From positions 31,294,848 to 31,358,847 of the forward strand of contig CM055111.1 in the NCBI GenBank assembly GCA_029204225.1: 64,000 nt of DNA, read 5' to 3'. The position numbers and the translations under genes were made by a program. The stretch is from Diphasiastrum complanatum (Eukaryota; Streptophyta; Lycopodiopsida; Lycopodiales; Lycopodiaceae). This document shows positions 1 through 64,000 of the stretch, one piece after another; positions within the stretch are counted from its first letter, which is position 1, and each line of letters starts with the position of its first letter. The notes under the pieces are model-generated. The model was not told where the DNA came from. It saw only the letters and a program-made list of their open reading frames with translations, and did no database searches.

Positions 1-365
1 CTTGCGCCACTAGTCAGTCCTTTTTTCAGTCAAACTCCTGTTTTGTATTGATCTTAAAGACCCATTTGCAATCAATTTGTTGCCAATAGGTAGTGTGACC
101 AATAACCATGTCTGGTTCTTGATCAGAGAGGAATACTCTCTATCCATCACTTTTCTCCATAGATCGGAGTCTGGTTGGCTAAGTGTCCTCATCGACAATA
201 GTCAGTTTTTGTATTAAGAGACAAGAAGACTCATGAATATACCTTATGGGTTGTGTGCACACTTGGTTCGATCTTCTTGGAGGTGGCATCGGTGGATGAT
301 CCAATTCTCGGTTGTGTTGTCGATGAGTAACAACAATTTATTCTTCTAATTCATTGTCGAATAGT
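1..365 (-). mobile_element. Ty1/copia fragment, start of reverse transcriptase region
   Basis: Read on the minus strand, positions 10-198 encode a stretch with the copia motif MDREYSSLIKNQTW, the usual lead-in to the reverse transcriptase domain; the same motif recurs on the minus strand near 29.2 kb. It is a short fossil piece of a copia polyprotein. It stops where LTR sequence of the next, plus-strand element begins, so the two were juxtaposed by insertion or rearrangement. Clearly broken and old. Confidence 0.75.
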
Positions 366-3300
366 CACACTTTTTGGGAAAATGCGAACTGTGTGAAAAA
401 TAGCTCATTTCTACAGAGTGATAGTTTAACGTTCTGTTTGAAATTAAAGGCCACCGACTTGCATTAATTTATCAGCAAGTGAATTTTCGGAAGTCCTAAC
501 TAGACGAGTGCTAGCACATCATAGCCAACTGGATGGCATACTTACAGCCTAATTTCTTAGTATAAATAGATGATCATACTTCTACATCATAATTGTTGTT
601 ATGATAACGTATTGAAGCATAGTTAACATCTCTCTCAAGATTTCAAGCTTGAACACTCTTGAGCATTCTAGTTCAGTTCTTTAGAGTTAATTTAGAGTTT
701 GCTATTGCGCTTACTGCTTATTAGCGGAAGTGCTTAATTCAGACATATTGTTAGTTACTCAGAGGTAGCTTAGATACAAAGCTTCGATCCGCAATCTACT
801 TGTGCTCATTTGCATTCTGATTTGTTTTCTTATTGAATCAATCAATCTTCTTATTGCGTTCAGTATCATATCAGTATGTATGCATCTCTGTAATTATTTT
901 TGTAACTAATAATCTGTTATTATCTGTCTAATAATTCAATTCTTTATGTTTGGCTACATAATCACTTAGTTGCTAGCGATTTCAAAGTTAGTTGCTAAAG
1001 ATTGAACGTGATTTATCACTACTTTTTGTTCAAAATTGATAGGCATAGGCAAGCATAGGAAAGAATGTCCATTCTGCTGCATTCGATGAAGTCGTTCACC
1101 TACTTCGACTTTGTCAAATTATTTTTTTCGTCGTCTCACCTCTTTCCAACTGGTATCAAAGCGAATTCTGTAATTTGCTATTACCTTTATGATATCAGAG
1201 CGATCTAATTTATCAGAGCTCTAATACTTGATATCTTTCACGATATCAAATTCATATCATATTCTTCAATTCACAGCATCAGTTTTAGTATCAGATAATT
1301 GATTTCCAATTGTAGCGCAGCATGGTATCTCCCTCTTAACATCATCGATACAATCGACAGACTAAAGTTCCAGATGAATTCTCAAAGTAAAGCCGGCGGT
1401 CTTATCATAGACAAGCTGAATGGATCCAATTATCATTTGTGAAAATTCAAAATGAACACCTTGGTAAGTGCCAATCAGTTGTGGGATGTTTGTCATAGGT
1501 ACAGAAGTAAAGTCTGAAGATTACACAAAAGGCTCAAAATGGAAATTGAATGATGGTAAAGCTTTCACACTTATTATCCTCAATATATCAGATACTTAGA
1601 TTGGCCACATAGCTAAAGCCAAAACTTTGAAAGAAGTCTAGGACATCCTGAACTCACTATATGATGTGAGAGATGTAACTACCAAGTTACATCTACGAAG
1701 GAAATTCTTCACACTCAAGATATTGAATAGTGATTCTCTTCATAGTCACATTAACCCTTTGTATGTGGACGACACATTGCTTTTCAACAACAATATCAAT
1801 CTGATAAAAATGGCTAAGACAATGCTATCCTCCGAATTTGACAGGTTCGATCTGGGCGAAGCTCATTTCTGCCTTGGTCTTCAAATCCAAAGAGATAGAA
1901 AACAAAGGTTGATTTACATTACTCAACAGAGGTACATCTACAATATGTTAGACAAATATAATATGGTTAATTGCAAGTTAGCTCTCTCACCAATGGAACC
2001 AGGTCTCAAATTGTCGAAAAACCAATGTCCCCAAACAATAGAAGAGAAGGAGCACATGCGTGAGTATTCTTATCATTTGATAATAGGATCTCTTATGTAC
2101 GTCATGATATGTACTAGACCAGACATAGCCTTTGTAGTCAGCTCCCTGAGTCAATTTATGACTAACCCTAGTATAACACATTGGAAAGCTCTTCTTAGAG
2201 TTATGAGTTATCTTCGATCTACTATGGATTTTTGCATTGTTATGGAGCAGTTGACAATGACAAACTCAATATTCTCAATGGTTACACTGACGCAAGTTGT
2301 GCAGGAGATGTAGAAACTCGTATTCTTCCTCAACAATGGTCCTATTTCATGGAACAATCACAAGCAATCATCGATAGCTCTATCTTCCACTGAATCAGAG
2401 TATATCGCAGCCTCTCAAGCTACAAACAAAGCAACTTGGTTGAGGAACTTACTCTCAGATATTGGTCGAAATCAATATACTTCGACAATTTTATTTGTGA
2501 TGATCAAAGTGTCATTGCTTTTCGGCCAACCTTGAGTAAGCACATTGAAATCAAGTATCACTGTGTCAGAAGCAAATTTCTCAACAAAGAGGTTAACTTG
2601 CAGTAGTGTCGAACACAAGATATGACAATAGATATTTTTACCAAAGCATTAAGCTTGGATGCACACATAAAGTTCTGTGCAGAACTAAGTTTTAAGGTCA
2701 AGGCATTCATGGATTCAGATTCAAGGGGATTGTTGGGTTAACTCTTACAAATTGACTAATCAGCTTTTAATCTTTATCCAATTGATTATCAAGACCTATA
2801 GTGTTCTTCATGTTTTTAGATAGTCTGTAGAACTACTAAAAAATGGTTCACAATTGATTATTGTCACTTCGGCCACTTCAAAGACTTCAAACACTCCGGC
2901 CGATTCGAAGACTTTGAACACTTTGGTTTTTCGCATTTTTCGACTGTCACATTTTTTGCATGTTGCATTTTTCAAAAAAATGCGAACTGTGTGAAAATTA
3001 GTTCATTTCTAGAGAGTGACAGTCAATGTTCCATTTGAAATTAAAAGCCACCGACTTGCATTAATTTATCAATGAGTGAATTTTTTGGAAGTCCTAACTA
3101 GACGAGTGCCAGCACATCAAAGCCAACTAGATGGTGTGATTTACAAACTAATTTCTTGGTATAGATAGATGATCATACTTCTGCATCATAATTGTTGTTA
3201 TTATAATGGATTGAAGCATGATTAGCATCTCTCTCAAGTATTCATGCTTGAACACTCTTGAGCATTCTAGCTCAATTCTTTAGAATTGATTTAGAGTTTG

Positions 3301-3754
3301 CTATTGCGCTTATTGCTTATTAGCGGAAGTGGTTAATTCAAACATATTCTTAGTTACTCAGAGGTACCTTAGAGTACACGACTTCAATCCGCAATCTACT
3401 TGTGCTCATTTGCATTCTGATTTGTTTGTTTATTGAATCAATCAATATTCTTATTCCATTCAGTATCATATCAGTATGTATGCATCTCTGTAATTCTTTT
3501 TGTAATTAATAATCTATTATTATTTGTCAGATTATTCAATGCTTTATGTTTGGCTACGTAATCACTTAGTTGCTAGTGATCTCAAAGTTAGGTACTAAAG
3601 ATTGAACGTGATTTCTATCACAACTTTTTGTTCAAAATTGATAGGCATAGTCAAGCACAGGAAAAAAGGTTCATTTCACTACATTCGATGAAGTCGTTTA
3701 CCTACTTCGACTTTGTCAAATTATTTTCTTTCATCATACCACCACTTTCCAACA
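366..3754 (+). mobile_element. Ty1/copia element with two LTRs (family A, diverged subtype)
   Basis: Parts in order: partial 5' LTR (about 366-1150), primer binding site TGGTATCAAAGC at 1151, gag-like start region around 1375-1750, reverse transcriptase/RNase H region about 1755-2690 including the LYVDDTLLFNN motif, a purine-rich tract at about 2719-2730, and the 3' LTR (2731-3754, starting TGTTGGGTTAAC). The LTRs differ by eye at roughly one base in eight to ten, so the insertion looks old. The internal region is incomplete and the element is broken in several places. Confidence 0.8.
2731..3754 (+). repeat. 3' LTR of the copia element at 366-3754
   Basis: Starts TGTTGG directly after the purine tract. 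It parallels 366-1150 from the shared AATGCGAACTGTGTG near 2982 through to the CTTTCCAAC end. The 5' LTR is followed by the primer site, whereas this copy is followed by unrelated copia internal sequence, which fixes it as the downstream LTR. Length is about 1.02 kb. Confidence 0.75.
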
Positions 3755-5298
3755 ACCCTCATGAGACTTCTCACTATGTTGTTGTAGGAAGACAGTTGAA
3801 GAAGTCAAGACACCTCTTAGACTCCATCATCTCACACTCTATATTGAAAGCAATAATGGCAACAAGCAACCAGATCAGCAAGTGAATGTAATCACAATAT
3901 CATCTCAATCTCCCATACTCGACATGGAAGAAGGAGCATTTCTGGTTAGAGAACAAAAGCCACAAGTCGATAATTCTTGGTCTCTAGAATTTTGGAGCTA
4001 CTCAACATATGACTAATCATCATCAGAATTTTCACTCCTATACGCCAAAATTTACAAAGAAATTCATTCATCCAACATGATCAATTCAAACTACTATCGA
4101 ATGTTTTACATGTACTTTAAACTCTCTACAAATCTGTTCTCAGTAAGTAGAATTACTGATTTAGGTCATAGGTTAGACTTTGAGTCTAATCAATTTCAAA
4201 TTATCGATAGGACAAAATAAGATCCTTGCACTCAACAAGAGGGATGAATATCAATAGAGACTAATTCAGTGTTATTTTGATACAAGTCAAGCCTTGAATA
4301 CCTTTGCTCTACTCAATAAGGCATTACTTTGGCATAGTAGATTAGTAAAGGAGACCTCCCTATCTGTCATAGATGCATTATTGGAAAATAGACTAGGATC
4401 CCATTTAGATCGAGTCATAGGCATACAACAAAAGATGTTCTAGATGTAGTTCACTCAGATATATATGGTCTAATGGAAACTCCATCATTGTTGGATGTAA
4501 AGTATTTCATTATCTTCATTGACAAAATTTCAAGAAAAACAAACATCGGAGGCTTTCAAAACATTTCAAAAAATTGAAGGAGCGTGCATTAATGGAAAAA
4601 TGGACTTCGGTCTGATAACGGGGGAGAGTACATCTCAACTTAATTTAAGGAATATTGCTTTAAAAACAACATTGAGCAACAATCATCTCCTATTCACCTC
4701 GGTCGAATGGACACGTTGAGAGAAAAAATCGAATCTTAGTCGAAGCGGCTAAGTGTATGCTTGCTCATGTAACACTTCCGGAAACAAAATTTGCAATGAA
4801 GTTGTTTCCATTGTAGCTCATATCCATAGTAGATGAGGCCTTTCATACAGAACATCGTATGAAGTTTGGATAGACTCCAAACCATTACTATCGAATTTAT
4901 GTGTGTTTAGATTTATCACTTACGCTCATATACCAAAGAATATAAGGAAGAAGCTTGACTTCCACAATATCAAATCCATTTTCATTGGTTATGCTATTTC
5001 AGATCAAACTTATAAGATGTATGATCATGTTGAATCGAACATATTCACTACTTGGGATATCATCTTTATTCGAAGATTAGTCTACCAACCTCAAAGACAA
5101 AGACAAAGCTCATGTATTATAATTGTCGAACACTCCTTTATATTCTTGACTCGACTGATCCTGTAAAAGGTCCAAGATAATCTACACCAAACGAATAGAT
5201 TATTAACAATGAATTAGAAGAAGATATTGTAGCTCAACATCAACAGTATAATCAGGGAAATGATCAACCTCATTTATCTCCCAGAAGAACGTAAAGAG
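3755..5298 (+). mobile_element. Ty1/copia fragment (gag end, protease, integrase regions)
   Basis: The stretch carries plus-strand copia coding remnants: a protease-like part with the ATQHMTN motif near 4000, integrase-like sequence around 4330-4870, and the region after the integrase with the FIGYAISDQTYKMYD motif at about 4980-5030. It is broken in many places. It directly follows a complete LTR and is followed at 5299 by an LTR of a different family. Confidence 0.7.
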
Positions 5299-5763
5299 TG
5301 TTAGATTTATTTCTCTTCTATTATCGAAGACAAACATCAGCATGGAAATTGACTTGTCGAGGAAGGCCGACTTGTCGAAGACAGACCAACTGTATCGACT
5401 ATCGTCAAACTACTGAGGAAGTTCAATTCCCTTGACTATCGTCGATGACAGACAAACGACTGTCTCAACTTTATCGACTATCAACAATGACAAACTCGAC
5501 TCCTAGTCGAAGCCTTCTCATGCCCAGTTCTTGTATTGTGCAACTACTTGGACAATGGCAGCAACCGCCACGATCACTCTAGACAGCACAATGGCTACAC
5601 GCCACTTTCTTGTACATACATCTACACAATTGTAAATTGCATATAGATGATAATTGTAATCTATCAGCAATATAATAGACCACAATATACAAGAATTCTT
5701 AGAAATAGACATAGTAGATGCTTTGATGCATCGATTATTCCTTTCAGACTAATTGTCAGTAAT
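5299..5763 (+). repeat. LTR family B, 5' half, interrupted by the CACTA-type element
   Basis: Starts TGTTAGATTTATTTC. It is homologous, in inverse orientation, to 51640-51890 and in part to 35600-35935. Homology to those copies resumes at about 8310 (AAATAAGCTC) after the CACTA-type element, so this is one LTR split by an insertion. It is rich in TCGAC-type runs. Confidence 0.7.
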
Positions 5764-6221
5764 CACTACTACAAAACGTGCTCATTCCAACATGTGGTTG
5801 TGACGGATTTCGGGAAATCCCATTAAATGTCGAAATCCGACATGTCGCTTTCTGACACCTCTGTCGAACCCTCTTAAAAAAACTCTGGCTGCCTCCGGTA
5901 GCTGGCGGGAATAGAGTTTTAAATTGGATGTCGAAATTCGACACATAAAATATGTGATGGATTCCGACACCTAATGTGGGTGCCATATGGCAAACGATCT
6001 TTCAGCTGGCATCCTAGTTGGATGTTGGAATCTAACAAATTTTTAAATGTGTCGGATTCCGACATCCAGATCAGCAATCTTGATGCTTGGATGTTTTGGG
6101 TTCTAAATATTATGTCGAAATCTGATAGATTCTAAGGATGTCAAATTTCAACATTGTGTTCGTATTGCTTCTCGCGACCTCCATTTTCACGCTACCTTTC
6201 TAGAGAACTCTTGGCGCTTGG

Positions 6222-6325
6222 AAGTAGAGGATCTTGGAGCTTGGAGAGCTTGGAGCTTGGGGAGCTTGGAGCTTGGGGAGTTTGGAGAACTAAGAGCTTT
6301 GAGAGCTTGGAGCTTGGAGATTCAT
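6222..6325. repeat. Minisatellite, GAGCTTGGA-type units
   Basis: About a dozen degenerate 9-12 bp units of the form GAGCTTGGAGCTTGGG lie in tandem inside the CACTA-type element. They probably arose by slippage; no coding role is supported. Confidence 0.7.
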
Positions 6326-6369
6326 TTTGGAGTTTTTCATTTGTTAATTTAGTTGATTTTACATGTTTT

Positions 6370-6445
6370 AGATAGATAAATAGATAAAAACATATAGATA
6401 GATAGATAGATAGATAGGGAGAGAGATAAATAGATAGATAGATGG
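6370..6445. repeat. GATA-type microsatellite
   Basis: Runs of ATAGATAGATAG with minor interruptions inside the CACTA-type element. Open frames through it are repeat artefacts. Confidence 0.85.
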
Positions 6446-6989
6446 AAAGAGAGTGTGTGTGTGTAAAAAAAATTTCGACACTTGATTTTTAAAGAGAGTA
6501 TGTGTGTGTGTGAGTGATTAAATTTGTGAGAGAGAAATTGTGAATGAAAAAATGAATTTAAGGTGAATGAGTTGATTTTGATTTTTGGTTTCAATTTTTT
6601 GTTTTGAGAAAATAAATTGAGAGTGGTTTTGATTTTTTGTTTTGAGAAAAGAGATAGAGGGTGAAAGAGAGATAGAAGGAGAGGCAATGTGTGTGTGTGT
6701 GTGTGTAAGAAAATGTATGAAATGTGAATGATTAGGAAAGATTGTGTGAAAAAAAATTGATATGAATGAATTGATTTTGATTTTTTGTTTTAATTTTTTG
6801 TTTTGAGAAAAGAGATAGAGGTTGAAAGAGACAGAGAAAAGAGGTAATGTTTATGTTTTTATAGAAAAAAAAAAGATTGTGTGAAAAAAAATTTATGAGA
6901 GAGATAGAAAGGTAATGTTTTTTTAGAGAGATATTTTGTGTGAATAGAGAGAGGGAGAGTTAGTTTTTGAATTTCATTTTGGTTTTGAT

Positions 6990-7005
6990 AGAGAGAGAGA
7001 GAGCG

Positions 7006-7095
<90 letters not shown>
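6990..7095. repeat. GA/CT microsatellite
   Basis: More than 45 GA dinucleotides with two GAGC interruptions near the start. Serine/leucine-rich frames across it are artefacts. Confidence 0.95.
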
Positions 7096-7097
<2 letters not shown>

Positions 7098-8309
7098 TGT
7101 GTAAGGCTTTTAGCATACTCAATTCATTCACTTGAAAAGCTTTCTTCCATTCTCTACATGCACACATCATTTTTGGTTTTATCCATAATAATTGTATCTA
7201 AGAATTCTGACCTCGTTAGCATAGTCACTTTTAATATTGCCCCCTGTGATATCCTTGGAATCTTATTAAGGTTCTTGGATAAGACACTTGGTTTGTGTCA
7301 AAGGGTGTAGCTAAGTTTCGCATTTATATTGTCACTTAGGCTTTCTCGAAGGATGTTTCAGTAAGGTCGTAGTCTCATCATAGGTACATCCATACTGAAA
7401 GTGGAGTTATGCCTTGTGCTCTCTTATGTCGAGAGAACAAGGGTTTCAGTTCTTGGGTTCAATACAACATCTCCATCTTTGAGATTATAGGGTATGTCCG
7501 TAAATATGATTAAGGATTTCATCTTATATTCATAAGCACAAAAGTAAGATCACGGATTTAAGGGGTCCTTAAGATATATCATTCTCAATTTTCTTCACAA
7601 TACTCAAGGGGTCGATGCACCTTGCCTGTGTGTGCGTGTCTTGAGAACCTGCATAACCTCATCTACTCTACTCCTTAGCTAGCACCCTCTATGCTTCTCA
7701 CAATCAACAATGATGCTAGCTCTTCCTCTTGAAAATCTGTCATTAGCTCCTTTGCTCCTCAATTGAAAACTCCTTTTCTCCTCACAATCCTCATTGGTAA
7801 TAGAGATATAAAGAGTGTGAGAAAAAGAAAGAGAGATTTGAGGGTAAATCTTTATTAATTGGTAACTATTATTGAATCATCATTGGTAACTCTTATTAAT
7901 TGGTGATGCTAATGAGGTTTGGTTGAGGCTAATGAGGTTTAACTTGGTTGAGGGTAGGAGTGAGAAAACCCTAATATCATATCCAAGTCCATCTAAATAT
8001 ATTATGTGGTATTCCTCTTATCTGTCTAGAAAACAGCTTTATGTGTTTGATCGGGTCCACAACTCATCAACTAACATTCAGTATACTTCGAACACAATCC
8101 AACTAGCTAGGTTCCAGAGTCCGATAGCATTCCGGAACGCATGACCCTTACGTTCTTCAGATTTCAACTTGTCAAATTCCGACAGATCCTTTGTGACAGA
8201 TTTTTTCAACACGGTTTGCGACATATCCTCCGACATCCCAAAATTTGGCGAAATTTTTACGCGATTTTATGTTGGAATAGATGTCTGAAACCACTACTTT
8301 TTGTTGTTG
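7096..8309. other. Interior and right part of the CACTA-type element, no gene seen
   Basis: Non-coding by inspection. It holds AG-rich simple sequence around 7800-7850 and subterminal GTCGGA/TCCGAC motif pieces toward 8110-8285. No protein family was recognised on either strand. Confidence 0.5.
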
Positions 8310-9175
8310 TAAATAAGCTCACAGCTTTTACAGAACGCATGCAATTTTTCCACAATTGGCTTGTGCTCATAGCATCCATTTGAATTGTATTTTCATACAC
8401 ATCAATCTGAATCGACTATTGTCTTGTTGTTGCGTACAAACCTTTATCAGTGTTGTATTGTTATCTCTTATTTTCTGTCTGACTTTCTATATTGCTTTTT
8501 CTAACTTAAGATCTTCTACTTCCGCAACACAAATAGATTCTTTGTGTTTGCCTGCATAATCCATTGTGATCCATGCAGTGCATGCACCGAGGATTCTCTT
8601 CTTCGAATCCCGAAATGGTATCAAAGCCATCGCTATCGATTGATAAGCTTCCCACATGATCTGGTTCTATCACCCGATAAAATAATTGTCTTATTGTCTA
8701 GTAAATTGCATTAAATTTTTATTCTTAAGTCATTGATAACTATTATTGTCACCTAGAGTAACTTCCACATGGATTTCCAAAGTAAGGTTGGTCCCATCAT
8801 GGAAAAGCTTGATGGATCCACCTATCTTCTTTGGAAATTTAAGATGAAAACCATGTACGAAACTGTATGATGTTGTCACAAGTGTAGAGGCAAAGCCTGA
8901 AGCAGACAACCTACAAGCTTAGTCACTGCTATTCGACAAACAACCAAGCTCTTCATACATCGACTTTTGAGTCAATTGATATGATTTGGCATTTTAGATT
9001 AGGCCATCTCAACTTCAATAATATTCAGCAAATGTCGACTCAGAATCTAGTGCAAGATATTCCTTCTGTTAGCAAACCAGCTAGAAGTCCTTTTATTTCT
9101 AATTCAAAGTTTAGATTAAACCTCTCTTGTAATGATCAACTAAGATGTCTTGTAATCCCGCCTGGTGGGACATAA
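8310..9175 (+). mobile_element. LTR family B, 3' half, with primer site and copia gag start
   Basis: LTR family B resumes here after the CACTA-type insertion and runs to 8615. The primer site TGGTATCAAAGC is at 8616. A gag-like start lies near 8770 (MDFQSKVG, then KLDGSTYLLWKFKMKTM), followed by a short piece with the copia MIWHFRLGHLN pre-integrase motif near 8980. Together with 5299-5763 it forms one broken copia 5' end. Confidence 0.75.
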
Positions 9176-9660
9176 GTATAGATCAAAATCAATTAAACAT
9201 AACAAGTAGAAGCATATGCAAAAAGCAAAATATAGATTTGTAAGATAAGCATTAAGCCGCCAATGAGCAATGCACTACTGACTTATTCTAAAAGAAAATC
9301 CAATACAAAACAAATTATGTTCTTCCAACAGTGATCTATGCGTTACATATGTCATTGTTTGATGGATTGCTGCAATGTCTACGATTGATAACCATGTATT
9401 TAGATCATGCAATTGAATGCATAGTGTAGCGCACTTCCACTAAGAACAGGCACACACGGCTCAGCATTGTAGTCCATCTGGGGTTCTCAAACATGGTATC
9501 AGAGCAGAGTTAGTAGATACATTATGACTACTACAATTCAGGCTAGGATTCCAATCAATCTTGATGGCACAAATTATCGCGTATGGAAGTTTCAAGATCA
9601 AAACGCAATGGAGATCAATCATTGTGCACACTCTAAACGTTTCTGTTCAATAGTTGCTTG
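9176..9660 (+). mobile_element. Copia LTR end, primer site and gag start (separate family)
   Basis: A primer site TGGTATCAGAGC at 9494 follows CTCAAACA, a plausible LTR end. Shortly after it a gag-like opening (MTTTIQARIPINLDGTNYRV) begins near 9523. The upstream LTR boundary is not visible. Only the first part of gag is recognisable, so this is a broken fossil. Confidence 0.6.
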
Positions 9661-10754
9661 AGAGTATATTCTTGGCATGCATTACATGGTTAAGATTTGT
9701 AGATGTAATACACTTAAAAATATCGCAAAAGGTGAAATTCATTTCCCCGGCAATGGCGCCAAATTATGTGGTGGCCTAGTCGTTATAGATTTCCACAAAA
9801 GTGATGAATTACGTAGTATAAAAGGTTTGATCGTTCTCCAAGAGAGAGAATAATCTCATCCTTTGCATGGTAAATGTATCTATGATGGTAAACAAACTAG
9901 AATGTATAAAATTCACAATGAATACTACAACAACATAACTATATATCCAAAGATATTTGGGTAAATTGGCATCCAGGAACACCAATGATGAAACAATTTG
10001 GTCAAGGTCTGCAATTGTTAAGATTACTTTATCTTCCAGGCTCTTTAGACATTAGGTAAATAGTCAGAACAGACAGCAACTAGCAAATGGATTCATCAAG
10101 CAGAATTACATTGGCTAAGGATTCTTCTTAATCAAACATAGAGGATTAGTTCTTATTGCATAAAGCAAACCAATCAAAACATCAAACAATCTCATTACCT
10201 GGACACATAGCTCATTCAGAGTTTAAAGGAAGTTTTGCTAAAGGTTATGCTTAATAGCTTCGGTTAATTCCCTGCACACATTAGTCAGAATTGTTACTTG
10301 CTGATGTCACCTGAAAATCCATGTTAGAGTAATTGAAATTCAGTATAACGTAAAAATGTGTGTGACGTAAACAAAACAGTATCACAATGAATCACAGATC
10401 ATACAGAGTGTATTCACACAAATGGTAAGAAGTAATTCTGTGAAAGATAGCAAGTAGAAAGAATGCTCAAGCTATAGGAACTTGCTCTTCACTCTCTATT
10501 GATACTCACCTCTGCATAGAAATGCGTATGTACAATGGCGCAAAGTAATGTTCTTATAGGAATGTTCTTCAGTCTCAATGTCGCTTACAAACCGTCCAAT
10601 GTCGGTTTTTAACTTCTATTGCGTCTCTTATAGAACGTCGCAACTTATACTCAAAATATGAATTTACAAAGTGCATAATAGGACTTTACATGAATTTAGG
10701 CACTACAGCACATTTTACATATATAGAAATTGAAATTTTTTTACAATATATGAC
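9661..10754. other. No gene recognised
   Basis: AT-rich sequence without a coherent frame. It lies between two copia pieces and probably contains further decayed retroelement DNA. Nothing specific can be supported. Confidence 0.4.
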
Positions 10755-12613
10755 AAAACTTGGATAATGTGAGATCATAAGACTCCACAAATAAGCTAAA
10801 GCAATTTCACACAGATTGTGGAGGTGAGTACATTTCCAATGAATTCAAGGCTTATTGTACTGATCGAGGTATTATGCACATGAAGATTGCATCTTACACA
10901 CCTCAACACAATGGAATAGCTGAATGAAGGAATTGTACACTGATGGAAGCTGCAAGGTGTATGATGGCTCATGCAAAAGCACCAAAACAGTTGTGGGCAG
11001 AAGCAGTGGCTACATCAAATTATCTTCAAAATTGCATTCTGAAATTTCGAATACCAGATAAAACTCCTCATGAGATATGGTAGAAGTCGGAGCCAAATCT
11101 AACACATGTTCGAACATTTGGATGCGCAGTGTATATGCACATACAAGATAGCTGAGAAAAAAACTCGATAAAAAGATAGGACAAGGTTTTCTGGTAGGAT
11201 TCGAGTTACATCCGTCATATTATCGTGTCTACGTACCAGAAACTGGCAAGATAAAAGTTGTTTGAGATGTAAAACTTGATGAGACGAAATACATAGCAAA
11301 CATTGACCTAGTCGGCTATGAAATTCTCAAAAACTATTATGAGCTACCAATGACGACAAAAGAAAAACAAGCAGAAGATGAAAGAGACTTACCAAATTCA
11401 GAGGGAGGTCAAGATCGAGTGTCTGACAGACTCGAATTGCTAGCTCGAATCAGAATCGAGCTCAAAACCACCTATGAGAAGATCTGACAGACAACAAAAA
11501 TCACAGAAAGGTATGGTCAGGATGTTTTTAATACAGCCATTGAATTTTGTGGTTTCTCTAACGAACCTCAAACATTCGAGGAAGTTGTTGATGGACCAGA
11601 TAAAGATCGTTGGATTCAAGCAATGGAGGATGAAATGTCATCCATGTATAAGAACAATCTATGGGCACTTGCACCTATACCTGATAGTAGAAAACCAGTC
11701 AAATGCAAGTGGATCTACAAGATCAAAATAGGTCCTGATGTAGAAAACATCAGATACAAAGCAAGATTAGTTGCTACAGGATTTTCACAAAAGTATGGAA
11801 TCAACTACACTGATACTTTCTCACCGGTAGTCAAACTACATCAATTCACTTGTTATTCACGTATGCAATGGTTCATGATCTGAAAACGCATATTGTAGAT
11901 GAGGAGACTGCTTACTTGCACGCAAAATTGGAAGAAGAATTATTCATGGACCAACCACTTGGTTTTGTAAACCAAGAATATCCAGAATACGAATGTCACA
12001 TGAATAAAAGCATTTATGGTCTGAAACAAATAGCCAGACAATGGTATAGAAAGAAGGATCAAGCACTACGTTCTTCAAACCTCTATTTGCTAAGTCAAAT
12101 GTCTATATCAAACATGTCCAAAATGAAATAATCATTCTAATTGTCTATGTTGAGGACACGCTTATCTTCTCAAGACGAGATAAGTTGATATCAATGTCAA
12201 AAGAGACATTTCTAAAATATTTGAGATTGTTGACCTAGGAGAAGCTAAAATCTATCTAGCCTTGCAGATTGTGAGAGACTTTGAAGGTGGCAAGTCGTAT
12301 CTTCACCAACAAAAGTACACGCAAAAGATCATTAAAGACTTCAACATGCTCGAATGCAAAGCTGTGCATACTCCCATAATACATGGAACAATATTGAGCA
12401 AGGCAGATTGTCCGCAGACTGTCAAGGAAGAGGAACGAATGGCCAAAACATCCTATCGTAGGCTGATTGGATCATTATTATACCTAGCAGACAACACCTG
12501 ACCTGGTATAGCGTTTGCAGTATACAGGCTAAGCCAATATAATCAAAACCCAGGATCGTTGCATTGGAAGTTAGCAAAGAGAGTACTACAATACCTCCAG
12601 GAAACAAAAGACT
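10755..12613 (+). mobile_element. Ty1/copia element, left part (integrase to reverse transcriptase)
   Basis: Plus-strand copia coding remnants: integrase core (FHTDCGGEYISNEFKAYC near 10800), integrase C-terminal part, and reverse transcriptase through the region preceding RNase H. The copia sequence stops at the TIR of the four-gene element and continues beyond its other end at 21868, so this element was the landing site. It is broken in several places and predates the insertion. Confidence 0.85.
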
Positions 12614-12649
12614 ACATTAGAGGAGTTTTCAATATCAAAAAGACCCTTT
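12614..12649 (+). repeat. Left TIR of four-gene element copy 1
   Basis: Begins ACATTAGAGGAGTTTTCAAT. It is the reverse complement of 21833-21868 with one mismatch. The outermost A may belong to the target, which would make the element start CATTA. It lies on the gene X side. Confidence 0.9.
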
Positions 12650-13065
12650 GTAAAGATACTTTTATTTTATTTCTTTAGTTTCGACCATCACCAGGCCCAA
12701 TCAAAATGCACAAATTTGAAATCTACGTAACGTAGTTCAAATTAACTAAAAAAAAAAATGCAATATAGAAAACTTTGAAATTTGGGTCCGGGCAGCATGG
12801 ACATATCCCATTGCTTTATTCTTCCTGCCCGACACGTGCTAATCTGCCCGACGTCAATACCTCAAGTTAAATTTACTTGACTATGCTAGTTAGTATAGTT
12901 AAATTTTCTAACTATACTAGTTACAACTATAGAAATATAGTATGTACAGTTACATAGAATATGGTATACGCAGTTGGCATTCACATTAGATTAAATGTAA
13001 TACGAAAAATTGAAAGTAAGTATCATATAAGAGAGATTTTTGGCGCTCAAGCTTTGAAAATAGCA

Positions 13066-14310
13066 ATGGCAAGGAGACCCAGATCTACAATCGATTCTGT
13101 GATTCTTTACAATGAGAAAGATGAAGCTGATAACTGGAAGCCAACAAAATATACGAAGAACTCATGAATATTGCTGCATATATCATCAAAGGGCAATTTT
13201 CGACAAAGAAAAGAGCAAAAATGACTTACAAATCTTATTGGAAAGCAAAAATTTTGGAGTTTAAGACTACCTCGGGAGGTCAATCGATATCAAAAGTCTT
13301 AGTGCAACATGTATATATGCATTTAGAAATCAAAGTACATGATATCAATCCTCATGATCATAAAAAATGTAATTGTAAGTATATCAAAACATATGCACTC
13401 TGCAACAATCATAGGTGATTTCCTTTATTGATGCTCTTCAGATTATGATGTGAATGCTTCAACATTGTTTTTTTCTTTCAGATTTATATCCATCATGCGT
13501 AAGTGAATGGGAGCCCGCATAATCACTTGCAGGAATATTAGACGTGATTAACTCTGATGTTGAAAAGCTGCAATATAGGGGAAGAAGTCCAAAGGAACTT
13601 GTAGATTGTGATATCTATTTTAATAAATCTTTATATACGCCACAAACAGATGCAAATTTTGGCAAGCTCGAAGTGATTCCATTGCCTAGTTTTCAAAGTG
13701 ATGAGTGGCCTACTCTTGACAGCATTGTTTCTGAATTTTTGAGATGCAAGCTACTCATTGATATTAGAAATGCTATGAAGATAAGCACAGGCTCAAAAAT
13801 TGTTCACCTAAGTTGGTTTATCTCATTGCATATATTTGTTGATTTTTTCTCGAGTGCTAGTGTTCCTAGGACACCAACTTTATTTGTTTGCAAGGATTTA
13901 TCATATGAGACTTTGTCAGATCTCATGAATCAAGGCTGGGATAGTAAAACAAATAATGACATAGAATGCAGGATTAAAAAGTCCTCAATGATCTTTCGTT
14001 ATCATATCAAAAACCAAATGCTCAGTCTCACATTTAGCTACCAGTGATACAAGAAAATTGAAGGTACATGGCTACCACTGGATCAAGTCTTTGAACTAAA
14101 TGGTCACACAAACCAAATGGAGATAAGCATTATCTACAATGAGGAATATTTGACTATGGTTGAGGTGGAAGAGCATTTGAAGCTTGATTTTATCTAAAAA
14201 TAGAGCTCATGCTATTACAAACCAATCTACCAACATATTTCAGATTTGTCAACGGAAGACTCATAAGTACTTTATGTTTATTGCCATTTCAAAATAGAAC
14301 AAAAAAATAG
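13066..14310 (+). pseudogene. Gene X of four-gene element copy 1, unknown function
   Basis: Not recognised as a known family. The product starts MARRPRSTIDSVILYNEKD. A conserved block (YKSYWKAKILEF, then VLVQHVYMH) is followed by a CNCK motif, an intron around 13415-13481 (acceptor TTTCTTTCAG), and a second exon starting DLYPSCVSEWEP with LPSF, DEW and SSMIFRYHIKNQ motifs. Homologues in the window are 46865-48077 and 58131-59356, both minus, always the outermost gene at one end and convergent with the Ulp1 gene. The W-x-x-I-L-E-F ... Q-H-V-Y block is faintly like chromatin-reader folds such as BAH, but that is only a guess. Protein similarity across diverged copies implies past selection. A few in-frame stops and frame changes break this copy. 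The start was chosen by alignment with copies 2 and 3 (MASGSRRPRS in copy 3). Confidence 0.75.
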
Positions 14311-14631
14311 AAAATGTCATCATTTACAATTGCACATTCACTAGTATTTACCATGTCACAGATGCGAAAAAGACAAGAGCTGATAACATGCTGCAAAGAT
14401 CTACCTACAACAATCACCATTGTGGGAGAACAATAGTTTCAAATACACTTTAGTAAAAATCTGTGTATACACTCTTTTATTCAATAAATGAACGCCCAAG
14501 TTGGGCATCTGTACATGTATTTTGTGCTCTCAAATTCATAAACTAGAACAACATTTGATATATCAATGTATATTTTTCTATGAAGTCTATACATGTATTT
14601 TTGTTCTATGCTATTTATATTTTTTTTTATC
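14311..14631. other. Convergent intergenic spacer between gene X and H3-Ulp1
   Basis: AT-rich spacer between two facing stop codons. It contains AATAAA-like signals for both directions, for example TTCAATAAATGA near 14480. Probably the overlapping 3' UTR region of both genes; no further gene seen. Confidence 0.5.
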
Positions 14632-16384
14632 TTAATTTAGTATAACTACATCATCCTTTGCACCATCATCAATAACGGGAGTCTGAAGCCTTGCCCTAGC
14701 CAGTATACTCAGGGTAATTTCTTGTCTAAATCTGTACACCTGGCTTGATGTGTACTCATGAAGTGTAAACTGCAAAATAGAACATTCATGTAATAGTAAT
14801 GGCCAAAAACATCACCATAATAGAAATCTAATCATGATTCCAAAATAAGAATAAATAGAATTTATTACCTTAGAAATATCAACATCTTGTTGAAGGTTGA
14901 ACCACTCTAAAAACAACCTGGCATTGTATAATGTGTACCACCCACAGCTGAATGAATCATTTTGCTGGGGTGACTGCAAAGTAATTCAGCACACAAGAAA
15001 TCAATTAAGAAACAAAATGAATTAGATTGAAAATAATTCATTAGAATACTGATTTCAAAATGCTATTAAGAAAGACAGAGTTTACCTCCAAACTGATGAT
15101 CTGCCAGTCCACAGAATGGGGAACGTTTGGAGGAATATATCTACTTAGATATGGAAGGTATATATCTACATCCTTGTGCATATTTCTCACTGAATTCATC
15201 TTGACAGAAAAACCTTTAATAATATTATTTACAGATATCTTAATAGAGATCGGGATTAAACTCCAGTGGTCACTGCAAAATAAGATTGAAATTTCTTTAG
15301 CTGCAATTCTGAGAACTATTTTCATTGACAATGTCAATGTTAATGCATAAAACAACAAGAAGCATTTAATATATCTTACTTCGTATGATAAGGTATGAGC
15401 AGATATTTTGTTGCTGGTGTAAATCCACTTGCCAGACACTGTGACAATGTGTCATTGTTCTCGTTGAAGGCCTGAAGTAGAAAGTTACTCAGCACCACCA
15501 ACTCATTTGATGAATCTCTTGCAATGTCATATTGCAAGAGTGTAAGCCTGCACTCTTTCACAGGATCACTGATAGGAGTCCGTCTGACTTTGAGATCCAA
15601 GCAATCTATAACTCTAAACTTAATACTAAAATCAAGTTCATCTAGTCTAAAGCAAAAAGGAGTACCAATAGTATCTATAGCATCGGGTATGTCTTTCTCA
15701 AATTTAAGATAATCACCTGAATCTATATATGTATAAAAATCTGGAGGAGGAGGAGGAGGTGGATGTGTAGTATCTACAGCAATTGAAGGGGTATCCAAAA
15801 CAGAGGTAGCTATATTTACAGCATTATCAACAACAACGTTATCTACAATGGATTATGGGTTAGGCCTCACAGAATCTAATGGGTTAGGCTTCACTTTCTT
15901 AGGAGCATGCTTGGGGGTTGTCTGCTTCCTAGGACGCTTCGTAGGAAGATCAGTCCTATCTACAAGAGTTGGTCTAGGAGCAGCAGACTGAGATACATGT
16001 AACCTACAGTACCTATCCCTCATCCTCATCAGGAGCTAAAAATCCTTGGGCATTATGGTAACCTCTTGGAATGGATGGCAAGCAAAAAAGATTCCTAAAA
16101 AAACAGGCTAATGTAATCTTCAGCAGCCTCCTGAAGGCACTGAAGAGCACTGGGTGTGAATCTAACTAGCTGTTCGAGATCATTTCTTGTAATGTTCAGG
16201 ACAACACGGTAGAATGGAACTGTTGGGATCAACAGAGCTGTTGATCTCTGATACTTGCGTATCTCATAGAGCCACCTGCTGCGGTTGCGCATTCTAGGTC
16301 TAGCGGGTGGTGTGATGGCAACCACAGGGGATGAGGATGAGGCAGGAGAGAAAAAGTTCTCCTTGTCTGCTTTCTCCTATCCAT
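14632..16384 (-). pseudogene. Histone H3-fold domain fused to Ulp1-like cysteine protease
   Basis: Minus strand. The N-terminal part (16325 down to about 16030) reads as an H3 fold: EIRKYQRSTALLIP (end of alpha-N and alpha-1), PFYRVVLNITRNDL, FTPSALQCLQEAAEDYIS (alpha-2), AIHSK, then VTIMPKD (alpha-3), with a frame change just before VTIMPKD and stops at two points. LLIP and QEAAEDY resemble plant CENH3 more than canonical H3. A basic linker (KRPRKQTTPKHAPKKVK) and a proline run follow. Then comes a Ulp1/C48-type protease: YLLIPYH, intron, NDHWSLI (catalytic His), intron, SPQQNDSFSCGWYTLYN (Gln and Cys), intron, and a last exon at 14632-14769. The predicted role is SUMO or SUMO-like cleavage in the nucleus. 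It diverges from gene Y and converges with gene X. The exact start is uncertain: ATG at 16382-16384 or an in-frame codon nearby. A few breaks make this copy non-functional. Confidence 0.85.
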
Positions 16385-16399
16385 GGATGTGTACTATGT

Positions 16400-17185
16400 G
16401 ATAGCGGACTTGTGCGTGATGGTTAGGATGAGCAGGGAGGAATGATAAAGAACTTGTAGATGACCGATATGTACGGACAAAATGTACGGTATATCAAACT
16501 TGTGCAAGCCAAATATTAGAGAGAACGATTAGTTTTGAGGAAAGACGCACAAGTGTGATATGGGGTGACACGTAGACAGACGTATCGCACCTGTGCTCAT
16601 GGAAGGCGATAGGAGGAATTTCGATTGTGAAGGACGCTCACAAGTGCGATATTGCGAAGCCTAAAAAAAATAAAAAAATTCATCAAAGTTTGTGATTTTA
16701 TATCGCGGTTCGCACGTGCAAAAGAATGTCCTATCACACATGTGGGAGTTGTACGGACAAAGGCGAGAGTGGCACATGCCACCCTGTCACATTACATGTG
16801 TGAGATTTGTACGATCAAATGCGAGAGCGACACGTGTTGTCGAGCAAACGAATGAACATGCAACACGTGTCCAAGTGTCATTTCACACGTGTGTAGGTGT
16901 CATCTCACACGTGCCTGCGCCTATAGTCCAATTGAAAGTTGATACGTGTCCTAAGCCTGTTGACCACATGTGCAAAAATTTAGTATAAATGGCACAAAAA
17001 TTGATTAATTTCGCGGCATATCACTCTTGTGCGAGCTCATTACTGTCCGTTTGCTTGCAACTGTACCTACTTGCGCACAAGTGCAATATTTGGTATATGT
17101 CTGCCATACATATCCCTCTTGTGCGCCATTTCGATAGTTAGTTTTGGTTCAGTTCTCCCTCGTGCACAAGTGTGATATTCACGTT
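16400..17185. promoter_or_regulatory. Palindromic motif array between divergent H3-Ulp1 and Y genes
   Basis: About 15-18 imperfect copies of a palindrome of the form ATATCGCAC-N2-GTGCGATAT, often as halves. Examples are CGCACAAGTGTGATA (16546), TATCGCACCTGTGC (16583), CTCACAAGTGCGATATTG (16636), CGCACGTGCAAAAG (16711), ACACGTGT (16863), CTCACACGTGCC (16905), TCTTGTGCGAGC (17025), GCGCACAAGTGCAATATT (17073), CTCTTGTGCGCC (17116) and GCACAAGTGTGATATTC (17164). Cores are usually CAC-N2-GTG. A TATA-like TAGTATAAAT at 16981 points toward gene Y. By analogy with TNPA or Ac transposase sites this may be a binding platform; E-box-like CACGTG cores could also bind host bHLH/bZIP factors. Open frames across it are artefacts. 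Confidence 0.8.
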
Positions 17186-17191
17186 ACTGCC

Positions 17192-18666
17192 ATGGCCTCT
17201 TCCTCATCATCCTCATGAGATTCAGGCTTGAGTTCATTTCTTGGTGAATTTGGGATGACTGAAAACCTAGACTATTTCCACAGTCTATTCAGGACTGCAC
17301 AACCAAATTCTGACGTATTTTATGACCATCATGTCAGATTCAGAAATATACTTAGTAAGCTTGTTTTATCCATAGGTCCACTCTAGTACATGCATTGTAC
17401 TGATCTTGTTCATTTCTTCCCAGCTTTTAGCCATAGACTGGATAGAATGTTCACCAATTTGTTTGATCTTTTCAAAAGCAGTTCAATGTGTCCGTATTGC
17501 AACAAGAAATGGTTGAATTTCAAAGTGGTTTTGTACTTTTCTTGTTAGTTCAAATCCTAGATGATGATGAAGTTTATGTTGCTGACCCTCCTTTTGCACC
17601 ATCCTCTGTTCAGTCAGCTATTAAGGATATCAGTCACTTTCTTATCGACACTTCTAATAAGGAAAGTGACTTTATTGATGTAAATACTGATGTTATCCGA
17701 GATTCTTTCATTGGCCAAAATACATCTGATGATGAATCCAAATCTATGGAGGAGTCAAAATGTCTTTTCAATTTGCCTATATATTATATTAATGATGATG
17801 TATATTTTACTACTGTTGATTTATGTAAATTTTTTGACTATCATGAGGACGAGGTTCTATGTTTATTATCCGGCACAATTTTCGAATTCTCCGACTTTGT
17901 AGATTTTAAATTAGATGACCTTGTTGCTGGTATTGATTTTGATGATGAGGAGGGACTTATGACCGGTGAAGAATGTCTGAATAAGACTTTATCAAATATA
18001 GCTAAGGATGGGCAAGGCAGACCATCCGATAAGAATTCACGGCATTTCAATCCCAGATGGGCTTCCCTCGCCCATCATTAATGCATTTCACTAATGATTC
18101 CACTTCAGTACGTGCTCATTATATTGATCATCCTGATCTGGTTGCTGTTGATGATGAAGAATGTGTAAGTGTTTAATCTTCCTTGCATTTGAATGTTTTC
18201 AATCACTGAATGTGTTTTTGCTAACATATTTCCTATTGCAGAATGCTCTCATAATAGATGAGTTTGCTACGAGACGAGGTGGTTTCAGACAACAGGCATT
18301 CTCGTTCCAGAGGGACAGTGGACTGGACCACTATCTTAGGCATTTCTTGAAGAATGATATCTGTATTGCTCATTCCAAGCTGAGCCCAGTCAGGGTGAGT
18401 CCTATAATGGCAATTAAAGCTTTATCATTTTACCTAGGAGGACATAAATTTGTTAAGATGAATAAGATCATTTCTGTCAAAAGAATGTATGTTTTGAATA
18501 TTTTAGGCTTTACTGATGGGAATGTTCCTTTAAGGAGCTCCCATTATTCATTGTATTCCACTTATATTGAGCTAGTGGAAATAAGGATAATGCACATCTA
18601 TTAGATGCATACGCTAGCAGAGAATTTCTTCATGACAATACTGCCATAGATTCTGATGATGAATAG
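17192..18666 (+). pseudogene. Gene Y of four-gene element copy 1, acidic protein of unknown function
   Basis: Not recognised. It starts MASSSSSS just after the motif array, then runs FLGEFGMTENLDYFHSLFRT and a possible zinc knuckle SSMCPYCNKKW near 17490. A strongly acidic middle follows (ILDDDEVYVADPPF, DFDDEEG), then DEEC before an intron (about 18163-18240, donor GTAAGT, acceptor CTATTGCAG), and a last exon with DEFATRRGGFRQQAFSFQRD and a C-terminus of type LLDAYASREFLHD. The last roughly 65 residues align with minus-strand 45543-45768 in copy 2, at the same relative place and orientation, which shows Y belongs to the element. Two early stops and two or three frame changes are present. An accessory DNA-binding or regulatory protein is possible, but this is inference only. 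Confidence 0.65.
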
Positions 18667-18801
18667 TTGACACTTTGTATTTTGGTATAATACAATCAAT
18701 ACATTTACATTGGGTATTTCTCCTCTCTTGTTGAATGAATTTGCAAAAGAAATTCTGAACATGTCATGATTTGATGACAATGATGATTTTCTACTCATCA
18801 A

Positions 18802-21566
18802 TCATCTAATTTTCTCTTTTTGTATGAACTTGCATGCTTTTCTAAACTTGTTGTATTGTGTGGACTTTGTTATATGTCGAATCTGAACTCTGCGGTAGAA
18901 CCACTGAAACAATTGACAAATGTAGTTTCGTTTTTCATTGGTTCCTCCATGTTGTGTATTTCGATGAAATGTTGCTCGTGCTTGCCAGTGTGACTTCTCC
19001 ATCCCTTGTGATGACCATACACTCAAGCTTCTATATGTATTTGTAAAAAATGTTGTATGATCTCTTAGTATGTGCTACATATGTCAAAATCATAATGTTT
19101 GTCTTATGTTTGGATCTAAATATATATGAAAATTTGAAACCATTTTGAAAATTTTATACTAACCATGTAATGAATGATGTGATCTTCTCCCCATGCTTTT
19201 GATACTGCATTAACAAACTCGACACAAGTCCTTTGGATACCTTTCTTATCAATATCAGAGTATTTTTCTTTTCTTAAAATAGCAATCATACTATCAAGCT
19301 TTTTCCATACATCAACTTTTAGTACTCTGATTTGCCGTCTTTCTCGAAGTCCTGAGTGGCAGCAATAATATCTGTCCAGACTGAGTGTTGAATATTAGAA
19401 GCCTTACCAGTATGATTTGATAGAAAATGATGTGCTTTTGCTCTTGCTATGCTTGGCTTAGTTGGCATGTTCCCATTCTTTCTTGAAAGCTTTTCATCTA
19501 TTTGAATTTTGACATGTCCTTATGGAGTCTTGCTTTTGATAAAACATCTTTTAATCGAGAGATAGCTTCCTTTGCTAATGATGTTGGCTTAGTATTCCAA
19601 GCAAAAACTATATGAAGATAAATGATCTTTTCTATTTATCTAACTTCTGCATGAAGAGTGCAGACATGCATATTTTTTAAGGGGATAGGCAGCACAGGCT
19701 TCCAGTTTGGATCTACATATTCTCTAGTAATTCATGTACTCCTAGTTACATCTTTTGCCATTTTCATACAGTACAAACAAGGTTGTTTTGATGTAGCACC
19801 ATGAGAGACATTATACATACATTTCAATGTTTTCAAATCACCTGCTAAGTGTCATTCAACATTGAAGTCTCCAACTCTTGGAACATTGAGAAGTCCTCCA
19901 TCCATATGGTCCTTGATGATCCTAGGATAAGATGTCCTTGAGAATATCCATGATAATATATCATGATCCTCTTTTAGCACCTGTCCAAAGAATTAATCAG
20001 ACTTAGTTTACAATGTATCAATACTATTCAATGAATGTAATGTAATAATGAGGCTAGTTACCTGAAACGCTACCAAGCACCATATATCATTTTATGACTG
20101 AATCTGAAATCTTCTTGGTTCTCTGTTTGTGATAGGGCACCATTCATGAGAGTTATACTAAGCCTCTCCATCTTCTGCCCTTTCACAATCTGACTCATCT
20201 AACTTAAGTTCTATGATTATTTTGCCTTTCACCTTTTCACAGGTTATATCATAGAATGTGACGATGTATCTCGGCAGATAATTTAGATCAACAAATCAAT
20301 TGTTTGATGAATTATAGAATATTAATCTTCCATCAGTTTCATACACCTCCTCAATATGAAATGCAGTTCCAGTGATCTTATGCATACCTATGTTTAATGT
20401 ATCCATCTCTTTCTTCAAGTGATATGTCCTAGGGATTGGGACTTTTCTAATCTGAACTTGCTTAAAAGCTTCTCTAATTGATTTAAATATGGTTGCATAT
20501 GATTCCCTGCTAATACCTGCAAAATCACAAGCACCCCGAACTATAGTCTTATCTAAAAAAATTTGAATGTCCACCATCAAAGACTCTGCTATTTTACACT
20601 TTACATTTGAAATCCTATTGTTCATCATGATACGCTCAGTGGATTTGCAAGTCAATATTGTGCCGAATGACATTCCTAGTGAAGCATTGTCTTTAATATT
20701 CCGAGGTGCTACTAATGCAGATTAAACAGATAGTTAACAGAATATCACCATAGCTGAAATTAAATCCAAATGTCATTGAAAATTTTAAAAAATTCAGAAT
20801 ATGCTTACTTGAATGCACGGATCCTTCTATTTTGATAACCTCCTTTTGAAAGCGTTTGAATATCCTTGCAACTTTGTCGCTTTCGCTTCTTACTTTCAGC
20901 CTTCTTCTTTGCCAAATCCACATCCTTCAATAATTGTAAGTTTTTAATATGACTAGGCTGTAAGACTGATTGCATTTGCTCTAGTTCTAATTTGATATTG
21001 ATTGTTATTTTCGGTAATGATTTATTGTTTTTTTTAAGCTGTTCATTTTCTTCTAACATCTTTTGGAGATGACAATCTCTATTATGACAATAAGAGGATA
21101 TCTGAATTAACTCACCCTCTAAAAAGTGAACTTTATTCAATTAAAGTTGTTTTCCATGGTTCTGCAATCTTTCACAATATCCTAGTAATCCACTATGCCC
21201 ATTGCATATCCATGTAACTAAGTGAGTTATTGAAGAGAATGTGGGATGTGTCAAAGTGCTTGGATCTTGTGGATATAATATTCCATCTGTCCATAAATCC
21301 AAGTTTTTTTTTTTCCTTCTGCCCTGTAACGAGAGTCATCATAAAAAAAATAATAGAGTAATCAGTTGCATCAAAGTACTATAACCAGATTCTATGAAGC
21401 AAAATGAAATACTCATCTTTGATTATATTATATACTATGTACGATCAATCCAATCTCCATGCTTGTATGCTTGATTCAAATTTGGAAATGCCGCTCATTT
21501 TTTCATTCCAATAGGTAGTTGGTGCTCATAATTCCATTCTCGTGGAAGGAATGCATATGTAAACAT
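18802..21566 (-). pseudogene. Transposase-like gene of four-gene element copy 1
   Basis: Minus strand, at least five exons. N-terminus: MFTYAFLPREWNYEHQLPIG; then LDLWTDGILYPQD; a lysine-rich coiled coil (LQKMLEENEQLKKNNKS) ending NRRIRAFK; intron; FGTILTCKSTERI ... QVQIRKVPIPRTYHLKKEMD; an intron at about 20061-19982; then GDFNVE, AGDLKTLKCMYNVSHGATSK, PCLYCMK; and a last exon WSSQGMEKSHWQARATFHRN. The G-D-L-K block, C-x-x-C and later S-Q-G-x-E-x-x-H are reminiscent of an RNase H-fold DDE layout with a zinc-binding insert, which from memory also occurs in uncharacterised animal transposase-like proteins. The catalytic acids are not proven. Intron positions match copy 2. It converges with gene Y. 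A handful of stops make this copy inactive. Confidence 0.7.
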
Positions 21567-21832
21567 TTTGCAATTTTTCCTGATTCAAATTTGGGGATGA
21601 CGGTCATATTCTAGATCCAGGGAAAATATTGCTCTTTTTGTAACCAATGGAGGGAATATTTTTGAATTTAGTCAAGCTATACGACGAACTGTTAACAGTT
21701 CTTAACTGTGACTATAGACATTGTGGTTAGATCATTGGAGTTGGGGAGGCCTTGGGAGTGGTGTGGGCAAGCAAATAAACAATATTGTTTTTTTTATTTT
21801 GATATTTTTCTATATCCTACATGGCATTTCTT

Positions 21833-21868
21833 AAAGGGTCTTTTTGATATTGAGAACTCCTCTAATGT
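21833..21868 (-). repeat. Right TIR of four-gene element copy 1
   Basis: Ends TTGAGAACTCCTCTAATGT and is the inverse of 12614-12649 with one mismatch. Just inside it, GGCATTTCTTA also matches the inverse of the copy 2 left end (TAAGAAATGCC), so family conservation extends beyond the TIR. Confidence 0.9.
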
Positions 21869-22383
21869 GGACTGTGTTATTCGAAGGAAGCTGGATTTCA
21901 CATCGAATCTTACAGTGACGCAAGCTAGGCATCCATGAAGGATGATAGTAAAAGTGTTTCAGGAGGTTGTACTCTAGAATCTGGCACAACCATGCTCTGG
22001 ATAAGCAAGAAGCAAACAGTAGTAGCTCAATCTTCTGTGAAGCAAAATATGTAGCAGTAGCCAAGATGGCAAATGAGCTGATTTGGATCAAACAGATGTT
22101 GGAAGGATTTGATGAATCTATTTATGAACCTTATGTCTTGTTAATGGATAACACTTCAGCAATCTATCTTATGAAAGATCCTGTATTTCAATCCAAAATA
22201 AAGCGTATAGCTATCAAGTATCATGTGATTCGGGACTTAGTCGAGAAGAAGATAATAAAGACAGTCTTCATACCCACAGAGGACATGACAACTGATATCT
22301 TTATGAAACCACTCATTAAAGCCTTGTTCGAGAAGCAACGGAGAAGATTGGGGTTAATCCAACTGCCCACTTTGAGAGGGAGC
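21869..22383 (+). mobile_element. Ty1/copia element, right part (RNase H), continuing 10755-12613
   Basis: Copia RNase H sequence resumes directly after the right TIR (SVSGGCTLESGTTMLWISKK near 21960) and runs through the TDIFMKPL motif near 22290 to a purine-rich stretch at about 22374-22383. It is the downstream flank of the four-gene insertion, and the element is broken. Confidence 0.8.
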
Positions 22384-23388
22384 TGTAGAACAACTGATCA
22401 GACAGATCTTGATTCTACTAACAAAGTGCGCAGTTTACTTGACAAAGAATGAGAAAAAATGAACGTGAACTCGAAACATTTCTATTCGTGACCAACTCGA
22501 AAGTTTTGCAAAATTTGTCTTGTGGTCAACTCGAAAGATTCATGAAACAGTTTCTTGTCGAAACTCGTGGCTTTCTTGTTGAAGCTCGAAAGATTTGCAA
22601 ATAGAATCTTGTCACGAAATATTTTGTTTCTAGTTCATACATTCGATGTCGCGAAATTGTCGCCAACAATTCACAAAATCTTTTGGGCTGTTCTTCAAGC
22701 TCACCTGTCACAAAACTATCGCGAACAGTTCGTGAAATATTTTGATTATTCTTCAAGCTCAAGAATTGACATCTGTCATGAAGAGACAAGTGTTGCAAAT
22801 AATTCGTGAAACACAAAGCTGAGACAAAGATGGACTGTCACAAATAATTCGTGAACAGAAATTATTTGACCCTGGAAACAAAGCGTCTATTTGAATATCA
22901 ACCGTCGGAAACGGTTAGATATCTATTGTTACAACATTAAAAGGCCAAAAGACCTGTAAATAAAAGGCCAAAAGACCTTTCTTGTAGCAATATAAATACA
23001 TGTGCACTACTCGTTGTAAATCACTAACTCAATCAGAGATATACTAGTGCAACATACTGCTTACTATTAGCCAGGTGTGACGTAAAAACATTTGGTGTTC
23101 AGATAATGTACATTTATTAGTGTACCCATTCATTAGCCAGATGTGATGTAGGAACATTTGATGTTTAAATAGTGTACATTTTCTTAGTGTACCCTTATCA
23201 CTTATCACAGACATTTGGCTAATCACTTACCACAGACATTCAGCTGATCACTTACCACAAATATTCAGCTGATCACTTACCTCAAACATTTGGCCGATCA
23301 CCTACCCTACAAATAGTTATAATACCCTTAATCAAATAGTGTGTATATTCAACATTTTTTTGATTATAGGTTTTTCTGGTTCTCAGCA
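22384..23388 (+). repeat. Probable 3' LTR of the interrupted copia element, with internal tandem repeats
   Basis: Begins TGTAGAACAACTGATC right after the purine tract and plausibly ends TTCTCAGCA, about 1.0 kb. It contains two roughly 70-bp tandem units around 23065-23195 (ATTAGCCAG ... GTGTACCC) and four to five roughly 25-bp units at about 23210-23310 (AGCTGATCACTTACCACA). No second LTR was found here to confirm the ends. Confidence 0.55.
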
Positions 23389-23489
23389 ATTGTCTTGTTA
23401 TTCTCAAAAAAATTTACAACAAATCTAATAATTTGTGTTTTGATTCCAGAGGTCTTTGTTTCTAAAAAGTGAAAATTTTATGTAGAGTA

Positions 23490-26400
23490 GAGCATGGACA
23501 TCCCTGAGTGTGTGAGGACGACGTACTCCAAAGGGTGAGAGCAGGTCCACAAAGAGGAGGAGGTGAATAGAAAAAGCAATGTGGTGCAAAGGGCATTATC
23601 GTCCGCACCTGTCGTCCATGTTGATGAGGAGGAAAAATGTCCGACTACAAGTTTGGTTTCAAACTTGCATAGCATCGAATATATGCCCAACGGTGATGTT
23701 GGTTTTAGGAGTAATTTAGGAGAGATTGTCACCCTTGATTATGTTCCTAGAGATCTCATCTGTAGGACGTCGGAGTTAGAGTCTAGATCAGAGAGGAGGA
23801 ATACATTAGAGAAAATGAGAAGAACAAAGAGGAGGCTTCTTTCTCATAAGTTGGAGCAGGTGCATTTTATGTAGTTAGTAGCGATGGAGTTGATTCCATC
23901 ACATTTGGAAAAGTTGCCGATGAGACACATATTGCGATGGATGTTGGTATGTCAGTAGGAGAGTTGGATTTACATGAGGATGTCCAGCTGAGTGCATTTA
24001 GAATTGGGTCCATCACACATGCCAGTTCTAGAAATAAGTGGTCTAGAAATAAGTGTGGATATGTTTGACATCGTATTTGGATGCGGTTGCGACTTTGTCT
24101 AACCCATTGGATCCAATGCCCAATCTTGAGAATTTGAAGATGGTTTGTATGCTGATGCGAGCTAGAGAATCATTTCAGGGAATAAATTCGATATATGTTG
24201 CGTATGTTGCACCTATAGAGGTGTGTAGCCAGCCATTGTATAGGACCCCTGAAGAGGAGTCAAGATCAGCGAAGGTTAGAAGAATGAGATGTAGATATGC
24301 TGCTAAGAGAGGATATTGGGATAGGGTACATGCGTCAATGAGAGATAGAGAGGAAATTGGGAGAGTTGAACCGAGTTCAGTGGAGTTTGGTACACATGAG
24401 AAAGTGCATAGCCACCCTTCATTCAGGAACCCTGAGGCAAAGTCTAGATTTCCTAGAGCTAGAAGGATGAACCGTAGAATGAATGCTAAATGGAGATTTT
24501 TGGGTAGGATCTTGCCAGCACATTTTGTAGGTAGGTTATTTGAGGTGGCCAAATTTCTTGGTAGACCAACGTGTCATGATTTGGGGGCATGGACTTTGTG
24601 TGTAGTCATTTTTTGGCCCTAAGATGGAAAGTAGAAAGAAATAGCTCTTTATGTAGCATGAAAGGCAAGGTGCATTTGCCTTTGATGCCATCATTCTCTC
24701 TTATCTCCTTAATTTGTACACGTCTAATGATGACGTGGGGGCTTATTTTAGTAAATACGTTCAGAGTTATAGTAACTCGGCCTTTGCATCTCTTGGGGTG
24801 AATGTAGATATATCCACTATCAACTCTGTAGACGGCGCATATACATTTAGAGTGTCTAGCCGGTTGTATCATCATATTGGTGGTTTGTTGCCCTTAGATA
24901 GACCCTCATTTTCACAAATCTACATCATGGATGGTGATGATTGGCAATTAGATCAGAGATGATCTTTGAATCCTGATATTAGGCATGACGTTCTTTCCCT
25001 TTTGCAAAGCATGATGATGGATGTGAATCCATTTGCACAACATTTCAAAAATGTTGCTCGAATCATGCGGGAGAATGTCACAAAGGATATTCAACTACGC
25101 ATAGTGTCTTGTTGTTCACAGAGTAGAGCAAATAGACTATTCAATGCTCCTACAATTAATGAGATTGTAGTGCTTATGCCTATAGATGATACCCCAAACA
25201 ATGGAATGCATGACATCATATTGTAGTCCATTTAGGATGGTTTGCAACATATCATAGAGCCTCATTCATCGTATGGTCTTAAATTTTGTCCTCCTCTTTC
25301 CTTATGGTACCGATGGGTGGTATAAAGGGATTCCACATATGTGTATGAGAGATGGTGCACGTTTTGATGATGATGACATACGTGATGGTATACATTCAGA
25401 TGCTCTTGAAGAGCAATTAGAGGGTGGACACAAAGTTGTCACCATTCGATAGTTTTATAGCTACCATTTACAGGTATGAGCAGAGCATGTTTCACCTATA
25501 CATTTGGGTGGAAGGCTGTTGCAAGAGTATGTGTGTGACGTGGTAGCAAAAAAGGTGCAAAACAACATGAACTACATCTATAACAATCGAGATTGATTTC
25601 ATAGAGGATGCGAGTAGTCCTTTCATCGTGTTATATCTATTCATCACATCATATGCATCAGTAGTACCGGGATGCTAGTACCAAGATGCTATGGCCATCG
25701 TTAGAGGATTGGGTTCTCCCGATTTGTTTATCACAATGACAACAAACCCAAATTGGTCAAAAGTGAGGAGGGAGTTAAAATTTCAACAAACACTGACGGA
25801 TAGACCCGATTTGGTGTCCAAGGTTTTTATCATGAAGGTTCATTACTTGATTGATTTGTTGAAGAAGGATGAGATATTTGGGCGCATTATAGGAAGGCTT
25901 CATGTTGTTGAGTTTCAGAAGAGAGGATTGCCCCATGCCCACCTATTGATTATATTGGAGGAGCGGAGCAAACCCATCATTGTTGGGGATTACGATCGTA
26001 TCGTATGCATAGAGATTCTTGTGAGGGAGAATTATCCAGAGTTGTTTGAGATAGTGAGGACCTGTATGATGCATGGCATGAAAGATGGAAAATGCTCAAA
26101 GAACTACCCAAGGAATTCCATTGGTGAAACAACGGTAGTGAATGGGTATCTTTCGTATAGGTGTAGAGACAACAAAACGAAGGTGAAGTCACATGGAATA
26201 GAATTAGATAATAGGTGGGTAGTAACGCAACAAATGGTTGACAATACATTTTCAGTGTCACATCAACATAAATATATGTGTACATATACATAGTGTGAAT
26301 TATTTGTACAAGTACGTGAACAAGGGGCCATATATGATTACAGTAGAGGCTGTGGAGGGGGGTGGTTAGAGAGCTACGCCAATGAATGAGATAGAGCAAT

Positions 26401-26532
26401 TTTGGAATGCTTGATATTTCTCTACGAGTGAGGCTTGTTGGCGATTGTTTGAAATTTCTATGGGTGTTCATAAGCCAGTTGTGACTCAATTGGCAATTCA
26501 TCTTTATGGACAGGAGTTGGTTTACTTTAATG
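23490..26532 (+). pseudogene. Helitron Rep (HUH endonuclease) region, helicase missing
   Basis: Plus-strand remnants of a Helitron RepHel protein. In order: N-terminal spacer pieces (23563-24622); RVSSRLYHHIGGLLPLDRPSF near 24855, typical of the region before Helitron_like_N; NPDIRHDVLSLLQSM near 24970; the Rep core with PDLFITMTTNPNWSKV (25720), the HUH motif RGLPHAHLLII (25926) and a YLYKYVNKGPY-type stretch with paired tyrosines near 26300; then WRLFEISMGVHKP near 26440. The frame changes several times and at least one stop splits the early part. The coding sequence ends at 26532, where a copia LTR is inserted, so the Pif1-type helicase half is absent. Helitron termini were not identified. 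Rep acts in rolling-circle transposition. Confidence 0.85.
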
Positions 26533-27716
26533 TGTCAGAAAGAGGTGTGCAAAAGATAGCTCAAACTCGAAAAGAAACGAACTTGAATGAAAAATATTCG
26601 AACGTCTAGAAAGAAATCTTTTTGTGCGCAGCGGAATAAACTATCTTCCTCTTTCTCTATGCATGACTACGCCTAACAATTTCAAACAAAACAATAGTGA
26701 TAGAAATCACGTTTGATCTTATAGTAACTAGCTTTGAAATCATCAGTACAACAGTGATTAAGTAGCCCAAGAATAATGCATTGAATTATCAAACAAATAA
26801 TTTGTCGCGAATCACTAGACAAATAATTAGTCGTGAAACACTAGACAAATAATTAGTCGCAAAGAACTATAGAAACACATACATTCTGAGACGAAGCTGA
26901 ACGCAATAAAAGATAGTGTTGATTTAATATGAAAATGAAATAGAAGTAATTGAGTACAATAACATGTGGATCAAAGCCGCGTACTCCATGCTATCTCTGA
27001 ACGGCTAAAATGAATGTCTAAATTAAGCACAATGCTGATAAGCAGTAGCGCAATAGCAATCTCTAAAACAACTCTAAGAAGTGAACTAGAATTCTCATGA
27101 GTGTTCAAGCTCGCAAGCTTGAGAGAGAGAGAGAGAGAGCCAACTATTCAAATGCTTCTTCATTGATTTATGAACTTCTTAACTTGAAAACTGTATGAAT
27201 ATGAACAACTACAAATACTAAGCAATCAAGTCATTAAATACGATCGCCAATTGGCTGGTATCCGCTAGTATCCATCTAGTTCCTTCTTAAAAATTGATTG
27301 TTGATAAGTGTTGGAAATTGGCCATAAATATTATGTCTACATAAATGAATCAAAATTGTCACTCTACAGAAATGAACTAAAACTACCACAGGCAAAGGTG
27401 TTGCAAAAATGCGACAGTGTTGGCATTTTGCGAAAACCCGATAGTGTCCTTAAATCTGATTTAGGGTAGTCCCACACTTTGCCAGAGTCATTTCCTGAAC
27501 ATTTGAGGCACTTTGAAACAAGTGAAAAATGTGACTCTGCATATTTACTCGCAATTCCTGACAGGCGAAAAATGCGACACTGTTGTCAAACTCCATGTAT
27601 TTTTCCAGACTATGTAAAAACACTTATAATTTTGTAGACTGTATAAAAACATGGAAAAATCCACAGAATTGGTTAAAACCGATTAGTCGATTAGTAAGAA
27701 GTAGAATAATCCAACA
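26533..27716 (-). repeat. LTR of copia family A (minus strand)
   Basis: About 1.18 kb with TG...CA ends; a close relative of 36507-37580. The ends were placed by alignment: the plus-strand copy stops at TTTTCGACA just before the primer site, the counterpart of TGTCAGAAAG here. The five bases next to it on the Helitron side are TAATG; the matching duplication cannot be checked because the other end of the element is missing. Confidence 0.75.
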
Positions 27717-29632
27717 CTCCCCCTTAATCTGAATCCTTGAATGCCTTGACCTTCAAACTTAGTTCCAACCAGAATCTTCTGTGAGCTTCTATACTTAATG
27801 CTTTGGTAAAAATATATGTTGTCATATCTTGTGTTCTACAATATTGCAATCTAATCTCTTCATTGAGAATTTTGCTTCTAACAAAATGATACTTCAATTC
27901 AATGTACTTACTCCTAGAATGAAATCTAGGGTTGGCTGATAAAGCAATGACACTTTGATTATCACAAAATAATGTCCTCTAAGCATATTGATTCAGACCG
28001 ATATTAGAGAGTAAGTTCCTCAACCGAAATGGTTCCATTGTAGCTTGAGAGGCTGTGATATACTCTAATTTAGTGGAAGATAGAGCTACCGACGATTGCT
28101 TGTGACTGTTCCAGAAAATTGGACCATTGTTGAGGAAGAATGTAACTCTAGAAGTGGATTTATGAGTGTCTACATCTCCTGCCCAACTTGCATCTGTGTA
28201 ACCACTGAGTAAATTGAGTTTGTCGTTGCCGACTGCTCCATAACAAATGCAAAAATCCATAGTAGTTCAAAGATATCTCATGACTCTTGTAAGAGCCTTC
28301 CAATGTGGTACTCCAAGATTGGTTATAAACTGACTGAGAGATCTGACTACAAAAGCTGTGTCTCGCTTGGTACAAAGCATGACATACATAAGAGATCCTA
28401 TAATAAAATGGTAAGGATACTCACGCATCTGCTACTTCTCATGAATTGTTTGGGGACATTGGTCCTTTGACAATTTGAAACTTGGTTTCATTGGTGAGAG
28501 AGCTAACTTGCAATTAGATTATATCTGACTAACATGTTGTAGATGTACCTCTGTTGTGTGATGTAGACCAACTTCTGTTTTCTGTCTCTGTGGATTTGTA
28601 TACCAAGACAAAAATGAGATTTGCCCAGATCGGTCATGTCGAATTCGAAAAATAGCATTGTCTTGGCCTCTTTTATCAGATAGGTACTCTTGCTAAAAAA
28701 CAATGTATCATCCACGTATAAAGTGATAATGATAAAAGACTGCTGCATAGCTTTGAATTAAACATTTGAATCTGAGGAGCTGGTGTGCAGCCGTGATCAA
28801 TAAGGAAAGTAGTAATGCTTTGAAACCATGCTCGACCAGCTTGCTCTAAGCCATAAAGTGCCTTATGGAGTTTACACACATGATTGTCTTTACCCTCGAT
28901 AATATAACCTTCGGGTTGCACCATGTAAATGTCTTCTTTGATAACTCCATTGAGATATGTTGTCTGTACATCCATTGATATATTTCCAAATCTGCTATAG
29001 TGACAAATGATAGCAAAAGTTGAATAGAAGAATGCTTGACTAATGGTCCTCTGACGACAAGTCGTGTCTTTCTCCTATTGATGCTTCCATCTGCATTGTA
29101 CTTGACTTTGAAAATCCATTTGCAATCAACTATGTTTCTGCTAGCAGGTAATTCGACAAGTGTCCATGTCTGGTTCTTGATGAGAGATGAATACTCTTTA
29201 TCCATAGCTTCTTTCCAATGATCTGAATGAGGCTGACTAAGTGCTCTTGGACAGACGTCGGTTCCTGAACAAGATAGGTTGCAGACACATCGATATATCT
29301 CTTAGGTGGTCTTCTAGTCCTTGATGATCTTCTGGGTAATAGAGGAAGTTGATCATTTCCATCATACTGTAGGTGTTGATTTGCAACATCATCATCTTCT
29401 AATTCATCATTGATTTGTTGTTTGTCAAAAGTAGAAGAGCTTGGACCTCCAATGAGAATAGTCGACTGAGGAACTGGAAAGTTCAATGTGTTAGGAAAAT
29501 CTGACAAGTCGGCTACATGGGGACTGTCTTTTCCTTTGAGGTCTTGAAACTGATCTTCGATTAAGATGACATCCTGGCTAGTGAATATCTTTGATCGATG
29601 GGACTGAATAGCTTTTAGGCTTGATCCAAAGT
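26533..29632 (-). mobile_element. Ty1/copia element family A, minus strand (3' LTR plus RT/RNase H)
   Basis: On the minus strand: post-integrase linker and start of reverse transcriptase (about 29632-29130), reverse transcriptase (about 29130-28500, with ITLYVDDTLFFSK), RNase H (about 28380-27960, GYTDASWAGD), a purine-rich tract AGGGGGAG at about 27719, then an LTR at 27716-26533 starting TGTTGGATTATTC. It is homologous to the plus-strand element at 36507. The upstream half and the other LTR are absent, so it is broken. It landed in the Helitron gene, so it is younger than that Helitron. Confidence 0.85.
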
Positions 29633-30396
29633 AGTGTGCCTGATGAAAGTAATAAAGAAATTTGGGGGCCGGGAATATGGCGAGCTATGTGAGATGAGCT
29701 TTTTTTAGCTAACTCCCCTTGGTGAGCTTTTTCCAGCTAGCTCCACCTAGCTAGGATATTTTGAAGTGTCTTTTCTTTGTTATCTGCATATCAATTAGTC
29801 AATTCTTGGAAAACCCACTAGTAGATGATTTTATGCTTGGTTATGCAGATCATGACAACCATGATCCCAAACCCTCACATGGTAATGGTCATGTTGGGCA
29901 CCCCCTCTTGAGGCCTCATCTTGTGTCTGAGCCAAGGGCCTCAAGTGGGCTTGAAGCTATCCTCTTGAAGCCCTTCAAGAGGGGCCTCGCTTTAGGACAA
30001 GGCTAGGTAGTGCAAACAAATAGTCTCGCTCTAGGACAAGGCTAGGGAGTGCAAACTCAATGATATCAATTGCAGAAGATGGTACATGAAATGTGACAAT
30101 AATAGTATTAGTGTAACAATATATATACAATAGACACAACACAAATTCGACTATGATTTGAATCAAGTCAAAATTAGATATAAGCATCTGTATTAAACAC
30201 GTCGTATTCACAAACATGATTGCCAATTGAATGATACAACCTCATATATTGATGGATAAATGCCTCTATACTTCGTACTGTTGGTAGTGGTAAGGATATG
30301 CTAAACTATAACACTCTGGATTTCTTTAAAGATAGGATACACATATCTTGCTGTGTAATGCAATGCGCAATTGTGCTGCTGTTGCTGTTAGCTATC
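29633..30396. other. Unassigned intergenic stretch with a short tandem duplication
   Basis: No gene recognised. A roughly 40-bp unit (CTCGCT-TAGGACAAGGCTAG, then GTGCAAAC) is repeated in tandem at about 29986-30056. Open frames here show no family features. Confidence 0.45.
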
Positions 30397-30668
30397 AATT
30401 GGTTTTTTTTTAATGCATGCAATGTAGTAGGTAGTTGGTGGGGTCAATTTAGAAATGTATTGCTTAATGCTGGTACCAATGTGCATCATAAGAAGCATGT
30501 TGCTATATATGCCAAAAGAATCTTTGCTCATGAATTGGTTTTTTGTAAATGCGTGCAATGTAGTAGGTAGTTGGTGAGATAAATTAAAAAATTTATTGCT
30601 GAATGCTGGTATCAATGTGCATCATAAGAAGCATGATGCTATATATGCGCAAAGAAACTCTACTCATG
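30397..30668. repeat. 136-bp tandem duplication upstream of the SWIM gene
   Basis: Two direct units start AATTGGTTTTTT at 30397 and 30533 and share GCAATGTAGTAGGTAGTTGG and CATCATAAGAAGCATG. The units are clearly diverged by eye, so the duplication is not recent. Confidence 0.85.
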
Positions 30669-30747
30669 AACATCTATAAGCATGTTATTTGTTAAGTTGT
30701 AACGAGTAGCATTTGGTAAGACATGCTTATCGGGAGACCGCGAAATA

Positions 30748-31911
30748 GTGCAACGCAAGTGTGGGCCTGTTGAGGTGGTCAACGTCGAAGACAATGCTAC
30801 TCATAGGCATGAATACATTCATGTAAACATGGATCAGACTACACGTGGGAGATGCAAGAAGTTGGATTTTCAAAATGCTAATGTTAATGAAACAATAGAG
30901 GAAGTGTGTCTGGTTGTGGAACGTGAAATTCACGATACCCAATGGGCTATACACCGCATGGAAGTTGGCAGCAAGTTGAAATGTCTGGGTTGGATCCCGA
31001 AAAAGGGCATATGTGGTCGAATTGTTTCCAACGCACATGGCAACCCTACTCCATGTTTCTTCGGAAGCAGGAAGCACTCGGGTGGAGATTGTCGCCAGTT
31101 CATGTGGTTTTGTCATGATGAATGCAGACATACGTGGGATCCCAGTAGATGTATATTGAAAAGACCTTGAAATATTCCAAGCATTTGGCCTGTGGCAACT
31201 GGAACTAGCCTCTCTCTATCAAAAATCGAGGCCCTAAACCGTGCAGGTGAGAATTATAAAAATTATACATGTTGGAGCATTATGTTTGTCTTGGCAAAAT
31301 GGTCTTCAACGTTGATTTTTGTTGAGCTTTCAATAATTACTCTTGATATTTCTTTATAGGTTTCACACTTGAAACAAGGGGAGCATCACTCCCAGCAAGA
31401 TTCTTTGCTGAAGAAACACCGCCAGAAGGAAGGGGTGTCGATCAATGGCAACCTAGAAGTGCAGCACGCCACTGTCAACCCAGGGGTATCATGGACAACA
31501 CAACAAACCAACCTACTATGATAACTGCGAACCCGAGCAATGATCACCACCAATACAAATACCGCCCAGGAATTTCAAAAAGGCACTTGAGAGGATTGAA
31601 AGGTCACTGGCTTTGAATGTGTGGGTTGCAAACACACATGTTGTCAAGACCTTAAACCATGAGATTTTTCATATGATTAGTTTTGGAGATAATGGCCAGT
31701 CAGAGTATGTGGTTGAAATTAGAAAAAATCCAACTTGCTCATGTCCAGATTTTCAGTCGTGAGCAGTGGACGAAAAATTATATCTCGCATGCAAGCACAT
31801 ATATTTCATATTCTTAACAGTTTTAGGGCTCGATCGGAATTGTAACATGTTCGTACACCAGCCACAATTGTCTGAAGCAGATTTGTCTCGTGCTCTGAGC
31901 TGCCCACTGTA
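30748..31911 (+). pseudogene. Decayed zinc-finger gene: GRF-like finger then SWIM finger
   Basis: The first exon (30748 to about 31245) encodes a cysteine/histidine block: CLGWIPKKGICGRIVS, GNPTPCFF, DCRQFMWFCHDEC, which resembles a GRF-type zinc finger (C ... GNP ... C ... FxWxxDE). A GT-AG intron about 31247-31360 follows. The second exon has RIERSLALNVWVANTHVVK, then CSCPDF and ACKHIYFIF, the C-x-C-x(n)-C-x-H signature of a SWIM finger. SWIM fingers occur in plant ubiquitin-ligase-like and MULE-derived proteins. No MULE catalytic domain is visible, so a decayed host gene or a fragment of a domesticated one fits best. A stop after the GRF-like part, a frame change and a stop within the SWIM finger mark it as a pseudogene. 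It abuts a copia element at about 31915. Confidence 0.65.
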
Positions 31912-31914
31912 GCA

Positions 31915-34410
31915 TGTTTTATATCCTTGGCACAAAGCAAAGATCATGGGCGAATTCTACTTTCAACTTTTGATCAGAGTTGACTCCAACAAGAAGTAGA
32001 TTTTTTTTCAAACCTGGTATGTAAAGTACCTCCCTGATCATCTTGCTTTTGCCATCAGGTAGTTGGATTGAGATAGTGCCTATCCCCTTGATCTTGCACA
32101 CCTCACCATTTGCTTGTGAAACGGACGTTCCATTATCCAACACTTTCAAGTTACTGAACCAACTCTTGTTACCTGTCATGTGTCTTGTGGCTCTCGAGTC
32201 AATATATGACACTTGATCATCTTGATTAGAAGACAATGTAGATATGATGCTAGCGTCTTCAATCTCACCCTCATTGACAAGGTTACCTGCTTGCTTTGGT
32301 TTCCCCTTGTCTTGTTCCGCCACGAATTTGCGACATTCACTCTTCCAATGGCCCTTTTTACAACAATGGAAGCACTTGTCTTTTTTCTTGGTCTTACTGG
32401 AAGATCTCTCATCCTCTTGAGACTTGGCAAATTGCTGTTTAGACTTCTTCTTGCCCTTGCCCTTGCCTTGTTTTTGGCGTGTCGCAAGTGCCTGATCGTC
32501 AGTATTTTGATGTCTAGCTTTCACCATTTATCGCCGTTGCTCTTCCTGCATCAAGATTTTTGTGAGCTCGTCAAAGGTTGGCAATCTTTCTCTTGATGCT
32601 ATTCCACTCACAAACATCTGATAGGGTTCTGCAATGCCACACAATGCAATGTGCACCAGCTCCACATCATGTATGCGCTCACCAATAGAATGCAGTTCAT
32701 CCCTCATTGTCTTTACTCTGGTCATGTACGTCTGAATGTGCTCTCTCCTTGTTCCATTCAGGCACTATTCAGCTTTGAGTTCAAAAACATGATTCTTGAC
32801 GGATGTGATGTCTTGAACTGCTCCTTTAGTACATCCCATGCATGTCTGGGTGTAACAGCATCACAAATGTGGGTAATGATGTGATCTTTCATTGACAAGT
32901 TAATGAAGGTCAAAGCTTTCTTCGTCTTTTGTTGAACACTTTGATATCCACTTCATTTGGCGGCCTTCTCTCAACCTGTGACGACTTCCCAGACGTCTTT
33001 CTCCATCAGTATGTTTCTCATTTTGAATTTCCACACTGCATAGTTGGAAATCCCGTCCAATTTGCTACTTTCACTCAAAATGGACTCTCCCATGTTTGCC
33101 ATCGCAAAATTGCTTGAAATTTTGCCATAGTCTAAAAACAGTATGTCGAGGCCAACTATGACGTCAGAAGTTGAAAATAATGACCTACACGTTTTTCCTT
33201 ACCAGGCCACTCACCACTTTTCCACCAATTTGAAAGCCAAATCGGCGTCGCCTTTCGAAATGCACTCAGTCGTCAACTCCCAACTACGTGCCCAGTGGAA
33301 TGGTGAAATCACTTTTGGCACACTCCGAACACTTTCTCCATTGCAATCTCTCTGTTTTGTAGTACCGTACTTGCAAGTACAGTTCGGGTGCCCTTCGTTT
33401 GGAGGTTATAGCTTCTCGTTTGGGTCAAAACGGGCAAAGGACCCAAAAATAGGGATTTTCCTTGGTTTTTAACTGTTTTTTTACTTTGAAGAAATTTCAC
33501 TCTTCACTTGTGAAGGGACCCAGCTCAACTTTCACTTTGAAAATTTTTAATGAAGTTGAAGGGCTAAATTTGCTTCAAATTCTCTTAGCCTTCTTCAAGG
33601 ACCCTTTAGAGTATATCTAACGGCCGATTTTGATATGACAGATCTACTTCACTTTCCAGCTCATGATCTACAATGTTGATTCTGTTGGAGACTCATCGGA
33701 TGGTCATGATTCAAAATGTGCACCAACAATGGACACTTCCAGCCATTGCACACCTGGAGATGCTGCCTTTCCACTAACGATGGTCGCGCGCGAGCCTCCT
33801 GTGGCTCCTCCTCCTCTTCTCTCAAAAGTTTGGGTATGGCTGCCCTCTGAGGTCTGATCCAACTCCCTAGCGCTTTCACGGCTTAGGGTTGGCCAACTAA
33901 GATTTGATTGACCTGATCAAGGTGCCCTCCTTCCTACTTTCACAGCAACAAACACAGTTGAATACAGAGAGAAATCCACAATTTTGAGCTTCCAAACCCT
34001 AGGCCATGGTTTTTCTCAAAAAATTGATCTTGGCTTCCTGTTCACAATTCTCTGATAGGCCAATCCTCTTCCTCTGAGGTCGTCCTACTGCTAGGAGTCT
34101 GGTGCTTCAAATTGTTCTCAAAACAATGTCCGTTTGAATGCACATCGAATGCAAACGCCAAGTAGCCGCCCATCGGAATTTAAAAATTCTGTTTGCTACA
34201 GTTCTGATTCAGCTGACAACCCTTGTCTCCAAATCCTCACACAGTCTCAAGCTCAACAAGCTTATGTGTGCTAGAATCTGTGCACCAGTGCTTCACTTTC
34301 CATCTACAATCCATCATAAACCCAAAACTCTCAGAAGACCGCTCTTCTCCCGAAGCTCTCTTCAACGGTGATGCTATACCGTGTACACTCCCTGTACGAC
34401 TCTGATACCA
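31915..34410 (-). mobile_element. Ty1/copia element, minus strand: primer site, gag, protease start
   Basis: From 34410 downward: primer site (TGGTATCAGAGT on the minus strand), a leader, gag opening near 33110 (MGESILSESSKLDGISNYAV), gag core, a CCHC knuckle (CFHCCKKGHWKSEC) near 32370, and the aspartic protease region (YIDSRATRHMTGN) near 32200. The downstream pol genes are missing here. A different copia family from A and B. Broken. Confidence 0.85.
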
Positions 34411-34671
34411 ATTAAGAATTTGCTTCAAATAGGAACACAGATCATGCTACACAGTATGACAGACAGACAACACTCTCCACAGCAAGCTCACATAGCAATT
34501 GTATTTCTCAAAATGAGATTACATTGTACACATAGTTGTTCACTCAGGCAACCCATGCATGACCCAAGTTGCCGTTGGCGAGACATGTGTCCCGTCGACT
34601 TGCCTTGTGGCGAGGCCAATTGAGCCATATCAATTAATGGGACCTACAGTACAGTAACATAGTGATTCTAC
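34411..34671 (-). repeat. Probable LTR of the copia element at 31915-34410
   Basis: Inferred only from its position just upstream of the primer site on the minus strand. The outer boundary is set by where other copia coding sequence begins; no second copy was found to confirm it. Confidence 0.4.
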
Positions 34672-35504
34672 TTTAATTCTAATTTTGAGGACACAGGTCC
34701 TTCAACAATTTGAGTCCTAGATCCATTGGTGAATTACCTGACTTGCAATTCATCACATTGTATTTGATTAACATATTGTATTGAACTTTGCCTGGATTTG
34801 TCATGTCTAATTTTGAAGACAACATTCGTTTCTCATCTTTTATTAGTTCAACATTGTTGTTGAAGAGGAGTGTGTTGTCCATGTACAAACTTATAATAAT
34901 AGAAGAATCCTACATGGACTTGAAGTAGAAATTTGAGTTTGAAGCGCATGGTTCATAACCGTGATTGATAAGACGAGTATTGATCCTTTGGAACCATGCT
35001 TGGCAGATTCCCTCAAGCTATAAAGGGCTTTATGGCATTTGCATGCATGATTATTTTTCCCGTTGATAATATAGTGTTCAGGATGTATCATGTACATATC
35101 TACTTTGATAACTACCCTACGATAAGCTATATGTACATCCATTAGTAGAAGTCTGATTGAAAAATGCTTAACTATCAGACTGAAAGTCTCAGCATAGTCA
35201 ACATTCTATATCTGTGAGAATCCTCTTTCGACTAGTCGATCTTTTTTTTGATCAATAATTCCATTCATTTTACTTGATTTTGAATATCCATCTGCAATCA
35301 TCTACATTTTTGCTGGTAGGCAATTCGACAGTAGTCCATGTCTGGTTCTTGATGAGAGGTGAATACTCTCTATCCATGGCTCCCTCCATAGATCGGAGGG
35401 CTAACTAAGTGCTTCTTCGATAGTAGTTGGCACTCGAATAAGATCAGCCACAGATTCTTCAATATACCTTGTAGGTGGTTTGCACACTCTTTCTCAAGAT
35501 TCAG
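34672..35504 (-). mobile_element. Ty1/copia fragment, minus strand (reverse transcriptase)
   Basis: Minus-strand remnants of copia reverse transcriptase: MDVHIAY and HKALYSLRESA near 35050-34990, and a YMDNTLLFNNN motif near 34875, preceded by the SLIKNQTW-type region near 35340. Broken in many places. Confidence 0.75.
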
Positions 35505-35935
35505 GGAGGAGAATCCTCGGTGCGTGCACTGCGTGGATCACAATAGATTATGCAAGACAACACAAAGAAGCTATTTGCATAGCGGAAGCGAAAGAGTAGA
35601 CAGTCAGACAAACCAATTTAGAAAGTCAGACAAAAAATGAGAGATTGCAAACTTATGCAACATTGACAATAATCTGAATGCAACAACAAGACAATATTCA
35701 ATTCAGATTGATTTGTATGAAAATAAAAGTCAGATGGATATTGTGAGCACAAGACAACTAAGAAGGCTTCGACTATTTGGAGTGTCACTGTTGACAGTCG
35801 ATAAAGTCGAGATCTCGATCGCTGATGATAGTTTGATGGAGTCAGACTTCCTCAATAGTTTGACGATAGTCAACAAAGTCAGCCTTTCTCCGACAAGTCG
35901 GTCTTCTTTGACAAGTCGGTTGCCATTTTGATGTC
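35505..35935 (-). repeat. LTR family B copy, minus strand
   Basis: The inverse of this stretch matches the end of the family B LTR at 8330-8615, including GTGCATGCACCGAGGATTCT, and the TCGAC-rich part of 5325-5500. Bounded on both sides by copia coding fragments. Confidence 0.65.
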
Positions 35936-36506
35936 TGTCTTTGATAATAGAGTAATTGCTTCTTTAATGATTTTGGAAACAACAATGTACTCTGTTTCTA
36001 TAGAGGACAAAGCAACTAAGGTTTTCTTACGATTGTTCCAGGAGATAGGACCGTTGTTGAAGAAGATAGTAAATCCAGATGTGGATTTACGAGTTTCTAC
36101 ATCTCCTCCCCAACTCGCATCTGAATATCCATTGAGCTGATGGAGATTGTCATTGTAGACTTCCCCATAGCAGATGCACAGGTTCGTTGTAGCTCAAATG
36201 TATCTCATGAATTCTTATGAGAGATCCGAGTATCGATTGGTATGGATACTCTCTCATCTGCTCCTTTTCTTGCTTATTCTTAAGACATTGATTCTTCGAC
36301 AATCGCAAGCCTAGATCCATCATTGAGTGAGTTTATTTGCAATTGATCATATTATATTTGATAAGGATATTATAAAGATGTCTTTGTTGAGTGATATAAA
36401 TCAATCATCTCGCTCTGTCTCGGTGGATTTGAACTCCTAGATAGTAGGGAGCCTCACCTAGATCGATCATGTCGAATTTGGCAGATAACATCCATTTAGA
36501 ATCCTT
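35936..36506 (-). mobile_element. Ty1/copia fragment, minus strand (RNase H to reverse transcriptase)
   Basis: Minus-strand homologue of 27960-28640, including the ASWGGDVETRKST-type RNase H region near 36100. It ends where the TGTTGGATTATTC LTR of the next element begins. Confidence 0.75.
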
Positions 36507-37580
36507 TGTTGGATTATTCTCCTTTTTACTAATCAACTAATTAGTTTTAATCCTCATCCATTGTTTATCCAGTTCTGCGAATTTTCCCGTGTTTTTACAC
36601 AGTCTGCAGAAATACACGAAGTTTGACAACAGTGTCACATTTATCGCTTGTTAGGAATCTCGTATAAAAATGCCGTGTCGCATTTTTTGCATTTTTCAAA
36701 GTGCCTCAAATGTTAAGGACATGACTCTGGCAACGTGTGGGACTACCCTAAATGAGATTTAAAGACACCGTTGGGTGGCAGTTTTAGTTCATTTCTACAA
36801 AGTGACAGTTTCAGTTCATTTATGCAGACAAACTATTTACGACCAATTTTCACCGCTTATCAACAATCAATTTCTGAGAAGGAACTGGATGGATTCCAGT
36901 TGACACCAGCCAACTGGCAATTGCATTTGATGACCTAATTGTTTAGTATATATAGTTGTTCATATTCATAAAATTTTCAAGTTCAATGAAGAAGTTCAAG
37001 AAGCATTTTAAATAGTTAGCTCTCTCTCTCTCAAGCCTGCGAGTTTGAATACTCCTGAGCATTCTAGCTCACTTCTTAGAGTTGTTTTAGATATTGCTAT
37101 TGCGCTATTGCTTATCAACATTGTGCTTAATTCAAACTTTCATTTTAGCTACTCATAAATAGCATATAGTACGTGGCTTTGATCTGCAACTTATTGTACT
37201 CATTTACTTTTGTTTCGTTTTCATACTCAATCAATACTATCTTTTTTTGTGTTCAGCTTCGTCTCAGAATGTATGCGTTTCTGTAGTTCTTCATGACTAA
37301 TTATTTGTCTAGTGATTCACGACTAATTATTTGTCTGATAATTCAATGCATTATTGTTTGGCTACGTAATCACTATAGTACTGACAATTTCAAAGCTAGT
37401 TACTATAAGATTGAACGTGATTTTTTTATCAATATTGTCTTGTTCAAAATTGATAGGATAGTCATGCATGAGAGGAAGTGGAAGATAGTTTATTCCACTA
37501 TGCACGATAAGTTTTCTTTCTTGTTGTTCAAATATTTTTCATTCAAGTTCGACCTATCTTTTACACACCTCTTTTCGACA
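36507..37580 (+). repeat. 5' LTR of copia family A
   Basis: TG...CA ends, 1074 bp, directly followed by the primer site. Its relatives are 26533-27716 (minus), pieces at 41356-41577 and 42111-42304 (minus), and more distantly 2731-3754. Confidence 0.85.
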
Positions 37581-40438
37581 TGGTATCAAAGCCAGATCAC
37601 TACTTCTTTATCTGATACTGACATGTTATCAAAGATTCTATCATAGTCTCAGTGCCAAATCACTACTGTATCTGAACTGTCATGGTATCAGATCTATGGT
37701 CTCTCAAAATACTATTTCGATATTGAGCGAAAGCTCTCATACTTGATATCTTTTGCAATATCAAATTGATATCATATTTTTCAGTTCCTTTCATCTTTTT
37801 AGTATCAGAGAATTGAATGGTCTGCAGATGTTGGAATGCACAAACTCCATAATCTTGGTCATTTTGTAGGAGTCTTTGATGAATGGAGTGCGTGACATCT
37901 TGCTCTTCAAACATGCATCACAAGTGGTCGAACTAGTTGCATTCGAGATGCTGACCCCTGTTATTGCTCCATGTTTTCTATTGTTGGCATTACTACATCT
38001 TAGCGTCATCGATACAATCGATATACTAAGTTGTAGATGGATTCTCAAAGTAAAGTTGGTCTTATTGCAGACAAGCTGAATGGATCCAATTATTATTTGT
38101 GGAAATTTAAGATGAAGACCTTGCTAATCGCCAACTTTATGGAATGTTGTTACATGTACAGAAGTAAAATTTGAAGACGACACAGAAAACTCAAAGTGAA
38201 AATCGAAGGAAGGTAAGGCTTTTGCGCTTATTATCCTCAATATATCAGATAAGCAGATTGGACACATAGCTAAAGCTACAACTTCAAAAGACGTTTGGGA
38301 CATCTTGAACTCACTATATGACGTGAGGGACATAACTACTAAGTTACATCTACAAAGGAAATTCTTCACATTCAAGATGTCTAATGGTGATTCTCTTTAG
38401 AGTCACATTAACCAGTTTAAGAATCTCTTGCAATAGATGGCCACTGTCGGATTAGTCATGGACGATCAAGACGCAATTATGACATTGCTTTCAAGTTTTC
38501 CCTCTACACATGAGAACTGGGTGATGATCATATCGACACACTCAAATTTAACTCTTACTAGAGGTATCACTATGTTGGTGCAAGAAGATAATTGAAGAAG
38601 TCAAGACACTTTGTCTACTTCCTCCTCTCAGGCTCTATATGTCAGCAAAGGCTCTAAGCGACAGAAGCAGAAAAGCTCCCAAAAGGCTGCAATGAATCAG
38701 AAGCTGACTCAATGTCAAGAACAATCATCAAATCCAGAGTTGAAGAAGAAGATGTTTTGCATGTATTACAAGCGCAATAACATGAGATCAAGGATTGCCG
38801 ATTTCTCCAAGCGAAGAACACAACCAAGCAACATGATCAACAAACAAACACAATTTCATCATCTCCCCAGGTCGAAGTGGAAGAATGCACATTCATGGTC
38901 AAAGACCAAAGCACATTTTTGGATGATTCATGGTTTCTTGATTCTAGAGCAACCCAACACATGACCAATCAACGTGAGATTTTCAACTCCTACACGCCTT
39001 ACAGCATGAAGAAAGTTGTTCATCTTGGTGACAATAGTACTCACAATATTGAAGGTGAAGGTATTGTAAGATTGCAATTCCAGCATGATCAATCCAAACT
39101 ACTATCAAAGATCTTATTCCTAAACTCTCTACAAATTTGCTATCAATAAGTAGAAATACAAATGTAGGTCATAAGGTAGAATTTGAATCTGATCAATGCA
39201 AAATTATTGATAGGAGTAATAAGATCCTAGCACTCGGCAAGAGGCAGAGTTACTTATATAGATTGGCACATTGTTATTATGAGTCTAGTCAAGCCTTAAA
39301 CTCCTCTATTCTAGTCAATAAAGCATTACTATGACATCATTTCTTAGGACACTTGAATTATGCATCTGTTTTGAACATGTCTAGACAATCCGTGGTTCTT
39401 GATCTCGACTATCCTTTTGGTAAAGTTGATCTCCATGTTTGTCATAGCTCCATATTTGGAAAGCAGGCTAGGATTCCTTTTAGATCAAACCATAGGCATG
39501 CATCAAAAGGTCTCTAAGATGTTGTTCATACAGATATATGTGGACCTATGCAAAACTCTTTCATTGCTAGATGCAAAGTATTTCATTACTCTTATTGACG
39601 AATTCTCCAGAAGAATAGCTGTTTATTTCATAAAGAATAAATCAGAGGCTTTCATTAAATTCAGACAATTCAAAGAGCATGCTGAGAATCACATTGGCAA
39701 ACGAATCAAAGCACTGAGGTCAGATAACGGGGGAGAATACATCTCCACCAAATTCAAAGAGTATTGCCATAACAACGGCATTGAGCAACAATACATTACC
39801 TCCTATTCGCCTCAGTTAGATGGTCTTGCTAAGAGAAAGAGCAGAACCTTAGTTGAATCGACAAAGTGCATGTTATTACATGCAACACTTTCGAAGTCCT
39901 TCTGGGTTGAAGCTATTTCAACAACAACCTATATCATAACAGATGTCCTACTAAAGGTCTCTCAGATGAAGCACCATTCAAAATTTGGACATGGACCAGA
40001 CCTTCTTTATCAAACTTACAAGTTTTTGGATGTAGTGATTTTGCACAGGCACCTCGTGATCTCAAGAAGAAGCTCAACTTCCAGAGTATCAAATGTGTTT
40101 TCGTCAGCTACACTACTTCAGATCAAGCCTACAAGTTGTTCGATCCCATCGAATCAAAGATATTCATTAGTCGGGATATCATCTTCATCGAAAATCAGTT
40201 TCAAGGTCTCAAAGGAAAAGGTAGTCCCCATGTAGCCAACCTATCAGATTCTCTTGACACATTGAACTTTTCAATTCGTCAGTCGACTATTCCAATTGAA
40301 GATCCAAGCTCTTCTACTTTTGACAAACAACAAATGAATGGCAAATCAGAAGATGATGATGTTGCAGTTAAGCAACTATAGTATGATGGAAATGATCAAC
40401 TTACTGTATTACCCAGAAGATCTTCAAGAACTAGCAGG
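36507..40438 (+). mobile_element. Ty1/copia element family A, plus strand (5' LTR to post-integrase region)
   Basis: The best preserved copia body in the window: 5' LTR 36507-37580, primer site TGGTATCAAAGCC at 37581, gag from about 38038 (MDSQSKVGLIADKLNGSNYY), a knuckle-like region near 38750, protease (DDSWFLDSRATQHM) near 38925, integrase (LRSDNGGEYISTKFKEYC near 39715), and the post-integrase linker to 40438. Reverse transcriptase and the 3' LTR are not present in this orientation; opposite-strand copia sequence follows. Broken. Confidence 0.85.
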
Positions 40439-40692
40439 TGGATTTACGAGTGTCTACTTCTCCTGACCAACTTGCATCTGAATAACCACTGAGAAAATTG
40501 AGTTTGTTGTTGTCGACTACTCCATAACGAATGCAAAATTCCATAGTAGCTCAAAGATATCTCAAAACTTTGATAAGAGTTTACTAGATTGATATTGTTG
40601 TTGAAAAGCAATGTGTTGTCCACATACAAAGTGATGATAATAAAAGAATGTTGTGCACTAACTTAAAGTAGACATTAGAATTTGAGTTTATA
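40439..40692 (-). mobile_element. Ty1/copia RNase H fragment, minus strand
   Basis: Near-identical to part of 41610-41860, so the two are recent relatives or duplicates. It joins the plus-strand element directly on the left and dispersed repeat R1 on the right. Confidence 0.7.
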
Positions 40693-40769
40693 GCCGTGTC
40701 TTTAATGATCAATGTATGATATGAATAATTTAGAGTTATAAATGCATTGCTTAACCATTTCTATTAATA

Positions 40770-40805
<36 letters not shown>

Positions 40806-41355
40806 AGTAGATTGATGGGATGGTAGCTACTCAATGTCCTAAGGACTATTTAGCTTTTAATTATCATTTGGAGCTTATGCTTGTGTGGAGAGTTGCTCTT
40901 GCTCTTGTTTTCTTGTGATTTTGTTGATTAGATCTGTAGAAATTGTCAATTTTGAAATCAGTTTCGGAACTTGGTATCAGAGCCTTGGTTTTTGGAAGAA
41001 TCATTGTTAGTATAATAGATTCAAAGCTTTAGGTTGAAGGGAGTACAAAAAAGAATTTTTCAAGCAATCAAAGAGAATTCAAAAAAATTCATGGTGATAT
41101 ATTATGAAATTCTATCAAAAGTAGGATTTGTAGATTTAAGAATTACAAATTGCTTGTTTTTTTATCGATTCTCTTTGATAATGAGAGTCAAATCTCCTAT
41201 TTTTTGCATGTTTTTGGTCAGATAGACATGTGACGTCTATAGTGAAGTTGATATTGTGGAGACAATGAATTTTCACAATACTAGCTATGTAAAATTCCAC
41301 TTGTAAGTGACGACATGTGTCTAGATGCTTAGCCCTATGCCTAATCATGTAAATT
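40693..41355 (+). repeat. Dispersed repeat R1, copy 1 (LTR-like with primer site)
   Basis: Starts TCTTTAATGATCAATGTATG and ends CATGTAAATTTTGTTGG. It matches 61643-62345 along its length with only scattered differences, apart from a shorter CT tract and a small insertion near 41255. An internal TTGGTATCAGAGCC near 40973 looks like a tRNA-Met primer site, so the left part may be an LTR and the right part a leader of a retroelement. No coding sequence. Confidence 0.75.
40774..40801. repeat. CT microsatellite within R1 copy 1
   Basis: About 14 CT units at the same place where R1 copy 2 has a much longer tract. Confidence 0.9.
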
Positions 41356-43048
41356 TTGTTGGGAAAATAGAGGCAGAGAAGTGAGTAAGCAACTTATCGA
41401 GCGCAACGGAATCATCCTCCTTTCCTAATGCATGACTACGCGTATCAATATTGAACAAAACATAATGACAGAAGTCATGTTCAATCTTTTAGCAACCAGC
41501 TTTGAAATCGTTAGCAGTAAAGTGATTTTGTAGCCAAACAATGAAGTATAAGAGATTTATCAGTCATGAAATAAGACCTTTGTTGAGGAAGAATGTAAAT
41601 ACAGAAGTGGATTTACGAGTGTCTACTTCTCCTGACCAACTTGCATCTGAATAACCACTGAGAAAATTGAGTTTGTTGTTATCGACTACTCCATAACAAA
41701 TGCAAAAGTCCATAGTAGCTCGAAGATATCTCAAAACTCTGATAAGAGTTTATTAGATTGATATTGTTGTTGAAAAGCAATGTGTTGTCCACATACAAAG
41801 TGATGATAATAAAAGAATGTTGTGCACTAACTTGAAGTAGACATTAGAATTTGAGTTTATAGCCGTGATCAATAAGGAAAGTATTGATCCTTTGAAACCA
41901 TGCTCGAGCAGATTGCTTCAAGCCATAAAGTGCTTTATGGAGTTTACATACATGATTGTGTTTACCTTCGATATTGTGACCTTTGGGTTGCACCATTTAT
42001 ATGTCTTCTTCAATAACTCCATTAAGATATGTAGTCTGTACATCCATTTGATGTGTTTCCAAATCTGTTGCAGTAGCAAATGACAATAGAAGTCTAATTG
42101 AAAAACGCAAAAAAGTCGACACTACATTCTTACTCTAGATTCCTGACAAGCGACACTGTCGGCTTTGTAGAGAGAGAAAATGCGATGCTATTGCCAAACT
42201 CCGTGTATTTCTGCAGACTGTGTAAAAACACTTGTGATTCTATAGACTATATAAAGACACGAAAAATTTCGTAGAGCTAGATAAACAGTTGGATGAAGAA
42301 TAATCGAACATGGAGTAGATGAGCTAGGACCTTCAATAGGAATAGTTGATTTGAGAATTGGAAAGTTCGATAATTCGGGAGAGTCTGATAGTTCGGCTAT
42401 ATGAGCTTTGCCCTTACCTTTGAGGTCGATAAATTGAACTTGGATGAAGATGACATTGCGGCTAGAAAATATCTTTGACTCGACAGGATCATACAACTTA
42501 TAAGCTTTATCTGAAGTAGTGTAGCTGAAGAAAATAGAGTTGATAATGTGGAAGTCGAGTTTCTTCCTTAGATCATGCGGTATTTGTGCATACGCAATAC
42601 ATCCAAAAACTTGTAAGTTTGATAATGATGGTTTGGAGCCTATCCAAACTTCATATGGTGTTTTGTCTGAGAGACCTTTAGTAGGACATATGTTCTGAAC
42701 ATAGGTTGTAGTGGAAACTGCTTCAACCCAAAAGGACTTCGGAAGTGTCGCATGGAAAAGCATACACTTTGCCGATTCAACTAAGGTTCTGTTCTTTCTC
42801 TGAGCAAACAATTCGAATGGGGCAAATAGGAGGTAATGTATTGTTGCTCAATGTCGTTGTTAAGGCAATACTCCTTGAATTCGGTAGATGTATTTTCCCC
42901 CGTTGTCAGACCTCAGTGCTTTAATTCATTTACTAGTTTAATATTCTACACGCTCTTTGAATTGTCAAAATATTTTGAAAGCCTCCGATTTTTTCTTAAT
43001 GAAATAAACATCTGTTCTTCTGGAATATTCGTCAATGAAGGCAATAAA
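41356..43048 (-). mobile_element. Mosaic of copia family A pieces, minus strand; left flank of copy 2
   Basis: Contains LTR A pieces (about 41356-41577 and 42111-42304), an RNase H/RT piece (41578-42110), and an integrase plus linker piece (42305-43048, with NRTLVESAKCMLFHATLPKS on the minus strand near 42790). At 43048 the integrase sequence is interrupted by the second four-gene element and it continues at 48494. Broken and rearranged. Confidence 0.75.
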
Positions 43049-43261
43049 CATTATAGGAGTTCCAAGGCCCAAAAGGGCTGTCTAAGAAATGCCACGTAAG
43101 AGAGAGAAGATCGCCGGATTTTAAAACTCCGAACGAGTTTTTTGGTCTGCCTGCAGAACTCTGATGACTTGACCTCACTAGTAACGTATGTAGTTTACTG
43201 GAAGTTGGGTAGCCGCAATGCATGGGGTCCATACTTCAAGATTCTATTTTCTACCATTAAC

Positions 43262-45432
43262 TAACATAACTTCTCATGTAAATGCAAATCGTATTGCACA
43301 TCTTTTAAAAAGTATTGACAAGCTTTCAACAAGTGGGGGTCAACGGAAAAAAAGAATATATGCTTTCAAGTAAGATTATGTTTTAAACTATTCATGTGTT
43401 TTGTTTCATCTAACACTCAATGGTTGTGAAATGTTTTTTTTCTAAATCTTATTTTTTTTTTGCAGATCAGCTTTAGTCGCCAATGAAAATCTGAAAGACA
43501 AGAACATGATTGGAAAGTCTTTGAGTGCAGTGCTTACAACCAAGTCAATAATGAGTCTACTTGGAAATCAACGATATTCTTGAATCAAGTCCAAGATTGC
43601 AGAGGCCCTTACGGGCGAAGTCGGCAAGATCATTGATCGAAAATTGATACAAGGGGCATGTGAGTAATCTAGTATTAGCAGGGATGCATATGACACAATG
43701 TTTAAAATTACCAAAGAGGCATTTGGACAAGTACGTATAAAAAAATTTCCTATTCCCCGGCCCTTTCAAATCAAATTAGAGAGGGATGTGTTAAATAGGG
43801 GTTTGCAAAACATCATTGGTATTCCTTACCATATAAATGAAATTTATAACTCAAAACATGGCACTTTGTCATGTGATTCTACCAACAATATGTTTGTAGA
43901 TCTGAATCATTTACTGAGATTTATTGTAAAGTTTTATGGAATCACAAATGAAAGTGTTGAAAAATTGATATTAGCTCTCAAGTTAGATGAATAAGAAGTA
44001 ATAAAGGGACAAAAGCTGGAAAGGGTTAGTGTTACAATTGTGAATGGAGCATTAAGCAATACGATAAACTCGGAAAGTCTTGATTTTAGTGTGCAGTCCG
44101 AAAATAATATTTGGTGGTTGGCAGCTTTCCAGGTTTAAATCTATTCTATTGAGTACTAGCAACTAATTCATTTCAAAAATTAATGGTTTTGTGGTTTAAG
44201 CTAATATTGTTCTGTTATTATAGGTCTGAGTTCAATTCTCCTAAAATAGTTCATGGTTTTGTGTTTCAAACAGGTTTTAAAAGAAGATCATGACATTCTA
44301 TTTTGGATTTTTATTAAAACAGAATATCCAGAGATAATTAAGAATCATATGAGCGACACACCACTCAATGTTCCTGGAATTGGTGATTTTAAGGTGGAAT
44401 GGCATTTGGCTGGAGACCTGAAGTCATTGAAGTGCATGTTTAACGTCTCACATGGAGCAAATTCAAAACATCCATGTCTCTATTGCATGAAAACTACACG
44501 TGACACGTCGAAGAGCACGAGAGTTTCAAGTGATATAGAAGATCCGACTTGGAAATCAATATTACCGATTCCACTTAAAAATGTTCACATTTGTACACTA
44601 CATGGAGAGGTTAGAATTATCGAAAAATTGATATACCTTCATATTTGGTTTGCTTGGAATACTAAGCCAGAGTCATTAGCCAAAAAGGCAATAGCTTGAT
44701 TGGAAGAAGTTTTATCAACATCGGGACTTCATAAAGGACACGCTAAAATACAAAAGGACGAGAAGCTTTCAAGAAAAACGGGAAACATCTCATGAAAACC
44801 AAGTATAGGAGGATCCAAAGCTCTTCGTTTCTTATCAAATCATTCCGAAAAACCAACTAAAATCCAGTACTCAATTTGGAAAGATGTACTCAATGCCACA
44901 AAGGATTTTGAAGAAAAAGGAACAACGAGGATTAAAAAAGTTAAAGTCTGGACAAAGCTTGACAACATGGTCAAATTGCTCAGAAAAGATAAACTATCTG
45001 ATATAGATGTCCTACTAATTGAGAATTCAACAATTGAGTTTGTGGATGCAGTTAAAGACGTCTGGGGTGAAGATCATGCTACACATTATATGGTAAATCC
45101 CTTTTCAATGTAACTAGCTCTTCGATTTATAATCTCATTGCACATATGCTAAATTTAAAATGATTAATATGACAATATTTGTATCTTTGATATTGCAGCA
45201 CATTTTATGACATCATGCATCATTCAGTCTAAGTATTTGGTCATCACAAGGAATGGAGAAATTGCATTGGCAAGCCAGAGCAACATTTCATCGAAATACA
45301 CAACATGGTGGAACATCTCAAAAAAATAGTTACATCATCCAACTATTTCAATGTTCTACAAGCGTATTCAAATCCGATATAAAACTAGATCAAAAAATTA
45401 TCAGAAATTCAGAAAGGTGTCCAAATCTATAG
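43262..45432 (+). pseudogene. Transposase-like gene of copy 2
   Basis: Exons align with the copy 1 gene: a short exon ending KKRIYAFK (to about 43369); an exon from 43466 (LVANENLKDKNMIGKSLSAV ... FGQVRIKKFPIPRPF) to about 44133; an exon from 44274 with ILFWIFIKTEYPEIIKNHM, GDFKVEWHLAGDLKSLKCMF and KHPCLYCMK to about 45092; and a last exon from about 45200 with the WSSQGMEKLHWQARATFHRN counterpart. Introns have GT-AG ends at the same places as copy 1, so the exon model is supported by comparison. The N-terminal exons are lost, and several stops and frame changes are present. The predicted role is transposase, by position and motif layout only. Confidence 0.7.
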
Positions 45433-45542
45433 ACGAAAATAATATTGATACAAGACTCAACCCATAGTAAATTTCATGATATCAGACGAAAAAAGTATAT
45501 GTATTATATCGCATCATGTGTAGTACACAATGCAAGGCAAAA

Positions 45543-45768
45543 TCATTGTTTATCTTTGTCTTTAATGATCAACTTTGCTATGTGGTCATGGAAAATTTTA
45601 TTTCTATCATATGGATCTAGAAAATCAATCGATCTTCTTTTGCTCAAGTCAATGTATCCAAAGAAAACAGCTAAGGAGGAAGACCTTTTCGGAACTTCCT
45701 CAGCTACATAGCCAAACACTTTTATGGCAATGTCTCTCTTCACAAAAATAATTTTATACGTCATATCC
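45543..45768 (-). pseudogene. Gene Y remnant in copy 2 (C-terminal part)
   Basis: On the minus strand the last roughly 70 residues (KRDIAIKVFGYVAEE, VPKRSSS, FFGYIDL, FLDPYDRNKIFHDH) align with the end of gene Y in copy 1 (KRMYVLNILGF, VPLRSSH, STYIEL, LLDAYASREFLHD). The position between the transposase-like and Ulp1 genes and the orientation agree. An internal deletion joins it directly to the Ulp1 exon near 45757-45768, removing the divergent promoter, the H3 domain and the rest of Y. Confidence 0.6.
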
Positions 45769-46429
45769 ATGAAAGTGGATTCGACTGGAAGTAGCACACC
45801 TGTGTGCATGACAATGAATTCTTTGCATGCCATCCATTCCATGATTAAATCCATGTAAAAGGATGGTGGAGCTATTGCCCAGGCCGGATGGGCTGGTTGT
45901 AAATACCAACATAGAGGTTGTTGATGCAAAGGTAAAAGGAATCTTTTTACGTATTTTATTTGCATGATGGCACGTAGCTTAGAATTATATTGAATTATAA
46001 TCTAACAATTTTTCACAATGATTTCTCAGTCTTCGCAACAAGATGATGCTTTCAGCTGCGGATGGTATTCAATCTGGAATGTTGAATCTTCTTGGATTAG
46101 TATATGGTGCAACCTCCAGATGCTAGTATCCGTGAGGTATTTTTTTCAATGTTCCAGTATCCTGATGATATATTGTCAACTTTGTGAAATTATATATTTT
46201 AAAACATTGGCTAATACATACATACACTCGATATTTTTTTTTGCAGTTCCAATGTCCGGAGGTATCAACAAATGGGATTCATCAGTATCGGCATGAAATG
46301 TTGGAAATTTTACTATCATGTGCAAGGCCCTACAAGCATGAAGGTGCCTTGGATGAACCTGCCGCGGGATCCGTGGATGAGGTTACAGTGCTCGAGGATA
46401 TGCCTCAATCACCTTTGATTGAAATGTAA
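45757..46429 (+). pseudogene. Ulp1-like protease gene remnant of copy 2 (catalytic Gln/Cys kept)
   Basis: The exon with VISMKVDSTGS ... MTMNSLHAIHSM aligns with the copy 1 exon that follows the catalytic His. After an intron (about 45933-46020), SSQQDDAFSCGWYSIWN carries the Gln and Cys of C48-type proteases. After a second intron, the last exon (FQCPEVST ... IHQYRHEMLEILLSCA ... LIEM) matches the final exon of copy 1. The His-bearing segment and the H3 domain are absent through deletion. It converges with gene X of copy 2. Confidence 0.75.
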
Positions 46430-46864
46430 TTATAGTTCCGACAGACACAGAGAAATATATCATCACATGATTATACATAGAATAATAGATAGGCAAATAG
46501 AAAGTGGGCTATTACTGAATGCCACAAATATATTATATCGATTTCAAAAACAATGTACATTTTTCAAAAGACTAAATACAAATTGCTTGATGAAATCTGG
46601 AAGTCATTTGAGACTTCTTTGTATTCCTTTTTTTTTTGAAAAAGTAAGTTGACGTTGCTCTTCTATCATCCCAATATTTATGCAGTTTCAACAATTTCTA
46701 CGCTTTTTTTGAAGTCCTTGCACTCTATGCGACTTTTTTGTCTTGGTCTTACCTGTACATCAAATAAACTTGTTAAACAATATCAACATTGATCTTATGT
46801 CAAATGAAATATTGCAATACCAAAAACACTGAAACATGTTTAAATAAAATCATTGAAAGTCATT
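46430..46864. other. Convergent spacer between Ulp1 and X in copy 2
   Basis: Non-coding and AT-rich; closely matched at 57696-58130 in copy 3. Probably 3' UTRs of the two facing genes. Confidence 0.5.
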
Positions 46865-48077
46865 TCAAATGTGTACTGGAATAAGTACACATACACCTAC
46901 CAATCTCTTGTTGACTAAAAAACAGAAGTGTTTAGGAATATCATATTGGAGCAATGTAAGCTCTGATCGAATGTGATTGAGTGTCCAATCTTCTACCACC
47001 TCAATTGTTGTAAGAGTAGAATTATTTTTCCTCACTTGAATTTCTATTTGATCTTGATGATTCACTGTAAAATCCTGATCCAATGCCTTCCATCCCGTTG
47101 CCAACTTTGGACCATCTTCTATAATAAAATGTTAAAGAAAGCACTTGTTTTTCTATAAGATATCTCAATTTCATTGACTATCTATTAACTATGCACTCGA
47201 TATTGCCAATACTCTTTTTATCCCAATGATCATCAAGGAGGCTTGATAACATATTGTCTCTTAAATCACTACAAATAAACATTGTCACTGCTTTACGAAT
47301 ATTACATTCAACAAAAATTGCAATAGGCAAAAACTAGTGCAATCTATTGTTTTTTAAACCTGTGCTACATTTCATACATATTTGAATGTCCATAAAAAAC
47401 CTTGATCAGAAGCTCTCTGCTATGGTGGAATCTAGAAGAATCCATTCTTCGCTTGAGAAAGAGGGTAATGATATCGCCTCTAATTTTCCACCTAAACTGG
47501 ATGGCGTGTAAAATGAATCATAGAAGAAAATACAAGAATCCAAAAGTGATCTCGTGGAGCGGTTCTTGTATTGCAAAAGACCAATATGAGAATGAATAGC
47601 ATCCATGATGCTGAAAAGGGATTGTATAGGTTGCCATTCAATTATGCTTGATGGATACAAATTTGCACAAATCCATAAAACTATATGTCATTTAAATACT
47701 TAGATACACGTCTAAATGATTAATGCAAAGCTCAAAGCAAAAAATTCTCCAAAACTTACGATTGCATTTGATTCTGTCATTTGAACTTACGCCTTCCACT
47801 CTAATTTTCTTATGCATGTAGACATGTTGAACAAGACCTTTGAAATGGATCGGCCATCGGGTGAAACTTTGAAGTCTAAAATTCTACCTTTCCAAAAATT
47901 CCTATAATCCATGTTTGATTTTCTCTTTTTAGCACAAACACCCCTTGAGGAGGGATGCATGAGAACCCAGTGAAATTTTCCATAGATACGTGGTATCCAA
48001 GAGCCATCAGAGTCTTTTTCATTACAAACAAAAACTGAGACAATATTGCTTCATGGTCTATGGCTTGCGGAAGCCAT
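46865..48077 (-). pseudogene. Gene X of copy 2
   Basis: Minus-strand counterpart of 13066-14310. The start codon at 48075-48077 precedes a basic N-terminus. The conserved WVLMHPSSRGV-type and FWKGRILDFK-type blocks are broken by frame changes here. After an intron, DLYPSSIIEWQPIQSLFSIM, SFYTPSSLGGKLEAISLPSF and SSEEW are readable. The C-terminus VNHQDQIEIQVRKN ... LTLLQYDIPKHFCFLVNKR ... LIPVHI ends at 46865. Function unknown. Nearly the same sequence is present in copy 3, so copies 2 and 3 are close relatives. Confidence 0.7.
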
Positions 48078-48493
48078 TGCAAAACTAAAAGAAGATGAAC
48101 AACAGAGTCTGAAACAAAATGTAGTTGAATCAGTATGAAAATAAATAACCAAATTTGTATTAAATGCTGGCGGTCTTTCGTAAATCATATATGTTAGTCT
48201 AACTACGGTTAGATCAAAACAGACTTACTTTAACCACAAGTGTTAGGTCCCGGGCACTTAGGAAACTCATGGGCAGCAATTACAGTCCAATCACAAGTTA
48301 GGGCCTTGCCCGACGGGAGTTTTGAATTTTATAAAAGTATGACCGGAAAGTTCCAAAAAAGAAATCGACTGGCAACAACGTTACGGTCTTTCATAGGTGT
48401 AAGTATATAACTGGGCCAAGTTTACGTCAGATAGTTGAAAAGTCAAAAACAACATCTTGACAAAAGGCCCTTTTGGTGCTCATTCCTCTAATG

Positions 48494-48561
48494 ATACTTT
48501 GCATCAAGCAACGACAGAGTTTGTATTGGAGCACATATATCTGAATGAACAACGTCTAGAA
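48494..48561 (-). mobile_element. Copia integrase remnant, right flank of copy 2
   Basis: ATACTTTGCATCAAGCAACG and the next 48 bases are the inverse of copia integrase sequence at about 39513-39581. It is the continuation of the copia interrupted at 43048. The same flank follows copy 3 at 59776-59843, with shared differences. Confidence 0.75.
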
Positions 48562-48819
48562 CATTTATGCTCATTCAAAAGCTAATTTTCTCTAGTTTAA
48601 GGACAAAAAGGGAATGTACCTAAACATAGTGAGTGCTAGATTACAAGGAGAAAGCAGATCGAAGGTTTAATCAGACCATTTCAAGAGCAAGGTAGTCAAT
48701 GATGCAACATTGGAGTGTTTTGACAATTCTGAGCTGTTTTTGGCTTGTTAGGACAAAATAACTAGCAAGTGGGCCTAGAAGACTTTTTGGCCTTGAAGTG
48801 GATTTGCAAACCTTGCAAT

Positions 48820-49215
48820 CAGTCTCAAAGGCATTCAATGAGCCATTACAAGTGGCATTAAGGGCTATTTTTGGAAAAATGGTAGGAGTGGATGAATCTA
48901 TACTTGGTGAAGCTAGTAAATTGAATGGGTACCCAACTATAGCATTTGAGAATATACAATGAATAACAATCTGATGGAGAAAGAGTTTTGGGACATTGTG
49001 ATAGAAGTGGAGTAGAGAACAACAACTCTTGTTGATAAGAGGGCACAATAGGCCCTATCCTTAATAAACCTACTAGTGAAGGATCACTCCAATGCCCATA
49101 TTAGTGATGATGTAATGACAAGAGATGGATGGGATGCGCTTCAAACATAGTACCAGGCAACAAAACAATCTAGCATAATGTTTTGAAGATGAAGCTAAAC
49201 AACATTCGAATTAGG
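48820..49215 (+). mobile_element. Ty1/copia gag fragment
   Basis: The plus strand reads ESILGEASKLNG followed by LMEKEFWDIV, the counterpart of the gag opening of the minus-strand element near 33110 (ESILSESSKLDG, LMEKDVWEVV). Broken, with no LTR attached on the left. Confidence 0.65.
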
Positions 49216-50486
49216 CCTCGAGTCAAACTATAGTAGATGGATTGAGATTCTAATCAACAAAAGTTGAGCAGCGAAAGCAAACAAGAAAAATGATTTTCTA
49301 ATAATGATTGTACAATAACATTTTAGAGATCTTGCACTTAGAAAGTTTGAAAATTGATTGATTTGATCAAAGAGTATCTATGAAAACCATGCTACTAATT
49401 TAGTAGACATTTGAGAATGCAATAGTTTTGATCAGGATGTTACCATGTAAATTTGAAAGAAAGAGAAAATAGACTTATGTGATTCAAGAGAATACAACAC
49501 ACGTTCAAAGTAGATTGCTATTAACAAACAATGTATAGAAGGTCTCTTGGACAAGTCTTAGTGAACGTGCAAAAGTACAAGGAGTTACAATAATGTAGAT
49601 GCAACTCTGTATTTGAGCAGTCTCCCCTATGTTTTTCACACTACGACATCTCTTGCTCTTCATCAATTCATGTGTGTGTGTGTGTGTGTGTGTGTGTAGT
49701 AGAGTTTCATCACTAAACTAAGCAAACTCTCTACAAGTAAAAACAATTTACTTAATGAGAACATATGTGTGAGATACATACGTTCTCAATTAAACACTAG
49801 AGTAAAGAAATTTAGATTTTCAACAAACTGACCAAAATTTTTGACTCATTCAATAGCTCACAAATTAGTCACCATATATAAGAATCATCACATTTCCTTA
49901 TGATATTCTAATGACAATTAAGTGTCTATTTATGATCTGTCAATCATAAAAATTATGATTCGTCAATCATAATAAGTAGGATTTCAAAATATCATGGAGG
50001 TGGTTGATCTACCTAGCCACCAACTTGGCAAAACTCTAGGGTTAGGTTAGATTGAAAAATTAGGGCAAAAATGCTCAATCATCTTTCTTATTACATATCG
50101 GATTTTCACATAACTTGAGGTGGGAAGAGCGTTTTTACATACTATTCCCCATTCCATAGTAATTCCTTTATAATGTTTTACAGCAGTTTGGTAATCTTGA
50201 CTTCCTCACTATGATACGTGTATTTTTCGTGATCCAAATGATAAGATAACTTATTTTTATGATAATTTATGATTTTAGGTCATGCTGGAGATTGTACCAC
50301 ACACGTGGGAGTTGGATCTTCATGTAGATCAATGATTTTTTATTGCTCTTGATTGATGTGTGTAGAATTGCTAATCTAGATCAAGCTTTGTCATCTAGTT
50401 TTGCGTTCAAGCTATAATCAATCAATCAATCCCTCTTGGGAGTTATTAATAGGCTCAAGTAAGGTTTAAAATATTGTACTTTACCA
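49216..50486 (+). repeat. Possible copia LTR ending at a primer site; contains TG microsatellite
   Basis: TGGTATCAGAGCGAGG at 50487 looks like a tRNA-Met primer site directly after TTTACCA, so the sequence upstream is probably an LTR. Its start is not visible. A TG microsatellite lies at 49673-49698. No gene recognised. Confidence 0.45.
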
Positions 50487-51334
50487 TGGTATCAGAGCGA
50501 GGTACAAGAGCTAATCATTGATCATTTATACAATCCAATATTAGCAAGTTTTTGGTGCTAAAAGCTAGAATTGGAGGGCCAACTTGAAGTCGATAGAAGG
50601 GGTGGAAATTTGGAGACCAAACTTGGTTAGGGTCAAATTCTGTACTATTCACATATGTGGATAGCTCTGTACCTCAAAATAATCTTCATTTTTCATCAGA
50701 TCCAAAGAATTTCATAATGATTGATCTTGGTGAGGTTTTTGGTGCTAGATCTAGAAAAAGCATCAATGTTTGTATGCCATTGATTAGATTGGATTAATGT
50801 CATCAAATCTAATGAATCTAGACTGGGATAAAGCCCTCTAAAAGTGATTTATAGGTCTTGAAAACCATCAAGAGGAAGGAGTAAGTTTTAGCCATGTTTT
50901 TGTCCAAAAATTGTGAAAATTGACTTGATTTGATAAAGCTTGGATAGAATCTCATCTTATCTTCATTTCATCTTTGTGAGGGAGTGTAAGAACTATAGCT
51001 AGAAGTACATTGAGAGGGATAGAAGCAAAATTTGAGATAATCAAGACAAGTGAAACCTTTGTGAGTTTCTAGGTTCAAATCAATTCCAATTTTTTGAGCA
51101 TTGTTTTGTAGAATCCTTCTTAAGTGTTCTTGTGAACAAAGATCAAGAGGATCTTGCCACTTGTGTCTTTGTGAACATCACGTGAGTAGCTAGTGAGAAA
51201 AATTTTGGAAAAGAACTTAGGGAGTGCTGAGAAGTACATCAACAATACAAGTCTTTAGGAAGATGGGGTCCATTAGTGGATTTCTTTTTTAACCTAGTGG
51301 GAGAATAAATTTTCTGGGAGATGGTGGTGGAAAT
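50487..51334. other. Leader-like or unassigned sequence after a primer site
   Basis: AT-rich, without a coherent reading frame. It may be the untranslated leader of the retroelement whose primer site is at 50487. Confidence 0.35.
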
Positions 51335-51890
51335 CTTGTTAGTGCGTACACTACGCGGATCGCAATGGGTGATGTAGGCGAACACAAAGAAAATGTGTTT
51401 GCACTTTGCAGAAGCGAGAACAGAAGATAGTCAGACAAAACAGTAAGAGAGTCGGACATAAAACGAAATAGCAAAAGCATGCAACGCTGACAGAGATCTA
51501 AATGCAATAACAAGACAATAGTTGATTCAGATGAATGTATGTAAATACAAGTCAGATAGATGCTATGAGCACAAGACAATTGCGGATGAAATCACGTGCT
51601 CAAGAATCCAACTCTACTCTATAAAAGCTATGAGCTTATTTCTGACAATCAGTCTGAAAACAAGAATAGATGCGTGAAAGCATCTATAGTGTCTATCTTT
51701 GAAAATTCTGTCATATTGTATATTACAATGATCATCATCTATATATAATTTTCATTAGTGTAGACGTATGTACAAAAGAGAATAGAGATGTTGCGTCGTC
51801 TTGGGTAGATCGTGACGGCTGTTGTCATTGTCCAATTGGTTGCACAGTACAGGAAGTGGACGTGAGGAGCCTTCGACTATTCCGAGTCGA
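51335..51890 (-). repeat. LTR family B copy, minus strand
   Basis: The inverse matches 5520-5763 joined to 8310-8600, and so shows what the family B LTR looks like without the CACTA-type insertion (GTCAGAAATAAGCTC around 51628-51642). A useful empty-site reference. Confidence 0.75.
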
Positions 51891-53552
51891 GCGTGTTGTT
51901 GTTGACAGTGTACTATTGCTTGTACATAAAATACACAAAATGCTTTTACCTTTAAAATGCACATCTGGTATCATGATATCTGAAGCTCTATGGATTGACA
52001 TGTACACCTTTTGTAGGTATTATTGACTATGTTGGGCATCAAAAGGACATGTGGTTGATTGATTTGGGGTATACTAGAATTAGCAGCAGCTATAGATCTG
52101 AATGCACTGGGCAGATTTTGGAAAAAAAGAAAGTTGAAGTGCAACTCTCGTGTTATGAAGATCCCTAGGATAGGTTAACATCCGCAATGTAGACACTACT
52201 ATGTATGTTGCATAACAAAGGCCAGTATAGTTAATTAGATTGTAATCAGTTGCAGGTCCACTTGGGACATTGTCCTTAGAAACAAATAAGTACAACAAAT
52301 TTTGACATTGTTCTTGTAAACTTCTCTAGATCCTATATTCTGTGCAAATAAGTGGCAAATCCTTATACATTCACATTTCAAGATTGTGAATAAGCATGTA
52401 TAACAAGATTATCTCCATCACATGATCCACATAGCCATCATAAAGGCTTTAAAAACCAATGGCTTTTTGCTTCTTTACGTTGCGAATATTTGCATATTCA
52501 GAGAAAAAAGGTTCTTCACCCATGTGAAGATGAGATGATAGAAGATCACAATGATTCATTGATATTGGTCTAAGAAGTATAGAACTGATTATTGAGCCAA
52601 CTATCCCTACAAAGTTGAAATCCTATCCCATGATCAAATCTCGGGTTAAACATTTCCAATGACTTGGTTAGGAAGAGTTGTATTGTAGGCCCTTGTGAGT
52701 CCATTGATTGTCACACCTTCATAGACTCAAAGGGTGGCACTCGAAAACCTTCATGCAACTTCTTGATTGTGAACTTGGAAGTGAAAAATGAGCTATAACA
52801 TTTATTTTTCATTGCATGCATCATCTATTGGTTGTGAGAGCAGATTCAAGTTAAACATTTGTGGCCAAGGCATATATAGAAATAAAATCTCATGGATTGC
52901 CATTGAAAATATAAAAGCGAGCTTCTTGTTCTTGTTAGCTATTAGGTGAAATTCACCAAGTATCAATCAAGAATGTTATGAAAAAGTCTCAAATAATCTT
53001 CTTCATGATAGTCTAAGACACAAATGACACAACTAATAAGATTGTGTGGAGTGGGAAGGAAGGGATCTAAAAAAGCCGTCAATAGTTTTGTCTTTGAAAA
53101 GGGAGTTTATCCAGAGATGAGTGTGCCTCATAACTAAAACTCATTATCTATAAAATCTCTCCTATTCTAAAAAGTTTGGGATTTTTATCATATTATAACT
53201 CAATTGGCATATAGCAATGGTAACAAACTGATTTGCCTATGTTTTTCTCTGCCAAAGCTCTCACATAGTATACTTTGAGGTGTATGTCAACTTTGTGCAG
53301 TTGATGATGGAATTTTATTCATGTGAAAATACTTTTAAGATTTCTCATTGCAACAGACAAATATATCGGAGATCTTTTGATATTAGATAATTGCTCTCTT
53401 TGGTCGATATTGTATGAAAAGTTCAACTCAAGGTTGCTTTCTTCTTTCAGTTTAACTTTATTGGCTCGAAATGGTACTTTTACCCTTCAAACTTCAATGG
53501 ATATCTCTTTCTTGCAATCTAAATAGTATTATTAAATTGTGAAACTAATTCT
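51891..53552. other. No gene recognised
   Basis: AT-rich sequence with only short unrelated frames. No terminal repeats or protein motifs seen. Confidence 0.4.
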
Positions 53553-53720
53553 CTTGGAGACTGCAATATCAATATGCTTGCTTGCAACAATCATGCCAAC
53601 CATCTTACGACATTCATGCAAAAACATGGTTTTCAACAAACTATCACAACAACAACATTGTATGGAAGCCAGTTAGATCATATATGAGTCACAGATTCAC
53701 CTCTGCCTTGTGAATCAATC
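53553..53720 (+). pseudogene. Endonuclease/exonuclease/phosphatase-like remnant
   Basis: A short frame reads LGDCNINML ... HLTTFMQKHGFQQ ... GSQLDHI, matching the G-D-x-N and S-x-L-D-H-I signatures at the end of endonuclease/exonuclease/phosphatase-fold nucleases, as found in LINE endonucleases and some Pif1-linked mobile proteins. One stop directly follows LDHI. The rest of the parent gene is not recognisable, so the element type is open. Confidence 0.45.
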
Positions 53721-54504
53721 GCAATCAATTTGTATCTCATCATCATAGATGGTGATGGCCAAACCCTGGGTTGTGGTCGGGGGGTGGCCAATCCATACCG
53801 CAATGGCTTGAGTAAAAGATTCTGATTGTCATCTATGATGCTTGTTACTAGTCGTGGTGTTTGCTTCGTCAACATCATTTTGTTCATCCGTTCAATGGTG
53901 ATTAGCATATAAGTTTTATTCAAGAATAGCTCATGCGTGTGATTCATCGCACTCACTATAAAATTGTGAGACTCTAAGGTCCCGTGTGTTACAGTTCGTT
54001 GAGTCCCCTTGTTGTCCGTTCATTCTTTGTTGCAACCTTTTGTCTGCTGCACTCGCTGCTGAAAATCCTCCTCCTAATGACAATATATCCTCCATAATAG
54101 TGGATATGAATCATCCACATATTGTGCTATCACTGCGTATAAGGCGTAAAAAATATGACATGCCCTAACCAGCCAAGATTTGAACTTTGCTTGTCTTTGA
54201 ATGATACTGTAATGGACATCATTATGTGCCTTGAAACTTCGCTAAGTTTCGTAAAAGTATTCCGCCACAAACAATATAGAATTTCCTGTTAAGATTTCAA
54301 TCTTATCAAAATTATTTACCTTCATTTTGCCCTGTACAAATGCCCATGCCAGTACTTCCTGTGTCTTCAAATCCGACTCTAGCCAAAAATCCTACAACTT
54401 GCCCAAGTCCCATGGCTCTTCCCATTCCTCAGTTGTTATGTCCCTTAGCCCTGGTAAGAACACATAATCAATGTTCTAGGCATGCTCTATGTTGCGTAGA
54501 AATA

Positions 54505-55024
54505 TTCATGGTTGCAAAATGTTGTACAAATTCTTTACCTCCCTGCCCAACATTGTTTTAGGTCGCTTTGCTCGTGATTTACGTGGCACCACACCCAAGG
54601 GTTGATCTTCCATAACTCGGCTATCTTGATGTTGACCTGCAGAAATTGGTATAAAATCATGTCGCCTGTTCAATTTATCTATCAATCTCACCATCTCCAC
54701 TAACATATCTTTGACCTCTTCTTGCGACTTCTGATGTTCTGCCTCCTCATCTCGCAGCATCCTCTGCAAATCAAATAATTGTTGTTTCAAGTTATGATTC
54801 TCAAGCACGACTTGCTGCAGGTTTGCCTGTGCTTGGACCGCTTCCGGATGTGATAACCAGCCCATACATTGTCCTGTTGCATGCCTTTCTTTTGGGAAGC
54901 TCTCATTCCAACTGGATATTCTCATCCCTCAAGAAACCTTGTTCCTCCATAAGCTGCTCGAGCTTGTTGGCTATTATCATGCGTAAGATTGTTTTGGCCC
55001 ATTCCTTTAGCAAATCCCTGCTAA
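54505..55024 (-). pseudogene. Coiled-coil protein gene of unknown family
   Basis: On the minus strand a roughly 170-residue stretch (one frame change near 54920) begins with RDLLKEWAKTILRMIIANKL and EQLMEEQGFLRDENIQLE. It continues through a long glutamine/leucine/glutamate-rich coiled coil (LENHNLKQQLFDLQRML ... EEVKDMLVEMVRLIDKL) and ends with a basic segment (RKSRAKRPKTMLGREVK) before a stop. Downstream on the same strand a possible further exon reads ITTEEWEEPWDLGKL near 54440. I do not recognise it. Coiled coil plus basic tail would suit a DNA-associated protein, but this is inference. Confidence 0.45.
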
Positions 55025-55934
55025 CCGAGAGTTATAAAGAGGTTCATAAGGAGGGTTATTGGGAGGCCATAGACATTCCAAAATACTTTGCTATAGAAGC
55101 CTTAATACTGAGACTGATGAAAAAAAGGCCCCTCGGTATAAACAACCAAATGTTATAGAATAGAAATGGATGGCACTTTTGAAAATTGTTGTTTATAAAC
55201 TTTATCTATGAAGGAGCTGATTTGCTCTCAAGTTGGAAGTCCCTATATAGGGATTGTTTACATTTCAAATCCTTGAAAATGCAAAACATTATACAAAATA
55301 TTACATGAATATGTTGTCGAGACACTCTATTCACTAAGGGCATGACAATGAATATATAGCAAGTAAATGTTCAATTCAGAAAATTTAAGACCATATTTAA
55401 ACTAGAAGCTTTGAAGAAACAACAAGTTTTCCTACATTTGACGCCTTAAATGAGATCTAGTATAATATGAAATAAATTCATGACATACCTGTAGATGCTT
55501 AATCAATGGGAGGTTACTAAGGAATAAAAAAATGTACACTTCTTCATATTCATAACAAACAACTAGAGCTAAAAATATATAAGTAATAGGTCCATATCTC
55601 ATGCCTTTGAAAGCAAGAGTGTTAACCTTCCAATCTGCAACTCGAACCATAGGCTACTATATGACTTACGTTGTTCTATTAAATTATCTTCAAAAGCAAA
55701 AGTGCTAAGCTGCAGTAATCTCAATGTAAAATCATAGAGCATAAAATTAGACAATGAGATTGAGCGATTTTATTTATCATTGAAGCAGAGCACGAAACCA
55801 AATGAATAATTTATCAACAGAAATTATATATTAGTCTTACTTCAGACGTCGTCCTTAACTTATACATCGTGTGCACAAATGCTATATATATTAAGTCTCA
55901 GGGCATAGCTTTACTAAGATCACAATGTTGCTAA
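55025..55934. other. No gene recognised
   Basis: AT-rich spacer between the coiled-coil frame and the germin-like fragment; short frames only. Confidence 0.4.
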
Positions 55935-56125
55935 TTATGTTTTGCTGATCAGAGATCTGAGACGCTGCACATCCGCAACGTTCAGCTGCAATGCCTTCTC
56001 TAATACGGCGTCATCGATAGGTGGGGTGGAGGCAAAGAGCGCCTTTGCAACTTGCGAGGTGCCTGGATTCTGGCTGTTGAAGGCAGAGAAAGCCACAGCT
56101 GCACCGTAGCCGACATTGAGCTGGA
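55935..56125 (-). pseudogene. Germin-like protein, C-terminal fragment
   Basis: Minus strand: HFQLNVGYGAAVAFSAFNSQ, NPGTSQVAKALFAS, PPIDDAVLEKALQLN, VADVQRLRSLISKT, stop at 55935-55937. This is the end of the cupin barrel and the C-terminal helix of plant germin-like proteins, which are secreted, manganese-binding, oxalate-oxidase/superoxide-dismutase-type proteins of the wall. Only about 63 residues remain; the metal-binding His/Glu motifs and the signal peptide are missing. It is GC-richer than its surroundings and reads without a stop. It ends where copy 3 of the four-gene element begins, so the gene was cut there. Confidence 0.8.
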
Positions 56126-56136
56126 AATGAATTCTT

Positions 56137-56936
56137 TTTTGGATTTTTTTTTTTAGTAAAACAGAATATCCAGAGATAGTTAAAAATCATATGAGCGACA
56201 CACCACTCAATGTTCCTAGAATAGGTGATTTTAAGGTGGAATGGCATTCGGCTGGAGACCTGAAGTCGTTGAAGTGCATGTTCAACGTCTCACATGGAGC
56301 AAATTCAAAACATCCATGCCTCTATTGCATGAAAACTACACATGACATGTCGAAGAGCACGAGAGTTTCAAGTGATATAGAAGATCCGACTTGGAAACCA
56401 GTATTACGGATTCCACTTAAAAATGTTCACATTTGTACACTACATGGAGAGGTTAGAATTATCGAAAAATTGATATACCTTCATATTTGGTTTGCTTGGA
56501 ATACTAAGCCAGAGTCATTAGCCAAAAAGGCAATAGCTCGATTGGAAGAAGTTTTATCAACATGGGGACTTCATAAAGGACACGCTAAAATACAAAAGGA
56601 CGAGAAGCTTTCAAGAAAACCGGGAAACATTCTATGCAAACCAAGTATAGGAGGATCCAAAGCTCGTCGTTTCTTATCAAATCATTCCGGAAAACCAACT
56701 AAAATCTAGTACTCAATCTGGATAGATGTACTCAATGCCACAGAGGATTTTGAAGAAAAAGGAACAATGAGGATTAAAAAAGTTGAAGTCTGGACAAAGC
56801 TTGACAACATCGTCAAATTGCTCAGAAAAGATAAACTATCTAATACTGATGTCCTACTAATTGAGAAATCAACAATTGCATTTGTGGATGCAATTAAAGA
56901 CGCCTGAGGTGAAGATTATATTACGCATTATATGGT
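56137..56936 (+). pseudogene. Transposase-like gene remnant of copy 3
   Basis: The central exon reads almost through: GDFKVEWHSAGDLKSLKCMF, KHPCLYCMKTTHD, PLKNVHICTLHGEVRIIEKL, YLHIWFAWNTKPESLAKKAI, with a stop after GKPTKI and another near the exon end. It extends the alignment with copies 1 and 2 and supports the conserved C-x-x-C and G-D-L-K motifs. The N-terminal exons and the last WSSQGME exon are absent. Confidence 0.7.
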
Positions 56937-57012
56937 AAATCTCTTTTCAATGTAATTAGCTCTTCGATTTATAATCTTATTGCACATCTGCTAAATTTAA
57001 AATGATTAATAA

Positions 57013-57695
57013 AGTGTGCACGTCATATCCATGAAAGTGGATTCGACTGGAAACTGCACACCTGTGTGCATGGCAATGAATTCTTTGCATGCCACCCATT
57101 CCATGATTAAATCCATGTACAAAAGGATGGTGGAGCTATTGCCCTGGCCGGATGGGTTGGTTGTAAATACCAACATAGAGGTTGTTGATGCAAAGGTAAA
57201 ATAAATCTTTTTACGTATTTTATTTGCATGATGGCATGTAGTTTAGAATTATATTGAATTATAATTTAACAATTTTTTGCCGTGATTTCTCAGTCTTCGC
57301 AACAAGACGATGCTTTCAACTGTAGATGGTATTCAATCTGGAACATTTAATCATTCTTGGATTGGTATATCGTGCAACCTCCAGATGCTAGTATCCGTGA
57401 GGTAATTTTTTCAATGTTCCAGTATCCTGATGATATATTGGTAACTTTGTGAATTTATATATTTTAAAACATTGGCTAATACATACATACACTCGATATT
57501 TTTTTTTTGCAGTTCCAATGTCCTGAGGTATCAACAAATGCGATTCATCAGTATCGGCATGAAATGTTGGAAATTTTACTATCATGTGCAAGGCCCTACA
57601 AGCATGAAGGTGCCTTGGATGAACCTTCTAGGGGATCCGTGGATGAGGTTACAGTGCTTGAGGATATGCCTCAAGCACCTTTGATTGAAATTTAA
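57013..57695 (+). pseudogene. Ulp1-like protease remnant of copy 3
   Basis: The first exon reads VISMKVDSTGNCTPVCMAMN ... MVELLPWPDGLVVNTNIEV. The next has QQDDAFNCRWYSIWN, where the Cys is kept but the following Gly is Arg, unlike copies 1 and 2. The last exon is FQCPEVSTNAIHQYRHEMLE. The His-bearing segment is missing, as in copy 2. Confidence 0.7.
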
Positions 57696-58130
57696 ATATA
57701 GTTCCGACAGACACAGAGAAATATATCATCACATGATGATCCATAGAACAATAGATAGGCAAATAGAAAATGGGCCATTACTGAATGCCACAAATATATT
57801 ATATCAAGTTCAAAAACAATGTACATTTTTCAAAATACTAAATACAAATTGCTTGATGAAATCTTGAAGTCATTTGAGACTTCTTTGTATTCTTTTTTTT
57901 TTTTTAAAAGTACATTGATGTTGCTCGTCTATCATCCCAATGTTTATGCAGTTTCAACAATTTCTACTCTTCTATTTAAGTCCTTGCACTCAATGCGACT
58001 TTCTTGTCTTGGTCTTACCTGTGCATCAATGAAACTTGTTAAACAATATCAACATTGAGATTATGTCAAATGAAATATTGCAATACCGAAAACATTGAAA
58101 CATGTTTAAATAAAATCATTGAAAGTCATT

Positions 58131-59356
58131 TCAAATGTGTACTAGAATAAATACACATACACCTACCAATCTCTCGTTGACTAAAAAACAGAAGTGTTTA
58201 GGAATATCATATTGCAACAATGTAAGCTCTGATCAAATGTGATCGAGTGTCCAATCTTCTTCCACCTCAATTGTTGTAAGAGTAGAATTATTTTTCCTCA
58301 CTTGAATTTCTATTTGATCTTGATGATTCACTGTAAAATCCTAATCCAATGCTGTCCATCCGTTGCCAACTTTGGACCATCTTCTATAATAAAATGTTAA
58401 AGAAAGCACTTGTTTTTCTATAAGATATCTAAATTTCATTGATGATCTATTAACTATGCACTCGATATTGCCATTAATCTTTTTATCCCAATGATCATCA
58501 AGGAGGCTTGATAACATATTGTCTATTAAATCACTACAAATAAACATTGTCACTGTTTTACAAATAATAGATTCAACAAAAAAATGAACAAAAATTGCAA
58601 TAGGCAAAAACCAGTGCAATCTATTGTTTCTTGAACCTGTGCTACATTTCATACAGTTTTGAATGTGCATAAAAAACCTTGATCGGAAGCTCTTTGTTAT
58701 GGTGGAATCTGGAGGAAACCATTCTTCACTTGAGAAAGAGGGTAATGATATCGCCTCTAATTTTCCACCTAAACTAGATGGTGTGTAAAATGAATCATAG
58801 AAGAAAATACTAAGAATCCAAAAGTGATCTCGTGGAGCGGTTCTTGTATTATAGAACACCAATATCAAAATGAATAACGTCCATGATGCCGACAAGGGAT
58901 TGTATAGGTTGCCATTCGATTATGCTTGAGGGATACAAATCTGCACAAATCCATAAAACTATATGTCATTTAAATACTTAGATACACGTCTAAATGATTA
59001 ATGCAAAGCCCAAAGCAAAAAATTCTCCAAAACTTACAATTGCATTTGAGTCTGTCATTTGAACTTACGCCTTCCATTCTCATTTCCTTATGCATGTAGA
59101 CATGTTGAATCAAGACCTCTGAAATGGATTGACCATCAGGTGAAACTTTGAAGTCTAAAATTCTACCTTTCCAAAAACTCCTATAATCCATATTTGATTT
59201 TCTCTGTTTACTAAAAACACCTCTTGAGGAGGGATGCATGAGAACCCAGTGAAATTTTCTATAGATACGTGGTATCCAAGATCCATTAGAGTCTTTTTCA
59301 TTACAAACAGAAACTGAGAAAATATTGCTTCGTGGTCTACGACTTCCGGAAGCCAT
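58131..59356 (-). pseudogene. Gene X of copy 3 (best readable first exon)
   Basis: The start MASGSRRPRSNIFSVSVCNE is at 59356. The first exon continues YRKFHWVLMHPSSRGV, YRSFWKGRILDFKVSPDGQS, EVLIQHVYMHKEM and LKCNCKF before an intron whose acceptor precedes DLYPSSIIEWQPIQSL near 58938. The second exon has SFYTPSSLGGKLEAISLPSF, SSEEW, RFFMHIQNCMKCSTGSRNN and SSMKFRYLIEKQVLSLTFYY. The C-terminus is at 58131. Two or three stops break it. This copy best shows the domain layout: a basic N-terminus, a compact domain rich in aromatic residues, and a long C-terminal domain. Confidence 0.7.
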
Positions 59357-59775
59357 TGCAAAGCTAAAAGAATATGAACAACAGAGTCTGAAACAAAATG
59401 TAGTTGAATCAGTATGAAAATAAATAATCAAATTTGTAATAAATGTTGGCGGTCTTTTGTAAATCATATAAGTTAGTCTAACTACGGTTAGATCAAAACA
59501 GACTTACTTTAACCACAAGTGTTAGGTCCCGGGCACTAAGGAAACTCACGGACACCAATTACGGTCCAATCACAAGTCAGGACCCTGCCCGGCGGGAGTT
59601 TTGAATTGTACAAAAGTATGACTAGAAAGTTCCAAAAAAGAAATCGACCGGCAACAACGTTACGGTCTTTCACAGGTGTAAATATATAATTGGGCCAAGT
59701 GTACGTCGAATAGTTGAAAAGTCAAAAACAACATCTTGACAAAAGGCCCTTTTGGTGCTCAAAACTTCTCTACTG

Positions 59776-59843
59776 CTACTTTGCATCAAGCAACGCCTGA
59801 GTTTGTATTGGAGCACATATATCTAAATGAACAACGTCTAGAA
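59776..59843 (-). mobile_element. Copia integrase remnant, right flank of copy 3
   Basis: The same copia scrap as 48494-48561, sharing differences from the copia consensus. It ends at CGTCTAGAAC, after which a CT microsatellite begins. Confidence 0.7.
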
Positions 59844-59846
59844 CTT

Positions 59847-59880
<34 letters not shown>
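59847..59880. repeat. CT microsatellite
   Basis: About 17 CT units directly after the copia scrap. Confidence 0.9.
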
Positions 59881-59883
<3 letters not shown>

Positions 59884-61642
59884 ATTGCATAGCCTGGGTG
59901 GCTTTGAGAATTCAAGCCTTACACTAGATGATGCCTATACTCTCATGTTGAATTAAATGACAAAAGAATAATTGCAATCATGAAACTCGAAAGAAAAAGC
60001 TTCGAGTTTTAAAATTTAAAATTCTATAGATGTACACTGACCTTCAATAATTGGGCCTATGTAATTTATGACTAGTAGAGTTTGGCTTTCTTTATTGAAT
60101 AATGTTATTGGTCTCCATATGGCTGCCCTTGAATACGGACTCTATAATAGAATTTGATGCCTTTGTATGATGCTCAGCTCTTAGACATCATTAGCTATTT
60201 CCCACCGTTCGCCCCTCAAGCAACTTCACCTCATCTACTCAATAGCACCTTTGGGGCGCCTTGCACTAAAAAATGTGAGCCACGACGGAGACTAGCCCTA
60301 CAGGCCCAATTAACGGTCACGCCCTAGACCACCACCTTGCAAAGGAGGCTTGCATGGGTTTGTGCTAGGAAACTAATTTGTATTTTCTTAAACCATTTGG
60401 ATTATTTGAGGACTATTATTAAGGATTTCATTTTGTGAAGAAAAATTTGCAACTTGATCACAAGGAATGCATGCAATTGTTTTTTTCCTTTTCAATTTTT
60501 TTTACATGGACCTTTTGAGCATTGTAAGGTGTATGTAAACAATATTTACTTTTCTTACCTGCACCTTTTGCTCGGAAGGAGTGTGTTAAAAAAATTTACA
60601 ACAAAAATAGAAAGTTTTTACAATGAGAAAGTGCCTGTTTGTTGGGCCCTTATGCTAAGGGAAGGCCTTCCAACCTCGAGCGAACTTCCTCTGAGGGAGA
60701 CCTACCCAGAACTAATGGCGATTTTGTTCCTATACTTTGCCAATTTTACTGAACACTTGTTGAGCACTGGTTGTGCCCACCTCCCAGTGGTAAAGCTAGT
60801 TCCTTTTTTTGGCTAGTTTCTTTCAAATTATGACAACAATTTATTTATTTAAGCCTTTAGTCTTAAAACTTGTCCAATCTACATAATGAGGGCGCCAATT
60901 TTGTTTATTTCTCATAAGCATATAAATTTTTTCTGTGCGGTAAAGTCACTTTAAACATTTTTACAAAAAAAACATGTGCTTTCTCAAGCAAAATTCGTGC
61001 GTTTTTTTTTGCAATTGATGGGTATTGGAAGGTGCACGTAATGAAATTTATCTTTTTAAACTTGCATCTTTTGCCCAAAATGTGCATGAAAAAATAAATT
61101 CATGGCAAAAAAGATTAAAAAAAATGTCGGCACTCTGGTGTACGAGATTATTAGTTATGCGTTGACATTCAAATCTAGGCTAAAAATGTGCAATAACCTT
61201 GTGAGGGCCCAAGCACTCCAATTTGAACTTGGAGCAATCCATGGTGATTGACAACTATATGCATGTAGAGAAGTATCGATAGTAATTGATTGTGAGTTTA
61301 ATAAAGGATTTGAATTTCAAAAGAAATCTTCCTAGGCTCATGGGCTACACACACACGTAGACACACACAAACTTGCTCTACACTTTTTGATTCTAGCACA
61401 AAAATCTCTTCTCTCTTGTATTAAAAATAAGTCTATTGATCCCGACCTTGAGGTTGATGCTAATAAAGTAGCAGTAATTGTCTTTCAATCATGCGATCAT
61501 AAAGATTCCATGTACTTGTCATTTGAAAGTTAGGAAGAGCGATTTCTAAATGTCTATCTTAAATGCTTACATGGCTTGTATCATTTTATTGGTCATCATT
61601 TGAGATTGCAGTTTACATGTTCATGTTATTAGAGTCTCTATA
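59881..61642. other. No gene recognised
   Basis: AT-rich, with two loosely similar blocks, near 60510-60600 and 61020-61095, sharing CTTACCTGCACCTTTTGC- and AACTTGCATCTTTTGCCC-like sequence. Possibly old repeats. No coherent coding sequence. Confidence 0.4.
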
Positions 61643-61713
61643 TCTTTAATGATCAATGTATGATATGAATAATTTAGAGTTATAAATGCATTGCTTAACC
61701 ATTTCTATTAATA

Positions 61714-61794
<81 letters not shown>

Positions 61795-62345
61795 ACCAGT
61801 AGATTGATGGGATGGTAGCTACTCAAAGTCCTAATGAGTATTTAGCTTTTAATTATCATTTGGAGCTTATGCTTGTGTGGAGACTTGCTCTTGCTCTTGT
61901 TTTCTTGTGATTTTATTGATTAGTAGATCTGTAGAAATTCTAAATTTTGAAATCGGTTTCAGAACTTGGTATCAGAGACTTGGTTTTTGGGAGAATCATT
62001 GTTATGATAATAGATTCAGAGCTTTAGGTTGAAGGGAGTACAAAAAAGAATTTTTTAAGCAATTAAAGAGAACTCAAAAAAATTCATAGTGATATATTAT
62101 AGAATTCTATCAAAAGTAGGATTTGTAGATTTAAGAATTACAAATTGCTTGTTTTTTATCGATTCTCTTTGAAAATGAGAGCCAAATCTCTTATTTTTTG
62201 CATGTTTTTGGTCAGATAGACATGTGACGCTCTATAGTGAAGTTGATATTCAATGCAATACTAGCTATGTAAAATTCCACTTGTAAGTGATGACACGTGT
62301 CTAGATGCTTAGCCCTATGCCTAATCATGTAAATTTTGTTGGAAA
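61643..62345 (+). repeat. Dispersed repeat R1, copy 2 (LTR-like with primer site)
   Basis: Near-identical to 40693-41355 apart from the CT tract. The primer-like TTGGTATCAGAGAC is near 61966. Both copies end at ATTTTGTTGGAAAAAT/GTTGGGAAAAT. The high similarity suggests recent spread or duplication. Confidence 0.75.
61718..61791. repeat. CT microsatellite within R1 copy 2
   Basis: About 37 uninterrupted CT units, much longer than the roughly 14 in R1 copy 1. Confidence 0.95.
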
Positions 62346-64000
62346 AATGGCTCTCTTCCTACATGAAATAATTTGTTGAGCCATTCAACAATATCCTTCG
62401 CTTGAGGGAAACCTTGAGAGATGTTACATTACAACTGAACTGCAACTCTGAGCTAACAACATTGTGCACTTACATTCACTTGGTGTTCCATGGTAGGACA
62501 TCACATGAAGCCCTCTTCCAAGGGGATCTTGTGTAAGAAGACAAGGATGTAGGGATGTACAATGGTGATGCAAGTGTTTGGGCATCGGATAACACAAGAC
62601 ATCCCTATTGTTACTACCACAATTTCCACTCCTAGACTCCAATTTGCTCCAGCTAAAGTTTGGGCATGTAACATGATGGAACAGTCACATACCTAGCCAA
62701 TTATTGGCGATATTTTCACTTCAATTACAGATAAGCTAAAGCACCTAGGTTGAATAGTAGAATTGACTAAAAACTATGCAAGCAAGATGACGCACAGATG
62801 GCCATTTTTAATTGATGCATAAGCAAGACCATCTTAACATGTTGAGAGTACACACAAGAAAATTATATGATGAGCAATGGTCCAGACTCCAGACACCACA
62901 AGTGAGGCAAGCTAAAGGTAGAACCACCATTGTGCCTGCCTACTAATTTGCTACACCTGGCAATACATGAGCAAGCTACTATGGTCTAGGACACAACAAT
63001 TTTCTATTGTGGGTATATGCATAATCATTTGTTGACATTGCTATCTTTAAAGACATGATGAAGCCAATGTGGCTTGTGATGCACCTTGGAGCCCTACCAC
63101 GTGAGTCTTCACAAACTCATTGTCAAAAGGACAAGATTAGATGCATAACAAGGGAGTTACGACTTCACTATTGTGGATGATGGATGGATTGTCATACACT
63201 CTAGGACAATAATTACCATCCTTGTGTCATGACATGTGGGTGCTATGTTCCTACAACGTGTGGATGCTTCCCATGGGGGTGCTACAGAATTTGTCAAGTT
63301 TGCTTATGAGCACGTATGAGCAGCTATGTTAGAGGTTGGCCTACAAAATGTTTGTGTTGCAATGAATTATATAATCTTTTGATGCATATGACATGGGAGG
63401 CATCCTGTGGTTTGGGTCCATTGCATCTACCAACCTTGACATAGCATCTCCATCAATGGGAAGGGGAAAGCCTTTCCCATCTTCCATCCATGCAACTCAC
63501 TAGATCTGAAGAGGCCATCAACCAATAATTTGGCGTGCTAGTAATAAAAGAAAGCCTAAATACTTATTGAATCAAAGCATGCTATAGCTCATTGGAAAGG
63601 ATGGGCTTGAGAGTGTCAAGAGAGTGTTTTCACATGCCAAAAGCAAAGACCACATACGAAGATATGGTTGATACAACTTGTGAGCTCCAATTCTTGGTTG
63701 TATGTTGTAGGATTGCAAAAACTATGGCAAGAGGATTCCCTCCCTCTACTAGTTGGAGGTTCTTGCATGATAGATGCAAGAAGATCAAGATTTGATGGAT
63801 CTCGTCTTCTAGGTTGCCGAATGAGCTATACAGTCATGACATCTTACATCATAGATGGTCATACTTCTCTCTACTCATCTCTTGTTTGCATTGCATGTGA
63901 TCTTGTGACGTAGGCATAGCATATGTTGATGTTAGATTATGTTAGTGTGCACACGCCATTTTGTTGGATGTAGGCTGAGGTCTTGAAAAAAAATTCTTAG
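62346..64000. other. No gene recognised
   Basis: Somewhat less AT-rich than its surroundings, with several short frames, for example around 63592-63913, but no family motif, splice-consistent exon series or terminal repeat I can support. Confidence 0.4.

Follow-up and report, generated by a model that had tools for sequence, protein, structure and literature searches.

Transposons are known to take over silencing enzymes or to obstruct them. Among DNA transposons, the KDZ (Kyakuja-Dileera-Zisupton) and Ginger groups are associated with Ulp1 domains, and we know of no histone in either of them; giant viruses encode histones of their own. In Arabidopsis, VANDAL transposons encode the anti-silencing protein VANC, which clears silent marks from its own family, and some VANC proteins, in KIU elements, carry an Ulp1 domain, as described in two papers (PMC13317346, PMC10398659). 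VANC is the closest functional precedent for the role proposed here. Full-text searches of open-licence PubMed Central papers listed none that describes, in its title or opening abstract lines, an H3 carried by a transposon or joined to Ulp1. A mobile element with its own selected H3 would have the silenced substrate as its point of action, and it would open to experiment the question of whether nucleosome composition can be changed by a selfish element; as a natural H3 variant with about half of its fold differing from that of the host, such a protein would also reveal the residues that are indispensable to a functional H3.

We analyzed a stretch of 64,000 nucleotides from Diphasiastrum complanatum (the window, part of contig C20) and searched one genome (1.74 Gb, 5176 contigs). 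The original prediction placed an H3-protease gene inside a DNA transposon, and the window gene does lie within a 9,253-bp element bounded by inverted repeats of about 35 bp, the first letters of which are CATTAGAGGAG. The features of this element are as follows.

12615..21867, no strand assigned: family A transposon, 9,253 bp, with inverted termini; copy ends at identical bases
12615..12649, plus strand: terminal inverted repeat, CATTAGAGGAGTTTTCAATATCAAAAAGACCCTTT
13523..14047, plus strand: gene X remnant, convergent to the H3-Ulp1 gene; function not assigned by Pfam
14632..14769, minus strand: exon 4 of the H3-Ulp1 pseudogene, C-terminus and stop
14869..14973, minus strand: exon 3, protease part with SPQQNDSFSCGWY (Cys)
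15086..15272, minus strand: exon 2, protease part with NDHWSL (His) and KMNS (Asn; Ulp1 has Asp there)
15380..16384, minus strand: exon 1, with H3 tip, H3 fold, basic linker and protease start
16015..16306, minus strand: H3 fold (approximate, projected from residues 27-123 of the L023 protein)
17467..18081, plus strand: possible gene Y, an open frame with weak by-eye likeness to a family-B frame
18603..21377, minus strand: decayed transposase-like gene T, upstream of the H3-Ulp1 gene and in the same direction
21833..21867, minus strand: terminal inverted repeat, CATTAGAGGAGTTCTCAATATCAAAAAGACCCTTT

Terminal inverted repeats were found at both ends of dispersed copies (the window copy, L018 together with L034, L029 and L030), and the element, used as a genome query, gave matches that were 81-99% identical over most of its length (22 best of 8768 candidates). 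The window element sits inside a Copia reading frame, and its joined flanks give a single frame (...YLQETKDY/GLCYSKEAGF...) with no base gained or lost. The joined flanks of L018 (280 bp) matched 40 scored genome places at 94-98% identity, 29 of which align across all 280 bases at equal length. No target-site duplication was seen by eye in any of the four complete copies; such a duplication is usual, not universal, for DNA transposons with terminal inverted repeats.

Homologues of gene T lie near H3 genes in loci of families A, B and C, with longer frames in L016, L024 and L034. Pieces of T matched no Pfam family above cut-off, Mutator transposase included; for KDZ, where Pfam profiles alone were compared, the pieces were again without a match. 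Searches of T against the PDB gave no match, and those against viral contigs no relative. T may belong to a superfamily that has yet to be described and whose insertions do not duplicate the target. Gene X is present in loci of families A and B; its A and B homologues share 29-32% identity by tblastn (best E 4e-22), and in family B the homologue precedes the H3 gene. Gene X had no Pfam match, and a BAH domain, guessed by eye, was dropped on this result.

The locus resembles the VANDAL and KIU Mutator-like elements in that an accessory gene with an Ulp1 domain is part of a DNA transposon of a plant. It differs from them in that T has no Mutator match in Pfam, no target duplication was seen, and the partner of Ulp1 is a histone H3 fold. 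With KDZ and Ginger it shares the combination of DNA transposon and Ulp1, while T was placed in no superfamily. A selfish element with its own histone resembles the giant viruses in this respect; unlike these, the carrier here is a genome-resident transposon with terminal inverted repeats, and its H3 is fused to a protease.

The gene had been described as a single continuing one, in which H3-like peptides on the minus strand lead into a Ulp1-type protease. The peptides were located on that strand, in a gene running from 16384 to 14632, and the part from 16376 to 16095, up to the first stop, matched the histone profile PF00125 with an E value of 9.8e-15. The window copy is itself a pseudogene: its fold contains an in-frame TAG after ISLFF and a frameshift before VTIMPKD, and another stop lies in the linker, so that the earlier peptide reading had spanned frames. 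Continuity was found in other copies. All four implied exons have GT-AG borders in the window copy, and when the four-exon splicing model was applied to 10 family-A copies, L018 and L023 were stop-free over 470 codons and the other eight were broken. Spliced L023 matched both PF00125 (1e-27, residues 27-123) and Peptidase_C48, PF02902 (1.1e-10, residues 316-442), as did spliced L018 (8.7e-27 and 5.4e-10), and every one of these matches was above the Pfam gathering cut-off; the two profile searches that the original prediction had proposed therefore came out in its favor. By sequence, the histone part matched H3 chains in the PDB (best 6ftx_E, 1.3e-22), and a single-sequence structure prediction of a 93-residue window fragment was uninformative, with a mean pLDDT of 45.4. 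These results showed that an H3 fold and a Ulp1-type protease are encoded in one spliced frame, borne by a DNA transposon with terminal inverted repeats. The histone match is strong, the H3 part is no one-off insertion at this locus, and the order of H3 and protease recurs in families A and C.

A histone search of the genome listed at least 153 matches (150 of 6325 candidates were scored), comprising 13 full host H3 genes (163.7-165 bits), 3 short host-like exons and 137 others. Five divergent transposon H3 types were distinguished in this one genome.

Type A: the type in the window, H3-Ulp1
Type B (L009-L011, L013-L017, L021, L024, L025): H3 preceded by a long proline-rich stretch, Ulp1 not found
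Type C (L037, L039, L040, L043-L045; truncated copies L046-L048)
Type D (L022)
Type E (L028, L052, L053)

Outside type A, PF00125 was matched by L009 of type B (6.8e-29), L037 and L043 of type C (5.4e-25 and 1.3e-21), the truncated L048 (2.1e-17), L022 of type D (2.7e-26) and L028 of type E (4.3e-30); the tip frame of L053 had no Pfam match.

We measured dN/dS by the Nei-Gojobori method with bootstrap intervals. Between A subfamilies, values for the H3 fold were 0.11 (0.04-0.23) for L023-L020, 0.07 (0.02-0.17) for L023-L026 and 0.13 (0.06-0.28) for L020-L030. For the same pairs, in the same order, the linker gave 0.70, 0.55 and 0.49, with intervals reaching above 1, and protease exon 2 gave 0.63, 0.22 and 0.36. 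The H3 fold is under purifying selection between A subfamilies. Close pairs were near neutral in the fold, with wide intervals (L023-L018, 1.47 (0.37-4.56); L023 and the window copy, 0.71; L023-L030, 0.58), as expected of copies that degenerate once inserted. When all pairs, non-independent as they are, were pooled, dN/dS in family A was 0.35 for H3 and 0.96 for the linker; in family B, pooled in the same non-independent way, it was 0.44 for H3, 1.02 for the first 62 codons, 0.76 for the linker and 0.55 for gene X. Silent divergence of the L023-L020 pair was 0.46 in H3 and 0.09 in the first protease part, and this inequality among parts of one pair suggests recombination between A subfamilies. 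Purifying selection between subfamilies, the unbroken 470-codon frames of L018 and L023 and a domain order shared by divergent families leave it scarcely credible that these genes are captured pieces of host genes carried as functionless passengers, a reading to which the frequent capture of genes by transposons and the many broken copies, that of the window among them, would lend themselves.

Six transposon sequences (L023 of type A, L009 of B, L037 and L040 of C, L022 of D and L028 of E) were compared with host H3, to which they have a mean identity of 51%. All six have the host residue at seventeen positions: I51, Q55, L61, F67, R69, R83, F104, E105, D106, L109, H113, K115, R116, V117, T118, D123 and R129. 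Among these, we take R69, R83, K115, R116, V117 and T118 to be DNA contacts, and H113, R116, D123 and R129 presumably belong to the H3-H3' four-helix bundle; R63, K64, R72 and C110 vary among the six sequences. Invariance was found at 9 of 14 listed contact positions and at 8 of 72 others (Fisher p 6e-5), with a contact list that was drawn up after the alignment had been inspected, and with the listed lysines K56 and K122 outside the test. To judge by the alignment, this pattern of 17 positions would be expected of a fold that functions in nucleosomes. Thus, the proteins are like H3.1, H3.3 and CENH3 in their H3 fold (PF00125, 1e-27), their conserved DNA-contact and H3-H3' residues and their H3 tip. 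Unlike those histones, they are transposon-borne and multicopy, about half identical to host H3, have a short lysine-poor tail and are fused to a protease or, in family B, to a long proline-rich stretch.

The retained nucleosome-contact residues, and the company that the H3 gene keeps with transposase-like genes, could also be read in terms of transposition. The H3 fold would then bind H4, histone chaperones or bare DNA and thereby recruit the transposase complex to the ends of the element or to open chromatin, the protease would regulate that complex, and silencing would not be the target. Readers of the H3 tip guide recombinases other than these transposases, which is a further point in favor of this explanation. 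We consider it unlikely, since neither the loss of tail lysines with arginines kept nor the added protease is obviously explained by it.

As for the tail, among 29 tips in the fetched loci, found with a pattern that required K or E at position 4, K4 was present in 28 and K9 in none; type D has E at position 4. Genome-wide, there were 514 exact MARTKQTAR starts, 26 of them with K9, and the reversed pattern gave none for either. The 26 comprise 13 full host H3 genes, one host-like sequence (L054), two type E copies and 10 uninspected starts, while the 488 starts lacking K9 are non-independent, at least 67 of them coming from one cluster on contig C3. Start counts cannot test conservation of K4 because the patterns fix K4, and its retention is argued, from the sequences, by recurrence across types. 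K9 is kept in two of three type E copies (L052 and L053; MARTKQTARK), the sole non-host type seen with it, which rules out that K9 is always lost. Counted from tip to fold in five transposon tails of types A, C and D (family B was excluded for its much longer insert), lysines numbered 1, 1, 2, 3 and 1, compared with 8 in host H3, and arginines 8-10, compared with 7. Types A, B, C and E have retained the tip, and the remaining tail is unalignable. Such a tip with little else in common might serve as a decoy or inhibitor that, free or bound in chromatin, engages the proteins that read or write H3K4 or H3T3, or ties up chaperones; stable nucleosomes would then be unneeded. This seems to us rather improbable, as selection on the DNA-contact and H3-H3' residues exceeds what a tail decoy needs.

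The protease part of family A matched PF02902 with 44.0, 42.2 and 39.9 bits (cut-off, 20.7), and its matches in the PDB by sequence were weak (6dg4_A, 0.001; yeast Ulp1, 1euv_A, 0.0015). In a scan for the His-Asx motif in 20 loci, with a pattern that permitted Asn or Asp, such a stretch was recovered from 16, and the residue was Asn, never Asp, in all 16. HW was absent from the L040 stretch in a clear reading and was lost in L022, L026 and L029. The Cys motif keeps its Cys in 10 loci (the window, L018, L023, L029, L030, L036, L037, L040, L043 and L044), and the Cys is gone from the motif in L012, L039 and L042. The His, Asn and Cys motifs recur across families A and C. The domain is therefore like Ulp1/SENP (C48) proteases in its profile match (1.1e-10), its His and Cys motifs and its PDB matches (6dg4, 1euv), and unlike them in having Asn for Asp and in sitting behind a histone. 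A putative protease activity with an H-N-C set in place of H-D-C is possible but unproven; we are unsure of it because Asn replaces the catalytic Asp.

Weaker evidence, pieced together from several loci with no complete intact gene among them, suggests that family C also has H3-Ulp1. In tblastn searches with family A, the best E values were 8e-9 for the Cys exon (L040) and 6e-14 for the preceding part (L039); exons 1-2 from L045, the part that was searched for a whole C-type protease, had no Pfam match. Truncated family-C copies lack Ulp1, and tblastn found no Ulp1 beside the H3 gene in any of the 11 family-B loci. The fusion is not universal in transposon H3 genes, and the protease is not required by all such transposons, because family B is without it in 11 of 11 loci.

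Altogether, the most likely role, to which we give somewhat less than even confidence, would be to form nucleosomes as an H3 variant refractory to silencing marks and to deliver a deSUMOylase to chromatin. The transposon H3 would pair with H4, enter nucleosomes as an H3 variant and be deposited on the element itself. Its short, arginine-rich tail, an H3 tip with K4 kept, could bear active-type marks; marks of the K9 and K27 silencing types would be barred because K9 and nearly all other tail lysines are lost in most types. The tethered protease would strip SUMO off nearby silencing factors, and the net effect would be that the transposons stay expressible through an anti-silencing protein acting from within the nucleosome. 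We counted for this role the single two-domain frame, the low dN/dS of the fold, the invariant contact residues, the lysine-poor tails, the small share of MARTKQTAR starts with K9 (26 of 514), the protease motifs recurring in A and C, and the precedent of VANC in Arabidopsis. Counted against it were the K9 of type E and the E4 of type D, the dN/dS of 1.02 in the first 62 codons of family B, the variable R63, K64, R72 and C110, the Asn for Asp and the loss of some Cys, the lack of Ulp1 in family B and the near-neutral dN/dS within subfamilies. In its full form, that transposons make their own nucleosomal H3, markable at K4 but at scarcely any silencing lysine and with a SUMO protease tethered to it, and that their copies thereby come to lie in chromatin that the host cannot silence, the proposal is tentative and on balance doubtful.

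The H3 part had also been called CENH3-like, partly on the strength of LLIP and EAAEDY. Both motifs do differ from host H3 (LLIR, EAAEAY), and the CENH3 side of that comparison consists of hand-entered sequences. In an H3-fold tree of 20 rows (14 transposon sequences, one host H3 and five hand-entered references), with a midpoint root only, one branch (UFBoot 83, SH-aLRT 91, 84% of 200 bootstrap trees) separated the 14 transposon rows from host H3 and the reference CENH3s; branches are long, and 7 of 17 inner branches are weak. The transposon H3s are 40-54% identical to host H3 and 36-54% to the hand-entered plant CENH3s, and so appear roughly equidistant from the two. The label CENH3-like was thus not borne out, and a CENH3 origin was rejected on the tree; because the transposon rows form one side, the tree favors a single old H3 ancestor for these genes. 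The host CENH3 was not picked out, as a hand-entered Arabidopsis CENH3 query gave host H3 and transposon copies first.

A protein derived from CENH3 and directing the element to centromeres would be in keeping with LLIP in most types, with VRW in family C, which likewise resembles CENH3, and with one dense cluster of truncated copies on contig C3. We judge it very improbable: tree and identities do not favor CENH3, the cluster is one segment of one contig, and family A starts are scattered over contigs C1-C5 among the matches listed (the exact start MDRRKQTRR occurs 487 times genome-wide, and its reversal not once). The cluster, a 3-Mb segment at 18.5-21.7 Mb of C3, accounts for 67 of the 146 starts that one C subtype has; in three stretches from it (L046, L047 and L048) the H3 genes are truncated and lack Ulp1, and some of them have frames that are intact over about 170 codons. 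As a single segment of a single contig, the cluster does not support a general centromere mark.

The right terminus of family B likewise begins with CATTAG (CATTAGGGCCCTTTTTGGACTCAAAAAGGGCC); the B loci yielded no left terminus. L036 and L038 are deletion derivatives of the A and B types in which long open frames pass from T sequence directly into the H3 fold. Finally, in L022 and L043, family A-like element ends lie within or adjoining other H3 transposon genes; therefore, the elements insert into each other.
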